A DNA stretch of 64,000 nucleotides from an alpha proteobacterium SCGC AAA536-G10 (GTDB lineage: Bacteria; Pseudomonadota; Alphaproteobacteria; Puniceispirillales; Marisalimonadaceae), in contig ARQU01000005.1 of NCBI GenBank assembly GCA_000384615.1, positions 25,294 through 89,293 of the forward strand, in the 5' to 3' direction. The position numbers and the translations under genes were made by a program. Each line of letters opens with the position of its first letter. Position 1 is the first letter of the stretch. The notes under the pieces were generated by a model, which was not told the DNA's origin, searched no databases, and saw nothing but the letters and a program-made list of their open reading frames with translations. Below are positions 1-64,000 of this stretch, in pieces.

Positions 1-1345
1 CATGCATTACTGTCGTATGATCTTTACCTCCAAAGGCTTTACCTATCTCAGGATAAGAGAAACTAGTCAAGACTTTACAAATGTACATGGCAATTTGCCT
101 AGGTCTAGCAATATTTATTGATCGTCTTGAGGAAGTCATATCGGATAATTTTAAATTAAAATATAATGAGGCTTGTTCTTGAATAAGGTTAATAGATATA
201 TTTTTTTCATTAACTGACAAAATATCAGATAATAAATTTTCAGAGTTCTCTATACTTATCTCTTTACCTGAAAGTTCATGATTAGCCCAAATTCGATTTA
301 AAGCACCTTCTAATTCTCTAATATTACTTACAATTTTTTGTGCTAAAAATTGAAGGACATTAATTGGTATATTCAGCCCTAATAAATCAACTTTTTTTCT
401 AAGTATATCTAATCTTAATTCATAATTAGTTGGAAGAAAATCAACAACTAGTCCTCCTCCTAATCTTGATTTTAACTTCTCATCTAAATCAAGTAGTTCA
501 ACCGGTGATTTGTTAGATGAAATTATAATTTGTTTTCCCACATGTATTAAATTATCAAAAATATAAAAGAATTCTTCCTGAGTTGACCCTTTACCACCAA
601 TAAATTGGATGTCATCAATTATTAAGACATCAATAGATTTAAATTGATCTTTAAACTTTATAGTATCTTTTTGTCTAATAGCCTTAATAAACTGATACAT
701 AAAGCGTTCTGCAGACATTAACAAAATTTTAATGTTTGGATTTTTTTTCTTTAGGTCTATTGCAATTGCATTTAATAAGTGGGTTTTTCCCATCCCAACA
801 TTACCATAAATGTAAAGAGGATTATAAATGAAAGCACTTACATCACATACCCTTTTAGAAGCTGCATAAGGCATCTGATTAGAGGAGCCAACTACAAAAT
901 TATCAAAAGTTAGTCTTGTATTAATTTTATTAGATATGCTGTCTACGAATGAAAGATCAGTTTTAAGACTTTCAGCCTTAATGTCATATATTTTTTCAAT
1001 TTTAGAAGTCTTTAATGTTTCAACTTTATCTTTTGTGTGAATAATAACTTTTATTAGACCGTCAAAATATTTTGATGCTTGAAAAAAAATTATTTCATAA
1101 TATTGAGTTTCAGCTCTATTTGAAATTAATTGAGAATTTGTCATTAAATAAAGTATTTTATTCTCATATTTAATAAAATTAAGTGGCTCTATCCAAGCTT
1201 TCCAAATAATCTCCTTCAGATTCAATGAAATGACTTGTTTTGTTTTTTCCCAATTGTTATTTTGAGAAAAATGAGCTTCAATTATGTCTCCACCTTGTTC
1301 AATTTTTATTTTTTCATTATCTGAATACGATTGAATTTTGTTCAT
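1..1345 (-). CDS. dnaA: Chromosomal replication initiator DnaA (3' end outside window)
   Basis: DnaA is the AAA+ initiator that binds DnaA boxes and melts the origin. I translated it from the minus strand. It starts at ATG 1345 and runs off the left edge after about 448 codons. Walker A (GNVGMGKT) is at residues 181-188 and Walker B (DVLIIDDIQF) ends near 245. The helix-turn-helix domain IV is present with PRQIAMYICK and the DnaA signature GGKDHTTVMH at the very edge, so only a few tens of C-terminal codons are missing. It lies upstream (in the minus-strand sense) of nothing else in the window and downstream of rpsT, the usual alphaproteobacterial neighbour. Identification is certain from the motifs. 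Confidence 0.98.
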   Translation of the reverse strand, partial: MNKIQSYSDNEKIKIEQGGDIIEAHFSQNNNWEKTKQVISLNLKEIIWKAWIEPLNFIKYENKILYLMTNSQLISNRAETQYYEIIFFQASKYFDGLIKVIIHTKDKVETLKTSKIEKIYDIKAESLKTDLSFVDSISNKINTRLTFDNFVVGSSNQMPYAASKRVCDVSAFIYNPLYIYGNVGMGKTHLLNAIAIDLKKKNPNIKILLMSAERFMYQFIKAIRQKDTIKFKDQFKSIDVLIIDDIQFIGGKGSTQEEFFYIFDNLIHVGKQIIISSNKSPVELLDLDEKLKSRLGGGLVVDFLPTNYELRLDILRKKVDLLGLNIPINVLQFLAQKIVSNIRELEGALNRIWANHELSGKEISIENSENLLSDILSVNEKNISINLIQEQASLYFNLKLSDMTSSRRSINIARPRQIAMYICKVLTSFSYPEIGKAFGGKDHTTVMH

Positions 1346-1348
1346 TTA

Positions 1349-1364
1349 TATAGACGCTTCTATA
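1349..1364. repeat. Inverted repeat next to the dnaA start codon
   Basis: TATAGA-CGCT-TCTATA: two perfect 6-bp arms around a 4-nt centre, ending 3 nt upstream of the dnaA ATG on the minus strand. In the mRNA it would place a small hairpin over the ribosome binding region; as DNA it could be a protein site. Arms this short could be chance. Confidence 0.4.
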
Positions 1365-1526
1365 AGTTAATTTTGTAATTAAATTGAAAATTATTATTTT
1401 AAAATCTAACTAGCTTTAGGATTTTATATAGCTAATTGTTATTCGCAATAAGTGTAATGTGTAATAAATAAAAAAAAATTATTGATTTTTCTTATTTATC
1501 AAAAAACTCAACTAAAACAATGTATT

Positions 1527-1563
1527 AAAAATATTAAATATTATTTAACCGTTTAATATTTTT
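1527..1563. repeat. 12-bp-arm inverted repeat upstream of dnaA
   Basis: AAAAATATTAAA at 1527-1538 and its exact reverse complement TTTAATATTTTT at 1552-1563 are separated by 13 nt. It sits about 180-220 bp upstream of the dnaA start. All-A/T arms are common in this base composition, but a perfect 12-bp match is longer than the background hairpins nearby. Confidence 0.5.
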
Positions 1564-1695
1564 GAATAATTTTTAACTTTTTTACTTGTTTTATTAAGTT
1601 TGTTTTCTAACAATTTAGGATATTACGTTGAATTTGCTATGATTCTTAAAAATATTTTTTTTGTAAATAATAAAAAAAATTTACTTTTTATTATC

Positions 1696-1722
1696 AGTAA
1701 ATATCGAATATTTACTTTTTTT
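1696..1722 (+). terminator. Terminator-like hairpin on the plus strand upstream of dnaA
   Basis: AGTAAATAT-CGA-ATATTTACT forms a perfect 9-bp stem with a 3-nt loop and is followed on the plus strand by seven T. That is the layout of an intrinsic terminator, though the stem is A/T-rich and weak. No plus-strand gene is visible upstream in the window, so it is either a regulatory repeat or the end of a short untranslated transcript. A second, looser GTAAAT/ATTTAC pair lies just before it (1663-1684). Confidence 0.35.
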
Positions 1723-1780
1723 ATATTGTATTAAATTTTTTGATTGGCACGAATCGTTAATTTCACTATTTTTAATCATT

Positions 1781-1804
1781 AAAAAAAGAGGTCTTAGACC
1801 TCTT
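1781..1804 (-). terminator. Intrinsic terminator of rpsT
   Basis: AAGAGGTC (1786-1793), a 3-nt loop and GACCTCTT (1797-1804) form a perfect 8-bp stem. Read on the minus strand it is followed by a run of seven T. It lies 24 bp past the rpsT stop codon, so it should end the rpsT transcript before dnaA. Confidence 0.88.
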
Positions 1805-1828
1805 GGTATTTTTAAATTAAGTTTTAAT

Positions 1829-2092
1829 TTAAGCTATCTTTTTAATTCTTGCTGTTAATCTAGATAATTTTCTAGAAATAGTATTTTTTTTGAAAACGCC
1901 TTTTGTAACAGATCTGTGCATCTCTGACTGTGCTTCAATAAAAGCAACTTGAGCTAATTTTCTATCATCGTTTTGAATTGCTAACTCAACTTTTTTTATA
2001 AAAGACCTAACTCTATTTTTTCTAACTTTATTAACGACTTCCATTCTGGAATTACGTCTTATTCTTTTTTTAGCCGAAGCATGATTAGCCAT
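1829..2092 (-). CDS. rpsT: 30S ribosomal protein S20
   Basis: S20 is a small basic protein of the 30S subunit that binds 16S rRNA early in assembly. The 87-residue product has the family start MANHASAKKRIRRN, the long basic helices and the usual length (about 86-90). The ATG is preceded by AGGAT at a good distance. It stands alone between mutM and dnaA, with its own terminator and a possible promoter upstream. The dnaA-rpsT adjacency is conserved in alphaproteobacteria. Confidence 0.97.
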   Translation of the reverse strand: MANHASAKKRIRRNSRMEVVNKVRKNRVRSFIKKVELAIQNDDRKLAQVAFIEAQSEMHRSVTKGVFKKNTISRKLSRLTARIKKIA

Positions 2093-2122
2093 TGTTATAT
2101 CCTGATGATAATTTATAATATT

Positions 2123-2151
2123 GAATTAATTTTTTCTTATTCAAATGTCAA
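2123..2151 (-). promoter_or_regulatory. Candidate sigma-70-type promoter of rpsT
   Basis: A perfect TTGACA hexamer lies on the minus strand at 2151-2146. A 17-bp spacer places TAATTC (2128-2123) at the -10 position, which is a weak match. A better TATTAT lies further downstream but at too long a spacing. The call rests on the -35 element and on the position 30-60 bp before rpsT. Confidence 0.4.
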
Positions 2152-2184
2152 GTTAAATAAGATATATTATTTGATTTTGGACTC

Positions 2185-3018
2185 TTAGATTTGACAATTA
2201 TTACAAAAAAAAGTTGAACGATTACTTATAGTAGTTACTGTAATTAATTGATTGCATTTATTACAAGATTTGTTTTTCCTGCCATAAACTTGAAGTTTTT
2301 GAAAAAAATAACCAAGTCTTCCGTTTGGTTGTAAATGATTTTGGAGAGTTGTTCCTCCAACTTTAATTGATTTTTGTAAAATCTGTCTTGTAGCGCAAAT
2401 AATAGATCTAATTTCTTCTGTTTTTAAGGTTTTTACACTTCTGTTTGGATTTATTTTTGCTTTAAACAATATCTCACTAGCATAAATATTTCCTATACCT
2501 GCAATTATACCCTGATCCATAAGAGTGTCTTTAATACATTTTATTTTTTTCTTAAAAATCGTTTCTAAGTAATCAACATTCAATTCTTTTTTAAAAGGCT
2601 CAACACCTAACTTTTTTAACAAGAAGTGTTGAGCAATTTCTTTTTTATGAAACAAATCAATATAGCCGAATCTTCTTGGATCATTGTAAGTAATAGTATT
2701 CATTTTCTCGTTATTTGATTTTATTGTAATTCTTATATGATCATGTTTTAGAAGAGTTTCATAGGTTTCGCTAACTTTAATTTGTCCACTCATGCCTAAA
2801 TGAATAAGAAAAATATTATCATTTATAGTAGGTATTAATATATATTTTCCTCTTCTAAAAGGTTGTTTAAAAGTGTCGTTTTCCATATCTTTTTTCAAAG
2901 ACTTTTTAATTTTCCACCTTAAGTCATTTCTGAATATTTCTGTTTTTACAATCTTGGCGTTATTTACAACTTTAGACAAAGCCAAACATACTGTTTCTAC
3001 TTCAGGTAATTCTGGCAT
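2185..3018 (-). CDS. mutM: Formamidopyrimidine-DNA glycosylase (Fpg)
   Basis: This base-excision repair enzyme removes 8-oxoguanine and formamidopyrimidines and nicks the DNA by beta,delta-elimination. The product has 277 residues, usual for the family. The N-terminus MPELPEVE supplies the catalytic Pro2 and Glu3; the conserved Lys is K58 in FRRGKYIL. The C-terminal zinc finger is intact, with a CxxC at about 253-256 and a second CxxC at the very end. It is divergent from ubiE across a 78-bp spacer that must hold both promoters. The neighbours rpsT and ubiE match the conserved alphaproteobacterial order. Confidence 0.97.
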   Translation of the reverse strand: MPELPEVETVCLALSKVVNNAKIVKTEIFRNDLRWKIKKSLKKDMENDTFKQPFRRGKYILIPTINDNIFLIHLGMSGQIKVSETYETLLKHDHIRITIKSNNEKMNTITYNDPRRFGYIDLFHKKEIAQHFLLKKLGVEPFKKELNVDYLETIFKKKIKCIKDTLMDQGIIAGIGNIYASEILFKAKINPNRSVKTLKTEEIRSIICATRQILQKSIKVGGTTLQNHLQPNGRLGYFFQKLQVYGRKNKSCNKCNQLITVTTISNRSTFFCNNCQI

Positions 3019-3096
3019 CTTTTAAACCTTTTTTGTATATCTTTAAATAAATTAAAAAAGTATATTCAAGCTTAGTCTATAGTAATTGGAATTATT

Positions 3097-3837
3097 ATGT
3101 TAAATAAAGATAAAAAAGAAATCGATTTTGGATACAAAACAATAAAAAGATCTGAAAAGCAGAAATTAGTTAATAGTGTATTTGATTCAGTTGCAAATAA
3201 ATATGATTATATGAATGATCTAACTAGTTTTGGTATACATAGGCTTTGGAAAAATGACCTAATTAACTGGCTAGCACCTCAAAATAATCAAAATCTAGCT
3301 GATATTGCTGGAGGAACTGGTGATATAGCTAAGAAATTTTTGGAGGCTGGTGGTGGTAATGCTCACGTATATGATATAAATCAAAAAATGTTAAACATAG
3401 GCGAAATGAAGAATGGTAATACAAAAAAAATAAAATGGACTATTGCGAGCGCTGAAAATATTCCTGCGCCTGAGTCTTCTTATGAAAGAGCAACCATGGG
3501 ATTTGGTCTAAGGAATATAACTGATAGGATTAAGTCTTTAAGAGAGGTTTATCGTATATTAAAGCCTGGGGGTCGATTTATTTGTCTAGAATTTAGTCAT
3601 GTAGAAAATGATGCAATTAGAAAATTGTATGATAATTGGTCATTTAATTTTATGCCATTAATAGGAAAACAAATTACGGGTAATAAAGATGCATATACTT
3701 ATTTAGTTGAGTCTATAAGACAGTTTCCCACCCAACCCGAATTAGCTCAAATGTTTTCTGAGGTTGGATTTTCTAGGGTTAAATTCAGAAACCTCTCAAA
3801 TGGTATAGTTGCACTTCATTCTGGGTGGAAGATTTAA
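3097..3837 (+). CDS. ubiE: Demethylmenaquinone/2-methoxy-6-polyprenyl-benzoquinol C-methyltransferase
   Basis: UbiE is the SAM-dependent C-methyltransferase of ubiquinone (and menaquinone) synthesis. The 246-residue product has the family N-terminus with FDSVANKYDYMNDLTSFG, the SAM-binding motif DIAGGTGDIA at 69-78 and the ubiE signature region GFGLRNITD. It starts at an ATG behind a weak GGA. The stop codon touches the ubiB start with no spacer, so the two are translated as a unit. Ubiquinone rather than menaquinone use is inferred from the ubiB neighbour and the alphaproteobacterial setting. Confidence 0.96.
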   Translation: MLNKDKKEIDFGYKTIKRSEKQKLVNSVFDSVANKYDYMNDLTSFGIHRLWKNDLINWLAPQNNQNLADIAGGTGDIAKKFLEAGGGNAHVYDINQKMLNIGEMKNGNTKKIKWTIASAENIPAPESSYERATMGFGLRNITDRIKSLREVYRILKPGGRFICLEFSHVENDAIRKLYDNWSFNFMPLIGKQITGNKDAYTYLVESIRQFPTQPELAQMFSEVGFSRVKFRNLSNGIVALHSGWKI

Positions 3838-5286
3838 ATGCAAATAAGACAAAGGTTAGAGTATCCAATCTGGAAAATACCATACTTTTGTATAGCAGGT
3901 CTTTTTGTGTTTATTAAATTAGTTAAAGCGGGTGCTTTGACCCTTTTGATTAATAAAAATTTTTTTAATAAAAGGATAAACTTAACTTTAAAACTATTTA
4001 ATTTACTTTTTCATAAACAGAAAAAAGAAGAAGTTGGGAAAAAACTTTTAAGGTGTTTAATTGATTTAGGTCCAGGATACATTAAGTTTGGGCAAGCTTT
4101 ATCAACACGACCCGACCTGGTTGATAAAAAAACATGCGAATATTTAAAAAAATTACAAGATGATATCAATCCCTTTTCGAGTTCTATTGCAAAAAAAATA
4201 ATCGAGTCAGAAACTCAAAATTTAGTTGAAAATATTTTTTCCTCTTTTGATGAAAAACCAATTGCAAATGCATCCGTTGCTCAGGTACATACCGCTATTC
4301 TAAAAAGTGGTGAAACAGTCGCTATTAAACTTCTTAAACCAAATATCAAAAAAAAGTTATTTAACGACTTTATCTTTTTTTACTGGATATCAAAATGTCT
4401 TGAGATTGCTATCCCTAGTATCAAGAGATTCAAACTCTCTAAAAACGTTGAGGTATTGTCTGAAGTTTCATTAAACGAACTTGACTTAACATTAGAAGCA
4501 TCTGCTGCAGAAGAACTTTCTGAAAACTTCAAAGATAGTCCAAATTACAAGATACCTAAAATTTTCTGGGAACTTACTAGTAAAAACATGCTCGTTCTTG
4601 AGTATATAAAAGGAATTCGAATTGATGATATAAATGCTCTAAAAAAGGCGAATCACAATATAAAAAAAATAACAGAAATTGGCATTGAAGTTTTTTTTCT
4701 TCAAGTATTTCGTGATGGTTTTTTTCACGGCGATATGCATCCAGGTAATATTTTAATTAATCCCAAAGGTGTTCTTGTTCCAATTGATTTTGGTATTATG
4801 GGAAGATTGTCAAACAAAGACCGTCAATTTTTGGCTTTATTACTTACATATCTTCTTAATAAAAATTATAAGAAAGTTGTAGAAATCCATTCAGAAGCGA
4901 ATATGCTTGGAACAGATATTTCTCATGATCATCTTGCACAAGCTATAAGAGCAATTTGTTCACCCATCTTGAACAAGCCTATTGGAGAAGTTTCTTTAGC
5001 TAAATTATTAGGGCAGATATTGGGTTTATCCAAAGAATTTAATATTGAAGTACAGCCTCAATTTACTTTACTACAGAAGACTATGTTAATGGCAGAAGGT
5101 ACAACAAGACAAATTAATCCTGACATTAATATGTGGGATTTATCTGCCCCTCTTATTGACAAATGGATAAATGATACTCATGACCCTTTTAAAATTCTTG
5201 AGGAATGGTTTCATAAAAATAAGTTGGTTTTATTAAAAATACCTGAAATTATTAATAAATTTGATAAAATTTTATCAAAAAAATGA
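3838..5286 (+). CDS. ubiB: Ubiquinone biosynthesis ATPase/kinase-like protein UbiB
   Basis: UbiB is a membrane-associated atypical kinase-like ATPase (ADCK/Abc1 family) needed for ubiquinone synthesis. In the 482 residues I see the KxGQ motif (KFGQ, 83-86), the alanine-containing loop ASVAQV (145-150), the invariant Lys164 in VAIKLLKP, HGDMHPGN (297-304) and the metal-binding DFG (317-319). The C-terminal transmembrane helices typical of proteobacterial UbiB are not obvious here: the tail is amphipathic and ends shortly after residue 470. It begins on the base after the ubiE stop. Its last codons lie inside a 20-bp palindrome described separately. Confidence 0.95.
   Translation: MQIRQRLEYPIWKIPYFCIAGLFVFIKLVKAGALTLLINKNFFNKRINLTLKLFNLLFHKQKKEEVGKKLLRCLIDLGPGYIKFGQALSTRPDLVDKKTCEYLKKLQDDINPFSSSIAKKIIESETQNLVENIFSSFDEKPIANASVAQVHTAILKSGETVAIKLLKPNIKKKLFNDFIFFYWISKCLEIAIPSIKRFKLSKNVEVLSEVSLNELDLTLEASAAEELSENFKDSPNYKIPKIFWELTSKNMLVLEYIKGIRIDDINALKKANHNIKKITEIGIEVFFLQVFRDGFFHGDMHPGNILINPKGVLVPIDFGIMGRLSNKDRQFLALLLTYLLNKNYKKVVEIHSEANMLGTDISHDHLAQAIRAICSPILNKPIGEVSLAKLLGQILGLSKEFNIEVQPQFTLLQKTMLMAEGTTRQINPDINMWDLSAPLIDKWINDTHDPFKILEEWFHKNKLVLLKIPEIINKFDKILSKK
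5260..5279. repeat. Perfect 20-bp palindrome I before coaBC
   Basis: TTTGATAAAATTTTATCAAA is a perfect palindrome. It encodes the last residues of UbiB, before the stop codon. It is immediately followed, with no intervening base, by a second perfect 20-bp palindrome. Confidence 0.8.
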
Positions 5287-5299
5287 AAATTTTCATTTT
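5280..5299. repeat. Perfect 20-bp palindrome II before coaBC
   Basis: AAAATGAAAATTTTCATTTT is a perfect palindrome spanning the ubiB stop codon. As RNA it could be a weak hairpin that terminates ubiE-ubiB transcription, although there is no clean U tract after it. As DNA it has the same AAAA/TTTT core as palindrome I and as the inverted repeat next to the coaBC start. Confidence 0.75.
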
Positions 5300-5323
5300 A
5301 TTGTTAATAAATTTGATATAAAA

Positions 5324-5340
5324 TCCTAAAACTTTTAGGA
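5324..5340. promoter_or_regulatory. 17-bp inverted repeat over the coaBC ribosome binding site
   Basis: TCCTAAAA-C-TTTTAGGA has perfect 8-bp arms around one base and ends 9 nt before the coaBC ATG. The AGGA of the right arm is the only Shine-Dalgarno candidate, so a hairpin here would hide it, and a protein bound to the DNA would cover the promoter-proximal region. Because CoaBC itself carries a DNA-binding type domain, this is a candidate autoregulatory operator. That role is inference. Confidence 0.55.
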
Positions 5341-5349
5341 ATTTGTCTA

Positions 5350-6780
5350 ATGAATAATATCTCACATCTCATTTCTCTACTTGGTGGAACAGGGTCAGTA
5401 GCAGAAAAACTAAAAATTAAACCTTCTGCAGTTTCAAATTGGAGAAAGCTCAATAAGATTCCAAAAAACAAAATAAGTGCCATATTGTCCATAAGCTCTC
5501 AACTTAAGATCAATGCCGAAGATTATTTACCAAGAAAAAATTTAAATAATTTTAATGTTAAAATACTTTTAATTATTTGTGGAGGTATAGCGTCATATAA
5601 ATCTCTTGAAATAATTAGATTAATGAAAAAAACAAACATTGATCTTGAAGTTGTAATTACTAAATCAGCTCAGCAATTCATTACTCCTTTATTAGTAACA
5701 AGCTTGATTGAAAAAAAATGTTACACTGACTTATTTTCTGTTGAAAATGAGTCAAAGATGAACCACATTATGCTTGCCAGAAAGCCGGATTTTATTTTAG
5801 TTGCTCCTGCTACTGCAAACATAATGGCAAAACTCGCTAATGGAATTGCAGATGATCTTGCAAGTACAATTTTACTTGCATCATTCTCTCAAATAATTTT
5901 AGCTCCATCGATGAACCCTGTTATGTGGAGTAATTTAGCAACACAAGAAAATTATCAAAAACTTTTAGGAAGAGGTATTGAATTTATAGAACCTGATGTT
6001 GGAGAAATGGCTTGTGGAGAAAGTGGAACGGGTAGGTTCCCAGAACCTAAAATAATTTTTGAGAAAATAGTTTCAAATATCAATAAAAGAAAAAATACAA
6101 CTGACCAATTTAAAGATGTATCAATCATAATTACAGCAGGTCCGACAATAGAAAATATCGATCCAGTTCGATTTATTAGCAACAGATCATCCGGTAAACA
6201 AGGTTTTGCAATTGCTTCTGAATTTTCTAAAAGAGGAGCAAGAGTGACTCTAATTTCTGGTCCAGTAAATATTCCATTTCCAAAATGTGCAAATATAATT
6301 CAAGTTACAACTGCTAAAGAAATGTTTGAGGAAACAATGTCACAACTACCTGCTGACATATTAATTTGTAGTGCTGCAGTGGCCGACTGGAAATTAGTTC
6401 CAGAATCTTCTTCTAAAAAGAAAATTAATAATGAAAATAAAATAAAAAAAACAAAACAAGAGTTATTATTCAAGACCATAAAGAACCCTGACATTCTTGC
6501 AACTGTGGCCAAAAGCAATCTAAGGCCTAGTATTGTTGTTGGATTTTCTGCTGAAACTAATAACGTCATCAAAAACGCAAAATCAAAATTGGTTTCTAAA
6601 GAAATTGATCTAATAGTAGCTAATGATGTAGGAGAAAATAAGGTTTTTGGAGACGATTTTAACAAAGTGTTTATTATTGATGAAAATAATTGTGAGGAAT
6701 GGTCTGAACAAAGCAAAAAATCAGTGGCCTCTAATCTAGCTGACAGAATAAATAAGATTTTTATTAATAGTTATATTTGA
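5350..6780 (+). CDS. coaBC: CoaBC (phosphopantothenoylcysteine synthase/decarboxylase) with N-terminal HTH domain
   Basis: CoaBC makes 4'-phosphopantetheine from phosphopantothenate and cysteine in coenzyme A synthesis. The enzyme part is complete: His139, PATANI (153-158), APSMNPVMW (185-193) and the cysteine lid ACGESGTGR (Cys222) belong to the FMN decarboxylase; ISNRSSGKQG (276-285) and AAVADW (342-347) belong to the CTP-dependent ligase. Normal CoaBC begins near residue 70 here (KILLIICGG). The first 62 residues are extra and read as a Cro/YdaS-like helix-turn-helix: GGTGSVAEKLKI, then KPSAVSNWRKLNKIP. No in-frame start lies between the two parts, so this is one fused protein of 476 residues. 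The domain call is by eye; the CoaBC call is certain. Confidence 0.95.
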   Translation: MNNISHLISLLGGTGSVAEKLKIKPSAVSNWRKLNKIPKNKISAILSISSQLKINAEDYLPRKNLNNFNVKILLIICGGIASYKSLEIIRLMKKTNIDLEVVITKSAQQFITPLLVTSLIEKKCYTDLFSVENESKMNHIMLARKPDFILVAPATANIMAKLANGIADDLASTILLASFSQIILAPSMNPVMWSNLATQENYQKLLGRGIEFIEPDVGEMACGESGTGRFPEPKIIFEKIVSNINKRKNTTDQFKDVSIIITAGPTIENIDPVRFISNRSSGKQGFAIASEFSKRGARVTLISGPVNIPFPKCANIIQVTTAKEMFEETMSQLPADILICSAAVADWKLVPESSSKKKINNENKIKKTKQELLFKTIKNPDILATVAKSNLRPSIVVGFSAETNNVIKNAKSKLVSKEIDLIVANDVGENKVFGDDFNKVFIIDENNCEEWSEQSKKSVASNLADRINKIFINSYI

Positions 6781-6787
6781 GATATGT

Positions 6788-7537
6788 ATGCTTAGTGAAG
6801 ATGATTTAATTAGATATGCAAGACAGGTAATTATTCCAAACTTTAATGAAGAGGGTCAAGAAAAATTACTTGGAACCAAGTGTTTAATAATTGGTGCTGG
6901 AGGTTTAGGTTGTCCTGTAGCTTTATATGCTTCTGCAGCAGGTTTTGGATATATAGAAATTTATGACGATGACAATATTGACCTTACGAATCTTAATAGA
7001 CAAATTGCTCATAAAAATAACACGATTGGTTATAATAAAGCTGAAAACCTTGTAAAAGAATGCCTAAAAATCAATCCTAACATTATTATAAAATCAAACA
7101 AAAAAAAGTTTGATAGATCTTGTGATATTAGTAATTTTGACTTAATTTTTGATTGTTCCGACAATCCTGAAGCAAAATATACAATCAATTTTTTATCGCA
7201 TTTAAGTAAAAAAACTCTAATATCAGGTTCTGCTGTTCAAATGGAAGGGCAAATGGCGGTTTGGAAGAGTGGATTAAATAAAGATTATCCTTGTTATGAA
7301 TGTATTTTTCCAAAAACAATAGAAATAGCTCCTATTACAAATTGTAGAGAAGCCGGAATAATTGGGCCAATAACAGGTTTAATTGGCAGTATGCAGGTTA
7401 ATGAAGGAATAAAGGAAATGGCTTTAGAAAATTATGATTCAAGAGCTGGATATTTATTCTTGTATGATGGATTAGCACAAAGTTTAGATAAAATTAAACT
7501 AACTAAGAACAAAAAATGTCCGGTATGCTCTAGATGA
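6788..7537 (+). CDS. ThiF/MoeB-family E1-like adenylyltransferase
   Basis: Proteins of this family adenylate the C-terminal glycine of a ubiquitin-like sulfur carrier (MoaD or ThiS) for molybdopterin or thiamine synthesis. In 249 residues I see the nucleotide-binding GAGGLG (36-41), the NRQ motif (70-72), two zinc CxxC pairs (Cys169/172 and Cys244/247) and the conserved cysteine Cys186 in TNCREAG. There is no rhodanese domain, as in E. coli MoeB and ThiF. No moaD or thiS lies nearby, so the partner cannot be decided. It follows coaBC by 7 bp and shares an ATGA overlap with the next gene, pointing to one operon. Confidence 0.9.
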   Translation: MLSEDDLIRYARQVIIPNFNEEGQEKLLGTKCLIIGAGGLGCPVALYASAAGFGYIEIYDDDNIDLTNLNRQIAHKNNTIGYNKAENLVKECLKINPNIIIKSNKKKFDRSCDISNFDLIFDCSDNPEAKYTINFLSHLSKKTLISGSAVQMEGQMAVWKSGLNKDYPCYECIFPKTIEIAPITNCREAGIIGPITGLIGSMQVNEGIKEMALENYDSRAGYLFLYDGLAQSLDKIKLTKNKKCPVCSR

Positions 7538-8073
7538 AAAGTCTAAACTTTTTTATATCTACTAATAATTATAAATTTCTAATTTTTATTATATTTTTTT
7601 TTACTATTAATTTAATATTTTATTCACAACCCACTCATTCTGAAACGAAAAACTCTATAAATGGAAGTGGGCTCAAAATCCCCAGAATAGTCTCTTTAAA
7701 AAACTCCTTAACATTTATGAGAACTGGGCCTGGAAAAGAATTTCCAATAAAGTTTGAAATTAATCAAAAAAGGTACCCTGTTAAAATAATCGCTGAGTTT
7801 AATAATTGGAGAAAAGTAAATACTAAAAATAACTTATCAGGTTGGATACATACACAATTATTATCCGCATTCAGAACTGGATTACTTATTACAAATACTC
7901 CATTGAAAAGACGTCCTTCAGTTTCGAGTAAAACTCTAGCCAAATTACTTCCAGACTTATTAATTAAAGTAAAAAAATGTAAATTAGAATGGTGTAACAT
8001 TGAAGTTCTTGAAAATAAAAACTTTGTTGGCTGGATTAGGAAGAACACTATTTGGGGTTCTGTTTATGAATAA
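7534..8073 (+). CDS. Secreted SH3-like domain protein
   Basis: The product has 179 residues. A long hydrophobic stretch at about 14-35 after a basic N-terminus indicates a signal peptide or membrane anchor, ending near THSE. Two bacterial SH3-like repeats follow: LTFMRTGPGKEFPI with NWRKVNT...SGWIHTQLL (about 58-108), and a second with TPLKRRPSVSSK, CNIEVL and FVGWIRK (about 113-176). Such modules often bind peptidoglycan. Two cysteines (about 148 and 153) could pair in the periplasm. It overlaps the E1-like gene by 4 bases, so the two are co-translated. Function beyond envelope location is unknown. Confidence 0.75.
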   Translation: MKSLNFFISTNNYKFLIFIIFFFTINLIFYSQPTHSETKNSINGSGLKIPRIVSLKNSLTFMRTGPGKEFPIKFEINQKRYPVKIIAEFNNWRKVNTKNNLSGWIHTQLLSAFRTGLLITNTPLKRRPSVSSKTLAKLLPDLLIKVKKCKLEWCNIEVLENKNFVGWIRKNTIWGSVYE

Positions 8074-8145
8074 CTATAATTATTTCATTTATTCTCCTTT
8101 AGGATTAAGGTAAGATTTGAATTATAAATGTTGAAGGTATTTTCT

Positions 8146-8646
8146 ATGGCTTTATTTAAAAACTCATTTAATTATCAGGAATTAATTGATTGTGCTAAGG
8201 GTCAACTAGCTGGTGTAGATTTTCCCAAACTCCCATTACCACCTATGCTTATGTTTGATGAAATCACAAATATTAGAGAGACTGGTGGGAACTATGATAA
8301 AGGGACAGCTCATGCTAAGTTTAAAATTACTCCAGATAAATGGTTCTTTCCATGTCATTTTGAAAATGATCCTGTAATGCCGGGATGCCTAGGAATGGAT
8401 GCGCTATGGCAACTTTTAGGTTTTTCATTAGGAAATATGGGTGGTAGAGGAAAAGGTAGAGCTATATCCGTAGGAAAAGTAAAATTTACTGGACAAATAT
8501 TGCCAATTGCTAAAAAAGTAGAGTATTTTCTTGATTTTAAAAGAATTATAATGAGAAAGCTAATTTTAGGTATAGCTGATGGAAGAGTTGTTTGTGACAA
8601 TAAGACCGTTTTTGAAGCATCTGACATTAGGGTTGGACTTTTTTAA
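8146..8646 (+). CDS. fabA: 3-hydroxydecanoyl-ACP dehydratase/isomerase
   Basis: FabA dehydrates 3-hydroxyacyl-ACP and isomerises trans-2- to cis-3-decenoyl-ACP, the branch point to unsaturated fatty acids. The catalytic region WFFPCHFENDPVMPGCLG is intact, with His71 and Asp85 counted from the start chosen here, the same numbers as in E. coli FabA. An in-frame ATG lies 18 bp upstream (8128), but GAAGG at 8133-8137 is 8 nt from the ATG at 8146, and that start gives the family length (166 residues) and register. It heads a fabA-fabB-fabI operon. The iron regulator gene (irr/fur type) often found before fabA in alphaproteobacteria is absent. Confidence 0.96.
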   Translation: MALFKNSFNYQELIDCAKGQLAGVDFPKLPLPPMLMFDEITNIRETGGNYDKGTAHAKFKITPDKWFFPCHFENDPVMPGCLGMDALWQLLGFSLGNMGGRGKGRAISVGKVKFTGQILPIAKKVEYFLDFKRIIMRKLILGIADGRVVCDNKTVFEASDIRVGLF

Positions 8647-8679
8647 GATTAATTAATTCTAACATAAATAGGATTTAAT

Positions 8680-9909
8680 ATGAGTAATGAAAAAAGAGTT
8701 GTTATTACTGGTATGGGTATAGTTAGCTCTATTGGTAATAACGTAGAGGAAGTTAAAAATTCTTTAATAAATCAAAAATCAGGCATTGTTCAAGCTGATA
8801 CTTACAAAGAGATGGGCTTTCGAAGTCAAATTCATGGTGAAGTAAAACTTAATTTAGAAGATCATGTTGATAAAAAACAACTTAGGTTTATGGGTGCAGG
8901 AGCTGCATATTCTGTCCTTTCAATGGAACAAGCTATTAAAGATTCTGGATTAACTACTCAGGAAATTTCTAACCCCAAAACTGGCATTATTGCTGGATCT
9001 GGTGGTCCTAGTACTTTAAACTTACTTCAATCGTTTGATATTGCAAGAAAAAAAGGTCCTAAAAGAGTAGGTCCTTTTATGGTTCCACGATGTATGAGTT
9101 CGTCTGTATCAGCCTGTATCGCTACTTTTTTTAAAATTAAAGGTGTAAATTTTTCAATTACTTCTGCTTGTTCTACATCAGCTCATTGTATTGGTATTGG
9201 AACAGATCAAATTAGGTACGGAAATCAAAATATAATTTTTGCAGGAGGAGGTGAAGAGCTTGACTGGACACTCTCTGTGCTATTTGATGCTATGGGAGCA
9301 ATGTCTAGTAGATATAATGATACTCCAGAATTAGCCTCTAGGCCATACGATTTAGATAGAGACGGATTTGTAATTGCCGGAGGTGGTGGAATGCTTGTTT
9401 TAGAAGAACTTGAGCATGCAAAAGCAAGGGGTGCTAAAATTTATGGTGAAATAGTTGGCCATTGTGCAAATTCTGATGGCTACGATATGGTTGCACCAAG
9501 TGGGGAAGGTGCAATTAGATGTATGCAGCAGGCTCTAACAAAAACGAAACAAAAAGTCGATTATATAAATGCTCACGGAACAAGTACCCCTGTTGGAGAT
9601 ATGCAGGAACTTCATGCTGTAAGAGAAGTCTTTAAAGATAAAGGCTATCTACCAAAACTTACCAGCACTAAGTCCTTAACAGGTCACTCTTTAGGAGCTA
9701 CAGGTGTACAGGAGGCTATCTATACATTACTAATGATGAACAATAATTTTATTTCAGGATCTGCTAACATTAATAATGAAGATCCAGAAATAGGCTCTAT
9801 CGACATACCTAGAAAAACTATCGAAAATATAGATGTTAATTTAGCCCTTTCAAATTCTTTTGGATTTGGAGGGACAAATGCGTGTCTTGCTTTGTCTAAA
9901 TTTAATTAA
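8680..9909 (+). CDS. fabB: 3-oxoacyl-ACP synthase I
   Basis: FabB elongates the cis-3-decenoyl-ACP made by FabA and so commits chains to unsaturated products. The 409-residue product has the Cys-His-His triad of the condensing enzymes: Cys164 in SACSTSAHC, His299 in [11 protein letters not shown] and His336 in [10 protein letters not shown], with the conserved Lys331 before it. The C-terminus [11 protein letters not shown] is typical. It sits 33 bp after fabA and 11 bp before fabI, the operon order found in many alphaproteobacteria. FabB rather than FabF is favoured by the fabA partner. Confidence 0.95.
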
Positions 9910-9920
9910 GAAAGTATATT

Positions 9921-10724
9921 ATGTCTATATTGAATGGAAAAAAAGGTCTTATAATGGGCGTTGCAAATGAGCGTTCAATAGCTTGGGGTATTGCTAAAAC
10001 CTTAGCTGATTACGGCGCAGAGCTAGCTTTTTCCTATCAAAATGAAGGATTTAAAAAAAGATTAATTCCTCTTATGGAATCTATAAAAGCAAATATGTTT
10101 TATGAGTGTGATGTTTCCAAAGATATTAATGAGACAAACTCTATAGAAAATATGTTTAATAAAATTTTAGAAACTTGGGATGAAATTGATTTTGTTGTAC
10201 ACGCCCTTGCATATTCAGATAAAGAAGAATTAAAAGGGAAGTATGTTAATTGTAGTAGAGAAAACTTTCTAAATTCACTTGATATATCAGCATTTAGCTT
10301 TACAAGAACTGCTAAATCAGCTTTTCCACTTATGTCTTTAAACGGAGGAAGTTTGTTAACTTTGTCCTATCTTGGTGCAGAAAGAACTACACCTAACTAC
10401 AATGTAATGGGAGTAGCCAAGTCAGCATTGGAAGCTTCAATTAAGTATTTAGCAATGGATCTAGGTAAAAATAATATTAGAGTTAATGGGTTATCTGCAG
10501 GTCCAGTAAAAACACTCGCAGGCGCGGCTATTTCTGGTGCTCGCCATGTATATAGATACTCTGAGAATGTAGCGCCATTGAAATTTAATCCTGAGCTAAC
10601 AGAAATCGGTAATTCTGCTTTGTACCTTATATCAGATTTATCATCCGGTGTAACAGGTAACATTCACCACATAGATGGAGGATTACATAGTGTTGCAATA
10701 CCTAAAATAAATGATCTAATGTAA
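9921..10724 (+). CDS. fabI: Enoyl-ACP reductase (NADH)
   Basis: FabI carries out the last reduction of each fatty acid elongation round. The 267-residue product has the FabI cofactor loop GVANERSIAWGIA (13-25) and the active-site residues Tyr150, Tyr160 and Lys167 in the Y-x6-K arrangement (PNYNVMGVAK). It is the last gene of the fabA-fabB-fabI group. Its stop is 6 bp from the stop of the convergent enoyl-CoA hydratase gene, and no hairpin terminator fits in between. Confidence 0.96.
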   Translation: MSILNGKKGLIMGVANERSIAWGIAKTLADYGAELAFSYQNEGFKKRLIPLMESIKANMFYECDVSKDINETNSIENMFNKILETWDEIDFVVHALAYSDKEELKGKYVNCSRENFLNSLDISAFSFTRTAKSAFPLMSLNGGSLLTLSYLGAERTTPNYNVMGVAKSALEASIKYLAMDLGKNNIRVNGLSAGPVKTLAGAAISGARHVYRYSENVAPLKFNPELTEIGNSALYLISDLSSGVTGNIHHIDGGLHSVAIPKINDLM

Positions 10725-10730
10725 TTTACA

Positions 10731-11522
10731 CTATCTATTGTTCCAAACAGGTTTTCTTTTTTCTGAAAAAGCTTCCATACCTTCAACATGATCTTGAAGT
10801 GCAAAAGTTGAATAAAATAGAGCTCGTTCAGTACGAATACCCTCATCAAGAGTGGTTTCATATGCAACATTAACAGCTTGCTTTGCTAATTTGGCTAAAG
10901 GTTTGGATTGATTAGCAATTTTTTGAGCAATCTCTTTTAGAGAAACATTGAACTCTTCATTACTTACGACTTTTGCTACTAATCCTGACTTTTCTGCTTC
11001 TTCAGCTGATATCATATCACCTGTCAAAATTGCTAACATAGCTTTTGATTTGCCAATAGATCTTGTCAACCTTTGGGTTCCACCTGCACCAGGTATAGCA
11101 CCAATATTTATTTCGGGTTGACCAAACTTTGCATTGTCCGAAGCAATTATAAAATCACACATCATGGCCAACTCACAACCACCACCTAATGCGTATCCTT
11201 TAACACCCGCTATAATTGGAGTTTGAATTTTGGGAATATCAAGCCATCCATTTTCTATATATCTTGTTTCATAGACTGAGGCAAAATTATGTTTTACCAT
11301 CTCTTTTAAGTCAGCACCAGCTGCAAATGCTTTTTCAGAACCTATCAAAACTATACAACCTATAGATAAATCATTGTCAAATTTTTCAGTTGCTTCTTTT
11401 ATTGCTAGTATAAAACCAGCTGACAAAGGGTTAAGCTTGTTTTCATGATTTAATTGAACCCAACCTACACCATTTTCTGACCACGTTTTAATCCATTCAG
11501 TTTTTGGAACAACACTTAACAT
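10731..11522 (-). CDS. Enoyl-CoA hydratase
   Basis: A crotonase-fold enzyme that hydrates 2-trans-enoyl-CoA in beta-oxidation. The 263 residues match classic enoyl-CoA hydratase very closely: oxyanion-hole region FAAGADLKEM (66-75), GGGCELAMMCD with catalytic Glu117, and GQPEINIGAIPGAGGTQRL with catalytic Glu137. Both glutamates argue for a true hydratase rather than an isomerase or synthase. SD-like AGGAGG lies before the ATG. It is 18 bp downstream of pnp on the same strand and may be transcribed with it; the two functions are unrelated. Confidence 0.93.
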   Translation of the reverse strand: MLSVVPKTEWIKTWSENGVGWVQLNHENKLNPLSAGFILAIKEATEKFDNDLSIGCIVLIGSEKAFAAGADLKEMVKHNFASVYETRYIENGWLDIPKIQTPIIAGVKGYALGGGCELAMMCDFIIASDNAKFGQPEINIGAIPGAGGTQRLTRSIGKSKAMLAILTGDMISAEEAEKSGLVAKVVSNEEFNVSLKEIAQKIANQSKPLAKLAKQAVNVAYETTLDEGIRTERALFYSTFALQDHVEGMEAFSEKRKPVWNNR

Positions 11523-11540
11523 AAAGACCTCCTAGAGTAT

Positions 11541-13655
11541 TTAATTAATCTTTTTTTTACTTTCTATATCTTCGCCTGTATTTTGGTCGACACGTTTCAT
11601 AGATAATTTAACTTTTCCCCTGTCATCAAAACCTATGACTTTAACCTTAACTTCATCACCCTCTTTACAAATATCAGTTGTTTTCTCAGTTCTAGCATTT
11701 TGTAATTCAGAAATATGAACTAATCCATCTTTAGCTCCAAGAAAGTTAACAAAAGCTCCAAAATCTACTGTTTTTACAACTTTTCCAGTATAAACAAATC
11801 CCAATTCTGCTTCAGCAACAATGTCATTTATTCTTTTTTGGGCTGCTTCTGATGATTCTGTATCTGAAGCGGCAATTTTGATTGTACCGTCATCTTCAAT
11901 ATCTACTTTTGCACCAGTTGTTTCACATATTTCCCTAATCATTTTACCACCAGGCCCAATAATATCCCGAATTTTTTCTAGTTTAACTTTCAAAGTAGTT
12001 ATTTTTGGAGCCGAATCTGCCAAGGCTTCTCTTGACGATCCTATGGCTTTGCTCATTTCATTTAATATATGAATTCTGCCTTCTTTAGCTTGATCTAATG
12101 CTATTTTCATAATTTCTTTAGTAATAGATGTGATCTTAATATCCATTTGTAGACTTGTAATTCCATCTTTTGTTCCAGCAACTTTAAAATCCATATCACC
12201 TAAATGATCTTCATCACCTAAAATATCTGACAAAACTGAAAATTCTTTTTTCTCTTTAATCAATCCCATAGCAATACCAGCAACAGGTTTTTTTAAAGGA
12301 ACACCAGCATCCATTAAAGCCAGTGAAGTACCGCATACTGTTGCCATTGAGGATGAACCGTTTGATTCGGTAATCTCAGAAACAATTCTTACAGTATATG
12401 GAAAATCGTCTCCTTTTGGTAGTAAAGGGTTGATAGCTCTCCATGCCAATTTTCCGTGCCCTATTTCTCTTCTCCCTGGAGACCCTACTCTACCTGCTTC
12501 ACCAACTGAGTATGGCGGAAAATTATAGTGCAACATAAATTTTGACCTATATTCACCTTCTAAAGCATCAATTATTTGTTCATCTTGACCAGTTCCTAAT
12601 GTGGCTACAACTAAAGCCTGAGTTTCTCCTCTAGTAAATAATGCAGAACCATGAGCTCTTGGTAAAGTGCCAACCTCAGCTACTATTGATCTCACTGATT
12701 TAGTATCTCTACCATCAATTCTTTTTTTTGTTTTTAAAATATTTCCCCGTACGATATCTGCTTCCATATTTTTTGTTAAAGAAGAAACTAATGTTAAATT
12801 TGCTTTTTCTTCAAATTCTAACAAGATATCATTTCTAATATCAGATAACATTTTTGATCTATTTGACTTATCAATTTCTTTGTAAGCCTTCACAAACTTT
12901 TTTCTAAATGGTTGAATTATTTTTAAATATTCATCCTTTTCATTTAAATCCTCCGGCAAAGGTCTAGGCTCTTTTGCTGCAACTTCAGCTAAATCTATTA
13001 TGGCTTTAATAACATGTTCTATTTGTTTATGGCCATAATCAACGGCACCTAACATTATTTCTTCAGATAGCTCAGAAGCTTCTGATTCAACCATCAAAAC
13101 TCCGTCTGTAGTACCTGCGACAACCAAATCTAAATTTGCATTTTTCATCTGATCTATTGTTGGATTCAATATATAATTATTCCCATCCCAACCAATTCTA
13201 CATCCACCAATCGGACCCATAAATGGTAGTCCTGAAATTGTTAAAGCTGCAGAAGCTCCTAAAATAGCAATTATGTCAGGATCATTTTCCATATCATGAG
13301 CGAGTACAGTAGCAATAACTTGGGTCTCATTCTTGTAATTTTTATGAAATAAAGGTCTAATTGGTCTATCTATTAATCTTGATACTAAAGTTTCTTTTTC
13401 TGAAGGTCTTCCTTCCCTTTTGAAAAAACCACCTGGTATTCTCCCAGCAGCAAATGTTTTTTCTTGATAATTAACAGTAAGAGGGAAAAAATCAATTCCA
13501 GGTTTAGCAAAAGATGCCCCAACTGCTGTACATAATACAGTAGTACCTCCATAAGTGACCATAACTGCACCATCAGCTTGGCGAGCAACTTTTCCAGTTT
13601 CGAATGTTAATAATTTACCACCCCACGTGATCTCTTTTCTATAAACTTCAAACAT
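11541..13655 (-). CDS. pnp: Polynucleotide phosphorylase
   Basis: PNPase degrades RNA from the 3' end by phosphorolysis and is part of the RNA degradosome. The 704 residues contain two RNase PH-like domains (about 1-230 and 310-540) joined by a helical linker, then a KH domain with [14 protein letters not shown] (about 557-570) and an S1 domain with [13 protein letters not shown] (about 620-690). Length and architecture are normal. GAGGAT precedes the ATG. It follows rpsO by 81 bp, the conserved rpsO-pnp arrangement in which PNPase often controls its own mRNA from the leader. Confidence 0.97.
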
Positions 13656-13736
13656 AATAGTATCCTCTACTTACTTCTTAAACTCTAATAACTTTTTAAA
13701 TTTATAAAAATATATCTGTATAATATTTTAATAAAA

Positions 13737-14006
13737 TTATCTTCTTAAACCTAGTTTTTTGATCAAGTCAAGATAACGGTCTTGATTTTTGTTTTTTATA
13801 TATTTTAATAGATTTCTTCTTTGGCCTACCATGCTCAAAAGACCACGACGCGAGCCAAAATCTTTTTTATGGCCTTTTAGATGTTCAGTAAGATTTTTAA
13901 TTCTCTCAGTCAAGATAGCAACTTGAACGTCAGCTGACCCAGAATCTAATTCATTTTTTCCAAAGTCTTTAATTAATTCAACTGTTTTATTTTTTTCAAT
14001 CGACAT
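13737..14006 (-). CDS. rpsO: 30S ribosomal protein S15
   Basis: S15 binds 16S rRNA in the platform of the small subunit and contacts 23S rRNA. The 89 residues show the family pattern: [22 protein letters not shown], then [19 protein letters not shown], with C-terminal LGLRR. Length is normal. AGGGA precedes the ATG. It sits between truB (16 bp) and pnp in the conserved ribosome/RNA-processing block. Confidence 0.98.
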
Positions 14007-14022
14007 CGTATTTCCCTTCTAT

Positions 14023-14952
14023 TTAATAATTAATTATGCGTTTTGGTTTAACTAAGTCAGTATCAATTTTAATAATAGCTATAAGATTATTATTGCTAAT
14101 AGCGCATATTTTTTCAAATTCTTGATAGTTTGGGTATTTATTTATGAATTTATTTTTAAATTCTAGGGAATTTAATTGAATTTTTTGTCCTAGTTTTAAC
14201 TTCCTCGCCTCTAATTTATTCAAAGCCAATGCCGGGATGTCGTCTAGCGCAGCTTCGATTGGTAACATTCTATTTAATATTGCTGGACTATGTAGTATTT
14301 CTCTAAAGAAATCTATAAAAATCGTATTTTTCTCTACAAAATCTCCAACAGAATGTCTTCTTATCATTGTAACATGACCTTTAGTATTTAGTTTTTCTGC
14401 AATATCTCTTGCTAACGACCTTACATACGTACCTTTTCCACAAATAACTTCAAATTCAGCAAAATCAGAATTGATAATTTTTTTTAAAACTAATTTGGTT
14501 ATTTCTACTTGCCTTGCTTCGTGTTCAATAATTATGCTTTTTCTAGCTAATTTATAGGATCGCCTTCCACCTATTTTAATTGCCGAGTAAAGAGGAGGTT
14601 TTTGGTATATTTTACCGATAAAAAACTTCATTATGTTAAATATCTGATTTTTTGTTGGTCTTACATTTGAATTTTCTAAAACTTTACCTTCTGAATCATC
14701 AGTGTCTGTTGTTTGACCCCACCTAATAATAAAAGAATATTTTTTATTTTTATTCTGAATAAAAGAAATACATTTTGTTGCTTCTCCCACCGCTATAGGT
14801 AAAACACCACTTGCCAACGGATCAAGTGTGCCTCCATGTCCAATTTTTTTTATATTTAATATTTTAGAAATTTTGGTAACAGCTTGACGAGAAGTAACAC
14901 CAATTTGCTTATCTAGTATTATCCAACCATTAATATTACTAATTTTAACCAA
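14023..14952 (-). CDS. truB: tRNA pseudouridine-55 synthase
   Basis: TruB makes pseudouridine 55 in the T loop of tRNAs and also acts as an RNA chaperone. The 309-residue product has the catalytic motif GHGGTLDPLASGVLP with Asp44 and the later KGTYVRSLARDI. The start appears to be TTG (14950-14952): no ATG or GTG lies near, and the protein begins in register with the family (NGWIILDKQ). TTAGG lies directly before it, too close for a normal Shine-Dalgarno, so translation may depend on coupling to rbfA 22 bp upstream. Confidence 0.95.
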   Translation of the reverse strand: MVKISNINGWIILDKQIGVTSRQAVTKISKILNIKKIGHGGTLDPLASGVLPIAVGEATKCISFIQNKNKKYSFIIRWGQTTDTDDSEGKVLENSNVRPTKNQIFNIMKFFIGKIYQKPPLYSAIKIGGRRSYKLARKSIIIEHEARQVEITKLVLKKIINSDFAEFEVICGKGTYVRSLARDIAEKLNTKGHVTMIRRHSVGDFVEKNTIFIDFFREILHSPAILNRMLPIEAALDDIPALALNKLEARKLKLGQKIQLNSLEFKNKFINKYPNYQEFEKICAISNNNLIAIIKIDTDLVKPKRIINY

Positions 14953-14974
14953 CCTAATTGTTAATAATGAAATT

Positions 14975-15373
14975 TTACTTTTTAATTTTTTGTAAAATAT
15001 TCTCTATATTTCTAGCATATTCAAAAGTTTCATCAATTCTAAAATGAAGTTTTGGAATTTGTCTTAGATTAAGTTTGTTTGAAATCAATTTTTTTAGTCG
15101 TCCATTTGCTTTGCTAAGACTGTCTAATACATCAGACTTATTTTCGCCCCCCAAAGGCATTATGTAAACTCTTGCATTTTTCAAATCAGGACTAACATTT
15201 ACTTCAGTAACCGTTATAGTATTATTTTCAATAACTTGATCATAAAAAGTTTCACGAAGCAAAGCATTAGAAATTAGATGCCTTAGTTCTTCTCCAACTC
15301 TAAGTTGTCTTTGAGATTTAATGGAATTATCTTTAGATTTTCTATTAATTTTATAATCAAACTCATTAGTCAT
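14975..15373 (-). CDS. rbfA: Ribosome-binding factor A
   Basis: RbfA binds the immature 30S subunit and helps mature the 5' end of 16S rRNA. The 132-residue product has the type-II KH-like fold signature RVGEELRHLISNALLRE, VNVSPDLKNARVYIMPLGG and the C-terminal PKLHFRIDETFEYARNIE. It lies 8 bp after infB on the same strand and 22 bp before truB, the conserved infB-rbfA-truB order. Confidence 0.96.
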   Translation of the reverse strand: MTNEFDYKINRKSKDNSIKSQRQLRVGEELRHLISNALLRETFYDQVIENNTITVTEVNVSPDLKNARVYIMPLGGENKSDVLDSLSKANGRLKKLISNKLNLRQIPKLHFRIDETFEYARNIENILQKIKK

Positions 15374-15381
15374 TATTGCGC

Positions 15382-17958
15382 CTATCCAACTTTTTTATCA
15401 ATTGAATCCAAAGTACGGGCTACCTCTTTTACTTCAAAACATTCCATTACGTCACCAACTTGAATGTCATTATAATTTTCAAACCCCATCCCACATTCTG
15501 TTCCCTCACGGACTTCTTTAACCTCATCTTTAAATCTTCTTAGAGTTTTAAGCATTCCTTGATGAACTACTGTGTTATCTCTGAGCAATCTGAAACTACA
15601 ACCTTTTTTAACAATTCCTTCATTAACAAAACAACCAGCAATCTTTCCAATTTTAGATACTGAGAATACTTTTCTTATTTCAGCATATCCAATAAAATTT
15701 TCTTGTAAATCAGGGTCTAGCATACCAGTAAGTGCTAATTTCGCATCCTCAATTAACTCGTAAATAATTGAATGATACCTTATTTCTATATTATCTCTTC
15801 TGGAAAGTTCTCTTGCTTGAGGAATGGCTCTAACATTAAAAGCAAATACAAGCGCTGAAGATGCTGAAGCTAAAGTTATATCAGACTCACTTATAGCCCC
15901 TACTGCACCAGACAACACTCTTATTTTGACTAATGAGTTACCTAATTTTTCTAACGCAACTTTGATAGCTTCCAATGATCCATGAACGTCTGTTTTAATA
16001 ATAACAGGTAGTTCAGATGATACACCAGATTGGATATCCTCTAACATTTGTTCTACAGATCCTCTTGCTGACAAAGTTGCCTCTTTTTGTTTTGATTTCC
16101 TAGATCTATATTCAGCAATTTCTCTAGCTTTAGATTCTGAATCTACTACATGAGCTATATCGCCCGCATCAGGCGTTCCTGACAAACCAAGAACTTCAAC
16201 TGGCATAGAAGGGCCAGCTTTATTTATTCTTTTTCCTAAATCATTGATTAATGCCCTAACCTTACCAGATACGCTACCAACTACTATGATGTCACCAACT
16301 TTCAAAGTACCTGATTTCACAAGTAAAGTTATTACAGAGCCTTTACCTCTCTCTACCTTAGATTCAACCACCACACCATTAGCATTTATTGTTGCATCAC
16401 TCTTTAACTCCATTAAGTCTGCCTGAAGTTCTAGGGCTTCAAGAAGATTATTTAGACCTTCTTTATTAATTGCAGAAACATTTATACATTGTATATCACC
16501 ACCCATTTCTTCGGGTATAAGTTCATATTGAAGTAATTCAGTTCTAACTTTTTGTGGATTTGCATCTGGCTTATCACATTTGTTAACGGCAACTATAATT
16601 GGACATGAAGCAGCTTTAGCGTGTTTGATTGCTTCAATTGTTTGCGGTTTAATACCATCATCCGCTGCAACAACTAATATAACAATATCTGTAACATTAG
16701 CTCCTCTAGCCCTCATTTCTGAAAAAGCTTCATGACCAGGTGTATCTATAAAAGAAATTTGAGAACCAGATTTTGTTGTAATTTGGTATGCGCCTATATG
16801 TTGGGTTATTCCTCCTGCTTCACCATCTGCAACTTTACTTTTTCTTAAAGCATCTAATAAAGAAGTTTTACCATGATCTACATGACCCATTATTGTTACA
16901 ATAGGGGGTCTAGCAGTAAGATTTTCTGGATTATTTTCTTCTAGCATAAGATCTAATTCTACATCAGATTCCGAAATTCTTTTCGGTTTGTGACCAAATT
17001 CAGTTGTAATCAGCTCAGCTGTTTCAGAATCTATAACTTCAGTAGCAGTTGCCATAATTCCATTTTTCATTAACTCTCTGACAACGTCTGCTGTTTTTTC
17101 TGTCATCCGGTTAGCTAATTCTGAAACTGTAATTGTATCCGGTATTGTTACTTCTCTAAACTGCTTTATAGCTGGCGTTTGATCTGCTTGCATTCTTGCC
17201 TTTTCGCGTCGTCTTTTGATTGACGCCAAAGATCTAACTCTGACATTGTCAGAATCCAATGCACGAGCAATTGTCATTTTTCCTTGTCTTTTTTCTTGAA
17301 ACCCTCTGTTAAATGTAGTTTTTTTTGCATTTTCTCTAAATATGTCTTTTTCTTGAACTTTATTCCCTATTCGCAATTTATTATTAAGCGGTGTTTCAAT
17401 ATCAGTTAATTTTTGTCTATCTTTTTCAGCTTGTAAGACAGCTTCTTCAGCTTTCTTGGCATCAATCTGAACTTGTTTTTGTTCTTCTTCAATTTTTTTA
17501 ATTTCAAGTATTTCTTCTGTTTCTGATTTTCTTCTAGCTAATATCTTATCCTTTGGTGCTAAAGACGAAGCTGCTTCTGATGCTTCTAATGCATTAGCTG
17601 CAATCCTGGCTTCTTCAAATTTAGCCTTCTCAACTTTTTCAGAAGCAATTGTGTCAGCATCCGCGGCAGTCTTTGCTAATCCCTCTTGTAACATCTTGCT
17701 TCTGGACTGAATTTCTTTAGCACTTAGTCCCGAACTATTTTCGTTATTAGTTCTTTCAATAATTTTTTCGTTAATATTAAGCCTGTTTAGTGATCTTTTT
17801 GTTCTTTTAACTTCAACTTGAACCGTACCTCTTCCTGCTCTAGAATTTGCGGTAATACTATTTGAAGATTTGGGTGATGGAACAGAATGTTTTAATGTTA
17901 ATTTTCCACCTGAAGCAAGACTAAGCTTTTTTCTTTCTCCGTTTTTATTCTCTTCCAT
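15382..17958 (-). CDS. infB: Translation initiation factor IF-2
   Basis: IF-2 is the GTPase that delivers initiator tRNA to the 30S subunit. The 858 residues have a long charged, low-complexity N-terminal part (about 1-270, with KKLSLASGGKLTLK typical of alphaproteobacterial IF-2), an IF2_N segment, then the G domain: GHVDHGKT at 358-365, DTPGHEAF near 404 and NKCDKP near 458. The C-terminal IF2 and beta-barrel domains are complete. It follows nusA by 20 bp. The small ylxR/DUF448 gene that usually sits between nusA and infB is missing. Confidence 0.97.
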   Translation of the reverse strand: MEENKNGERKKLSLASGGKLTLKHSVPSPKSSNSITANSRAGRGTVQVEVKRTKRSLNRLNINEKIIERTNNENSSGLSAKEIQSRSKMLQEGLAKTAADADTIASEKVEKAKFEEARIAANALEASEAASSLAPKDKILARRKSETEEILEIKKIEEEQKQVQIDAKKAEEAVLQAEKDRQKLTDIETPLNNKLRIGNKVQEKDIFRENAKKTTFNRGFQEKRQGKMTIARALDSDNVRVRSLASIKRRREKARMQADQTPAIKQFREVTIPDTITVSELANRMTEKTADVVRELMKNGIMATATEVIDSETAELITTEFGHKPKRISESDVELDLMLEENNPENLTARPPIVTIMGHVDHGKTSLLDALRKSKVADGEAGGITQHIGAYQITTKSGSQISFIDTPGHEAFSEMRARGANVTDIVILVVAADDGIKPQTIEAIKHAKAASCPIIVAVNKCDKPDANPQKVRTELLQYELIPEEMGGDIQCINVSAINKEGLNNLLEALELQADLMELKSDATINANGVVVESKVERGKGSVITLLVKSGTLKVGDIIVVGSVSGKVRALINDLGKRINKAGPSMPVEVLGLSGTPDAGDIAHVVDSESKAREIAEYRSRKSKQKEATLSARGSVEQMLEDIQSGVSSELPVIIKTDVHGSLEAIKVALEKLGNSLVKIRVLSGAVGAISESDITLASASSALVFAFNVRAIPQARELSRRDNIEIRYHSIIYELIEDAKLALTGMLDPDLQENFIGYAEIRKVFSVSKIGKIAGCFVNEGIVKKGCSFRLLRDNTVVHQGMLKTLRRFKDEVKEVREGTECGMGFENYNDIQVGDVMECFEVKEVARTLDSIDKKVG

Positions 17959-17978
17959 GGTTTCAATTCCTTAAACTA

Positions 17979-19502
17979 TTACTTGTTTTCAATATTTTCT
18001 TCAGAAAACCAATGTTCTCTGGCTTTCATAATTACAGAACCTGCATCATCCTCATTTATGAAAACACTTGTACCTAAAATATTAAATAATTCTTCACTAT
18101 CTAATTCAGCAAGTTCGTCCAAAGTTTTAATATTATTTTCAACTAGTTTAAGAAGACTTAATTTACTAAGTTCTTCAAAATTATATAAATCTTCATTTAT
18201 ATTAAGTTCTTTAAGTGAATTCTCAACACGCTCAGTTTCATCAATAACAAATTTTTTGGCTCTTTGACTTAATTCAGAGGCAATCTCGTTATCAAACCCT
18301 TCAATAGTAACTAATTCTTCTATTGATGCATCTGCAATGTCATATACTGATGTAAAACCTTCACTAACCATTAAATGTGCTATAACTTCGTCAATATCTA
18401 GGGCTTCAATGAAAACTTTGTTTCTTTCATTAAATTCTTCTTGTCTTTTTTCTGCTTCTTCCGCTTCAGTTAATATATCTACAAACCAATTAGTTAATTG
18501 AGAAGCTAATCTTACATTTTGGCCTCTCCTTCCAATTGCTATAGATAATTGATCGTCAGGAACAACTACTTCCATTCTGCCTGCATCTTCATCCATAACT
18601 ACTTTTGAAGGCACAGCTGGTGCTAACGCATTAATAACGAATGAGACAGGATCATCTGACCATGGAATAATTTCAATTTTTTCTCCTTGGAGTTCGTTAA
18701 CAACAGCCTGCACTCTAGATCCTCTCATTCCAACACATGCTCCTACAGGATCAATACTAGGATCATTGGAAAATGCCGAGATTTTTGCTCTACTTCCAGG
18801 TTCCCTTGCTACACCTTTTATCTCTATTATACCGTCATAAATTTCGGGCACTTCTTGGGTAAAAAGAGCTGCTAAAAACTGGTTAGATGCTCTTGATAAA
18901 AAAATCTGAGGACCCTTTGTTTCTTGAGTTACTTCGACTATAAAACATCTTAATCTTTCTCCAGGTTTAAGTTGTTCTCGGGGTATCATCTGATCTTTTT
19001 TAATTATTGCTTCCGCTCTTCCAAGATCAATGGTAATTGAGTGATTTTCAACTCTCTTAATTGTACCAACAACAATCTCTCCTACTCGGTCTTTATATTC
19101 ATAATATTGCCTTTGACGTTCGGCTTCACGAACTTTTTGAGAAATCACTTGTTTTGCTGTTTGAGCTGCAATTCTTCCAAAATCAATGGGAGGAAGTGAC
19201 TGTTTGTAAAATTCTCCAACGGTTAGATTAAGCTTTTTTCTTTCAGACTCCTGAAGTGTCATTTCGGTCAATTCATTTTCAATTTTTTCAACAACCTGAG
19301 TAAACTGAGCTATTTCAATTGATCCATTTTTTCTATCAATGTTTGCTCTAATATCTCTCTCTAACCCGTATTTTAATCGGGCTGCTTTTTGTATAGCTTC
19401 TTCCATCGCAAGAATTACTTCTTCCTTTTCAATAGATTTCTCTCTTGAAACAGCCTCCGCAACTTGTATTAATTCTAATCTAGGTATGGATTTTAATTCC
19501 AT
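17979..19502 (-). CDS. nusA: Transcription elongation/termination factor NusA
   Basis: NusA binds RNA polymerase and nascent RNA and controls pausing, termination and antitermination. In 507 residues I see the N-terminal polymerase-binding domain, an S1 domain (GEIVVGTIKRVENHSITIDLG, about 140-200), two KH domains with GACVGMRGSRVQAVVNEL and GRRGQNVRLASQL, and C-terminal acidic helix-hairpin-helix repeats with IEELVTIEGFDNEIASEL. GGAA precedes the ATG. It lies directly after rimP (1-bp spacer), as in most proteobacteria. Confidence 0.97.
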   Translation of the reverse strand: MELKSIPRLELIQVAEAVSREKSIEKEEVILAMEEAIQKAARLKYGLERDIRANIDRKNGSIEIAQFTQVVEKIENELTEMTLQESERKKLNLTVGEFYKQSLPPIDFGRIAAQTAKQVISQKVREAERQRQYYEYKDRVGEIVVGTIKRVENHSITIDLGRAEAIIKKDQMIPREQLKPGERLRCFIVEVTQETKGPQIFLSRASNQFLAALFTQEVPEIYDGIIEIKGVAREPGSRAKISAFSNDPSIDPVGACVGMRGSRVQAVVNELQGEKIEIIPWSDDPVSFVINALAPAVPSKVVMDEDAGRMEVVVPDDQLSIAIGRRGQNVRLASQLTNWFVDILTEAEEAEKRQEEFNERNKVFIEALDIDEVIAHLMVSEGFTSVYDIADASIEELVTIEGFDNEIASELSQRAKKFVIDETERVENSLKELNINEDLYNFEELSKLSLLKLVENNIKTLDELAELDSEELFNILGTSVFINEDDAGSVIMKAREHWFSEENIENK

Positions 19503-19503
19503 T

Positions 19504-20013
19504 TTATTTCCTTATATCAGTAAAGTTATTTAATATAATTTCATTATTTTGAATAGCCCAATCAGGATCAATATTAGCCTTCTCAATTTCCATGAAATTA
19601 ATTTTTATTTCATGTTCTTCTGTCTCTAGTGTTATATTTGAATTTTCGTCAACTCCCTGAAGGAATCCTGAAAATATTTTTTTTCCGTTATATTTCTTTT
19701 TTAACACAATCTTAGCCTTATTCTGTTTGAACAAATTATAATCTTCAACCATTGTCAAAGGCCTTGCTATACCGCCAGAAGATACCTCTAATGTATAAGA
19801 TGAACTAATTGGGTCATCAACTTCTAAAAATGATGATATCTCTCTACTAAGAAAAGAACAATCTTCAAGATTCATTTTTCTATCCTTAATTCGCTCGGCC
19901 ATTATCTGCAAAGTTTTTTTTGAACCCACATTAACAGTCTTAACTCGAATAAGATGGTAACCCAGTTTTTTCAATCTTATAAATAATAAATCTCTTATAT
20001 GTTCATCCAGCAT
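19504..20013 (-). CDS. rimP: Ribosome maturation factor RimP
   Basis: RimP is required for 30S subunit maturation. The 169-residue product has the family features: LGYHLIRVKTVN near the N-terminus, DCSFLSREISSFLEVDDPI and the signature YTLEVSSGGIARPL, then an Sm-like C-terminal domain. It is the first gene of the rimP-nusA-infB-rbfA-truB-rpsO-pnp series. The terminator after trmB lies just upstream, so a promoter for this block should lie within the last bases before the start; I cannot identify it. Confidence 0.94.
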   Translation of the reverse strand: MLDEHIRDLLFIRLKKLGYHLIRVKTVNVGSKKTLQIMAERIKDRKMNLEDCSFLSREISSFLEVDDPISSSYTLEVSSGGIARPLTMVEDYNLFKQNKAKIVLKKKYNGKKIFSGFLQGVDENSNITLETEEHEIKINFMEIEKANIDPDWAIQNNEIILNNFTDIRK

Positions 20014-20035
20014 TAATGATCTAATTCCTTAAATG

Positions 20036-20059
20036 AAAAAAGTGAGTCTATGACTCACT
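20036..20059 (-). terminator. Intrinsic terminator after trmB
   Basis: AGTGAGTC (20041-20048), loop TAT and GACTCACT (20052-20059) form a perfect 8-bp stem. On the minus strand it is followed by six T (20041-20036 in reverse). It lies about 75 bp past the trmB stop and separates the lnt-metK-trmB unit from rimP-nusA-infB. Confidence 0.9.
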
Positions 20060-20133
20060 CGAATAACTTTATAATTTTAATTTCAGAATAAATCAATAAC
20101 TTTGATAATGATTTTAAAAAATTGATAGATATT

Positions 20134-20811
20134 TTATTTTTTTTTAAATACGAACCAAGTTGGTTTTCTTTTTTCTTCCAATGATTTTCTTTCGTATTTT
20201 GTTTGAAAACAATCTTCAGGCCTATTTTGCCAATCTTTTGAGACTTGGGCTTGCCATTCAAATTTTGAATTTGCTTGAAATTTTTCTAAAATCCAGCTTT
20301 TTAAAATTTTGTGATCTGTTGCAACTGTAAAAGTTCCTTCTGTTTTCAAAATTTTATAAATAATATTTATGAATTCAATTTGTAATAACCTTCGATTTTT
20401 ATGCTTAGTTTTTGGCCAAGGATCTGGAAACAATAATTTAACTTCTGATAAACTTTTTGAAGGGAAAGAATTTATGATTTTTCTGACGTCATCTGGCCAA
20501 ATTTTTACATTACTTAGGTTGTTATCTAATATTTTTTTTAAACATTTTGCAGTGGCGTTTAAAAATGGGTCCGCCCCTAAATAAAAACTATCAGTATTTT
20601 TTTTTGCTGAATTTACTAAATTTTCACCATCACCAAAACCGATTTCAAGAATTATTTTATCTTTTGATTTAAAAAAATTTTCTGAAAGTGTGTTATATTC
20701 TAGAATAAACTTGTATCCTTCTTTTATGGCAAAAATACCAGTTCTAGATAATTTTCTTCCTTTTCTTCTTCCATAAAACCTTGGGATTTCTTCAGATAAA
20801 ATCAACCTCAA
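20134..20811 (-). CDS. trmB: tRNA (guanine-46-N7)-methyltransferase
   Basis: TrmB methylates G46 in the variable loop of tRNAs with SAM. The 225-residue product has [14 protein letters not shown] near the N-terminus, the SAM motif [28 protein letters not shown] and the C-terminal [12 protein letters not shown] typical of the family. The best start is TTG at 20811-20809, which overlaps the metK stop as TTGA; there is no nearby ATG. The preceding metK gene makes the SAM that this enzyme uses, and the pair is a conserved neighbour in alphaproteobacteria. Confidence 0.94.
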
Positions 20812-21992
20812 TATCTTTTTAAATCTTGAAGAATAGAATCAATAAGGTCAGTTTTTTCCCATGTAAAAGAGCCTTCAACATCTTCATCTGGATTCCTTCC
20901 AAAATGTCCATAGGCCGATGTTGGTACATATATAGGCTTATTTAATTTTAAATGTTCCCTGACACCTCTTGGAGACATATCAACAATGTTTGTAAGAATT
21001 TTTTCAATCCTTTTATCATCTATCTTTCCTGTACCGTCAGTATTTACATATAATGAAAGGGGCTTAGATACTCCAATAGCATATGCAATTTGTATTATGC
21101 ATTTTGACGCAAGGCCAGCTGCAACAACGTTTTTAGCTAGATATCTTGTTAAATATGCTGCAGATCTATCTACTTTAGTTGGATCTTTTCCTGAAAAAGC
21201 TCCTCCTCCATGTGGAGAGGCACCACCATATGTATCAACAATGATTTTTCTTCCTGTTAGACCTGCATCTCCATCTGGCCCTCCTATCTCAAAAATACCC
21301 GTTGGATTAACATAAAACTCTTCTTCTGGGCACATCCAACCTTCCGGTAACACTTTATTTAAAACATCTCTTACGATATTTTTAATATCTTCTTGGGAAC
21401 AGTTTTTAATATGCTGAGTAGAAACAACTATAGAACTTGCCCTAACCGGGAACCCGTTTTTATATTCTAAAGTTATTTGAGATTTACTGTCTGGAAGTAA
21501 AATACTATTTCTACTCTTATGCCTAATTTTTGACATTTCTTTTAAAATTTTGTGAGAGTAATATATTGGAGCTGGCATTAATGCTTCTGTTTCATTACAA
21601 GCATATCCAAACATTAATCCTTGATCACCAGCACCTTCGTCCTTATTACCTGATTGATCAACTCCAACAGCGATATTTGAAGATTGTGCATGAAGGTGAC
21701 ACTCAAAATGCATTTTTTCCCAGTGATAACCTTCTTGTTCATATCCAATATCTTTGACTGCTTTTCTAACATGATCCTCAATCTCTTGATTTTCTATGAA
21801 AATACCGTCTGGAAGTCTATATTCACCAGCGACAATTGTTCTATTAGTAGATACCATAGTCTCGCATGCGACTCTTGCCTCAGGATATTTATTTAACAAT
21901 AAGTCAACAACTGTATCTGAAATTCTGTCACAAATTTTATCGGGATGTCCTTCAGATACAGACTCAGATGTAAATAGATAATTATTTTTCAT
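20808..21992 (-). CDS. metK: S-adenosylmethionine synthetase
   Basis: MetK makes SAM from methionine and ATP. The 394 residues include the N-terminal [10 protein letters not shown] (13-22), [16 protein letters not shown] with the central conserved loop, and [19 protein letters not shown], the phosphate-binding signature. It starts 3 bp after the lnt stop, so there is no room for a SAM riboswitch in front of it, and its stop overlaps the trmB start. Nothing in the sequence shows gene-specific regulation. Confidence 0.98.
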
Positions 21993-21995
21993 TTT

Positions 21996-23522
21996 TTATT
22001 CTTTCATAATTTTATGGTAACTCATTTTATTTATAATTATTAAAAATAATATTGAAACAATAAAAATTATATCGCCGTATTTTTTATATATTGTATTTTC
22101 TAAAGGTGCAGTTAATGATACTGTTTTTACTCCACTTTCATAAAGAGGAATTTTTGTAATTTCTCTACCATATGGAGAAATTAATGCCGATATCCCTGTG
22201 TTAGCAACCCTTGCCAATGGAACACCTAACTCAACAGCCCTTATTTTTGCAAGTGCTAAGTGTTGATAAGGTCCAGCTGTTTTTCCAAACCAAGCATCGT
22301 TTGTAATATTGATTAATAAATTTGTGTTTGCTGATAGTCTGGAAAATATTTCTTCAGTAAATAAAATCTCATAGCATATTAAGGTTAAAATCTCTCCAAA
22401 TCCTTTGAATGTAAAATTTTTCGTTATTTTGCCACTAGAAAAATCTTGATTACTAAAAAAATTAGCAATTGTCGTAAAATTCTTCCTAAAAGGAATATAT
22501 TCTCCAAAAGGCACAAGATGAACTTTATCATATTGATGTATTACATTTCCATTTGAATTTAAGAAAACCATTGAGTTGAATAATTTGTTGTTCTCAACTC
22601 TTAATAACCCTACAACTAAAATTGCTTTTGAATCTTTTAAAATTTGTTTGCTAATACTAGATAACAAACGCATTTCATTGGGTATTGTTCCTTCAAAACT
22701 AGTTTCGGGCCAAATAATTATTCTATTAACATTTCTAAACTCAGAGGCTTTTTGTAGAGATAATTTTGTTAGTTTGTTTAAGTTATCATTTCGTGTTTCT
22801 GGTCTCCACTTTTGTTTTTGTTCTATGTTAGGCTGTACAAGCGTAATTAACTGTTCATCAATTTTATTAACATCTTTATTATAGAAACGAATAAAACTGA
22901 AAAAAAGTAAGATTATCATGGAGATAAATAATGAACTAAATATTAAATATTTACTTTTAATTTTGGAAATCAAAATGAACGGTAAAATTGAGAAGGTAAA
23001 AACAAATAAATTTGCTGTAAAGCTCCCAATGAAAGAAAATATTTGAATTAAATATTCATTTGATGACAACGTCATACTAGGCATTAACCATGGAAATCCA
23101 GTGAATAATTTTGCTCTTAAATATTCAAATAATGTTAAGAAAACTACTGTTAGAAATATAGAAGAGTGTTTTTTTTTTGTAAGTAATTTGGCAAAAACAC
23201 AAGCAAAACCCCAAAAAATTGCTAATATGGATGGTAAAATTACAATAGCAAATGGCATCAGCACTTTATGAAAAGTGTCAGCCACCATAAAAGCTGAACC
23301 AATCCAATATAGACCAAATGTAAACCATCCAAACCCTAAAAACCATCCTGATACAAAAGATTTCATAAAAGAGGGACTTAAAGTAATTAAATAAATCCCA
23401 AAGCCCAATGCAAAAACAGATGGAAAAATATAAAAAGGGGGAATTGCAAGGTTTGCAATTGCACCAGAACAAAATATTATGATGTTGTAAAACAAAAACT
23501 TGGATTTATGATTTAGAGCCAT
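21996..23522 (-). CDS. lnt: Apolipoprotein N-acyltransferase
   Basis: Lnt adds the third acyl chain to the N-terminal cysteine of lipoproteins in the inner membrane. The 508 residues hold about six hydrophobic segments in the first 215, then a nitrilase-like periplasmic domain with the triad Glu273 (WPETSFEG), Lys333 (YDKVHLVPFGEY) and Cys383 (LICYEILF), then a last transmembrane helix near the C-terminus. It follows the corC-like gene by 16 bp. The ybeZ-ybeY-ybeX-lnt order is the same as in E. coli. At least three lipoproteins that could be its substrates are encoded in this window. Confidence 0.96.
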   Translation of the reverse strand: MALNHKSKFLFYNIIIFCSGAIANLAIPPFYIFPSVFALGFGIYLITLSPSFMKSFVSGWFLGFGWFTFGLYWIGSAFMVADTFHKVLMPFAIVILPSILAIFWGFACVFAKLLTKKKHSSIFLTVVFLTLFEYLRAKLFTGFPWLMPSMTLSSNEYLIQIFSFIGSFTANLFVFTFSILPFILISKIKSKYLIFSSLFISMIILLFFSFIRFYNKDVNKIDEQLITLVQPNIEQKQKWRPETRNDNLNKLTKLSLQKASEFRNVNRIIIWPETSFEGTIPNEMRLLSSISKQILKDSKAILVVGLLRVENNKLFNSMVFLNSNGNVIHQYDKVHLVPFGEYIPFRKNFTTIANFFSNQDFSSGKITKNFTFKGFGEILTLICYEILFTEEIFSRLSANTNLLINITNDAWFGKTAGPYQHLALAKIRAVELGVPLARVANTGISALISPYGREITKIPLYESGVKTVSLTAPLENTIYKKYGDIIFIVSILFLIIINKMSYHKIMKE

Positions 23523-23538
23523 TTAAATATTTATAATT

Positions 23539-24399
23539 TTAATTTTTAAAAGATGAAATTTTGTTAAAGCCTCTAATCTTGACTAAAATTACTTTACGAG
23601 GATCTGCTTCTAATATCTCAAATTTAAAACCTGATGGTGAGTATTTGATTACTTGACCCTTTACAGGAACTCTGCCGGCTATACTTATTATAAAGCCTCC
23701 AAGTGTCTCAATTTCGTCATTTAGATCATCTTTTCTAATTGATGAAAAAAGATCTTCAAGCTGATTAATTGTTATTCTAGCATCCACAATTATTGAACCA
23801 TCATCTAATTTATCTAAACGATATTCTAAAGATAAATCGTGTTCATCTTCTATTTCTCCAACTAGCTCTTCAACTAAATCTTCAATTGTTACTAGACCAT
23901 CAGTCCCACCATATTCGTCAACTACAAGGGCCAAATGACGCCTTTTAACTCTCATTTCATAAAGCAAGTCTAATAAACTTATCGAAGGAGACACAAATAT
24001 AGGTTTTTTTAAAAGTGTTCTTATATCCTGTTTTTCTTTTAAAAACAAGTTAGCTAATACGTCTTTTATATGAAGAATACCAACTATATCGTCTAAGCTT
24101 TCGTTTCTTACAGGGACTCTACTATGATTAGTCTTTATTAATTGCTTGACTATTTCGTCAAAATCATCAGACATTGCAACCGAAATGATGTCAACCCTTG
24201 GTATCATTACATCTGAAGCTGTTATACCTCTTAACCCAGCCAGGTTTTTTAATAGCTCATTTTCATGACTTAACGAGTTACCGTTTGAATCATCTGCATT
24301 AATTCTCTTTGCAACAAATTGTTCTAATTCTTTGTCTAGATCTTTATCTATATAACCTGACTTGTTCTTTTTTAAAAAACTTAGAAGTTTAATTTTCAT
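23539..24399 (-). CDS. CBS-domain protein of the CorC/YbeX (TlyC) family
   Basis: The 286-residue product has two CBS domains with [13 protein letters not shown] (about 58-70), [24 protein letters not shown] and [27 protein letters not shown] (quoted in parts of one conserved block, about 155-185), followed by the C-terminal CorC_HlyC/transporter-associated domain with [16 protein letters not shown]. There is no DUF21 membrane domain, so this is the soluble YbeX-like type linked to Mg/Co export and to ribosome metabolism, not a membrane transporter. It lies between ybeY and lnt as in E. coli. Confidence 0.9.
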
Positions 24400-24437
24400 T
24401 AATTTAATGCTTCTGATTTTTAGTATTTAATTTTGAC

Positions 24438-24950
24438 TTATTCATATGGATTATCTATGTTTAAGTTCTCTAACATTTTTATTTCTAATTTTTCCATAAT
24501 TTTTGCTTTATCTTCTGTATTGTGATTATAGCCAACCAAGTGTAACAAACTATGAATAAAAAGATGGATTAAATGATCATTAAAACTCTTTTTGTCTCTT
24601 TTAGCTTCTTTAAAAATAGTTTCAGCTGAAAAAATTATGTCACCTAAAAAGATCTTATTTTTTCTTTCTGTTAGCGATGGAAACGATAAAACATTTGTTG
24701 GCAATTTTTTTTGTCTATAAAGATCATTAAGTTCAATGATTTTTTTATCTCCTGCAAATGATAAAGAAACAGAATTTATTTTGTTTGCATTTATTAATTT
24801 AGATATTTTACAAATTTCATTTAAAATTTTATTTAAATTTTTTTGGAATTTGTTAATTAGTTGTTTATCCCATAATGTTTCATCTATAAGTGACTCTACA
24901 ATAAACATTTCATTTTTCCATATTATATGACTGTATTTTTCCATTTTCAT
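24438..24950 (-). CDS. ybeY: Endoribonuclease YbeY
   Basis: YbeY is a metal-dependent RNase needed for 16S rRNA 3' maturation and ribosome quality control. The 170-residue product has the zinc motif HSLLHLVGYNH, with His133, His137 and His143, and the conserved NVLSFP region with the later LGDIIFS. It lies 18 bp after phoH (ybeZ), its known functional partner. Two start codons are possible six bases apart; the first ATG is used here. Confidence 0.95.
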   Translation of the reverse strand: MKMEKYSHIIWKNEMFIVESLIDETLWDKQLINKFQKNLNKILNEICKISKLINANKINSVSLSFAGDKKIIELNDLYRQKKLPTNVLSFPSLTERKNKIFLGDIIFSAETIFKEAKRDKKSFNDHLIHLFIHSLLHLVGYNHNTEDKAKIMEKLEIKMLENLNIDNPYE

Positions 24951-24968
24951 CTTTATTATTAAGTGATT

Positions 24969-25964
24969 TCAAACTTTATTAAAATGATTATAAGCTTTAA
25001 CAATTTTAGCAACTAATCTATGTCTAATAACATCGTTTGCTTTCAAAGAAATTATCTTTATGTCTTTAATTTTATTGAGTATTTTTTCAGACTCTTTCAA
25101 TCCAGACAACTGACCTTTAGGAAGGTCTACTTGGCTTAAATCACCATTAATTACCATTCTAGAACCTTCACCTATTCGGGTTAAAACCATTTTCATCTGA
25201 ACTGAAGTTGTGTTTTGTGCTTCATCTACTATAACGAAAGCATTATTAAATGTTCTTCCTCGCATGAATGCTAATGGAGCAATTTCTATTTCTCCTGATT
25301 GGATTTTTTTTTCAACCCTATCTGGGGGCATCATCTCGTATAACGCATCATAAATAGGTCTTAAATAAGGATCTATTTTTTCTTTCATATCTCCTGGCAA
25401 AAAACCTAATCTTTCGCCAGCTTCAACTGCAGGTCTTGTTAGAATAATTTTTTCAATAAAACCTTTTTTTAACATATCAATACCTTTAGCTACTGCTAAA
25501 TACGACTTCCCAGTTCCTGCAGGGCCAAGGCCAAAGACCAATTCATAATTATTTAATGCTTCAAAATAGTTTTTTTGACCAAGGCTTTTAGGAACAATAG
25601 TTTTTTTCCACGTTTCAAACTTGTAATCAATAACCTTATCTAACCTTGAGCTTGGAGTAGAGTTTAAGTCAGTCTTGCCACTTAACATTCTTAATTCAGT
25701 CTCAAAATCTGAAAATTCAAGATTTATATTTTCTATTTTTGTATTAGATAAATTATTATATACTTTTGTTAAAATTGATTTTGCTAAATCAATCCTTTCA
25801 AGTTCCCCATAAATGTGAAACTGATTACCAAATAGATTTATGTTAACCTTAATCAATTTCTCTAATTTAATAATATTAATATTATGATTTCCTACTAATA
25901 TAGCTATTAAAGAATTGTTCGGAAATTCGATTTTTATTTTTTCTTTATTTATTTTAAAATTCAA
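24969..25964 (-). CDS. PhoH-family ATPase (YbeZ)
   Basis: PhoH-like proteins are P-loop NTPases, and YbeZ works with YbeY on rRNA. In 331 residues I see Walker A GPAGTGKS (147-154), Walker B VIVDEAQN (about 249-256), LTRPAVEAGERLGFLPGD and the conserved MVINGDLSQVDLP. An N-terminal KH-like segment precedes the ATPase. The start is TTG (25964-25962): no ATG or GTG in frame gives the family N-terminus, and no strong ribosome binding site is visible. It follows miaB by 13 bp. Confidence 0.94.
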   Translation of the reverse strand: MNFKINKEKIKIEFPNNSLIAILVGNHNINIIKLEKLIKVNINLFGNQFHIYGELERIDLAKSILTKVYNNLSNTKIENINLEFSDFETELRMLSGKTDLNSTPSSRLDKVIDYKFETWKKTIVPKSLGQKNYFEALNNYELVFGLGPAGTGKSYLAVAKGIDMLKKGFIEKIILTRPAVEAGERLGFLPGDMKEKIDPYLRPIYDALYEMMPPDRVEKKIQSGEIEIAPLAFMRGRTFNNAFVIVDEAQNTTSVQMKMVLTRIGEGSRMVINGDLSQVDLPKGQLSGLKESEKILNKIKDIKIISLKANDVIRHRLVAKIVKAYNHFNKV

Positions 25965-25977
25965 AATTAATAAACTT

Positions 25978-27330
25978 TCAAATATTTTTATCAGAGTTAA
26001 TAATACCAGCTAAACTATTTTGAAATGCATCTGTAACTGTTATGTCTATTGTAGATCCAATTAAATTATTATAATTTGAGTTAAAATAAATTGATTGATT
26101 GAACGGGGTTCTGCCTAAATATTGATTAATTTTTTTTCCCTTTTTCAAAACTAAAACTTTTAAAGTTGAATTTATAGATTTCTTATTAAATTGCATTTGT
26201 TGAAGCCGAAGTAAGTCTTGAACTTCTTGGAGTCTTTTTCTTTTTATATTCTCATCTACATGATCAAAAAAAACAACCGCTGGTGTTCCCGGCCTAGAAG
26301 AGTACTTAAATGAATAAGCTTGTGAATAATTAATTTCTCTAATTAAATCTAGTGTTGCTTGATGATCTTTATCAGTTTCTCCTGGAAAACCAATTATAAA
26401 ATCTCCCGATATTGCAATTTGAGGGTTATAATCTCTAACTTTTTCAATAACTTTTATATATTCTATAATACTGTGTTTTCTATTCATCATTTTAAGTATC
26501 TTGTCTGAACCAGATTGAACTGGCAAATGCAAGTATGGCATTAGCTTGCTAACATCTCTATGGGCTTCAATAAGCTCTATATCCATATCAAGTGGATGGG
26601 AAGTAGTATACCTTATAAATTGTAGCTCTTTTATTTTTGCTAATTCTTGAATTAACCTTCCTAAGCCCCAATTTTTTTTTTCTTTGCCAGTAGCACTCCA
26701 AGCGTTAACGTTTTGACCAAGAAGAGTTATCTCTTTAACGCCAGCATCAACTAATTTTTTGGCTTCTTCCAATATTGAAGTTAAGGGTCTAGAATATTCT
26801 GCCCCTCTTGTGTAAGGAACAACACAAAAAGTGCAGAACTTATCACAGCCTTCTTGGATAGTTAAAAATGCGGAAGAACTTCTTTCATTAATATCAATAT
26901 CTAAATGATCAAATTTAGGTATAATAGGAAATTCTATGTTAATATGTTTGTTATTATTAATAGGATCAACTTTAGATATTAACTCAGGAAGATTTTGATA
27001 AGATTGAGGACCAACTACTATATCAACCCAAGGTGAACGTTTTATGATTTCTTTACCTTCAGCTTGAGCAACACAACCAGCAACAATAACTATAGACTTT
27101 TTACCAGTTTTTTGTTGTCTTAATTTAATTTTATCTCTAATTCGGCCTAATTCTGAGTATGTTTTATCAACTGCTTTTTCACGAATGTGGCATGTGTTTA
27201 AAACTATAATATCGGCATCATCTTGATTGTCATCTAAGATATAACCATGCGGTTTAAGCAAATCCATCATTCTCTCAGAGTCGTAAAAATTCATCTGACA
27301 TCCGTGAGTTTTGATAAAAAGTTTTTTCAT
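25978..27330 (-). CDS. miaB: tRNA-2-methylthio-N6-dimethylallyladenosine synthase
   Basis: MiaB adds a methylthio group to i6A37 of tRNAs with two iron-sulfur clusters and SAM. I start it at ATG 27330 (MKKLFIKTHGCQMN); a longer frame begins with TTG 27 bases earlier but adds residues the family lacks. The 450 residues carry the N-terminal cluster cysteines 11, 47 and 86, the radical-SAM CxxxCxxC (GCDKFCTFCVVPYTRG, cysteines 162, 166, 169) and a C-terminal TRAM domain. It heads the miaB-phoH-ybeY-corC-lnt-metK-trmB run. Confidence 0.96.
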   Translation of the reverse strand: MKKLFIKTHGCQMNFYDSERMMDLLKPHGYILDDNQDDADIIVLNTCHIREKAVDKTYSELGRIRDKIKLRQQKTGKKSIVIVAGCVAQAEGKEIIKRSPWVDIVVGPQSYQNLPELISKVDPINNNKHINIEFPIIPKFDHLDIDINERSSSAFLTIQEGCDKFCTFCVVPYTRGAEYSRPLTSILEEAKKLVDAGVKEITLLGQNVNAWSATGKEKKNWGLGRLIQELAKIKELQFIRYTTSHPLDMDIELIEAHRDVSKLMPYLHLPVQSGSDKILKMMNRKHSIIEYIKVIEKVRDYNPQIAISGDFIIGFPGETDKDHQATLDLIREINYSQAYSFKYSSRPGTPAVVFFDHVDENIKRKRLQEVQDLLRLQQMQFNKKSINSTLKVLVLKKGKKINQYLGRTPFNQSIYFNSNYNNLIGSTIDITVTDAFQNSLAGIINSDKNI

Positions 27331-27393
27331 TAGTATTGCATATATATTAAATGTCAATAACTGACAATAACATTATTATGCAAGTTTTTTTTA

Positions 27394-28209
27394 TTAAGCA
27401 CTAGAGTAAACTTTTTTAATTTTATTCTCTAAATATTTACTAAGATCTTTTCTGCTAGCAAACTTTTTTGCGTTAACTTTATCCAAATATATTAGTCTCG
27501 CTTTTATAGATTTTAAATGTGCTAATGATGATAAATGAGGTTTAAGCTCCATATCACCGTACCAAGCTATTACAGGTCTTAACCATCTATTTATTGGTAT
27601 TCCATTTAAGTCTGCATATACTATAACTATTGGTTGAATAATAAAATTTTGACCTTCTAACGCAGAAAAAGAACTAGGCTTAAAGTTTAATACTCTATTT
27701 CCATCAGATGTTGTTCCCTCAGGAAAAATAAATATTTTCTCATCAGAGGATAATAAGTTAAGAATTTTATTTTTCTGATCAAGGCTGTCAGACCTTTTTC
27801 TACTTATAAATATTGTTCTACCTAATTTAGCTAAAAATCCAAATAATGGCCAATTTTCAACTTCTGATTTTGCTACAAATCGTACTGGGTATTTAGACCC
27901 TAATATAGGAATATCTAAATAAGAGAGATGATTGCTGATATATAGATTACAATCATTTGATTTATTTATTTCACCTTCGCATTCAATACGAACTGATAGA
28001 AGCCATATAATTAGTTTATGAAAAATGACCGGTAACCATTTCCCCACAAAGGGAATTAATTTTTCAAAAAGGATCACTACAAATATGAGAGGAATAGAAA
28101 GTGCTACAACAATAATTAACTTTAGATTGAAAATTAGATGGTCTAAATATGATAAATTATCTATTGGGCTATAATATAAATTTTGCTTAACAGTCATACT
28201 CAATTGCAT
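27394..28209 (-). CDS. PlsC-family lysophospholipid/lyso-ornithine-lipid O-acyltransferase
   Basis: The 271-residue product is a membrane acyltransferase of the PlsC family: a hydrophobic N-terminal region (about 27-75), the catalytic HX4D motif NHLSYLD (His94, Asp99) and FPEGTTSDG (162-170). Enzymes of this type make phosphatidic acid or, as OlsA, add the second acyl chain to lyso-ornithine lipid. The gene overlaps the upstream OlsB-like gene as TAATG, which favours the OlsA role. PlsC-type genes next to miaB are also common in alphaproteobacteria in general, so a phospholipid role cannot be excluded. Confidence 0.87.
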   Translation of the reverse strand: MQLSMTVKQNLYYSPIDNLSYLDHLIFNLKLIIVVALSIPLIFVVILFEKLIPFVGKWLPVIFHKLIIWLLSVRIECEGEINKSNDCNLYISNHLSYLDIPILGSKYPVRFVAKSEVENWPLFGFLAKLGRTIFISRKRSDSLDQKNKILNLLSSDEKIFIFPEGTTSDGNRVLNFKPSSFSALEGQNFIIQPIVIVYADLNGIPINRWLRPVIAWYGDMELKPHLSSLAHLKSIKARLIYLDKVNAKKFASRKDLSKYLENKIKKVYSSA

Positions 28210-29096
28210 TAATTTAAAAATTTATTCTTATATTTTTCATCTATATTTTCTATTTGAACAACTACGCAAAGGTCTATTGTGTTAAAATCATAGTCAACAA
28301 AAAAGGTGTCGCTTACTTTTCCGCCAGCTCTAAGATATCCTTTTATTAATGGAGGTAGTTTAGCAAAGGTTCTTAAATCAGTCTCATTAATATTATCTTT
28401 ATTATAATCTAGACAATTATTAACTAAACTTTTTACTGATACTTCTTTTGGCAGGGAAAAATTACTTTTCAAATAAAATAATTCTTTTGAAAACTCTTGT
28501 ACATTTGTTCCAGGAAAACTTGCACATCCTAAAAGGACTTTTATATCATATAATTTAATATATTCTGCAATTGCTTTCCAAAGCAAGTTCATTGTAGTTC
28601 CATTTCTGTAATCTTTATGAACACAAGACCTTCCTAATTCTAATATTTCTTTATGTTTATATGCATTAAGTATTTTAGTAAGGTCAAACTCTGATGAAGT
28701 ATAAAATCCTCCAAAATGTGAAGCTACATCGCCACGTATTAATCTATAAGTTCCAACAATTTTATTTTTAATACCTTTTCTCTTCTTATCTATTACAATT
28801 AAATGATCAGCAAATTTATCAATTTTGTCGTAATCTAATCTCATAATTTTTTTTGGAAAAGTTGGCTTAGCTTTTTTTTCTTTATAAAAAACAGAGTATC
28901 TTAAAGCTTGAGCTTTATTTAACTCTGATTTCTTATTTGCCAATTTAATTACAAAATCACCAAGTTTTATTTCTGGAAATATTTTGTTTTGTAATAGTAT
29001 TTTTATTGGAACAGATTTACTTTTGAAAATTAGATTTAAATCACGTGAGTTAAAATATTTGAAATCTAAATTTTCACGTATCTTATCAAGTAACAT
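28209..29096 (-). CDS. OlsB-like GNAT acyltransferase (ornithine N-acyltransferase candidate)
   Basis: The 295 residues match the COG3176 putative hemolysin/OlsB type of GNAT protein: LNKAQALRYSVFYKE, IVGTYRLIRGDVA, FYTSSEFDLTKIL, ILELGRSCVHKDYRNGTTM and the C-terminal LPPLIKGYLRAGGKVSDTFFVDYDF (quoted in parts) followed by TIDLCVVV. OlsB transfers a 3-hydroxyacyl chain from ACP to ornithine, the first step of ornithine lipid synthesis, a phosphorus-free membrane lipid. It overlaps the PlsC-type gene by one base, matching known olsB-olsA pairs. A tandem heptamer lies in its upstream region. Confidence 0.85.
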   Translation of the reverse strand: MLLDKIRENLDFKYFNSRDLNLIFKSKSVPIKILLQNKIFPEIKLGDFVIKLANKKSELNKAQALRYSVFYKEKKAKPTFPKKIMRLDYDKIDKFADHLIVIDKKRKGIKNKIVGTYRLIRGDVASHFGGFYTSSEFDLTKILNAYKHKEILELGRSCVHKDYRNGTTMNLLWKAIAEYIKLYDIKVLLGCASFPGTNVQEFSKELFYLKSNFSLPKEVSVKSLVNNCLDYNKDNINETDLRTFAKLPPLIKGYLRAGGKVSDTFFVDYDFNTIDLCVVVQIENIDEKYKNKFLN

Positions 29097-29113
29097 TTAA
29101 ATACCTATCTGAA

Positions 29114-29141
29114 TTTAAAATTTAAAATTTAAAATTTAAAA
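29114..29141. repeat. Four tandem copies of TTTAAAA upstream of olsB-like gene
   Basis: TTTAAAA is repeated four times without change, 18 bp upstream of the ATG of the OlsB-like gene (transcribed leftward). The array also forms overlapping AATTTTAAATT-like palindromes. Its position fits a promoter or leader region. Short tandem arrays can change length by slippage. Confidence 0.85.
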
Positions 29142-29165
29142 TAAGTTTTAAATATTTCATTTTTA

Positions 29166-29597
29166 TTAAACCTTTAAGATTAATCTTAATGCATCTGTCC
29201 GAGAACTATCATTACTTGCATAATATCCTTTTCTAACACCAATTTTTTTAAATCCATTTTTAAAATAAAAATTAATCGCGTTTATATTTTGTACAGATAC
29301 TTCCAGAAAAATTTTTTTTATTTTAAGTTTTTTTATTTCATTGATTAATTTTGACCCATAACTTTTTCTTTGTTGGGACTTTATTATACCAATTTTGATA
29401 ATTTCTATTTCATCTTTAACATGGAAAAAATGAACAAAACCAATAATTTTTTTTTCTTCAATTTTCCAAATCACATGAGATTCGTACTTTTCAAAACTTT
29501 TTAACATATTTATTGATATAAAATCTTTAAAGATTCCTTTTTCAATCTGAATTAAGGCTTTATAATCACTTTTTTTACATGGACTAATATGAAACAT
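29166..29597 (-). CDS. rimI: Ribosomal protein S18-alanine N-acetyltransferase (RimI-type GNAT)
   Basis: The 143-residue product is a single GNAT domain with the acetyl-CoA loop KSQQRKSYGSKLINEI and the C-terminal LEVSVQNINAINFYFKNGF typical of RimI, including NxxAxxFYxxxGF. RimI acetylates the N-terminus of S18. It lies 6 bp after tsaB on the same strand, the conserved tsaB-rimI pair, which supports the specific name. Confidence 0.9.
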   Translation of the reverse strand: MFHISPCKKSDYKALIQIEKGIFKDFISINMLKSFEKYESHVIWKIEEKKIIGFVHFFHVKDEIEIIKIGIIKSQQRKSYGSKLINEIKKLKIKKIFLEVSVQNINAINFYFKNGFKKIGVRKGYYASNDSSRTDALRLILKV

Positions 29598-29603
29598 TTC
29601 TGA

Positions 29604-30320
29604 TTAATTTATCTGAGCAGATCTAACATAAATAGGTTTAAATTCATTAAAAGCTATTTTTGAATTTTTATAATTAATATCATTATTTATAATATATGAA
29701 CCTAACTTGCCAACCCAAACTGCATCTGGGGCATGAGTTGATTCCTTACAAAAATTTATGTTTATTGATTTATTTTTTAATAAATTTGAAAAGAAGCCTA
29801 CATAAAGAAAGTTTTCAACCACCAATTTGTTTTCTTTAATATAAACTGGAAACTTTTCTAATTTAACTGGTTTAATATTATTGATGGCAGAAATAGGTAG
29901 CAATCTCTCATTACAATTATTAATCTTAAACAATTGCAGGAATTGATCATTCCTTTTTGTATCAACTGAAGCAATAATATATTCAAAATTTCTAATTTTT
30001 GCTTCATTTAATGCAGACATTGCTAATCCCGCTAGAGAGTTAATTCCTAATATTTTTATATGTTTATTTGATAAATATATTCCCTTTGCTGCAGAAATTA
30101 ATACACGTATACTGGTAAAACTACCAGGACCACAACCTATTACTAACAATGATATACTCAGGAATGTTATGCAATTATCTTCCATGAATTTCTTAATAGT
30201 TGGAACAATTATTTCAGATAATTTATTTTTAACTTTGATTGATACTTTATTAATTACTTGATTATTTCTTAACAAAGAAAGTGATAAATCTGATGTACTG
30301 GTTTCAATAGAAAAAATCAT
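29604..30320 (-). CDS. tsaB: tRNA threonylcarbamoyladenosine protein TsaB
   Basis: TsaB is the ASKHA-fold partner of TsaD in making t6A37 of tRNA. I start it at ATG 30320 (MIFSIETSTSDLSLSLL), which matches the family N-terminus; a TTG 24 bases upstream would add eight unlikely residues. The conserved GCGPGSFTSIRVLISAAKGI is present at about residue 70-90. The 239-residue length is normal. It pairs with rimI and is divergent from the deacetylase gene across about 95 bp. Confidence 0.93.
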   Translation of the reverse strand: MIFSIETSTSDLSLSLLRNNQVINKVSIKVKNKLSEIIVPTIKKFMEDNCITFLSISLLVIGCGPGSFTSIRVLISAAKGIYLSNKHIKILGINSLAGLAMSALNEAKIRNFEYIIASVDTKRNDQFLQLFKINNCNERLLPISAINNIKPVKLEKFPVYIKENKLVVENFLYVGFFSNLLKNKSININFCKESTHAPDAVWVGKLGSYIINNDINYKNSKIAFNEFKPIYVRSAQIN

Positions 30321-30415
30321 TGTTGTCTTTTTATAAATATTCAAAAAAAAGTGGCATTATGCATAATTACATTATAATAAGTTCTAATCTATAATATTTA
30401 ATTTTTGAGGATTTA

Positions 30416-31441
30416 ATGTATTATATAATAGTCTTATTGTTTTTAATACTACCTACTATGTCATATTCACAAGAAAATGATACTGAAGAAATTAAGAATG
30501 TAAATTATGCATCAGTAATTATGTATCACAGATTTGGTGATAGTAGATATCCGTCAACGAATATAAAAAAAGAGCAGTTTCAAAAACATATTAATGAATT
30601 ATTAAAATCAAAATATAGCGTTATTGGAATAGAACAAGCACTTAAAGCAATAAATAATGTAAAACTCATAAAAGACAAATCTATAGTTATTACTGTTGAT
30701 GATGCATATTCATCAGTTTATGACTATGCATGGCCTATATTTAAAAGATATAACTTACCTTTTACCTTATTTGTTTCTACTGACGTAATTGATAATAAAA
30801 CGCCAGGATATATGAATTGGGAGGAGATTAGAATTTTAAGAGACAATGGTGTTACTATTGGAAGTCAAACCAAATCCCATCCTCATATGCATAAGATCAG
30901 CAAACAGAAAATTATCGATGAACTTACTATTTCTAATAAAAGATTTATTGATGAGATTGGAAGCAGACCTAAAATTTTTGCCTATCCTTATGGTGAATAT
31001 AATCTAGAGGTTCTAGAACAAGTAAAATCACAGGGATTTGAAGCAGCTTTTGGCCAACATTCTGGTGTTGCACATAAAAGTTTAGGTTTATATGAATTAC
31101 CCAGATTTGCGATGAATGAAAAATATGGTGGAATGGATAGATTTTTGTTAGCAGTTAACGCTTTACCTATGCCTATTTCTGACCTTTCCCCTAAAGAACC
31201 AGTAATATCAAAAAATCCACCATCTTATGGATTTACTCTATCTGATTTAATAGAGCCTAAAAATGCTATCAGATGTTTTGCAAATAATGGCATTAAAACA
31301 CAAACAAAAAGACTTGGTAAGAATAGAATTGAAGTCAGATTAAGCGGTCCTTTTCTCAAAGGGAGAGGTAGAATTAATTGCACTATGGCTGGAAAAAATA
31401 AAAGATGGCGATGGCTAGGAAGACAATTTATAATTGATTAA
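30416..31441 (+). CDS. Secreted polysaccharide deacetylase family protein
   Basis: The first 18 residues form a signal peptide (hydrophobic, ending MSYSQ). A NodB-type deacetylase domain follows: MYHRFG (36-41), the metal/catalytic motif TVDDAYSS (Asp95, Asp96), the second motif SHPHMH (His155 and His159 as likely zinc ligands) and FAYPYGEYN. Residues from about 245 to the end are an extra domain with IRCFANNG, RIEVRLSGPF and KRWRWLGRQF. The likely substrate is an N-acetylated glycan in the envelope; the exact one is unknown. It has GAGGA 5 nt before the ATG and a convergent Bax-type gene 9 bp away. Confidence 0.87.
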   Translation: MYYIIVLLFLILPTMSYSQENDTEEIKNVNYASVIMYHRFGDSRYPSTNIKKEQFQKHINELLKSKYSVIGIEQALKAINNVKLIKDKSIVITVDDAYSSVYDYAWPIFKRYNLPFTLFVSTDVIDNKTPGYMNWEEIRILRDNGVTIGSQTKSHPHMHKISKQKIIDELTISNKRFIDEIGSRPKIFAYPYGEYNLEVLEQVKSQGFEAAFGQHSGVAHKSLGLYELPRFAMNEKYGGMDRFLLAVNALPMPISDLSPKEPVISKNPPSYGFTLSDLIEPKNAIRCFANNGIKTQTKRLGKNRIEVRLSGPFLKGRGRINCTMAGKNKRWRWLGRQFIID

Positions 31442-31450
31442 TATATTATT

Positions 31451-32458
31451 TTAGTATTCTTCTAATCTGGCGTTCCTAAACTTGTATAATTTATTAGTTT
31501 TAATCATATTTTCAATTTTTGTAACATACTCAAATCCTATTTCCGCATATTTGTTAAGAAAATTAGCAGTATCATAACCTGTAATTTCTTTACCAGTTTT
31601 ATATCTCAATGTCCTAAATTTTCTCATTTCAGAATATGCTGGATGACTATTTAAGTTTAAAATATATGATTTCACTGATTCTAATAAATTTTTAAAATTT
31701 TTTACTGCAAAATTTGCATCTAAATTTCCTTTTGGTTTTATCCCAACGTTAGCGTTCCAAGTCCATTCTCCAAAAAGGGCATTACCTTGTTGAGCAAACC
31801 TTGATGATCCCCAACCACTCTCGATTATAGATTGAGCTAATATCATTGATATAGGTATTTTGTTAATTTTTGTTAGTAATTCTTCCTTGACTAGTCTTAA
31901 ATCCGAGGTTGTAATATTACTAAAGTTAATTTTTTTAAAGTTTTTAACTTTATATTTTTTTGCTATGCTTTCAATTTTGTAAATATTGTTTGTTAAAAAA
32001 GCCACTTTCATTAACTTTCTTTCTTCTAAAACTAATTCATTTCCTCTAAGAGCAATTGGTAAAAGAATGCTCAAAAAAACATTCTTTTTTATTTGTGTTT
32101 CAAATTCATTAATGTTCCTTGGTACATGAGGAAAATACATTCTTGCTATATCTAAATTATTTTCTACATTATAAATGATTCTGTTTGACCATTCTAATAC
32201 AATAGCTTTATTATTAATTTGATCAGAGGACAAATAATTTTTATTAGTTTTAAACTTATCTAATTTATTAATATCAATAGAAACCGTATTAAAATTTCTT
32301 TTTACTACCGTAAAATCAAAAACAAGTGAAGGTATATTCAAAACTCTTGGGCTTAAAAAACCAATTAGTGTCAAAAAAATTAGTATTATTATAAAGATAG
32401 TGGCTGAATATCTTATTTCATTAATACTGTTAGCATGTAATCTGTATTTTTCTAACAT
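31451..32458 (-). CDS. Bax-type glucosaminidase
   Basis: The 335-residue product has an N-terminal transmembrane anchor (about 18-35) and a C-terminal glucosaminidase domain of the Bax type: ISMILAQSIIESGWGSSRFA with catalytic Glu213, then QQGNALFGEWTWN, SHPAYSEMR and GYDTANFLNKYAEIG. Such enzymes cut the glycan strands of peptidoglycan. The middle part (about 60-190) is helical and not conserved to my eye. It follows the nfuA gene by 16 bp and ends 9 bp from the deacetylase stop; both act on cell-wall type glycans. Confidence 0.87.
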   Translation of the reverse strand: MLEKYRLHANSINEIRYSATIFIIILIFLTLIGFLSPRVLNIPSLVFDFTVVKRNFNTVSIDINKLDKFKTNKNYLSSDQINNKAIVLEWSNRIIYNVENNLDIARMYFPHVPRNINEFETQIKKNVFLSILLPIALRGNELVLEERKLMKVAFLTNNIYKIESIAKKYKVKNFKKINFSNITTSDLRLVKEELLTKINKIPISMILAQSIIESGWGSSRFAQQGNALFGEWTWNANVGIKPKGNLDANFAVKNFKNLLESVKSYILNLNSHPAYSEMRKFRTLRYKTGKEITGYDTANFLNKYAEIGFEYVTKIENMIKTNKLYKFRNARLEEY

Positions 32459-32474
32459 AAAGTTTTATGTTTTA

Positions 32475-33029
32475 TTATAGTTCTGCAGCTTTAACTTCTG
32501 TAACTTCGGGAATATAATGTCTAAGCATATTTTCAATACCCATTTTTAAGGTAGCTGTACTTGATGGACAACCTGCGCACGCTCCTTTCATCTGCAAAGT
32601 TACAACACCAGCTTCAAAAGAACAAAATGAGATATCACCACCGTCCATTGCTACCGCTGGTCTAACACGCGTCTCTAATAAATCTTTGATTTGTTTTACA
32701 GTCTCTGAATCTTCTTCACTATCATTTTCTATAATTTCTTTTTCTATATTTACAACAGGAAGGCCACTTGAATAATGTTCCATTATTCCTGTAAGAATTG
32801 AAGGTTTTAAGGTATTCCATTCAAGTGAAGATTCTTTTGTAACAGAGATAAAGTCTGAAGAAATAAAAACTCTACTTACACCATCAATATCAAAAAGACG
32901 CTTTGCCAATGGAGAGCAAGTTGCAGATTCGATATTAGAAAAATCAAAAGAACCCCTTTTTAAAATAATATTACCTGGCAAAAACTTTAATGTATCTGGG
33001 TTAGGTGTATCTTCAGTTTGAATAAACAT
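32475..33029 (-). CDS. NfuA-type iron-sulfur cluster scaffold/carrier
   Basis: The 184-residue product has the Nfu_N domain (MFIQTEDTPNPDTLKFLPG at the start, 1-90) and the C-terminal NifU-like domain with the cluster-binding CxxC (GACAGCPSSTATL, Cys151 and Cys154). This is the Nfu1/NfuA two-domain form common in alphaproteobacteria and mitochondria, which delivers 4Fe-4S clusters to client proteins. GGAGAT precedes the ATG at good spacing. Clients encoded close by include MiaB and HemW. Confidence 0.94.
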   Translation of the reverse strand: MFIQTEDTPNPDTLKFLPGNIILKRGSFDFSNIESATCSPLAKRLFDIDGVSRVFISSDFISVTKESSLEWNTLKPSILTGIMEHYSSGLPVVNIEKEIIENDSEEDSETVKQIKDLLETRVRPAVAMDGGDISFCSFEAGVVTLQMKGACAGCPSSTATLKMGIENMLRHYIPEVTEVKAAEL

Positions 33030-33086
33030 TTTAATCTCCTTAATAATTGTAACACTTTATTTTAAAAATTTCTACAAATTAACTAA

Positions 33087-34121
33087 CTAATTCACAAACC
33101 CAACTAACTTTTTAACATCTTTTAAAACTGGTTCTGCTATTTCCCTGGCTTTTAATTCACCATCTTTTAAAATTTTATCGATTTCATTAGTATTTTTTAG
33201 AAGATTTCTCATCTCGCATGAAATAGGATTTAAAGTTTCAACAGCCAGCTCTATCAACTTAGGCTTGAAATGAGAAAAACCTTTACCTGAGAACTCTGTT
33301 AATGCTTTTTCTAAAGTTTGATCTGATAATGATGAGTAAATACTGAGTAAATTATATGCTTCAGGTCTATTTTTCAACTCATCCAAAGTATCTGGAAGTG
33401 GGAAGGGGTCAGTTTTGGCTTTTTTAATTTTATTTGAAATCTCTTCTTTAGTATCAGTTAAATTTACTCGTGAAGCATCTGAAGGATCCGATTTACTCAT
33501 TTTTTTTGTTCCATCTCTTAAACTCATTACACGAGTGGCTTCACCAATAATTTGTGGTTCAGGCAAGGTGAAAAAGTCTGGTTCATTTTGAGGGGTAAAC
33601 ATATTGTTAAAAGAGGATGCAATATCTCTAACTAATTCAATATGTTGTTTTTGATCATCTCCAACAGGAACATGAGTTGATTTATATAGCAAAATATCTG
33701 AAGCCATCAGAACTGGATATCCATATAGACCAACGGTAGCATTTTCTTTATGTTTACCAGCTTTCTCTTTAAATTGAGTCATGCGATTTAACCATCCAAT
33801 TCTACATACACAATTCAATATCCACGCTAGTTCAGAGTGTTCTTTAACAGAGGATTGATTAAAAAGAATGGACTTATTTATATCTATACCTGAAGCAATA
33901 ATTGCTGCAGTAACTTCATGGGTTGATGATTTAAGTTTTAGAGGTTCTTGTGGAACTGTAATTGCATGTAAATCTACAATTGAAAAAATTGAAGAAATAT
34001 GATTTTGAAGATTTACCCAATTCTTAATTGCTCCTAAATAATTGCCAAGATGTAAATTTCCTGTAGGTTGAATTCCAGAAAAAATTCTTTTTTTTACATG
34101 ATCTGATTGTAAATTTATCAT
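33087..34121 (-). CDS. trpS: Tryptophanyl-tRNA synthetase
   Basis: This class I synthetase charges tRNA-Trp. The 344-residue product has the HIGH-type motif PTGNLHLGN (19-27), the KMSKS motif (207-211, KMSKSDPS) and the tryptophan-pocket region GYPVLMASDILLYK with VPVGDDQKQHIEL. Length and start are normal. It lies 12 bp after murJ, the conserved murJ-trpS order of alphaproteobacteria. Confidence 0.97.
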   Translation of the reverse strand: MINLQSDHVKKRIFSGIQPTGNLHLGNYLGAIKNWVNLQNHISSIFSIVDLHAITVPQEPLKLKSSTHEVTAAIIASGIDINKSILFNQSSVKEHSELAWILNCVCRIGWLNRMTQFKEKAGKHKENATVGLYGYPVLMASDILLYKSTHVPVGDDQKQHIELVRDIASSFNNMFTPQNEPDFFTLPEPQIIGEATRVMSLRDGTKKMSKSDPSDASRVNLTDTKEEISNKIKKAKTDPFPLPDTLDELKNRPEAYNLLSIYSSLSDQTLEKALTEFSGKGFSHFKPKLIELAVETLNPISCEMRNLLKNTNEIDKILKDGELKAREIAEPVLKDVKKLVGFVN

Positions 34122-34133
34122 TTTTTGTTTTGG

Positions 34134-35747
34134 TTACCTAAATTTAAATTTCTTCGAAATTAATAATTCCTGAGGAATATATTTTAAAAAGTAATTTGTC
34201 AAAAAATATGTTAACAAACCAAAAAGAACTAAAAGTAATAAAATAGAAATTTCATTAAAATTATAAATATTTAAAATGTAAAAAGTATATTTCATAGCCA
34301 ATACCATTAAAGAAGATGTCAAAACTATCCTTAGTGCATAAACTAATACAGCAAATAAGTTGAACTCATCAACTTGAAGTTTGAATTCGAATTTTGATAT
34401 TTTTCTTTTTTTTGTCAATAATATCAAATAAATAACAGACCCTATCCAGGATACAACAGAAGTCGCAAGTGCGATCCCTGAATGCATAAAATAATTCATT
34501 AATATCAATGAAAAAATAATATTAAGTAATAGTAATATTAAGCCTACATACATTGGAGTTTTGGTATTTCCCTCTGCTAAGAATGCAGGTTGACAGGATT
34601 TCAGTATAATGAAAGCAGGAATACCAATAGCATATGCTATTAGTGCTTGCGCCGTTTGGTTGGTTTCTACAGAACTGAATTCTCCTCTTTCAAATAAAAC
34701 TTTAACAAATAAATCTGAAAAATTAATAAAAACAAAAGAAGCAGGTATTGAAAAAAATAATCCTATTTTTAGTGATATTATTAATTCTCTAGAAAATTGT
34801 TTTGTGTCACTTATTGCAGTTGATTTAGATAGTGAGGTTAATAGAGCCGTACTTAATGCAATTCCTATTATACCTAATGGTAATTGAGCAATTCTATCTG
34901 CAAAATAGAGATAGGAAACGGATCCAAAGCCTAATAAGCTCGCTAAAATAGTGTCTACAAGTAGATTTATTTGCAAAATACCACCTCCGAATGCGGCAGG
35001 TAAAAATTTCTCCCATGTTTTTTTTAGATATAATTTTATCTCTTTATATTCGATAACTGTGTTGCTTTTAAAACTTAAATTTTTTGATTCTAAAATACCA
35101 AATTTTTTTATCATTATTAGAATAAATATAAGTTGAAGGGTACCTCCTAAAACAGTTGCAATAGCAAGAGGTATGGATTTAACAGACAAATTATCATTTA
35201 TAAAAAAACAACTTATAATTAAACAAAAATTTAAAATAATTGGAGTAAACGATAAAATCCAAAACCTACCAGAAACGTTTGTTGCTACACCTAATAGTGC
35301 AACAATAGATATAATAGGCATGAAGATTATTGTTATTCTAGTTAACAAGGTAATTTGCTCTAAAACTGAAACATTGTCTGAAAAACCTGGGGCTAAAAAA
35401 TAGATGCAAAATGGCATTATAATTTGAAGAACTATCATTAATAAAAATAAGAGAATGCTTGCGCGTAAAATAAATACTTTAAAAAATCTATGAGCAAATA
35501 TATCACCTTTTTTTTCTATTAACCTTGAGTAAATAGGAAGAAATGCTGAAGTTAAGGCTCCTTCCGCCGTAATTCTTCTAAACAAATTTGGTAACTTAAA
35601 TGCTATAAAAAAAATATCTGAAAAAATACCTGCACCTAAAAATGCGGCGATAGATATATCCCTCATAAAACCCGATATACGACTAAGTAAAGTAAGAGTT
35701 GCAGATTGAGTAAATCCTTTAATAAAAAAAGATGTTTTATCTTTCAT
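34134..35747 (-). CDS. murJ: Lipid II flippase MurJ
   Basis: MurJ flips lipid-linked peptidoglycan precursor across the inner membrane. The 537-residue product is almost wholly hydrophobic with about 14 predicted helices and starts with the family pattern TLLSRISGFMRDISIAAFLG, followed by DIFFIAFKLPNLFRRITAEG (20 residues) and AFLPIYS. These charged residues in the first helices line the central cavity in the known family. It lies between glnD (8-bp spacer) and trpS. Confidence 0.96.
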   Translation of the reverse strand: MKDKTSFFIKGFTQSATLTLLSRISGFMRDISIAAFLGAGIFSDIFFIAFKLPNLFRRITAEGALTSAFLPIYSRLIEKKGDIFAHRFFKVFILRASILLFLLMIVLQIIMPFCIYFLAPGFSDNVSVLEQITLLTRITIIFMPIISIVALLGVATNVSGRFWILSFTPIILNFCLIISCFFINDNLSVKSIPLAIATVLGGTLQLIFILIMIKKFGILESKNLSFKSNTVIEYKEIKLYLKKTWEKFLPAAFGGGILQINLLVDTILASLLGFGSVSYLYFADRIAQLPLGIIGIALSTALLTSLSKSTAISDTKQFSRELIISLKIGLFFSIPASFVFINFSDLFVKVLFERGEFSSVETNQTAQALIAYAIGIPAFIILKSCQPAFLAEGNTKTPMYVGLILLLLNIIFSLILMNYFMHSGIALATSVVSWIGSVIYLILLTKKRKISKFEFKLQVDEFNLFAVLVYALRIVLTSSLMVLAMKYTFYILNIYNFNEISILLLLVLFGLLTYFLTNYFLKYIPQELLISKKFKFR

Positions 35748-35755
35748 TTAAAATC

Positions 35756-38632
35756 TCATGATTTTATGACTTGGTTTACGTAATCTATTTCTTTTAATTC
35801 TTGTAATATAGAATTCTTAACTTTTTCAATAGTGGTTTTATCATCTACTTTTGACCCAAATGCATTTTTTAAATAAAAAATGTCAACAACTCTATCACCA
35901 TAAGTTGAAATATTTGCTGTATTTATTTGAAGACCTAAACTCATTATTACTTTTGTAATTTTATAAAGAACTCCAGGTGCATTTTTACATTTTATATCTA
36001 AAATAGTATATTCATCGCTTGTTTTATTATCAACAATAACTCTAATTGGTGCCTTTACAGCTCTAAAACGTGCTGGAATTTCATTCCATTTTATATTTAA
36101 AGCTTTTTCTATATTAAAATTACCTTCTAGACCTTTAGTAATAGTTTCTATTAATTTTTTTCTTTGATTAATATCTGAAATTGGCTTTTTTTTCTTGTTT
36201 TGTAAGAAAAAAGTGTCCAAAGCATATCCATCAGATCTTGTAATAATTTTTGCACTTACAATGTCAAGACCAGATGAGGCAACTATACCTGATATTTGCG
36301 AAAATAAACCATGATGATCTGGTGTGATAACTAACAATTCAGTTGCTTTTAATTTGCTATCGTTAGATAGATAAATTTCAAGTTTTTTAGAAACACTTTC
36401 CATTTTAGTAAAAATTTCATAGTGATTAACAACTGATAATAAATTAAATGTGCCCCAATAATTATTATAAAATTTACTACAATATGTTTTAATATCTGTG
36501 TCATTTAGACCTTTGTTATTTAAGTACCTTATTAAAAGTTCTTTAGACGTTTTAAGTTGTTCTGTTATTTCCGAAATTTCTTCGTTAGGCTTGAGTAAAT
36601 CATATGTTTTTATATAAAGTTCTTTTATTAATGCTCCTTTCCAGTCATTCCAAACATCTGGACCTACACCCTTTATATCAGCAACGGTCAGAGAAAGAAG
36701 AGAATTTAATCTATCAATTGTTCTCACATGTTTTGCAAAATTTTTAATTACCTTTGGATCTCCCAGTTCATATCTAAATGCTGTTTTACTCATTAGAAGA
36801 TGATTAAATACTAACCATTCTACCATTTTTGTTTCATCTTTATTTAGCCCTAACCTTGGACATACCGTTGAAGCAATTAAAGCTCCATTTTTCGAATGAT
36901 CACCTTTTTTGCCTTTGGCAATGTCATGTAGAAGCATAGCTACAAACAAAGATCTGTTAGATTTAATTTCTAAAATTGCACTACTTGTCAAGGGAGCGAA
37001 ATCTTTGAATTTACCATTTCTTAGAGAATGTAAGTTTGAAATTGTAAAAATTGTATGTTCGTCAACTGTATACGAATGATACATATCAAATTGCATTAGC
37101 CCTACAATTTTTTGAAATTCAGGTATAAACTGACCTAAAATGTTTGCTTCGTTCATTAATCTAAGAGTTCTAGTAGAATCTTTTTCACTAGTTAAAATAT
37201 CCAAGAACATTTTGTTTGCTTCTAAATTTTGTCGAACTTTTGAATTTATTAATGTCCTTAAGCTTGTTATAAGTCTGAGTGTTTTAGAATGAATGTCTAT
37301 ATTATTATCATGAGAAATAAAAAAAAGTTTTATTATATTGATAGGATTTTCCGTAAGTATTTCTTTTTTGTGAGAAAACAAACGACCTACCTCTATTGTA
37401 AATGGAGACACATCCACTTTTTTTTTAAAGCTTAAGAAATTTAATCTTAAGGGTTTATTAAATTCCGTCTCAATAGCGGCACAAAATATTCTTGTTAAAT
37501 TTCCAACTGTTTTAGCTGCAAGAAAATACCTTTTCATAAACCTTTCTACATCTTTGTGAGTAATTGTATTCTTAAAGTTCATGCTCTTTGCAATTTCAAG
37601 TTGAGCATCCATTGCAAGCCTGTCATCTTCTCTTTTTACCCTGTAATGAAGATGGCATCTTACAGATAATAAAAATCTTTGAGCTTCAGAAAATGAAGTA
37701 GCTTCTTGTTTTGATAAAGCCCCAATATTGATTAATTTTGAAATAGTATCTACTTTATATGCAAATTTAGATATCCAGATAAGTGTATGTAGGTCTCTTA
37801 ATCCACCCTTACCATCTTTAACATTAGGTTCAACCACATACCGCGAACCACCAAATTTTTTATGTCTTATATCTGATTCTTCTAATTTAGATTCCACGAA
37901 ATCTAGAGTTTTAGCATTATCAATAAATACCTTAAATTCATTATTTAATAAGTTATATATTTCCTTATTACCATAAACGAAACGTTTCTCTAAAAGACTT
38001 GTACAAATAGTTAAATCTGACTTACTTTTTTCAATACAATCATTAATGGTCCTTGTTGAGTGACCAACTAAGAATCCTAGATCCCATAATATATATAAAA
38101 TTAGTTGAATTACATTTTCAATCTTTTTTGCATAGTTCTTGGTCAATTTATTTGGTAATAGAAATAATATATCTAAGTCAGAATGTGGAGCTAATTCTCC
38201 CCTGCCATAACCTCCTACCGCGATTAATGAAAATTGATAATCTATATCTCCCAAAATATGGAGATATGAGTTTTTAAGTATAATTTTTAGCAAGCTGTCG
38301 ATTAAAATCGCATTTAAACCAACATTAAGAGAGCCGTCAGATGTTTTTAAAAATTCGTTTTTGATCGCTTCTTTGTGAATATCCATTTGGTCTTTTAAAT
38401 TTTTGAATAACAAATTTTTAAAAACTATTGTGTCCGCTTGATTAATTTTAATATCATTAATCTCATATAATTTTTTTGTTTGATTTTTGGCATAAATTAT
38501 GGGTTCCATACTTTGAAGCCATGTCGAATTTTGATTTATTGTTTCTTTTACAGACACATCATTCTCATTAAAGTTATGGGAATTATTTTTATTAGATAAT
38601 GAGAGTTTACTTTTGAAATTACTTTTATTCAT
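35756..38632 (-). CDS. glnD: PII uridylyltransferase/uridylyl-removing enzyme
   Basis: GlnD senses glutamine and modifies PII proteins. The 958-residue product has the nucleotidyltransferase motif GGYGRGELAPHSDLDILFL (140-158, with Asp152 and Asp154), the HD hydrolase site LLHDIAKGKKGDH (His569, Asp570) and two C-terminal ACT domains (about 790-865 and 880-950). All parts are intact, so nitrogen sensing through PII should operate. Its ATG overlaps the mutS stop as TAATG, the usual alphaproteobacterial mutS-glnD pair. Confidence 0.96.
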   Translation of the reverse strand: MNKSNFKSKLSLSNKNNSHNFNENDVSVKETINQNSTWLQSMEPIIYAKNQTKKLYEINDIKINQADTIVFKNLLFKNLKDQMDIHKEAIKNEFLKTSDGSLNVGLNAILIDSLLKIILKNSYLHILGDIDYQFSLIAVGGYGRGELAPHSDLDILFLLPNKLTKNYAKKIENVIQLILYILWDLGFLVGHSTRTINDCIEKSKSDLTICTSLLEKRFVYGNKEIYNLLNNEFKVFIDNAKTLDFVESKLEESDIRHKKFGGSRYVVEPNVKDGKGGLRDLHTLIWISKFAYKVDTISKLINIGALSKQEATSFSEAQRFLLSVRCHLHYRVKREDDRLAMDAQLEIAKSMNFKNTITHKDVERFMKRYFLAAKTVGNLTRIFCAAIETEFNKPLRLNFLSFKKKVDVSPFTIEVGRLFSHKKEILTENPINIIKLFFISHDNNIDIHSKTLRLITSLRTLINSKVRQNLEANKMFLDILTSEKDSTRTLRLMNEANILGQFIPEFQKIVGLMQFDMYHSYTVDEHTIFTISNLHSLRNGKFKDFAPLTSSAILEIKSNRSLFVAMLLHDIAKGKKGDHSKNGALIASTVCPRLGLNKDETKMVEWLVFNHLLMSKTAFRYELGDPKVIKNFAKHVRTIDRLNSLLSLTVADIKGVGPDVWNDWKGALIKELYIKTYDLLKPNEEISEITEQLKTSKELLIRYLNNKGLNDTDIKTYCSKFYNNYWGTFNLLSVVNHYEIFTKMESVSKKLEIYLSNDSKLKATELLVITPDHHGLFSQISGIVASSGLDIVSAKIITRSDGYALDTFFLQNKKKKPISDINQRKKLIETITKGLEGNFNIEKALNIKWNEIPARFRAVKAPIRVIVDNKTSDEYTILDIKCKNAPGVLYKITKVIMSLGLQINTANISTYGDRVVDIFYLKNAFGSKVDDKTTIEKVKNSILQELKEIDYVNQVIKS

Positions 38633-41247
38633 TATGTATTTCTTAATGATTTAAGTTTATACAAAAAATCTAGCGACTGTCTTGCGCTAATGTCATCAAC
38701 ATTGACTTTGTCAAATTCCTCAAAAAAATCTCCATTATCTTTTGATTCAGAAGTAACCGATTCATCCATTTTAATATGAAATTTCTCATGATTTTGGGTT
38801 TGTAAATCAGACAACAATTTTGTCGCCTTTTGAGTCACAGCAGGAGGAAGACCTGCTAATTTTGCAACATGAATACCATATGATTTATCTGCTTCCCCAT
38901 CTAAAATTTTATGCATAAAAATTATTGAGTTATCCCATTCTTTGACAGACATTTTATGGCAAGACAAATTTTCAAGATTTTCTTTGAGTCTGGTTAATTC
39001 ATGATAATGAGTGGAAAAAAGAGTCCTGGATTTGATTTTTTCATGTAAATATTCTAATACTGACCAAGCAATCGCTAGTCCATCATATGTAGAAGTCCCA
39101 CGACCAATTTCATCAAGTACAACCAATGATTTGTCAGTTGCAGTATTTAAAATGAGTGATGTTTCAATCATTTCGATCATAAAAGTAGATTGCCCTTTTG
39201 CTAAATCATCTGATGCCCCTACTCTAGAAAAAATTTTATCAAATATACCTATTTTTGCTTTTTGTGCAGGGACAAACAAACCAGCTTGTGCCATAATAAC
39301 TATAAGTGCATTTTGTCTAAGATAAGTAGATTTTCCAGCCATATTAGGGCCTGTTATCAGCCATATCAGATCTTTTTGGTTCAAAATACAATCGTTAAAA
39401 ATAAAAGATTTATGTGATAATCTCATTTGTTGCTCTACGACAGGATGCCTACCTCCTATAATTTCTAGGCTTTTTTCCTCTAAAATATTTGGGCAAATAT
39501 AATTTCTAGTTTTTGATTGGTTAGCAACCATAAAAGAAATATCTAGTTCAGAAATTGAAAGTGCTATATTTAAAATTTCTTTACCTTTTTTTATTATCTG
39601 AGCAGCAAAATTATTAAAAATATCAAGCTCAATTTTCATTGCTTTATCAAATGAATTTAATATTTCGTTTTCTACGTTGTTTAGCTCAACAGTAGTAAAT
39701 CTAGATGTTTGAGCTGTTGTTTGTCTGTGGATAAATAAATCAATATTTCTTAAAGATTTATCATGTAATGCTCTCACTTCAATATGATACCCAAGCATTC
39801 TATTATGTTTAATTTTTAATGAGCTAACAGATGTTAATTCTGAATATTTTTTTTGAAGATTGGCTAGATATTTTAATTCATTATTTCTAAAATTTCTAAG
39901 GAGATCTAACTCCTTATTATATCCTTCTTTTATAAAATTACCTTCTTTAACAATAATCGGTACATCTGATTTAAAAGCTTTTTTTATATTTGAAAATAAA
40001 ATGTAATCAATTTCCATATTATTTATAATGAAGTTTAATAACGACGGTATTTGTTTGGCTTGATTGTATGAAATCAAGTTTTCATAAATTCCTTTTACAA
40101 TCAAAAGACCCTTAGACATTAAAAGCAAATCTCTTGGCCCACTTCTGGATAAAGATATTCTGGATAGTGACCTTTCAAGATCTGGGATATTTTCAAAGTC
40201 TTTTTGATATTGCATTATATTTAAATCATTATTTAATATCCAGTTTGTTAAATCATATCTGTCTTGAATTTGTTCTATTTTATAAAAAGGCTCAATAACT
40301 CTCTGTTTTAACAATCGTGCACCACATGCCGTTTTTGTCTCATCTAAACAAGAAATTAAACTTCCTTCGCTATCCCCTGAAAGATTTTTAATAATCTCTA
40401 GTGATTTTTGAGTAAAGTAATCAATCTCTAAAAAATTGTTCTGAGTTTCAGTTTGAATCATTGAAAGAATTGGAATTTTTCCACATTGTGTTAATTTTAA
40501 ATATGAAATCAATACCGCAGCTGATTTAATCTCTCCTTCACTAAAATTACCAATACCCTCTAACGAAACAATAGAGTAATAAGAAAGTATTTGATCCAAA
40601 CATGAAGAATAATGAAATAAACTTGATGGTTGTTTTTTTAAAATTGAATGCCATTCTTGTACAATTAATTCTAAGTCAAAATCTTCAGAAATTAGTAATT
40701 CTGAAAAATTCATTCTTAACAGGAAATTAGCTAATAATTGTTTTCTATTAGATATGTTATGCTCTACTATGTTTCTAGATTTAAAACATCCTGTAGAAAC
40801 GTCTACCCATGCAACAGATACTGAACCATTATCGTCAGATATGGCCCCTAAAAAATTGTTGGTTTTTCTTTCAAGAAGATTATCTTCTGTAAGAGTGCCA
40901 GGCGAAATTATTCTTACTACTTCTCTTTTAAGCGGACCTTTTTTTAAGTTTTTTCTTGCTTCTTCTGCAGTTTCTGTCTGCTCGCATACAGCAACATTGA
41001 ACCCTTTTTTGATTAACTTTGGCAAATAATTATCAGCTGAATGAAATGGAACGCCACACATGGGAATATCTTTACCATTCGATTTGCCTCTTTTGGTCAA
41101 AGCAATATCTAATGCTTGAGAAGCAACAACTGCATCTTCAAAAAACAACTCATAAAAATCACCCATTCTATAAAAAAGCAAAGCATCTTTATATTGATTT
41201 TTTATACTTAAATATTGCTCCATCATTGGAGTATTTATATTATTCAC
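38632..41247 (-). CDS. mutS: DNA mismatch repair protein MutS
   Basis: MutS recognises mismatches. The 871 residues begin with MMEQYLSIKNQYKDALLFYR and GDFYELFFEDA, whose Phe-x-Glu contacts the mismatch, and carry the ATPase core GPNMAGKST (633-641) and VVLDEIGRGTSTYDG with THYHEL. The start is GTG at 41247; two ATG codons lie 21 and 24 bases inside, so the true start could be there. GGGA 10 nt before the GTG favours the first. It is divergent from maeB across 140 bp. Confidence 0.97.
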   Translation of the reverse strand: MNNINTPMMEQYLSIKNQYKDALLFYRMGDFYELFFEDAVVASQALDIALTKRGKSNGKDIPMCGVPFHSADNYLPKLIKKGFNVAVCEQTETAEEARKNLKKGPLKREVVRIISPGTLTEDNLLERKTNNFLGAISDDNGSVSVAWVDVSTGCFKSRNIVEHNISNRKQLLANFLLRMNFSELLISEDFDLELIVQEWHSILKKQPSSLFHYSSCLDQILSYYSIVSLEGIGNFSEGEIKSAAVLISYLKLTQCGKIPILSMIQTETQNNFLEIDYFTQKSLEIIKNLSGDSEGSLISCLDETKTACGARLLKQRVIEPFYKIEQIQDRYDLTNWILNNDLNIMQYQKDFENIPDLERSLSRISLSRSGPRDLLLMSKGLLIVKGIYENLISYNQAKQIPSLLNFIINNMEIDYILFSNIKKAFKSDVPIIVKEGNFIKEGYNKELDLLRNFRNNELKYLANLQKKYSELTSVSSLKIKHNRMLGYHIEVRALHDKSLRNIDLFIHRQTTAQTSRFTTVELNNVENEILNSFDKAMKIELDIFNNFAAQIIKKGKEILNIALSISELDISFMVANQSKTRNYICPNILEEKSLEIIGGRHPVVEQQMRLSHKSFIFNDCILNQKDLIWLITGPNMAGKSTYLRQNALIVIMAQAGLFVPAQKAKIGIFDKIFSRVGASDDLAKGQSTFMIEMIETSLILNTATDKSLVVLDEIGRGTSTYDGLAIAWSVLEYLHEKIKSRTLFSTHYHELTRLKENLENLSCHKMSVKEWDNSIIFMHKILDGEADKSYGIHVAKLAGLPPAVTQKATKLLSDLQTQNHEKFHIKMDESVTSESKDNGDFFEEFDKVNVDDISARQSLDFLYKLKSLRNT

Positions 41248-41387
41248 AATAATAATTTCCCTTTTAAAGAAATTAAATCAACTTCATCTATAATTTTATT
41301 ATTATCTATAAAAAATAATTTATTAAGACCTTTTTAAAAAAGTAAGTTATAGTCAACGACAAGCTATTTTAAGTTTTTGAGGGGAAA

Positions 41388-43676
41388 ATGTCTACTAACA
41401 AAAAAGATGATACTGTAAAATCAAATTTAGAAAAAGAATCTTTAGAATATCACAAAAAAGGTCGGCCTGGTAAATTAGAAATAACACCAACAACACCTTT
41501 AATTAGTTCACATGATTTATCTTTAGCATACTCTCCGGGCGTAGCAACGCCTTGTCTTGAGATAGAGGAAACACCAGAAACAATTTATGATTATACTTCA
41601 AAAGGAAATATAGTTGCAGTTATTTCAAATGGAACAGCCGTACTAGGTCTTGGTAATATTGGTGCTTCAGCTTCAAAACCTGTTATGGAGGGAAAGGCTG
41701 TGTTATTTAAAAAGTTTGCTGATGTAGATGGTATTGATTTAGAAATAAATACAGAAGATACAGAAAAATTTGTTGAGACTGTTTCATTACTTGAACCAAG
41801 TTTTGGAGGAATTAATTTAGAAGATATAAAAGCTCCTGATTGTTTTATTATTGAGCAAAGATTAAGAGAAATGATGAAGATCCCAGTTTTTCATGACGAC
41901 CAACACGGAACAGCAATTGTTACTGCTGCTGGGATAATAAATGCACTACATTTAACTGACAGAAAAATAAAAGATACAAAGTTTGTTTGCAATGGTGCAG
42001 GTGCAGCTTCAATAGCTTGTGTTGAGCTTTTGAAAGGTATGGGGGCGCAAAATAAAAATATAATTTTAGTGGATCGAGACGGAGTTATATACAAGGGTAG
42101 ACAATCCAATATGAACCAATGGAAATCTGGGCATACTGTAGATACAAAAGCTAGAACCTTAGAAGATGCTATTAAAGATTCAGATGTTTTCTTAGGATTA
42201 TCTGTTCCAGGGTCAGTAACAAAAAAGATGGTGGAAAGTATGGCTGATAAACCAATAATATTTGCTATGGCAAATCCGATACCTGAAATTATGCCAGAGG
42301 AAGTGAAAAGTATCAGGTCAGACGCTATTGTTGCTACTGGAAGATCTGATTATCCTAATCAAGTGAATAACGTACTAGGATTCCCTTATATTTTTAGAGG
42401 GGCTCTTGATGTAAGGGCAACCACAATTAATGAAGAAATGAAAATTGCTGCAGCAAATGCTATTGCTGAATTAGCTAGAAAGGATGTACCTGATGAGGTT
42501 AATGCTGCTTATCATGGAGTACAATTACATTACGGTAATGATTATATAATTCCCGCACCTTTTGATCCAAGACTTATATCATCTGTTTCATCTGCTGTGG
42601 CAAAAGCTGCAATGGATAGTGGTGTTGCCAAAAATCCTCTTAAAAGTTTAGATGCTTATAGAAGAGAATTAGAGGGCAGAACCAACCCTATAGCCTCCAT
42701 TTTAGAGCCAATAAAATCTAGAATAAAAAGTAAGAAACAGAAAGTTGTTTTTGCAGAAGGTGAGGAAGAAAAGACAATACGAGCAGCTTTATCCTTTTAT
42801 AACTCAGGTTTTGGAATTCCAATTTTAATTGGAAGAGAAAATAGAGTTAGAGAAACTATGGAGGTAGTAAACTTAGATGGGCTAAATGAATTAATAATTC
42901 ATAATGCTAGTCTAAGTAAAAATAATAAGAAATATATAGATAGCCTATATAATCGACTACATCGACATGGCCATTTAAGGAGAGATTGCCAAAGATTAAT
43001 AAACCAAGACAGAAATGTTTTTGCTGCATCTATGGTATCTGCAGGAGATGCAAATGCAATGGTAACTGGCGTGACAAGACCTTTTGGACGATGTTTTGAT
43101 GATATAACGAAAGTAATTTCACCAAAAAAAGATGAAAGCTTCTTGTCAATGTCAATGATGGTTTCAAAAGAACGGACTGTTTTTATAGGTGATGTTAATA
43201 TACATGATATGCCAAACGCAGAACAATTAGCAAATATTGCTACAGGTATAGCAAATACTGTAAAAAATTTAGGTTACACACCTCGCGTAGCTTTGTTGTC
43301 ATTTTCTAATTTTGGAAGCTTAACTAGACCTAGTTCTAAAAACTTAAAAGAGGCAGTAAATATATTAAATACAAGAAAAGTTGATTTTGAGTTTGATGGT
43401 GAAATGACGCCAGAGGTTGCATTAGATTACGATCTAATTAGAGAAAATTACCCATTTTGTAGACTTTCTGGGCCAGCTAACGTATTAATAATGCCTAGTC
43501 TATTATCCGCAAATATTTCTTTTAAGTTATTACAAAAACTTGGTGGAGGTTCAATCTTAGGACCTCTAATGATAGGTGGAGAGAAATCATTTCAGATAGT
43601 TCAAATGGGGTCTTCAGTATCTGATATTATTAATTCTGCGTCTATTGCTACTTATAATTCATTATTTTCTAACTAA
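41388..43676 (+). CDS. maeB: NADP-dependent malic enzyme with phosphotransacetylase-like domain
   Basis: The enzyme decarboxylates malate to pyruvate with NADP. The first 430 residues are malic enzyme: LAYSPGVATPCLEI, VISNGTAVLGLGNIGA, KIPVFHDDQHGTAIVTAAG (metal-binding aspartates) and CNGAGAASIAC for the cofactor. Residues from about 435 are a phosphotransacetylase-type domain (VVFAEGEEEKTIRAAL to the end), which in MaeB has a regulatory role. GAGGGGAAA stands just before the ATG. Its 3' end overlaps the convergent kinase gene by 8 bp. Confidence 0.96.
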   Translation: MSTNKKDDTVKSNLEKESLEYHKKGRPGKLEITPTTPLISSHDLSLAYSPGVATPCLEIEETPETIYDYTSKGNIVAVISNGTAVLGLGNIGASASKPVMEGKAVLFKKFADVDGIDLEINTEDTEKFVETVSLLEPSFGGINLEDIKAPDCFIIEQRLREMMKIPVFHDDQHGTAIVTAAGIINALHLTDRKIKDTKFVCNGAGAASIACVELLKGMGAQNKNIILVDRDGVIYKGRQSNMNQWKSGHTVDTKARTLEDAIKDSDVFLGLSVPGSVTKKMVESMADKPIIFAMANPIPEIMPEEVKSIRSDAIVATGRSDYPNQVNNVLGFPYIFRGALDVRATTINEEMKIAAANAIAELARKDVPDEVNAAYHGVQLHYGNDYIIPAPFDPRLISSVSSAVAKAAMDSGVAKNPLKSLDAYRRELEGRTNPIASILEPIKSRIKSKKQKVVFAEGEEEKTIRAALSFYNSGFGIPILIGRENRVRETMEVVNLDGLNELIIHNASLSKNNKKYIDSLYNRLHRHGHLRRDCQRLINQDRNVFAASMVSAGDANAMVTGVTRPFGRCFDDITKVISPKKDESFLSMSMMVSKERTVFIGDVNIHDMPNAEQLANIATGIANTVKNLGYTPRVALLSFSNFGSLTRPSSKNLKEAVNILNTRKVDFEFDGEMTPEVALDYDLIRENYPFCRLSGPANVLIMPSLLSANISFKLLQKLGGGSILGPLMIGGEKSFQIVQMGSSVSDIINSASIATYNSLFSN

Positions 43677-44646
43677 GAAATGTTTTGAGTGAAATTTTGG
43701 GCCTTGCGCCAATTGATTTAATTATATCTGAGGCTACTTTATTTCCTAATTTTCCACAATCTTTTATTGAGTAGTTATTAATTAGACCAAACAAAAAACC
43801 TGATGCAAATATATCACCGGCACCAGTCGTATCAACTGGATTATTTACTCCAATTGAAGGAACTAAATTTTCGATTTGACTTTGAAAAACAATGGAACCT
43901 TTAGCTCCTAGGGTAATTGCTCCAACTTCTATATTTTCTTTAATTTTTTTTAAACTTTCTTGTAAACTTGATTGATATAAACTTTGTATCTCTGCTTCAT
44001 TAGCAAAAAGAATATCAACAAATTTATTAATTAAATCAGAAAATTCTTCTCTGTGTCTTTCTACGCAAAATGAGTCTGACAAGCTTAATGCAACCTTACA
44101 ATTATTTTGTTTAGCTAATTTACAACAATAATAAATGGCTTTTTTTGCATCAGATTGATCAAACATATAGCCTTCAATGTAAATTATCTTGCTATGAATA
44201 ATTAGGTCTTCATTAATACAATCTAAATTGAATTTAACACTTGCCCCTAAATATGTATTCATGCTTCTTTCTGCATCCGGAGTAACTAAAACAATACTCT
44301 TGGAGGTTTTTTCTGATGCGTGAACAATTTTATTTTCAAAAAAAACACCCGAATTATTAAGATCTTTTGAAAATAAAGTTCCAAAATCGTCCTTACCTAT
44401 TTGTCCAATAAAAGAACAAATTCCTCCAAATGAACTAAAACCGACAGCTGTGTTTGCAGCACTACCACCAGAAATAATGGTTGGACTTTTTATATAGTCT
44501 AAAATTTTATCAGATAACTTTTCATCTACAAGTTGCATAGATCCCTTAGGTATTTTTAATTCTTTTAAATTTTCATCTGTAATTTTAGAGATAATATCAA
44601 CTATAGCATTACCAATGAAACAGACTTGATATTTTAACTCTTTCAT
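43669..44646 (-). CDS. PfkB-family carbohydrate/adenosine kinase
   Basis: The 325-residue product belongs to the ribokinase/PfkB family: first signature GGSAANTAVGFSSFGG with IGKDDFG, and second signature DTTGAGDIFASGFLFG (from 272) with the catalytic aspartate. Family members closest in pattern in alphaproteobacteria, with MQLVDE and TSKSIVLVTPDAERSMNTYLG, are annotated as adenosine kinases, a purine-salvage role. Sugar kinase activity cannot be excluded from sequence. It is convergent with and overlaps maeB. Confidence 0.85.
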   Translation of the reverse strand: MKELKYQVCFIGNAIVDIISKITDENLKELKIPKGSMQLVDEKLSDKILDYIKSPTIISGGSAANTAVGFSSFGGICSFIGQIGKDDFGTLFSKDLNNSGVFFENKIVHASEKTSKSIVLVTPDAERSMNTYLGASVKFNLDCINEDLIIHSKIIYIEGYMFDQSDAKKAIYYCCKLAKQNNCKVALSLSDSFCVERHREEFSDLINKFVDILFANEAEIQSLYQSSLQESLKKIKENIEVGAITLGAKGSIVFQSQIENLVPSIGVNNPVDTTGAGDIFASGFLFGLINNYSIKDCGKLGNKVASDIIKSIGARPKISLKTFLS

Positions 44647-44708
44647 TATTCCCTCAAAAAAAATTTTTAATTAGACTAAATAGTAAACAATATCTATGAA
44701 TATCATTT

Positions 44709-45239
44709 ATGAAATCAAATCTAAATAAAATTGTTTTAAATTATGTTTTAATTTTCTTTCTTAGTTCATGTCATACCTTAGAACATCAAAAGACTTTTTT
44801 TAATCCAATAAAAGAATTTGAACATGACAAAACAGTTAAAATAGAAAATAACAATAAAAAAAATAAAAATCAAAAAACTGATAAGGATGAAATGGCCCCT
44901 ATAAAAGCCCCAAAGCAAAAACAAAAAGTAAAAGCTATTACATTAAATAAAAAAATTAACACCCCCAAAATTAAAATGATTAATCTTAGTATTATTAAGA
45001 ATTGGTCTGAACAAAAACTAATTATGAAAATGGGTCAGAGTGATTTTCTCAAACAAGAGGGTAAGTTAAAAAATTATCAATATCATTTCGCAAACTGCTT
45101 TTTAGACATTTTTTTAACAAAAAAAGAAAATGGTTATTTTGTAACTTATATTAAAACAAGATCGACAAAACTTTATGGAAAAGTTGAAACTAAAAAATGT
45201 TTGGATGAAATTAATAGTAAACTGATCAAAAAATTTTGA
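44709..45239 (+). CDS. Putative lipoprotein of unknown function
   Basis: I do not recognise a named gene. The 176 residues start with a lipoprotein signal (hydrophobic NYVLIFFLSSC, lipidated Cys21), then a lysine-, asparagine- and glutamine-rich linker (about 30-90), then a small folded domain with LIMKMGQSDFLKQEGKLKNY, YHFANCFLDIFLT and KKCLDEI. The pattern of a MG-x-x-F-x-x-x-EG segment followed by C-x-LDxFL recalls a small alphaproteobacterial lipoprotein family encoded beside dapB, loosely like SmpA/OmlA domains. Two cysteines in the domain could form a disulfide. It converges on dapB with a 2-bp gap. Confidence 0.7.
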   Translation: MKSNLNKIVLNYVLIFFLSSCHTLEHQKTFFNPIKEFEHDKTVKIENNNKKNKNQKTDKDEMAPIKAPKQKQKVKAITLNKKINTPKIKMINLSIIKNWSEQKLIMKMGQSDFLKQEGKLKNYQYHFANCFLDIFLTKKENGYFVTYIKTRSTKLYGKVETKKCLDEINSKLIKKF

Positions 45240-45241
45240 TT

Positions 45242-46054
45242 TTAGCCACCGTTATTTAAAACATCCGATAAACTATATAAACCAGGGTCTGCTGTGGCTG
45301 CCCAATAAGACGCTCTTAATGCCCCATAAGCAAAAATTGACCTATCAGTAGCTTTATGTACTAATTCTATTCTTTCTCCTGAGTTGGAGAAAATTACAGA
45401 GTGTTCCCCCACAACATCACCCCCTCGTAAAACTGCAAAACCTATTTCGAATTCTTTTCTTTTTCCGACGATGCCATCTCTTGAAGTTGACTTTACACTC
45501 GACAATTCTTGACCTCTTGCTTGGGCTGCTGATTTTCCTAGCAATAATGCTGTGCCCGATGGTGCATCTACTTTATGTTTATGATGCATCTCTAGTATTT
45601 CGATATCCCATTCATTACCTAGCATTTTTGTTGAATTTGAAACTAAGCTAGATAATAGTGTTACTCCTATGGAAAAATTTGCAGAATAAACTATAGGAAT
45701 TTTTTTAGACAAGATCGATAATTTTTCTTCTTGAATTTTACTTAATCCTGTAGTTCCTATTACCATAGACATGTTATTTTCATAACATTTTTTTGCGTGG
45801 AACATAGTTGCGTCTGGGACAGTGAAATCAATTAATACATCTGAATTTTTAAATAAAAATGAAGGTTCAGTTTCCAAAACTTTAGAAATTTTGCCCTTAC
45901 CAACTAACGTTCCAATATCGATTCCAACCTCATCTTCATTCGGCAAACATGTTGCACTAGCTAAGTTATACTTTTCATTTTCTATTATTAAGCCAAGTAA
46001 AGTTTTGCCCATTCGACCGTTCCCACCTGGAATAGAAACAGATATTTTTTTCAT
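45242..46054 (-). CDS. dapB: 4-hydroxy-tetrahydrodipicolinate reductase
   Basis: DapB makes tetrahydrodipicolinate for lysine and meso-diaminopimelate, the peptidoglycan crosslinker. The 270-residue product has the cofactor loop GGNGRMGKTL (8-17), FTVPDATMFHAK, GTTGL and the active-site motif EMHHKHKVDAPSGTAL. It lies 47 bp after dnaJ on the same strand, the conserved dnaK-dnaJ-dapB order, and could share the heat-shock transcript. GAGC before the ATG is a modest ribosome binding site. Confidence 0.96.
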   Translation of the reverse strand: MKKISVSIPGGNGRMGKTLLGLIIENEKYNLASATCLPNEDEVGIDIGTLVGKGKISKVLETEPSFLFKNSDVLIDFTVPDATMFHAKKCYENNMSMVIGTTGLSKIQEEKLSILSKKIPIVYSANFSIGVTLLSSLVSNSTKMLGNEWDIEILEMHHKHKVDAPSGTALLLGKSAAQARGQELSSVKSTSRDGIVGKRKEFEIGFAVLRGGDVVGEHSVIFSNSGERIELVHKATDRSIFAYGALRASYWAATADPGLYSLSDVLNNGG

Positions 46055-46101
46055 ATTTAGCTCTTTTTTAGGTTAACAGTATTTTATACAAATAAAACTA
46101 A

Positions 46102-47202
46102 TTATTGTATTAATTTTTTAAATCTTGAAGTTTTTGGACTGATTTTGTCAACACCTAAATCTTTAATTTGTTTAAATAGATCTTCTTGTTTTCTTGAAAT
46201 GCCAACTGGCGTTTCTACGTTTATCTGAACATACTGGTCACCTCTAGAACCACCCCTTAATCCGGGCATTCCCTTACCCTTCATTCGTAAACGAGTGCCA
46301 CTTTGAGTGCCAGCACTTAAATTCATTTTAGCTTTTGAATCATCTATACATGGAACTTGTATTGAATTACCTAAAACAGCATCAATAAAAGATACAGGAA
46401 CTTCAATAAAAGTATCCTTACCATCTCTTTGGAATATGGAATGATCTTTAATATCAATAAAAATGTATAAATCACCAGGTGATGAACCTCTTGCTCCTGC
46501 TTCACCTTCACCAGAAAGACGTATACGGGTTCCATTATCAACACCTGCAGGTACATTGACTGAAAGTTTTTTGTTTTTATTTACTCTACCCTGACCTTTA
46601 CAAGACCTGCAAGGGTCTCCGATAATTTCACCTACGCCCGAACAAGCGGCACATGTTCTTTCAATCGTAAAAAAACCTTGTTGAGCTCTAACTTTACCAT
46701 AACCACCACATTGACTACATTGTTTTGGTTGGGATCCCTTACTAGCTCCTGATCCATTACAAACTTCGCATTTTGTGGCTACCGCCAAAGAAATTTCTAC
46801 TTGATCACCAGAGTATGCTTGTTCAAGTGAAATGGATAAATCGTATCTTAAATCTGATCCAGTTGATGCTGATCTTCTTTCTGAACCACCACCCATACCA
46901 AACATGTCTTCAAATATGTCAGAAAAACCACCACTACCAAAGCCAGAAAATCCTCCAGAAGCTCCTCCACTAGAACCCTGAGAAAAAGCCGCATGACCGT
47001 ATTGATCATATGCAGCTTTCTTTTGGGGGTCTTTGAGAATTTCGTAAGATTCAGAAATTTCTTTAAATTTTTCTTCGGCTTTTTTATCTCCAGGATTCCT
47101 ATCTGGATGATACTTCATAGCTAATTTACGATAAGAAGACTTTATTTCTCTCTCTGAAGCTGATTTAGATAAGCCCAATATATCATAATAATCACGTGCC
47201 AT
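46102..47202 (-). CDS. dnaJ: Chaperone DnaJ
   Basis: DnaJ stimulates DnaK ATPase and delivers unfolded proteins. The 366-residue product has a J domain with HPD (His32-Asp34), a Gly/Phe-rich linker (about 75-110), four CxxCxGxG-type zinc repeats (CEVCNGSGAS, CSQCGGYGKV, CAACSGVGEI, CRSCKGQGRV) and the C-terminal substrate domains. This is the full-length type I form. It starts 27 bp after dnaK with AAGG before the ATG and is likely co-transcribed with it. Confidence 0.98.
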   Translation of the reverse strand: MARDYYDILGLSKSASEREIKSSYRKLAMKYHPDRNPGDKKAEEKFKEISESYEILKDPQKKAAYDQYGHAAFSQGSSGGASGGFSGFGSGGFSDIFEDMFGMGGGSERRSASTGSDLRYDLSISLEQAYSGDQVEISLAVATKCEVCNGSGASKGSQPKQCSQCGGYGKVRAQQGFFTIERTCAACSGVGEIIGDPCRSCKGQGRVNKNKKLSVNVPAGVDNGTRIRLSGEGEAGARGSSPGDLYIFIDIKDHSIFQRDGKDTFIEVPVSFIDAVLGNSIQVPCIDDSKAKMNLSAGTQSGTRLRMKGKGMPGLRGGSRGDQYVQINVETPVGISRKQEDLFKQIKDLGVDKISPKTSRFKKLIQ

Positions 47203-47229
47203 TTTAATACCTTAAGTATATCTGTGTAT

Positions 47230-49149
47230 TCAAGAGGCGTCTTTTTTCTCTTCGTTATCCTTCACTTCTTCAAAATCAGCATCTACGACATCTTCTTTAT
47301 TCTCGCCCAAATTATCTGTTGATTCAGAGTTTTCAGGACTTTTTTCTTCATTGGCTTTATAAGCAGCCTCTCCCATCTTCATCATTACCGCTGATAAAGC
47401 GGAGGTTTTATCTTTAATAATAGTTATATCTTCACCTTCAAGAGCGGTTTTAACTTCCGCAATTGATTGTTCTACTTCCGTTTTTGCACTAGGATCTGCT
47501 TTGTCACCTAAATCAGTCAAAGATTTTTCAGCACCGTGTATCATGGATTCAGCTTGATTTCTAGCGTCAACAACTTCTCTTTTTTCTTTATCAGCTTCTG
47601 CGTTGTCTTCAGCTTCTTTAACCATTCTCTCAATCTCGTTATCATCAAGACCACCAGAAGCTTGTATAGTTATGTTATGTGCTTTGCCAGTTGCCTTATC
47701 TTGAGCACTAACATTAACGATTCCATTTGCATCTATGTCAAATGTAACTTCTATTTGAGGAACTCCCCTTGGCGCAGGTGCAATACCTTCAAGATTAAAT
47801 TCACCTAATGATTTATTATCCGAAGCCATTTCCCTTTCTCCTTGGGATACGCGGATAGTGACAGCAGCTTGATTATCTTCAGCAGTAGAAAATGTTTGAG
47901 ATTTCTTTGAAGGTATAGTGGTATTTCTGTCAATTAATCTAGTGAACACTCCACCTAATGTTTCAATTCCTAATGATAACGGTGTAACATCAAGCAAAAG
48001 TACGTCCTTAACATCTCCCATTAATACTCCACCCTGAATTGCAGCTCCTGAAGCCACTACCTCATCAGGATTAACACCTCTATGAGGCTCAGTTTTAAAA
48101 AATGAAGTTACTGCTTCAATAATTTTCGGCATTCTGGTCATTCCACCTACCAAAATAACTTCGTCAATATCGCCAGCACTTACTCCAGCGTCTTTTAAAG
48201 CTGCTTTACAAGGATCAATACTTTTAGTAATTAAATCATCAACTAGACCCTCATATTGAGATCTTGTTAATTTAACATTTAAATGTTTTGGCCCACTTGC
48301 ATCTGCAGTAACAAAAGGCAAATTTACGTCAGTTTGAGCTGCACTTGAAAGTTCAATTTTAGCTTTTTCTGCAGCTTCTTTCATTCTTTGTAGAGCTAAT
48401 TTATCTGACCTTAAATCTATGCCGTTATCTTTTTTAAATTGTTCAGCGATGTAATCTATAATGCGTTGATCAAAATCTTCACCACCTAAAAATGTGTCTC
48501 CATTTGTAGATTTGACTTCAAATACTCCATCTCCGACTTCAAGAATTGAAACATCAAACGTACCCCCACCAAGATCATAAACCGCAATAGTTCCACTTTC
48601 TTTTTTATCAAGACCATAAGCTAAGGCTGCAGCAGTTGGTTCATTGATGATTCTTAATACTTCTAAACCAGCTATTTTTCCTGCATCCTTAGTAGCTTGT
48701 CTTTGAGCATCGTTGAAGTATGCCGGAACAGTAATAACAGCTTTATCTACTGTTTCACCAAGAAATGCTTCAGCATCCTCTTTGAGTTTTCTTAAAATAA
48801 AACTAGACACCTCAGAAGGAGCGTAATCTTGACCATTAGCTTGAACCCAAGCATCGCCATTTTTTGCCGATACTATTTTATAAGGTACTAATTCTGAAAA
48901 TTTCTTTGAATATTGATCATCATGTCTTCTACCTATTAACCTTTTGATAGCAAATAGAGTGTTTTCAGGGTTTGTTACAGCTTGTCTTTTAGCTGGCTGA
49001 CCAACCAATCTTTCATCATCTGTAATACCTACCATAGATGGTGTTGTTCTTGCACCTTCACTATTTTCAATAATTTTTGGTGATTTTCCGTCCATTACTG
49101 ATACACATGAATTGGTAGTACCCAAATCTATACCGATAACTTTAGCCAT
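47230..49149 (-). CDS. dnaK: Chaperone DnaK (Hsp70)
   Basis: DnaK is the main Hsp70. I start it at ATG 49149 ([18 protein letters not shown]), with AGGGAG at 49157-49162 seven bases away; a TTG six bases earlier is not needed. The 639 residues include the phosphate loops ([37 protein letters not shown]), the linker [18 protein letters not shown] ([12 protein letters not shown] region) and a C-terminal acidic tail ending near [14 protein letters not shown] heat-shock-type promoter lies upstream and dnaJ follows. Confidence 0.98.
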
Positions 49150-49212
49150 TAACAAACTCCCTAAATTTTAATTATCATTAACAAAATTATTATTATAATA
49201 GTAAACAAAATG

Positions 49213-49241
49213 TATATGGGTTAAGTTGTTGAATTTACAAG
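49213..49241 (-). promoter_or_regulatory. Heat-shock sigma (RpoH)-type promoter of dnaK
   Basis: Read on the minus strand: CTTGTAA (49241-49235), 14 nt, CCCATATA (49220-49213). This fits the RpoH pattern of CTTG at -35 and CCCAT-like at -10 with 13-14 nt between. Transcription would start about 57 nt before the dnaK ATG. The grpE promoter has the same geometry. Confidence 0.75.
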
Positions 49242-49267
49242 ATTATAAAATAATTATTTATCTGAAT

Positions 49268-49906
49268 TCACTGTTTACTTTTTTTTTTATCATCAAATTC
49301 TTTATCTTCTAATTTCTTGGAAATGCCTACCATTGCTGGTCTAACTAATCTGTCATGTAATAAATAACCTTTTTGCGAAACTTCAACAATAATCCCAGGT
49401 TCTGTATCATTAGTAGCTACTTCAAACATAGCTTGATGTAAATTATAATCAAACTTATCTCCTAAAGGATCAATTTGTTTTAAATTATGCTTTTCAAAAT
49501 TAGTAATAATTTCTTTTTCAACGATATCTAAACCTATTATCAAGTTTTTTATAGGATCGGATAAATCAGACTTATCATCAGGGACAGATTCTAAAGCTCT
49601 TTGCAAATTATCAATAGAAGAAACTAAATCTCTTACAAACGTAATATGACTATATTTTTTAGCCTGCTCAATTTCTTTAAATGTTCGTTTTCTTAAGTTT
49701 TCACTATCAGCTAATGTTCGCATTAATTGATCTTTTAAATCTAAAACTTGCTTTTCTAGATTATTGATAATAGTGTCATTATTTTCGCAAATTACATTAT
49801 CATCATTTGTAATATCTTCATCTGAAACTTTATTGGTTTCGGCTTTATTTTCGTCAAGAGACTTAATTTCATTATCTATTTTCTGTTTATCTTTTTTTTC
49901 AGACAA
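49268..49906 (-). CDS. grpE: Nucleotide exchange factor GrpE
   Basis: GrpE releases ADP from DnaK. The 212-residue product has an acidic, low-complexity N-terminal part (1-45), a long coiled coil (about 46-110) with LMRTLADSENLRKRTFKEIE and a C-terminal beta domain with NLHQAMFEVATND and GYLLHDRLVRPAMVGISK. The start is TTG (49906-49904) with GGAGA five bases upstream (49912-49916). It precedes dnaK but has its own RpoH-type promoter. The repressor gene hrcA, usual before grpE in alphaproteobacteria, is absent: rph lies directly on the other side. Confidence 0.95.
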   Translation of the reverse strand: MSEKKDKQKIDNEIKSLDENKAETNKVSDEDITNDDNVICENNDTIINNLEKQVLDLKDQLMRTLADSENLRKRTFKEIEQAKKYSHITFVRDLVSSIDNLQRALESVPDDKSDLSDPIKNLIIGLDIVEKEIITNFEKHNLKQIDPLGDKFDYNLHQAMFEVATNDTEPGIIVEVSQKGYLLHDRLVRPAMVGISKKLEDKEFDDKKKSKQ

Positions 49907-49938
49907 TTTAATCTCCAGATAAAATTAATATATTGGTC

Positions 49939-49967
49939 AAATAGTGAATCTTAATAAGGTTTGCAAG
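49939..49967 (-). promoter_or_regulatory. Heat-shock sigma (RpoH)-type promoter of grpE
   Basis: Read on the minus strand: CTTGCAA (49967-49961), 14 nt, CACTATTT (49946-49939). The -35 differs from the dnaK copy at one base and the spacing is identical. The -10 fits the CTATNT form reported for alphaproteobacterial heat-shock promoters. The start site would lie about 25 nt before the TTG start codon. No CIRCE inverted repeat is present. Confidence 0.65.
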
Positions 49968-50046
49968 GGGTAAAAAATTATGATTAGAAATTTAGTATAT
50001 TTTAAGATAATAATAAGTTGTATTTTTAATGTTAAAGAGAAAACCT

Positions 50047-50772
50047 ATGTTTAAAAGGCCCTCTAATAGACAATTTAATGAAATGAGAGTTATAAAATTA
50101 GAATCTCAAGTTTCTCCTTATGCGGAAGGTTCGTGTATGGTAAAATATGGAAACACACATGTTTTGTGTACCGCCTCTGTCGATAACAAATTACCACCAT
50201 GGTTAAGAAACTCAGGTAAAGGTTGGATTACAGCTGAATATGGCATGCTGCCTAGATCAACTCATTCTAGAATGGATAGAGAAGTTACTAAAGGAAAGCC
50301 ATCAGGTCGTACACAAGAAATACAACGTCTAATCGGAAGATCATTGAGATCAATAATAGATTTGGAAAAATTAGGTGAAATTCAGATTAAAATAGATTGT
50401 GACGTAATTCAAGCAGATGGTGGAACAAGAACAGCATCTATTACTGGAGCTTGGGTTGCACTTTATGAAGCAATTAATTTTTTACTTAAGTCTGGGAAAA
50501 TTGTTGAGAACCCAATATTTGACCAAGTTGGTGCAATTTCTTGTGGTATTTTGGATAATCAAGGAATAATTGATCTTGATTATCAAGAAGATTCAACTGC
50601 AGAAACAGATGGAAATTTTGTAATGACGGCTAATAATGGTATAGTAGAAATACAGACTACTGCAGAAGAAAAGCCTTTTAATAAAAAGCAATTTCTAATT
50701 CTTTTAGAATTAGCTGAAAATGGTACAAATGATATTTTTGAAATTCAAAAAAAAGCGCTTAATTTAGACTAA
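50047..50772 (+). CDS. rph: Ribonuclease PH
   Basis: RNase PH trims tRNA 3' ends by phosphorolysis. The product has the RNase PH core: [45 protein letters not shown] and [20 protein letters not shown] use the ATG at 50047 ([14 protein letters not shown], 241 residues), which matches the family N-terminus and has AAAGAGA in front; an in-frame ATG 18 bases upstream has no ribosome binding site. It starts the rph-rdgB-hemW series and is divergent from grpE. Confidence 0.96.
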
Positions 50773-50778
50773 ATATCA

Positions 50779-51396
50779 ATGGAAAAACGTGTTTTTACAG
50801 ATAATAAGTTAGTTATTGCAAGCCATAATGAAGGAAAAATAACTGAAATTAAGGATCTATTATTACCATTAAATATTGAAATTCTGTCTGTTTATGATTT
50901 TCATATAGAAGAGCCAGAGGAAAATGGGAAGACGTTTGAAGAAAACGCTTTAATTAAGTCTACTTTTGTGTCTCAAAAAACAGGGTTACCAAGCATGTCT
51001 GATGATAGTGGAATATGCTTCTATGATCTTGGTGGCGATCCGGGTATTTACTCAGCAAGATGGGCTGGTTTAAATAAAGACTTCGACTTAGCTATGTCTA
51101 AAATAAATGATGCTATTAAAAAAAAAAAAGATCCTAGCTATGAATGTCATTTTATTTGTTCTTTATCAATTTCTTGGCCTGACGGATATGATGTAACGGT
51201 ATCTGGGCAGATAGAAGGCAAATTTTGTTGGCCTCCAGTAGGTGATAAAGGTTTTGGTTATGATCCTATTTTTAAACCGCTGGGATATGACATCACTTTT
51301 GGTCAGATGGATCCTCTTGTTAAACATAAAATAAGTCATAGATCCATAGCTTTTAATAAATTGATTAATTTATGCTTTCCAAGCCTGAAATGTTAA
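50779..51396 (+). CDS. rdgB: XTP/dITP pyrophosphatase (RdgB/HAM1)
   Basis: RdgB removes non-canonical purine triphosphates such as dITP and XTP from the nucleotide pool. The 205-residue product has the family marks: LVIASHNEGKITEI at the start, ENALIKS, PSMSDDSGICFYDLGGDPG, SARWAG, GDKGFGYDPIF and the late SHRSIAF. It starts 6 bp after rph. A run of 12 A (51118-51129) encodes Lys115-Lys118 and is a potential slippage site. Its 3' end overlaps hemW by 7 bp. Confidence 0.95.
   Translation: MEKRVFTDNKLVIASHNEGKITEIKDLLLPLNIEILSVYDFHIEEPEENGKTFEENALIKSTFVSQKTGLPSMSDDSGICFYDLGGDPGIYSARWAGLNKDFDLAMSKINDAIKKKKDPSYECHFICSLSISWPDGYDVTVSGQIEGKFCWPPVGDKGFGYDPIFKPLGYDITFGQMDPLVKHKISHRSIAFNKLINLCFPSLKC
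51118..51129 (+). repeat. 12-A homopolymer inside rdgB
   Basis: Twelve consecutive A encode most of an IKKKKD segment in the middle of rdgB. The frame is intact in this sequence. Runs of this length are prone to polymerase slippage and to sequencing error. Confidence 0.9.
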
Positions 51397-52565
51397 TTAA
51401 AAATAAAAATAATTTGTTGAGCCTTTACATTCACTGGCCTTATTGTGAATCTAAATGTCCTTATTGTGATTTTAACTCTCACCTAAATGAAAATGTTGAA
51501 ACAGAACAATGGATAAAATCTTACACTAATCAATTGTATGAGATGAAAGAAGAACTATTAAGACATAATGTAAATTTTGATAAATTAAATGCCATTTTTT
51601 TTGGGGGTGGAACACCTTCTCTTATGCCTCTAAAAATTATAGATAGAGTTTTAAAAATTTCTTTGAATTTGTTTGGATTTGCAAATGATATAGAAATTTC
51701 TCTTGAAGCTAACCCAAGCTCATATGAAAAAGAAAAATTTCATGATTTAGAAAAAATAGGCATAAACAGATTATCTATTGGAGTACAGTCATTAAATGAT
51801 GTTAATTTAAAATTTCTAGGAAGACTTCATAATAGTCTAGATGCACAAATAACTGTAGAATATGCGCTCAAAAAATTCAATAATGTATCTGTTGATTTGA
51901 TCTATGCTTTTCATGGACAAAAACTTACAGATTGGACTAATGAATTAAGTATATTTCTCAAGAATAATGATTTACAACATATATCACTTTACCAATTAAC
52001 TATTGAAGAAGGTACAAAGTTTTTTAAAAATCATAAAAAAGGATTGTTGAATACAATTGATAATGAGTATGCCGCTGATTTCTATCAAATATCTAATGAA
52101 GTACTAAAGGAACATAAATTTATAAATTATGAGATTTCAAATCATGCTAAGAGAGGTTTTAAGTGCAAACATAATTTAAACTATTGGAAGTCAGAAAATT
52201 GGATGGGTATAGGGCCAGGCGCCTACGGAAGATTATGGTCTTCGAAATCAAATATTAATCGTATAGAATATCAAAATTACAAAAACCCGAAAACATGGCT
52301 ATCAAAAAATATTAGCCAGTCAAGTTTTGAAAAAACTAATTGTTTGGATAGTCATATCTCGGATGCAGATACATTAATAATGGGACTTAGATTAAATGAA
52401 GGAATAGAGACTTTCAGGTTAAACGATAAATCTATAATTAAAAGTGATGCTTGTAAAAAACTAGTAGAGGAAAAGATGATAACTCTTAAGGATGGTGTTT
52501 TAAAAGTCAATGAAAATTACATGATAAAATTAAATAGTATCATTGATTTTTTAATTAATCCTTAA
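51390..52565 (+). CDS. hemW: Radical SAM heme chaperone HemW
   Basis: HemW is a radical-SAM family protein related to oxygen-independent coproporphyrinogen oxidase that binds and inserts heme. The CxxxCxxC cluster motif is HWPYCESKCPYCDFN (cysteines 19, 23, 26 from the start used), followed by FFGGGTPSLM, EANPSS and RLSIGVQSLND. The length of about 391 residues and the missing extra CPO-type N-terminus favour HemW over HemN. I use ATG 51390; an ATG 18 bases upstream is possible. The rph-rdgB-hemW order is conserved in alphaproteobacteria. Confidence 0.92.
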   Translation: MLIKNKNNLLSLYIHWPYCESKCPYCDFNSHLNENVETEQWIKSYTNQLYEMKEELLRHNVNFDKLNAIFFGGGTPSLMPLKIIDRVLKISLNLFGFANDIEISLEANPSSYEKEKFHDLEKIGINRLSIGVQSLNDVNLKFLGRLHNSLDAQITVEYALKKFNNVSVDLIYAFHGQKLTDWTNELSIFLKNNDLQHISLYQLTIEEGTKFFKNHKKGLLNTIDNEYAADFYQISNEVLKEHKFINYEISNHAKRGFKCKHNLNYWKSENWMGIGPGAYGRLWSSKSNINRIEYQNYKNPKTWLSKNISQSSFEKTNCLDSHISDADTLIMGLRLNEGIETFRLNDKSIIKSDACKKLVEEKMITLKDGVLKVNENYMIKLNSIIDFLINP

Positions 52566-54039
52566 AATTATTACACCTCTCAATATTAGTTAATTTTCCT
52601 AAATTTTCTATTTGCATTACATGAATAGGTTTTTTTACATAACCTCCAGATTTAAAAGTAAAGCCTGTAATTGGACCAGAAAAATTTTTTAAACTTTTTA
52701 AAGAGTTTTTCTCTTTATTAGCGTGATTAATAGCAATAGTGCCCGCGTCATAACCTGCATTTGCAAAATAATTTACATCATCTCCCCATATTTGTTGCCA
52801 AAAAAGTTTAAAACCTTTGTCATTTTTACTTAAAATAACAGGAAACCAGGCTTTTTCTAATGAAGGTTCGTTTTTTATTTGTTTAAGATTAAATATTTCA
52901 GTACCCAAAATTTTTACATACCTTGAATCTACATTATAGTATGCTAATAGTGGGGCTATCTCTAAAATAAACTCTCTACTACCACCTATAAGAATTGAGT
53001 CAAACTTTGAGTGTTTCTTTTGGTTTTCAGTATATTTTAAAAATCGTTTTAGGATGGAAAACAATTCTGACTTGTTATTTATTTGATCATTAGTAAGAAA
53101 AATTTTATCGTATTTATTTTTTTTATAATCACTTATTAGATCTATTGATGTATCGATTAAAATTCTTCCATACAAATTATCTGGCGCTATTAAACCAAAA
53201 TTTTTAAATCCACTAATCAACGCACATGATAGGACACTTTTTACTTGTTCTTCCGGAGAAAATCCCAAAGTCCAAATATTTGTTTCTCTCAGTGAAATAT
53301 CATTTGAAAACGTTAATATTGGTGTAGATTTAGATTTAGCAAAAGGCTTAATTTCTAATAAAATTTCCCTCCTAAATGGTCCTATAATAAAACTTGGGTT
53401 TATACTATCAAATAATTGTCTTATGACTTTTTTGTTTATGCCTTTAGCCGTATCAAAATATATAATTTTGATTTTATTACTATCGTAATTTATAAAACTT
53501 AAATCCAAAGCCTTTCTGACTTTAATACCATAATTTGAATAAGGACCAGTAAGCGGAAGAAAAGCCAATATATTTTTGTAATGTGCACCATCTTGTTTCA
53601 CATAAAAATATTTATTTTCTAGTGAAATTTCTCCACTACTTTTCAAATTCAAATTAATATTTTCTGAACTTAAATTTTGCTTCAACATTTTAAAGACTGC
53701 TGATAAGGCCTGGTTTTTTTTGGCTTCTTCTGTTAATTTAAACTCGTTCCTACCTTGAAGTAGTCTTTCATTTCTAAATTCAAAAATAACATCGTTACCT
53801 TTTTGTTTTGATATATTTTCTTTGTTTTTGATAATAACTTCACTTTTTTTTAAAATTTTGTTTTTAAGAAAATTTTTATTGTTCAAAGCTATGTTTTCTT
53901 TATTTGAAAGTTCTGTTGAAATTTTGTTTTCTACAATTAATTTCTTTTTATTATTTTGACATCCATTAATCATTAATAATATACAAAAACATGTAACAAG
54001 ATTATATTTAAAATTAAAAATAAACATAAGTATATACAT
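52555..54039 (-). CDS. LpoA-like penicillin-binding-protein activator (periplasmic-binding-fold lipoprotein)
   Basis: A lipoprotein signal (LLMINGC, lipidated Cys27) is followed by a low-complexity Lys/Asn-rich linker to about 145, then a type I periplasmic-binding fold: NILAFLPLTGPYSNYGIKVR, PSFIIGPFRREILLEI, TPILTFSNDISLRE, NIWTLGFSPEEQVKSVL and YDAGTIAI. This is the domain of LpoA, which activates peptidoglycan synthase PBP1a from the outer membrane. The TPR-like N-terminal half of E. coli LpoA is absent. Its divergent neighbour rsmI is the classic LpoA neighbour. A role in amino-acid binding is less likely given the lipoprotein form. Confidence 0.83.
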   Translation of the reverse strand: MYILMFIFNFKYNLVTCFCILLMINGCQNNKKKLIVENKISTELSNKENIALNNKNFLKNKILKKSEVIIKNKENISKQKGNDVIFEFRNERLLQGRNEFKLTEEAKKNQALSAVFKMLKQNLSSENINLNLKSSGEISLENKYFYVKQDGAHYKNILAFLPLTGPYSNYGIKVRKALDLSFINYDSNKIKIIYFDTAKGINKKVIRQLFDSINPSFIIGPFRREILLEIKPFAKSKSTPILTFSNDISLRETNIWTLGFSPEEQVKSVLSCALISGFKNFGLIAPDNLYGRILIDTSIDLISDYKKNKYDKIFLTNDQINNKSELFSILKRFLKYTENQKKHSKFDSILIGGSREFILEIAPLLAYYNVDSRYVKILGTEIFNLKQIKNEPSLEKAWFPVILSKNDKGFKLFWQQIWGDDVNYFANAGYDAGTIAINHANKEKNSLKSLKNFSGPITGFTFKSGGYVKKPIHVMQIENLGKLTNIERCNNFKD

Positions 54040-54056
54040 AATGTTTCATCATCAGA

Positions 54057-54064
54057 GGTAAGGT
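54057..54064 (+). promoter_or_regulatory. Ribosome binding site deciding the TTG start of rsmI
   Basis: GAGGTAAGG-like purine-rich sequence ends seven bases before a TTG at 54071. No ATG or GTG in the same frame lies at a useful distance, so this site supports the TTG start. Confidence 0.7.
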
Positions 54065-54070
54065 AATATA

Positions 54071-54985
54071 TTGAAAAACTTAAGTAAAGAATATACGAAA
54101 CAGTCGAGTAATTTTGAAATAAGAAATGCTAATGGCTGTTTATATATTATAGCTACTCCAATTGGAAATTATGATGACATTAGCTTAAGAGCCATTAAGC
54201 TTTTAAGTTCTGTAGATATATTATTATGTGAAGATACAAGAAAAACTAAAAAGCTACTTACTTACCTTAACATTAATCGTAGAAATATGATGTCATATAA
54301 CGATAATAATGCAGCCAAAAAAAGACCTTATATATTAAAACAACTTTTTATGAATAAAACATTAGGTCTGGTTAGTGATGCTGGAACTCCTTTAATATCA
54401 GATCCTGGTTATAAACTTGTTCAAGAATGCTATTTAAATAATTTAAAAGTTACACATGCACCAGGTCCTTCATCTGTAATAAATGGATTAATATTATCTG
54501 GACTACCCACAAATCAATTTTATTTTGGTGGTTTTGTCTCTTCAAAGAAAAATACTAAAATAAAACAATTTACCTCAACTAAAAGTTATTCCATGACAGG
54601 GATATGGTTTGATACATGTTTAAGGTTAACAAATACTCTTGAAATAATGCTTAAGATTTATGGAAACAGAAAAGTTACTATTGCAAGAGAATTAACAAAA
54701 CTCTATGAAAATATTATTTCTTGTGACTTAAAAAACATTTTTAATTTAATTGAAGAAAAACAACTTAATAATGTACCCTTGAAGGGAGAAATTGTCATTA
54801 TAGTTGATGGCTTCAACAAACAAAATGAATTAAGCATTGAAATTTTAAGAATGAATATTAAACAGAAACTTAAAAATTTTTCTGTACGTGATACCGTTAA
54901 TTTGACAATTGATGAAACTAATTTTTCAAGAAAATTAATTTACAACGAAGCTGTGAAAATTAAACAATTTATGACTGAAAAATAA
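54071..54985 (+). CDS. rsmI: 16S rRNA (cytidine-1402-2'-O)-methyltransferase
   Basis: RsmI methylates the ribose of C1402 in 16S rRNA. The 304 residues have the tetrapyrrole-methylase fold: LYIIATPIGNYDDISLRAI, CEDTRKTKKLL, LVSDAGTPLISDPGYKLV, GPSSVINGLILSGLPT and the C-terminal VTIARELTKLYE. It starts at TTG with a strong ribosome binding site. The 31 bp between it and the divergent LpoA-like gene must carry both start regions. The yraN gene that usually follows rsmI is missing. Confidence 0.95.
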   Translation: MKNLSKEYTKQSSNFEIRNANGCLYIIATPIGNYDDISLRAIKLLSSVDILLCEDTRKTKKLLTYLNINRRNMMSYNDNNAAKKRPYILKQLFMNKTLGLVSDAGTPLISDPGYKLVQECYLNNLKVTHAPGPSSVINGLILSGLPTNQFYFGGFVSSKKNTKIKQFTSTKSYSMTGIWFDTCLRLTNTLEIMLKIYGNRKVTIARELTKLYENIISCDLKNIFNLIEEKQLNNVPLKGEIVIIVDGFNKQNELSIEILRMNIKQKLKNFSVRDTVNLTIDETNFSRKLIYNEAVKIKQFMTEK

Positions 54986-55043
54986 AACTATGAAATTAAA
55001 TTATATTTATATAAATTCACATTATTAGACAAAGGTGTTAGCC

Positions 55044-55619
55044 ATGAAAAATTTATTGCTTGTATCAATTATTACTATTTTTTTGCAATCATGTGCCTCA
55101 TTAATAGGAACTGTAGGTATGGTTTCATTAGGAGCCGCATCAAAAGAAAAAGGGATAGGTACTACATTAAATGATAATATTATTAAAACAAAAATATCAA
55201 ATTTAATATTTAAATTAGATAAAAATTTTATAAAAAATACTAGAGTATTTGTTAATAACGGTTCAGTATTATTAACTGGAAAAGTTCAAAAACCAAGTGA
55301 TAAAATTGAATTTACTAAATTAGTCTGGACTGTGAAAGGGGTAAATGAAGTAAATAATGAGTTACAGATAACTGATACTTCACTTATAAAAAATATTGCA
55401 AGAGATATTGCTTCCATGGGAGAAATAAGGGCAAGAATAATGTCAGATAAAGTAATTAACAGTATAAACTTTTCAATAGATGTGGTTAATGACAAAGCCT
55501 ACCTAAGTGGTGTTGCAAGTAGTAAAGAGGAAATGCTTCTTGTGAAAGAGCATGCATCAAGTGCACGATTTGTGAAGGAGGTTTACAATTACATAATTTT
55601 AAATGATGATAAAAGATGA
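55044..55619 (+). CDS. BON-domain outer-membrane lipoprotein (YraP/DolP-like)
   Basis: I start the gene at ATG 55044, with AAAGG eight bases before it; an in-frame GTG nine bases upstream is less likely. The 191-residue product has a lipobox (LQSC, lipidated Cys17) and two BON domains: RVFVNNGSVLLTGKVQ with GVNEVNNELQI (about 65-110) and INFSIDVVNDKAYLSGVAS with VKEVYNYIIL (about 135-188). E. coli DolP (YraP) has the same layout and supports outer-membrane integrity. It lies between rsmI and gshB, and shares an ATGA overlap with gshB. Confidence 0.88.
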   Translation: MKNLLLVSIITIFLQSCASLIGTVGMVSLGAASKEKGIGTTLNDNIIKTKISNLIFKLDKNFIKNTRVFVNNGSVLLTGKVQKPSDKIEFTKLVWTVKGVNEVNNELQITDTSLIKNIARDIASMGEIRARIMSDKVINSINFSIDVVNDKAYLSGVASSKEEMLLVKEHASSARFVKEVYNYIILNDDKR

Positions 55620-56569
55620 AACGAAGCCTGAAAATTGCTTTTCTTATGGACCCTTTAGAAGAACTTGACCTTAATGGTGATACTACATTTGCACTCGCAC
55701 TTGAGGCTCAGCGAAGAGAACACGATATAAATTTTTTTAAGCCAGATGACCTTTTTTTTAAATCAGGACAAGTTTATGCAAATATTTGTAAATTTGAAGT
55801 GTCCTCTTTTAATCAAACTCATAATTATAAATATCATAATAAAATAATTTCACCCCTAAATAATTGTGATGTAATATTAATGAGACAAGATCCACCCTTT
55901 AATATGTCTTATATAACTGCGACACACATTTTAGAAAAGATTTCTGATTCAGTATTAATTATTAATAATCCCTATGAAGTTAGAAATGCCCCAGAGAAAA
56001 TATTTGTGACAAATTTCTCCCATTTAATGCCAAAGACCCTAATAACTAGAAATACAAAAATAATTGAAGACTTTAGAGATGAATATAAGGATATTATCAT
56101 TAAGCCACTATATGGAAATGGAGGACAAGGTGTTTTTCATGTTCCTCCTGAAGATGAAAATTTTCATTCCATTTTAGAAATGTTTTTTACTCAAAACAGC
56201 GAACCTCTCATGATACAAGAATATTTAAGTGATGTTAGAAATGGCGACAAAAGAATTATTTTAGTCAACGGGGAAGTTGTAGGTGCTATTAATAGAAAGC
56301 CTAAAAAAGGTGAAAGTAGGTCAAATATGCATGTTGGAGGAAAACCAGAAAAAACAACTTTGAGTAAAAGAGATAAGTATATCTGTAATGAAATTTCACA
56401 ACCTTTAAAAGATAAAGGATTGTATTTTGTTGGGATAGATATTATAGGTGATTATATAACAGAAATCAATGTTACTTCCCCTACAGGTATAAGGGAAATA
56501 AAAACTCTCGACACAATTGCAATTGAAGAAATTTTTTGGGAATTTATAGAGGATAAATTAAATATTTAG
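55616..56569 (+). CDS. gshB: Glutathione synthetase
   Basis: GshB joins gamma-glutamylcysteine and glycine. The 317-residue product has the prokaryotic GshB N-terminal domain (LKIAFLMDPLEELDLNGDTT, MRQDPPFN) and an ATP-grasp domain with IIKPLYGNGGQGVF, MIQEYLSDVRNGDKRIILVN (20 residues) and TEINVTSPTGIREI. Length is normal. gshA is not in the window. The gene overlaps the BON lipoprotein by 4 bp at its start and the convergent hinT by 4 bp at its end. Confidence 0.96.
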   Translation: MKRSLKIAFLMDPLEELDLNGDTTFALALEAQRREHDINFFKPDDLFFKSGQVYANICKFEVSSFNQTHNYKYHNKIISPLNNCDVILMRQDPPFNMSYITATHILEKISDSVLIINNPYEVRNAPEKIFVTNFSHLMPKTLITRNTKIIEDFRDEYKDIIIKPLYGNGGQGVFHVPPEDENFHSILEMFFTQNSEPLMIQEYLSDVRNGDKRIILVNGEVVGAINRKPKKGESRSNMHVGGKPEKTTLSKRDKYICNEISQPLKDKGLYFVGIDIIGDYITEINVTSPTGIREIKTLDTIAIEEIFWEFIEDKLNI

Positions 56570-56928
56570 TTAATCATTTTACCCAAATTCTTTCCTCCTA
56601 GCAAGTGAACATGAAAATGAGGCACATCTTGATTACCATCATCTCCTGAATTTGAAATAATACGAAAACCATTCATTGAAATTTTATATAATTTTATAAC
56701 ATCATTAACTAATTTCCAAAAAAATTCTATTTCTTTAGTCGAGCCATTTTCAATAAAATAGTGGAAATTTAAATAAGCTTTTTTTGGAATAATTAAAATG
56801 TGGATAGGTGATTGTGGATTAATGTCAGAAAATGCTAAAGCATAATCATTTTCAAGTACTTTATGAAAAGGAACCTCTGACCTTAGAATTTTAGCGAAAA
56901 TATTGTTTTTATCATAATTTTTGTTCAT
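56566..56928 (-). CDS. HIT-family nucleotide-binding protein (HinT)
   Basis: HIT proteins hydrolyse nucleoside phosphoramidates and similar compounds. The 120-residue product has the histidine triad HFHVHLLGG (His104, His106, His108), IFAKILRSEVPFHKVLEND near the start and HILIIPKKAYLN. Length is typical of HinT. It overlaps hisE by 17 bp, a tight coupling at the end of the histidine gene run, and overlaps gshB head-on at the 3' end. Confidence 0.93.
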   Translation of the reverse strand: MNKNYDKNNIFAKILRSEVPFHKVLENDYALAFSDINPQSPIHILIIPKKAYLNFHYFIENGSTKEIEFFWKLVNDVIKLYKISMNGFRIISNSGDDGNQDVPHFHVHLLGGKNLGKMIN

Positions 56929-57247
56929 TTTTTAAATTCCTACTGTTTTTTTCTTCAAACCCAGTTTTTAACTTTCGAGTTGATAATTCTTGCCAGATAT
57001 CTTGGGGATTTACACCAATTGATATCCACAATACAACTAAGTGATATATTAGATCTGCAGATTCTTTTACAATTCCTAATTTATTATTTTTAATGAAATC
57101 AATTATTAATTCCGAGGACTCTTCGCCAATTTTTTTTCCTAATAGTTCAGGATTGTTTATCAAATGCGCTGTGTAAGATTTATTTTCATCTATATTTATT
57201 CTTTTTTTTAAGTTATCAAACATTTCTTCTATAAATTGATCATTCAT
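56912..57247 (-). CDS. hisE: Phosphoribosyl-ATP pyrophosphatase
   Basis: HisE hydrolyses phosphoribosyl-ATP in the second step of histidine synthesis. The product has the MazG-like HisE signature KSYTAHLINNPELLGKKIGE and EESSELIIDFI with ESADLIYHLVVLW. I use the ATG at 57247, one base after the hisF stop (TAATATG); a GTG 12 bases upstream would overlap hisF. The C-terminal 20 residues are Lys/Asn-rich and overlap hinT. HisI, its usual fusion or operon partner, is not in the window. Confidence 0.94.
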   Translation of the reverse strand: MNDQFIEEMFDNLKKRINIDENKSYTAHLINNPELLGKKIGEESSELIIDFIKNNKLGIVKESADLIYHLVVLWISIGVNPQDIWQELSTRKLKTGFEEKNSRNLKNEQKL

Positions 57248-57248
57248 A

Positions 57249-58022
57249 TTAATTTTCACAATCTCTTACATGTATACCATTTTTTAACATTTCTTTCTTT
57301 ACTGAAAAAATTGAGTGAATCCCAAAATGAAAAATAGAAGCTGCTAGTACTGCCGAAGCTCCAGACTTAAGTACTACATCTACCATATCCCTAGGATTGC
57401 CTGCTCCCCCAGATGCTATTATTGGAACAGATACATTTTCAGATATTATCTTAGTAAGATGAAGATTATAGCCTGTCTTCATTCCATCAGCATTCATTGA
57501 AGTTAACAAAATTTCACCCGCCCCATTTTTAACTCCCTGACTCGCCCAATTTAAAACATCTACGTTTGTTCTCTTTCTTCCTCCATGTGTTGTAACCTCA
57601 TATCCACAAGGCATAACCTTATTCTCAATAGCATCAATTGCTAATACTACACATTGATTCCCAAATTTATCAGACGATTGTCTAATTATATTTGGATTGG
57701 ATACAGCTGCAGTATTGACTGATACTTTATCCGCTCCACATTTTAACAATTGACTAAAATCTTCTAAATTATTAACCCCTCCTCCTACAGTAAGAGGAAC
57801 AAAACAAGATTCTGCTGTTTTTGAAATTACGTCAAACATTGTTTTTCTTTTTTCGTGTGTGGCAGAAATATCTAAAAAACAAATTTCATCTGCACCTGTT
57901 TTACTATATAAATTGGCTTGTTCTACTGGATCACCGGCATCTTTTAAATCAACAAAATTAATACCTTTTACTGTTCTTCCTTCATGGACATCAAGGCAAG
58001 CAATTACTCTTGTTGATAACAT
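57249..58022 (-). CDS. hisF: Imidazole glycerol phosphate synthase, cyclase subunit
   Basis: HisF uses ammonia from HisH to make imidazole glycerol phosphate and AICAR. The 257-residue barrel has RVIACLDVHEGRTVKG with catalytic Asp11, LTVGGGVNN, CVVLAIDAIEN with the second catalytic aspartate, GAGEILLTSMNADG and PIIASGGAGNPRD. Its ATG overlaps the hisA stop as TAATG. Partner HisH is encoded three genes upstream in the same run. Confidence 0.97.
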   Translation of the reverse strand: MLSTRVIACLDVHEGRTVKGINFVDLKDAGDPVEQANLYSKTGADEICFLDISATHEKRKTMFDVISKTAESCFVPLTVGGGVNNLEDFSQLLKCGADKVSVNTAAVSNPNIIRQSSDKFGNQCVVLAIDAIENKVMPCGYEVTTHGGRKRTNVDVLNWASQGVKNGAGEILLTSMNADGMKTGYNLHLTKIISENVSVPIIASGGAGNPRDMVDVVLKSGASAVLAASIFHFGIHSIFSVKKEMLKNGIHVRDCEN

Positions 58023-58777
58023 TATAATCTTCCGTTTTTTATTGCTTCTAAAGCCTGAGAAAAAGTAAATTTTTTTTCGTATAGTGCTTTTCCAATTATA
58101 ACACCTTCAATTCCACTTGAAAATTCATGGCTTAATGTCATAATATCATTCAAAGAAGAAACTCCTCCAGAAGCAATGACAGGATGAGGAATGTATTTTG
58201 CAAACTTAGAAGTCTGCTCAAGACTAACACCTTGTAAACTTCCATCTCTTGATATGTCAGTATAGATAACAGAACTAATTATTGATGGATTAAATTTTTT
58301 AATTAAATCAACGGCTTGAGTATTAGACTGGCGTTTCCAACCATGTGACGCAATCATACCGTCTCTAACATCTGCCGCAATTACAATTTTCTTATAATAA
58401 TCTTTTTTTAAATTATTAACAAGATTTGGATTTTCATAAGCTAAAGTACCTAAAATCAATCTTTCAACGCTATTTTCTAGCCAAAAATCAATGTTTTGTT
58501 TGTTTCTAATCCCACCACCTAATTGAATCTTCACTTTATTTTGACAGGTTATCAAAAGTTTTTGTATTACAGTTTTATTAACAGTCTTTCCTTCAACCGC
58601 ACCATCTAGATCTACAACATGCAACCATTTTGCACCTTGATCTATAAACCACATGGCTTGATCTATTGGATTATAGTTATAAACAATCTCCTTTTTCATA
58701 TCTCCAAATAAGAGCCTAACGCATTTGCCATCTTTGATGTCTATAGCTGGATATAAATTGAAACATTCATCTATCAT
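58022..58777 (-). CDS. hisA: ProFAR isomerase
   Basis: HisA isomerises ProFAR in histidine synthesis. I start it at ATG 58777 (MIDECFNLYPAIDIKDGKCV), one base after the stop of the preceding GNAT gene; a longer frame would overlap that gene by 44 bases. The 251-residue barrel has AIDIKDGKCVRL with catalytic Asp13, VQIQLGGGIRN-type KIQLGGGIRN, YTDISRDGSLQG with the second catalytic aspartate and PVIASGGVSS. Order hisH-GNAT-hisA-hisF is conserved in several alphaproteobacteria. Confidence 0.96.
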   Translation of the reverse strand: MIDECFNLYPAIDIKDGKCVRLLFGDMKKEIVYNYNPIDQAMWFIDQGAKWLHVVDLDGAVEGKTVNKTVIQKLLITCQNKVKIQLGGGIRNKQNIDFWLENSVERLILGTLAYENPNLVNNLKKDYYKKIVIAADVRDGMIASHGWKRQSNTQAVDLIKKFNPSIISSVIYTDISRDGSLQGVSLEQTSKFAKYIPHPVIASGGVSSLNDIMTLSHEFSSGIEGVIIGKALYEKKFTFSQALEAIKNGRL

Positions 58778-58778
58778 T

Positions 58779-59312
58779 TTATAATTCTTTGTAATAATAA
58801 TAACCAGTAATATATTTTCCATCTATAAAAACTGATTTTGGATTAATTCCAGACTTGATAAAACCTGATTGTTCATATAGTTGTATAGCCCTATGTTGGG
58901 TTTCCCTAACTTCAAGGTTGATTACTTTAAATCCATCCTGTTTTGCCTTCAATTCTGCTTTTTGAAATACTGCCTTTGCCAACCCAAAACCTCTAGCCCA
59001 AGGAGCAAAGAAAAAGGTGCTTAATATGCAAGAATGCGATTGAGCTTCGTTGTTCTTAGCAGGTTTGATTAGTTGAACTGAGCCCGCTATAACATTATCT
59101 AGCTTACCCAAAATAAGAACTCTTTCGGGTATCAACAAAACTCCTTTCCAATAATTTTGTAATGTTTTATATGATGGTGGCAATATCCAACCAAAACCTC
59201 CACCTCCTATAATAGCTTCTTCAGTTGCGTCACAAAGTTCTTGCAAATCTACTTTGTCTAATCTTGTACAAATCTCAGCTTTTACATTGTATTTTTTAAT
59301 AGGTTTTTCCAT
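58779..59312 (-). CDS. GNAT-family N-acetyltransferase inside the his operon
   Basis: The 177-residue product is a GNAT domain: VIAGSVQLIKPAKN, STFFFAPWARGFGLAKAVFQ (acetyl-CoA loop region with RGFGLA) and LEVRETQHRAIQLYEQSGF. The N-terminal part with EEAIIGGGGFGWILPPS is a distinctive glycine-rich segment also seen in the related alphaproteobacterial his-operon proteins I know of. It lies between hisH (14 bp) and hisA (1 bp), so it is made with the histidine enzymes. Its substrate is unknown; no histidine-pathway step requires an acetyltransferase. Confidence 0.85.
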   Translation of the reverse strand: MEKPIKKYNVKAEICTRLDKVDLQELCDATEEAIIGGGGFGWILPPSYKTLQNYWKGVLLIPERVLILGKLDNVIAGSVQLIKPAKNNEAQSHSCILSTFFFAPWARGFGLAKAVFQKAELKAKQDGFKVINLEVRETQHRAIQLYEQSGFIKSGINPKSVFIDGKYITGYYYYKEL

Positions 59313-59326
59313 TGATTTCTATTTAA

Positions 59327-59986
59327 TTAGATATTCCATTTTAGCCAATTTGAAATTAATTTCTGACCTGATAAACTACTTTTTTCAGGATGAAACTGAA
59401 CTCCTAAATAATTTTCCTTACCAACAATTGCAGGAATTTGATGACAATAATCAGTACTAGCAATAATTTGTTTTGTTTGGTTAGTTTTCAAAAAATAAGA
59501 ATGAACAAAGTAATATTGGTCTTTATTGCTTATATTCTTAAGTATTGGGTGGTTAGTATATTCTAGATTTAAACTGTTCCATCCCATGTGCGGAACTTTA
59601 AAATTTCTTCCAAGATAGTCTAAACCAACCGTATTTATTTTATTAAAGCTACCACTTAACCACCCTAAACCTGAAGTTCTTGATTTTTCCAAACTGTAAT
59701 CAAACATCAGTTGCATTCCAACACAAATACCAAGAAATTTTTTCTTTTTATATAAAACTTGTTCAGATAAAACGTCAATTAATCCTACTGAACTTTGCAT
59801 CCCTTTTTTACAATCAGGATAAGAACCAACACCGGGAAGAACAAAATAATCTGCATTACTAATTGTGTTTAAATTATTTGTAACTTCAATCTTACATTTC
59901 AAATTATTCTCATTAATAGAATTAAGAAAGGCATTCTCGACAGATCTAAGGTTTCCAGATCCATAATCTATTATTATTAACTTCAT
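59327..59986 (-). CDS. hisH: Imidazole glycerol phosphate synthase, glutaminase subunit
   Basis: HisH releases ammonia from glutamine and feeds it to HisF. I start it at ATG 59986 (MKLIIIDYGSGNLRSVENAF), one base after the hisB stop; a longer frame would overlap hisB by 62 bases. The 219 residues carry the glutaminase triad Cys88 (LGICVGMQLMF), His199 and Glu201 (VQFHPEKSS), and GVGSYPDC. The order hisB-hisH is standard. Confidence 0.96.
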   Translation of the reverse strand: MKLIIIDYGSGNLRSVENAFLNSINENNLKCKIEVTNNLNTISNADYFVLPGVGSYPDCKKGMQSSVGLIDVLSEQVLYKKKKFLGICVGMQLMFDYSLEKSRTSGLGWLSGSFNKINTVGLDYLGRNFKVPHMGWNSLNLEYTNHPILKNISNKDQYYFVHSYFLKTNQTKQIIASTDYCHQIPAIVGKENYLGVQFHPEKSSLSGQKLISNWLKWNI

Positions 59987-59987
59987 A

Positions 59988-60605
59988 TTAACTATTTCCC
60001 GATAATGTACCTTTTGTTGAAGGTATATTATTGAAATTTTGTAAATCAATATTAATAGACTTTCTCATACAAATTGCTAGAGCTTTGAAACAAGATTCAA
60101 TAATATGATGTGTGTTTGTACCATATAGGTTTTCAATATGAATAGTAAGACCACCTGCTTGTGAAAATGACTGAAAAAACTCCCTGAAAATCTCTGTTTC
60201 AATATTTTTAATAGATATATTCGGTAAAAAAACATTCCAAATAAGCCAAGGTCGTTCAGATATATCAAGGCAGCATCTTGTGAGGCATTCGTCCATTGGT
60301 AAATAGTTGAAACTGTAACGCTTGATACCTCTTTTATTTCCTAATGCTTCTTTAATAGCTCTTCCTAAAGCCCAACCACAATCCTCTATAGTATGATGGG
60401 CATCGACTTTTAAATCACCTAAGCATTTCAAATCGATATCTATTAAACTATGTTTTGACAATTGTTCAAGCATATGGTCGAAAAAAGGTAAACCAGTTGT
60501 AATAGAGTTAACACCTTTACCATCTAAGTAGACTTTTGCGAAAATTTTCGTTTCATTAGTATTTCTAGTAACTATAGAAGTCCTTTTATCATTTGAATTT
60601 TTCAT
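59988..60605 (-). CDS. hisB: Imidazoleglycerol-phosphate dehydratase
   Basis: HisB dehydrates imidazole glycerol phosphate. The 205-residue monofunctional enzyme has GLPFFDHMLEQLSKHS, the metal-binding DAHHTIEDCGWALGRAI and the second half-site GTNTHHIIESCFKALAI, plus RFSFNYLPMDE-like RYSFNYLPMDECL. There is no phosphatase domain, unlike in E. coli. It is the first histidine gene of the run and follows the Smr gene by 13 bp. Confidence 0.97.
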   Translation of the reverse strand: MKNSNDKRTSIVTRNTNETKIFAKVYLDGKGVNSITTGLPFFDHMLEQLSKHSLIDIDLKCLGDLKVDAHHTIEDCGWALGRAIKEALGNKRGIKRYSFNYLPMDECLTRCCLDISERPWLIWNVFLPNISIKNIETEIFREFFQSFSQAGGLTIHIENLYGTNTHHIIESCFKALAICMRKSINIDLQNFNNIPSTKGTLSGNS

Positions 60606-60618
60606 AAATTGTCCAAAA

Positions 60619-61080
60619 TTATATAAATCTAAATTTATCCTTATTTTTAATTCTAACTATTAAAGCGCCTTCACCACCAAACTTTTTTGGTGCTGTTTTG
60701 AAATCTATTAATAACTTTGATAATATTCTTTCATTTAACCATAACGGAACTTCTTTTCTTAAAGCACCAGTATTATTATATCCTTTTCCTGTTATGATTA
60801 AAATATTTCTTAAATTTTCTTCATAAGCGTTTAAGATATACTTTTGTAAAGTTATTTTCGCCAGTTGTAATTTATAACCATGAAGATCTATAATACCTTT
60901 TGGCTTGAACTTTCCATTTTTAGACAGACTCGACCTATGTTGCCGTTGGATTTTCTTTGATGTTATTTTTGTTGAACTATAAACCAGATTGTTCTTATTT
61001 TGAAAATTGATACTTAGGTTATTTAACCTAGCAGTATAATTTTCCCACATCCGCTTGTCATTTTCTGAAATTGAAGACAT
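60619..61080 (-). CDS. Smr-domain protein
   Basis: The 153-residue product has a basic N-terminal part (1-60) and a C-terminal Smr domain with IIDLHGYKLQLAKITLQKYI (20 residues, the LDLHG motif), ILIITGKGYNNTGALRKEV (the TGKG motif) and FGGEGALIVRIK. Smr domains nick DNA or RNA; SmrB-type proteins cut mRNA at collided ribosomes. Which role applies here cannot be told. It follows the timA gene by 2 bp; mltA, which often lies between them, is missing. Confidence 0.87.
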   Translation of the reverse strand: MSSISENDKRMWENYTARLNNLSINFQNKNNLVYSSTKITSKKIQRQHRSSLSKNGKFKPKGIIDLHGYKLQLAKITLQKYILNAYEENLRNILIITGKGYNNTGALRKEVPLWLNERILSKLLIDFKTAPKKFGGEGALIVRIKNKDKFRFI

Positions 61081-61082
61081 TT

Positions 61083-61712
61083 TTAAAAACTTTTTGTTTC
61101 AACTAAAGTCCAATTATTCTGTTGGTCATTTATTTTTTTTTCAAAAACCCACTCGTCTTTAACGAGCATTTCTTTAGTTGCATCACCGTCAATAACTTTT
61201 TCGCTTTTATCCATTAATGCTTTTATTTGTAATGTTTCAAATATAACACTAATTTTAATTGAAGACTTAGTGATAGTTGACGATGAAATTTTATGGTCTT
61301 CGAATGATTTCAAATCAATTATAAGTGTTTCATTTTCTTTGTTTCTATCGTTAATAGCCACTTTGAAACTCTTTAAAACCGATGGTTTTATATAATCTTT
61401 TACGTCGTCCAGATCGCCACTAACGAAACTTTTAAGAACCATTTCAAAAAAGGTTTTGGAACCATTTAAAAAATTCTCTGTATTGAAATCAGCATCAACT
61501 TTCTTAATTTTATCGATTTCTGAATTAGATGAGATAATTTTTTTAGATTTTAACGAAAATACATTTGAGTTTTGCTTGGTTTGTTTTTTTTCATTAAAAT
61601 TGCTTTCTTCGAAGTCTGTTTTTGTACCTAATATATTTTTCAATCTAAAAATTAAAAAAATTGCTATTACTCCAAATATCAATATATCTAAATATGGAAT
61701 TCCATTTTGCAT
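61083..61712 (-). CDS. Tim44-like (TimA) membrane-anchored protein
   Basis: The 209 residues begin with a transmembrane anchor (YLDILIFGVIAIFLIFRL, about 7-24), then a charged linker, then the Tim44-type domain: FEMVLKSFVSGDLDDVKDYI and VLKSFKVAIN, with a late EWVFEKKINDQQNNWTLVET (20 residues). TimA is the alphaproteobacterial relative of the mitochondrial import factor Tim44. Divergent placement from secB, a protein-export chaperone, matches the usual alphaproteobacterial neighbourhood and fits a role at the inner membrane. Confidence 0.88.
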   Translation of the reverse strand: MQNGIPYLDILIFGVIAIFLIFRLKNILGTKTDFEESNFNEKKQTKQNSNVFSLKSKKIISSNSEIDKIKKVDADFNTENFLNGSKTFFEMVLKSFVSGDLDDVKDYIKPSVLKSFKVAINDRNKENETLIIDLKSFEDHKISSSTITKSSIKISVIFETLQIKALMDKSEKVIDGDATKEMLVKDEWVFEKKINDQQNNWTLVETKSF

Positions 61713-61837
61713 GTTTGTAACACCATCGCTATTAACTGTTTAGTCTTATTACTATAATATACAAAATTAATAAAAATTAATATTTATTATTGCTGAATTA
61801 ATTTATACTAATCTCAAAATAATATTTAGGGTGTTTA

Positions 61838-62266
61838 ATGATTAAAGTAAACGAAAATAAAGAAACTAGCATAAAAATAATTAAACATTATATCAAAGAT
61901 CTATCATTTGAGAATCCTCAATCTATAAATGATAATAATTCCTTAAATAATAATGATTGTAATTTATCTCAAAATCTTAGTTTTACTTATTTATCTTACA
62001 AAAACAATTTTTTTAGCGTCGTAATGAAATATAATTGCGAGGGTTCTTCTAAAAAAAATGGAAATAAACTTTTTGTTCTAGAGTTAGAATATTTTGGATT
62101 TTTTAAGATTAATGACAATCAAACTTATGATCAAGCTGATTTAACAAAAAGAGGGGGAAAATTAATTCTTCCTTTTGTTAGATCAATAATTAAAAACGTA
62201 ACGGATATGGGGGGAAGTAAACCCATTTATATACAAGATGTTGATTTTGATTTAATTAAAGGTTAG
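61838..62266 (+). CDS. secB: Protein-export chaperone SecB
   Basis: SecB keeps precursor proteins unfolded and passes them to SecA. The 142-residue product has IIKHYIKDLSFENPQS at the start, LELEYFGFFKINDN and LPFVRSIIKNVTDMGG with PIYIQDVDFD, all typical. It is shorter than E. coli SecB (155) mainly by its C-terminal tail. AGGGTG lies six bases before the ATG. Its stop overlaps the dnaQ stop by 4 bp. Confidence 0.95.
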   Translation: MIKVNENKETSIKIIKHYIKDLSFENPQSINDNNSLNNNDCNLSQNLSFTYLSYKNNFFSVVMKYNCEGSSKKNGNKLFVLELEYFGFFKINDNQTYDQADLTKRGGKLILPFVRSIIKNVTDMGGSKPIYIQDVDFDLIKG

Positions 62267-62973
62267 TTTTCTAATTTATCCCAAATATTATTTGGAATTT
62301 TCTTTATATTCTTGTTATGTAATTCATTATCTTTTATATTTAATGGTATATTCTTTTGAATCCTTTTTTTTTTGTTCTGGTATAAGTTTTCTATATTTAT
62401 GTGTGAAACATCGATATCTATATCTAATGGTTTCTCTTCGTCAATAAATTCCAATTTTGATTGTTTTCCTCCAATCAATTCTAGATAAACTTGAGCTAAT
62501 AATTTAGCGTCTTTGATGGCTCCATGAATTTCACGATGTGAAATATCTAAGTTAAATTTTTTACATAAAGCGTCTAGACTCACAGATTGACCAATAAAAT
62601 GTTTCTTTGCTAACAATAGTGTGTCAATTATATAGTTTTCATTTATTTCTGCTTTTTCACATTTCCTTAACTCTGAATTAATAAATCCAACATCGAAAGC
62701 AGCATTGTGTATAATAATTTTACTATCAGAGATAAAATTTATAAAATCATCTACAATGTCAATGAATTTGGGTTTGTCTTTTAAAAACTCTGAAGTAAGT
62801 CCATGTATTTTCAATGCTTGAGGTTCGGAGGCTTTTCCTGGATTTAAATATTGATGAAAAAACTTTCCCGTTTGAATATGGTTCTGTAATTCTACTATAC
62901 CAATTTCAACTATTCTATCACCATTGTTAACATCTAAACCTGTTGTTTCTGTATCTAAAACTATCTCTCTCAT
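62263..62973 (-). CDS. dnaQ: DNA polymerase III epsilon subunit
   Basis: Epsilon is the proofreading 3'-5' exonuclease of the replicase. The 236 residues have ExoI VLDTETTGLD (Asp7, Glu9), ExoII HNAAFDVGFIN and ExoIII HGAIKDAKLLAQVYLELIGG (20 residues, His and Asp), followed by a tail that should hold the clamp- and alpha-binding regions. Its ATG overlaps the coaE stop as ATGA, the conserved coaE-dnaQ pair next to the origin in alphaproteobacteria. Confidence 0.96.
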   Translation of the reverse strand: MREIVLDTETTGLDVNNGDRIVEIGIVELQNHIQTGKFFHQYLNPGKASEPQALKIHGLTSEFLKDKPKFIDIVDDFINFISDSKIIIHNAAFDVGFINSELRKCEKAEINENYIIDTLLLAKKHFIGQSVSLDALCKKFNLDISHREIHGAIKDAKLLAQVYLELIGGKQSKLEFIDEEKPLDIDIDVSHINIENLYQNKKKRIQKNIPLNIKDNELHNKNIKKIPNNIWDKLEN

Positions 62974-63584
62974 AACTTTAGAATTTTCCTTTTAAAGCTT
63001 ATTATTATTAGGTATGTAACAATTATTATGAAACTAATAAACTTTCCATAAGAAGTAGTAACCAAATATGGTCCTTTTTTTCTTTTCTTCTTTTCATCCC
63101 ATTGAGCCTTTTTTATAAGGTTTAGTTTTTTTTGGGTCATATTAGGTCTTGCTAAAACTCTTTTTTTTTGTGTTTTTTCATTTGCATAGACTAAAAATAC
63201 ATCATCACAAACTTTATCGGTACCTGTTTCATATAATAATGGAACATCAAGCGCAACTATGGTTGATTTGTTTTTGCGTTTGATAAAAGTATTTCTTCTT
63301 TCTTCTACTTTTGGGTGTATAATAGATTCTAATATTCTTCTATAATTTTCATTACCAAAAATTTTTTTACCCAACAAGTTTTTATCTATTTTTTTGTTAT
63401 TAGTTTCGGTTACAATTACATCTGGCCATAAATCATATATCTTTTTTTTTACTACATCATTATTTTCTAATATATCATTAACCTCTTTGTCTGAGTCAAA
63501 AACAGGTATTTTAAATTGCTTTAACATTTTAGCAATGGTCGATTTACCCATCCCTATAGAGCCTGTAATACCAATGATAATCAT
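62970..63584 (-). CDS. coaE: Dephospho-CoA kinase
   Basis: CoaE phosphorylates dephospho-CoA, the last step of coenzyme A synthesis. The 204-residue product has the P-loop GITGSIGMGKST (5-16), FDSDKEVN and ALDVPLLYETG. The C-terminal 20 or so residues are unusual: after TTSYGKF comes a strongly hydrophobic run (ISFIIIVTYLIIISF) and then KRKILKL, where relatives have a charged helix. I checked the other two frames at this point and neither gives a family-like end, so a frameshift is not evident. With coaBC this window holds two coenzyme A genes. Confidence 0.93.
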   Translation of the reverse strand: MIIIGITGSIGMGKSTIAKMLKQFKIPVFDSDKEVNDILENNDVVKKKIYDLWPDVIVTETNNKKIDKNLLGKKIFGNENYRRILESIIHPKVEERRNTFIKRKNKSTIVALDVPLLYETGTDKVCDDVFLVYANEKTQKKRVLARPNMTQKKLNLIKKAQWDEKKKRKKGPYLVTTSYGKFISFIIIVTYLIIISFKRKILKL

Positions 63585-63864
63585 TAATGATCGATTTTAC
63601 CTGTAAATAATCTGTTGATAAAAATAACTTACCAAGTATTAAGTTAATAAATAAAGATAGACTATGCGTTTATTCTTATTTTGACAACATCTGAATAATA
63701 CAAAAAAACAAAATTATAAATTGTTAATAAGTTTAAATTTCTTTATATTCAAACTAGTTATATTTTAATAACTTGTGGATAGTGATTAAATAAATAAGTT
63801 ATCCACAAAATTTACAGACAACTACTACTAATCTTTAATTTTATTTAAACTAGAGTAACTAATT
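63585..63864. other. Putative replication origin (oriC) next to hemE
   Basis: This 280-bp, very A/T-rich gap lies between divergent coaE and hemE, the same setting as the origins of Caulobacter and Rickettsia. It holds a perfect DnaA box TTATCCACA (63799-63807, plus) and an inverted near-perfect box, TGTGGATAG (63774-63782). Together they form perfect 9-bp arms TTGTGGATA/TATCCACAA with 18 nt between. The rest is A/T-rich enough to serve as an unwinding element. I see no further strong DnaA boxes. Confidence 0.72.
63774..63808. promoter_or_regulatory. Inverted pair of DnaA boxes
   Basis: TTATCCACA on the plus strand (63799-63807) matches the DnaA consensus exactly. The facing copy at 63774-63782 differs at one base. 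The pair is the only DnaA-box cluster I found in the gene-free parts of the window. Confidence 0.8.
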
Positions 63865-64000
63865 TTGAGTGATGTACTAAGTGATTTTTTTAAAACGAAG
63901 TATTCTGGAGTACCCATTTGGTTTTTAAGACAAGCAGGCAGACATATTCCAGAATATTTTGACATAAGAAAGAAAGCAAATAATTTTATAGATTTTTGTT
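63865..64000 (+). CDS. hemE: Uroporphyrinogen decarboxylase (5' end only)
   Basis: HemE makes coproporphyrinogen III in heme synthesis. Only the first 45 codons are in the window. They contain the HemE signature [20 protein letters not shown], whose RQAGR arginines bind the substrate. The start seems to be TTG at 63865: the frame is closed by a TAA at 63856-63858, and no ATG or GTG lies in frame. Only weak AGAG precedes it. The position next to a probable origin matches other alphaproteobacteria. Confidence 0.93.

Follow-up and report, generated by a model that had tools for sequence, protein, structure and literature searches.

Organization of the coaBC Locus

The analysed stretch of DNA, hereafter called the window, comprises 64 kb and harbors a coaBC gene whose product carries a helix-turn-helix (HTH) domain in front of the enzyme part. 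The following features were assigned at this locus:

3838–5286, + strand: upstream neighbour, read as ubiB from its translation (ORF)
5260–5279, no strand: another perfect palindrome of 20 bp, TTTGATAAAATTTTATCAAA, which abuts the one at 5280–5299 and falls within the 3' end of ubiB; imperfect in relatives
5280–5299, no strand: candidate operator AAAATGAAAATTTTCATTTT, a perfect 20-bp palindrome that holds the only AAATGAANNNNTTCATTTW of the genome (same-genus motif count)
5324–5340, no strand: perfect 17-bp palindrome TCCTAAAACTTTTAGGA, 9 bp ahead of the start codon
5350–6780, + strand: HTH-CoaBC fusion gene, 476 aa (ORF; TIGR00521, 407.4 bits; NF046037, 39.3 bits)
5359–5505, + strand: carph-isopro/Cro-like HTH domain, residues 4–52 (NF046037 above its curated cut-off; four AlphaFold2 helices; dN/dS 0.10 and 0.20)
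5422–5451, + strand: predicted recognition helix, residues 25–34, with invariant S26, A27, S29, and N30 (AlphaFold2 helix; invariance in 23 aligned fusions)
5506–5553, + strand: linker, residues 53–68, of varying length across the order (alignment)
5560–6075, + strand: CoaC flavoprotein (decarboxylase) domain, residues 71–242 (PF02441, 104.9 bits)
6115–6678, + strand: CoaB (ligase) domain, residues 256–443 (PF04127, 211.7 bits)

According to the ORF list, the frame of the fusion gene is open from the ATG at position 5350. The CoaBC model TIGR00521 covers residues 69–467 and, with its score exceeding the cut-off of 219.7 bits, identifies the protein as CoaBC over the whole length of the model. 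Invariant columns of the alignment include H139, N189, C222, N278, and K283, and we take these residues to have roles in CoaBC catalysis. The first fold match of the full AlphaFold2 model is the mycobacterial CoaBC 6TGV, which is the same enzyme but, according to an excerpt of the report describing it, has its CoaC part at residues 1–179 and no head (PMC7794376). A reading of the window from the sequence alone had placed an HTH ahead of the point where CoaBC normally begins, and this was borne out, as NF046037 matches residues 4–52 and the TIGR00521 match sets in at residue 69. The HTH-CoaBC fusion is real and conserved. Enzyme and predicted DNA-binding domain share one polypeptide chain, which is the arrangement of a trigger enzyme whose head would bind DNA.

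The CoaBC Head Resembles Phage Cro Proteins and Is Maintained by Selection

The sequence-only reading had been accompanied by proposals for a profile search against HTH families and for a fold prediction, and both returned an HTH. In the profile search, the carph-isopro model NF046037, a family that names the domain only, yielded 39.3 bits with the whole protein and 44 bits with residues 1–69 at a cut-off of 38, which makes the head a member of this family. P22_Cro (PF14549) and YdaS_toxin (PF15943) match the same residues with 21.3–25.7 bits, which is below their gathering scores of 30.2 and 30, respectively. In the full-length AlphaFold2 model, which was built from 22 aligned sequences from this order and has a mean pLDDT of 87.1, four helices (residues 4–10, 14–21, 25–34, and 39–51) precede the CoaC domain, whereby the 10-residue means of pLDDT range from 82 to 93 over residues 1–60. 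A separate model of residues 1–64 has a mean pLDDT of 90.9. Thus, the head is confidently modelled as a four-helix HTH, and helix 25–34 is, in our reading of the predicted fold, the recognition helix.

The closest solved relative of the head by sequence is the Cro protein of the Xylella prophage Xfaso 1 (3bd1; E 0.0011). The same protein is the best Foldseek match of the head model (E 0.024, probability 1.00), with N15 Cro and P22 Cro ranking lower and nothing found by Foldseek at E 0.001 or better, and matches in PHROGs are phage DNA-binding proteins and regulators. Xfaso 1 Cro, P22 Cro, and YdaS share the four-helix HTH with the CoaBC head but are stand-alone proteins, whereas the head of the window is fused to an enzyme and scores below the P22_Cro and YdaS Pfam cut-offs. 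The structural matches of Foldseek also include the HTH-bearing enzymes HEPD, MPnS, and HppE; we know of no DNA binding by the HTH-like parts of these enzymes.

Among 23 aligned fusions, G12, G13, L21, S26, A27, S29, N30, and P38 are invariant. The median dN/dS of the HTH codons 2–58, calculated according to Nei-Gojobori, is 0.10 in one clade (28 pairs, L002–L009) and 0.20 in another (153 pairs, L010–L027), compared to 0.13 and 0.10, respectively, for 170 CoaC codons in the same two clades; the dS filter removed no pairs, and L028–L030 belong to neither clade group. Judged by these ratios, the HTH head is under purifying selection. Since it is also kept in all 29 genomes of the window's genus that have a CoaBC match, the head is not a product of chance.

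The statement that there is no alternative start codon between the two parts of the protein did not hold, as a TTG is present at codon 46 (5485–5487), inside the HTH. Internal start codons differ among the relatives. A translation start at codon 46 was rejected on account of the selection on the HTH, which likewise disfavours a main start further downstream. The case that had been named as speaking against the fusion, a start near residue 66, is opposed by the same low dN/dS values across the HTH.

The Cro-Like Fusion Appears Confined to One Order

In order to describe the distribution of the fusion, 61 genomes were surveyed (the own genome plus 60 others), 51 of which gave a CoaBC match. The Cro-like head is present in 49 of these 51 genomes, and in the other two (G060 and G058) the contig ends too early. 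The alignment extends from the head onward in 29 of 29 genomes of the window's genus and in 15 of the 22 others; in G037, G040, G046, G052, and G054, the head is followed by a longer linker. A contig-database search led to six matches at 81–82% over residues 1–471 or 1–476, namely five from SAR116 and one from an alpha proteobacterium, as well as two distant matches from Prochlorococcus. The order of the window (Puniceispirillales) presumably corresponds to SAR116. The CoaBC head is the only place found in the own genome with the HTH query and the best carph-isopro match in all 25 order genomes examined, 8 of which lie above and 17 below the NF046037 cut-off.

In a sample of the class, 291 of 385 genomes match the profile of the fused protein. 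Among the matches listed, five from the order start at model positions 1–4 and the others at position 25 or later. In a sample of the phylum (375 matches in 398 genomes), the window's genome starts at position 1 and the others, among the matches listed, at position 38 or later. Several class and phylum matches begin at positions 25–51, part of them across stop codons, and in seven of the genomes with a stop-free match that sets in within the head or linker (G121, G182, G294, G388, G506, G696, and G702) the CoaBC-head profile found no Cro-like head. Because the other listed class and phylum matches start later and the seven that were read lack a Cro-like head, this type of fusion seems to be characteristic of one order within these samples. 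As to the question whether the fusion occurs in related genomes, a partial answer can be given: it is found in all relatives of the order with a readable gene start and was not seen in the class and phylum matches listed from outside the order, of which seven starting within the head or linker were read.

Candidate Operators Upstream of coaBC

The candidate operator at 5280–5299 overlaps the ubiB stop codon with its left half, whereas its right half is non-coding. Apart from this site and the abutting palindrome at 5260–5279, the window contains no perfect 20-mer with an even centre. AAATGAAnnnnTTCATTT is located directly upstream of coaBC in 25 of the 29 genomes of the window's genus. AAATGAANNNNTTCATTTW likewise occurs in 25 of the 29, each with a copy just 5' of coaBC. 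Eight extra copies in the genus lie away from coaBC, six of which represent one shared sequence, and two of these six (L209 and L216) look like a coding coincidence, as each overlaps a small ORF at its start. A control pattern occurred 0–2 times per genome in the AT-rich genomes of the genus. A promoter scan, with four sigma-70-like matches versus 1.5 expected, located no promoter. The palindrome TCCTAAAACTTTTAGGA (5324–5340) had been the first operator candidate and was dropped, as it is absent from the upstream sequences of the 28 other genomes of the genus.

Half-sites that point outward in the window's genus point inward in the order's other families, where the motif reads TTCACAN{3,4}TGTGAA. 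In 25 genomes (24 from the other families plus G031 from the window's genus) this motif occurs at 16 sites, 13 of which are located directly upstream of HTH-coaBC, whereas a reversed control pattern gave no site in the same genomes. Outside the genus, 13 copies are distributed over 12 of 20 loci, 28–68 bp before the start codon chosen by the script. The half-sites TTCACA/TGTGAA are found 51 times in 2,600 bp of upstream sequence of these 20 loci versus 28 times in the other 59,678 bp. In 27 CoaBC loci lacking a Cro-like head, whose base composition was not matched, there are no palindromes and two half-sites in 6,750 bp. Among the 20 loci outside the genus, eight lack the perfect palindrome, and no half-site occurs in 130 bp upstream at L033. 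The other three TTCACA palindromes are located in genomes of family f3 (L160, L173, and L174), flanked by a gene read as TpsB and one read as TpsA.

Palindromes of single upstream regions were also compared with shuffled sequences, leaving out L146, L152, and L156. In this test, 38 of 46 upstream regions were not significant at 0.05, and eight reached p ≤ 0.05 (L135, L141, L151, L071, L147, L031, L032, and L034), whereby the best palindrome of L032 and L034 is not of the inward TTCACA type. Combined p values were 1.5e-4 for the 20 CoaBC regions, 8e-4 for two hydrate epimerases, and 0.038 for seven HisZ; all other groups exceeded 0.05. Since the operator motifs were read from the same upstream regions in which they were later counted, their presence there is by construction and the test lies only in their scarcity elsewhere. 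The palindrome, which is scarce elsewhere and located ahead of the fused gene, is put forward as a candidate for a specific operator. The claim that CoaBC can bind DNA is well supported computationally by the combination of a Cro-like HTH and a rare upstream palindrome in many relatives.

An Unrelated Ribbon-Helix-Helix Head on CoaBC in Other Lineages

In G702 (family f174) and G506 (family f177), CoaBC is preceded in frame by a FitA-like ribbon-helix-helix domain (PF22513; 62.6 and 35.7 bits, respectively, cut-off 27). Another 18 CoaBC starts, for most of which a long open frame in f174 or f177 was the reason of choice, so that the sample gives no frequency, added 12 FitA-like heads, each above the Pfam cut-off, resulting in 14 of 20 in total (L234, L238, L239–L246, and L248–L251). 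These proteins share with the CoaBC of the window the enzyme, the presence of a DNA-binding head, and an upstream palindrome, but differ from it in the unrelated fold of the head and in the motif. Allowing for up to two mismatches, TGATWGCANTGCWATCA occurs in 18 copies within 2,100 bp upstream of the loci with a ribbon-helix-helix head and is present at 12 of the 14 (not at L238 and L250), with two copies 22–23 bp apart in six loci. The remaining 16,114 bp of these loci and the six loci lacking a ribbon-helix-helix head contain no copy, and the 742,853 bp of all other loci analysed contain one. TGATWGCANTGCWATCA was derived from the loci that were counted, and the counts refer to loci rather than whole genomes. 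This unrelated head points in the same direction as the Cro-like one, namely that the heads of CoaBC would bind DNA.

Similar Heads Occur on Other Enzymes

A carph-isopro survey of 289 genomes of the class gave matches in 83 genomes, 52 of them above the cut-off. Among the matches listed, 70 were read in two sets of 30 and 40. Most of the first 30 resemble Mic60-type membrane proteins, and part of the 40 were identified. For representatives, family searches assigned the enzyme behind the head to CarA, Ccr, SerA, PyrB, ArgB, PdhA, GlmU, and NAD(P)H-hydrate epimerase/dehydratase, and Pfam identified HisZ, Mitofilin/Mic60, and a prephenate dehydratase whose head is of the HTH_3 type. For HisZ and the TorD-like proteins, the top-scoring NCBIfam models stayed below their own cut-offs. 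The heads of the CarA, Ccr, SerA, PyrB, and hydrate epimerase (L071) representatives exceed the carph-isopro cut-off, and those of HisZ, ArgB, PdhA, TorD-like, and GlmU representatives lie below it. Carph-isopro/YdaS-like heads on CarA, Ccr, SerA, PyrB, ArgB, PdhA, GlmU, and hydrate epimerase were seen at L074, L120, L126, L122, L078, and L123, with further such loci at L133, L136, L138, L141, L142, L137, L150, L071, and L151. L055 and most of L052–L081 carry carph-isopro heads on Mic60/mitofilin-like membrane proteins, as confirmed by Pfam for L055 only, and some of these genes adjoin a gene read as uroporphyrinogen-III synthase. YdaS-like heads are also found on TorD-like chaperones (L146–L149, L156, and L157), some of which have GTCATAG-like words upstream.

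With the CoaBC-head profile, the nearest sequences are six of the seven HisZ heads (E 5.6e-19 to 9.1e-17), followed by Ccr and one Mic60 and then, more weakly, by CarA, SerA, PyrB, ArgB, and TorD. The profile misses the seventh HisZ (L132, f124, E 0.81), PheA (0.48), and GlmU (2). It might therefore be that some heads were acquired separately. The HTH-HisZ fusions at L135, L139, L140, and L143–L145 have a palindrome of the TTCATATnATATGAA type upstream, whose half-site is similar to that of CoaBC. TTCATATNATATGAA occurs at six sites in 5 of 11 genomes, five of them upstream of HTH-hisZ (head unconfirmed for G368, G386, and G404); G307 has an imperfect copy, and no site was found in three f124 genomes. 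Similar heads with similar half-sites (TTCACA and TTCATA) on two enzymes support the view that the head may read DNA.

HTH-CarA genes at L074, L126, and L188 have TGGGAA/TTCCCA palindromes upstream. TGGGAAN{4,6}TTCCCA gave eight sites in five genomes, four of which are located upstream of carA (G086, G314 twice, and G391). Both sites of G217 lie away from carA, and the two sites of G766, where carA was not located, have the same sequences as those of G217. The reversed control gave three sites in G314. Operators of CarA are thus only partly supported, and for the enzymes other than CoaBC and HisZ the operators are suggestive only.

CoaBC as a Putative Repressor of Its Own Gene

Enzymes with a DNA-binding part that acts on their own pathway are known. 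NadR is an enzyme-repressor whose DNA-binding part regulates its own pathway, and BirA and PutA are termed repressors in an excerpt of a published report (PMC6978683). HTH-CoaBC would resemble these three proteins in such regulation, which we infer, and differs from them in the enzyme, in the Cro-like type of the head, and in its restriction to one order within the samples. Among the titles and opening lines of abstracts listed from the open-licence PubMed Central literature, we found no HTH-CoaBC fusion, and no use of the name carph-isopro was found in that literature. CoaBC as an enzyme-repressor with a Cro-like or a ribbon-helix-helix head is new to us, while enzyme-repressors as such are an established kind.

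The explanation that we favour with considerable confidence is that CoaBC acts as both enzyme and transcription factor in this order, repressing its own gene and probably sensing CoA; we infer its DNA binding, repression, oligomeric state, and ligand. Autoregulation, and most simply autorepression, is suggested by the Cro-like head, the scarce palindrome at the own gene, and the lack of a second obvious target, and the second, unrelated DNA-binding head adds to our confidence in it. The Cro-like HTH would bind palindromes about 28–76 bp upstream of its own start codon, namely TTCACAnnn(n)TGTGAA in the other families and AAATGAAnnnnTTCATTT in the window's genus, and bound CoaBC would repress coaBC. 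According to the excerpted report on mycobacterial CoaBC, that enzyme is a dodecamer with CoaC at its core (PMC7794376). A comparable oligomer would present many HTHs and could bridge neighbouring half-sites. As stated in the same excerpt, CoA and acyl-CoAs act as inhibitors of the M. tuberculosis enzyme and most likely do so at the active site of CoaB (PMC7794376). The ligand state of the CoaB domain (CoA/acyl-CoA versus CTP/phosphopantothenate) probably tunes DNA binding. It is plausible by analogy that the enzyme reports pathway status, as had been proposed from the sequence. Type III pantothenate kinases operate without CoA feedback, as noted in an excerpt of a review (PMC12570885). A kinase of this type was found in all 20 order genomes, whereas CoaA was found above the cut-off in none of the 20, with weak matches below the cut-off in five. 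The kinase of the order should therefore lack CoA feedback, the pathway might be throttled at coaBC transcription, and a CoA-responsive brake at CoaBC would fill the feedback gap of the type III kinase.

It could also be that the HTH does not bind DNA and serves protein-protein contacts or a structural purpose instead, and that the palindrome belongs to another regulator. HEPD, MPnS, and HppE among the structural matches are compatible with such a role, and so is a Mic60-like membrane protein that has a related HTH but is a less evident candidate for DNA binding. However, the palindrome tracks the head, being absent from the 27 headless CoaBC loci and having 13 of its 16 genome-wide copies at the fused gene. 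S26, A27, S29, and N30 are invariant, and the quite different head on CoaBC elsewhere brings its own upstream palindrome, and we consider an HTH without DNA binding improbable. An activation of coaBC, or an action on distant promoters instead of self-repression, would be in line with the palindrome between the TpsB and TpsA genes of three f3 genomes, but this second place is seen in f3 only, and the distance of 28–68 bp from the start at the 13 coaBC sites is usual for repression, so that we give activation or distant action an even smaller chance. Finally, the extension might be untranslated or the enzyme might start downstream, with the HTH frame as a remnant. The TTG at codon 46 would allow for this, but dN/dS values of 0.10 and 0.20 in the HTH, a frame that is intact in 49 of 51 genomes, and invariant helix residues make a remnant highly improbable.

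Autorepression by CoaBC, as favoured here, may represent one case of a wider pattern, for which we see slightly better than even chances. In this pattern, pathway enzymes of Alphaproteobacteria would time and again have become self-repressors through the addition of small DNA-binding heads, namely CoaBC at least twice with unrelated heads (Cro-like in this order and FitA-like ribbon-helix-helix elsewhere) and, with Cro/YdaS-like heads, HisZ, CarA, ArgB, PyrB, SerA, Ccr, and others. Each head would read its own palindrome and sense the pathway by way of its enzyme, substituting for dedicated transcription factors. The occurrence of two unrelated heads on the same enzyme suggests that the pathway is naturally sensed at CoaBC. 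For the marine bacteria of this order, the analysis predicts that one of the enzymes of coenzyme A synthesis contains the regulator of the pathway, and it names the DNA site. If the wider pattern is true, it would provide a testable account of how biosynthesis is controlled without dedicated regulators in Alphaproteobacteria, as well as enzyme-site pairs for the study of DNA recognition by small heads.
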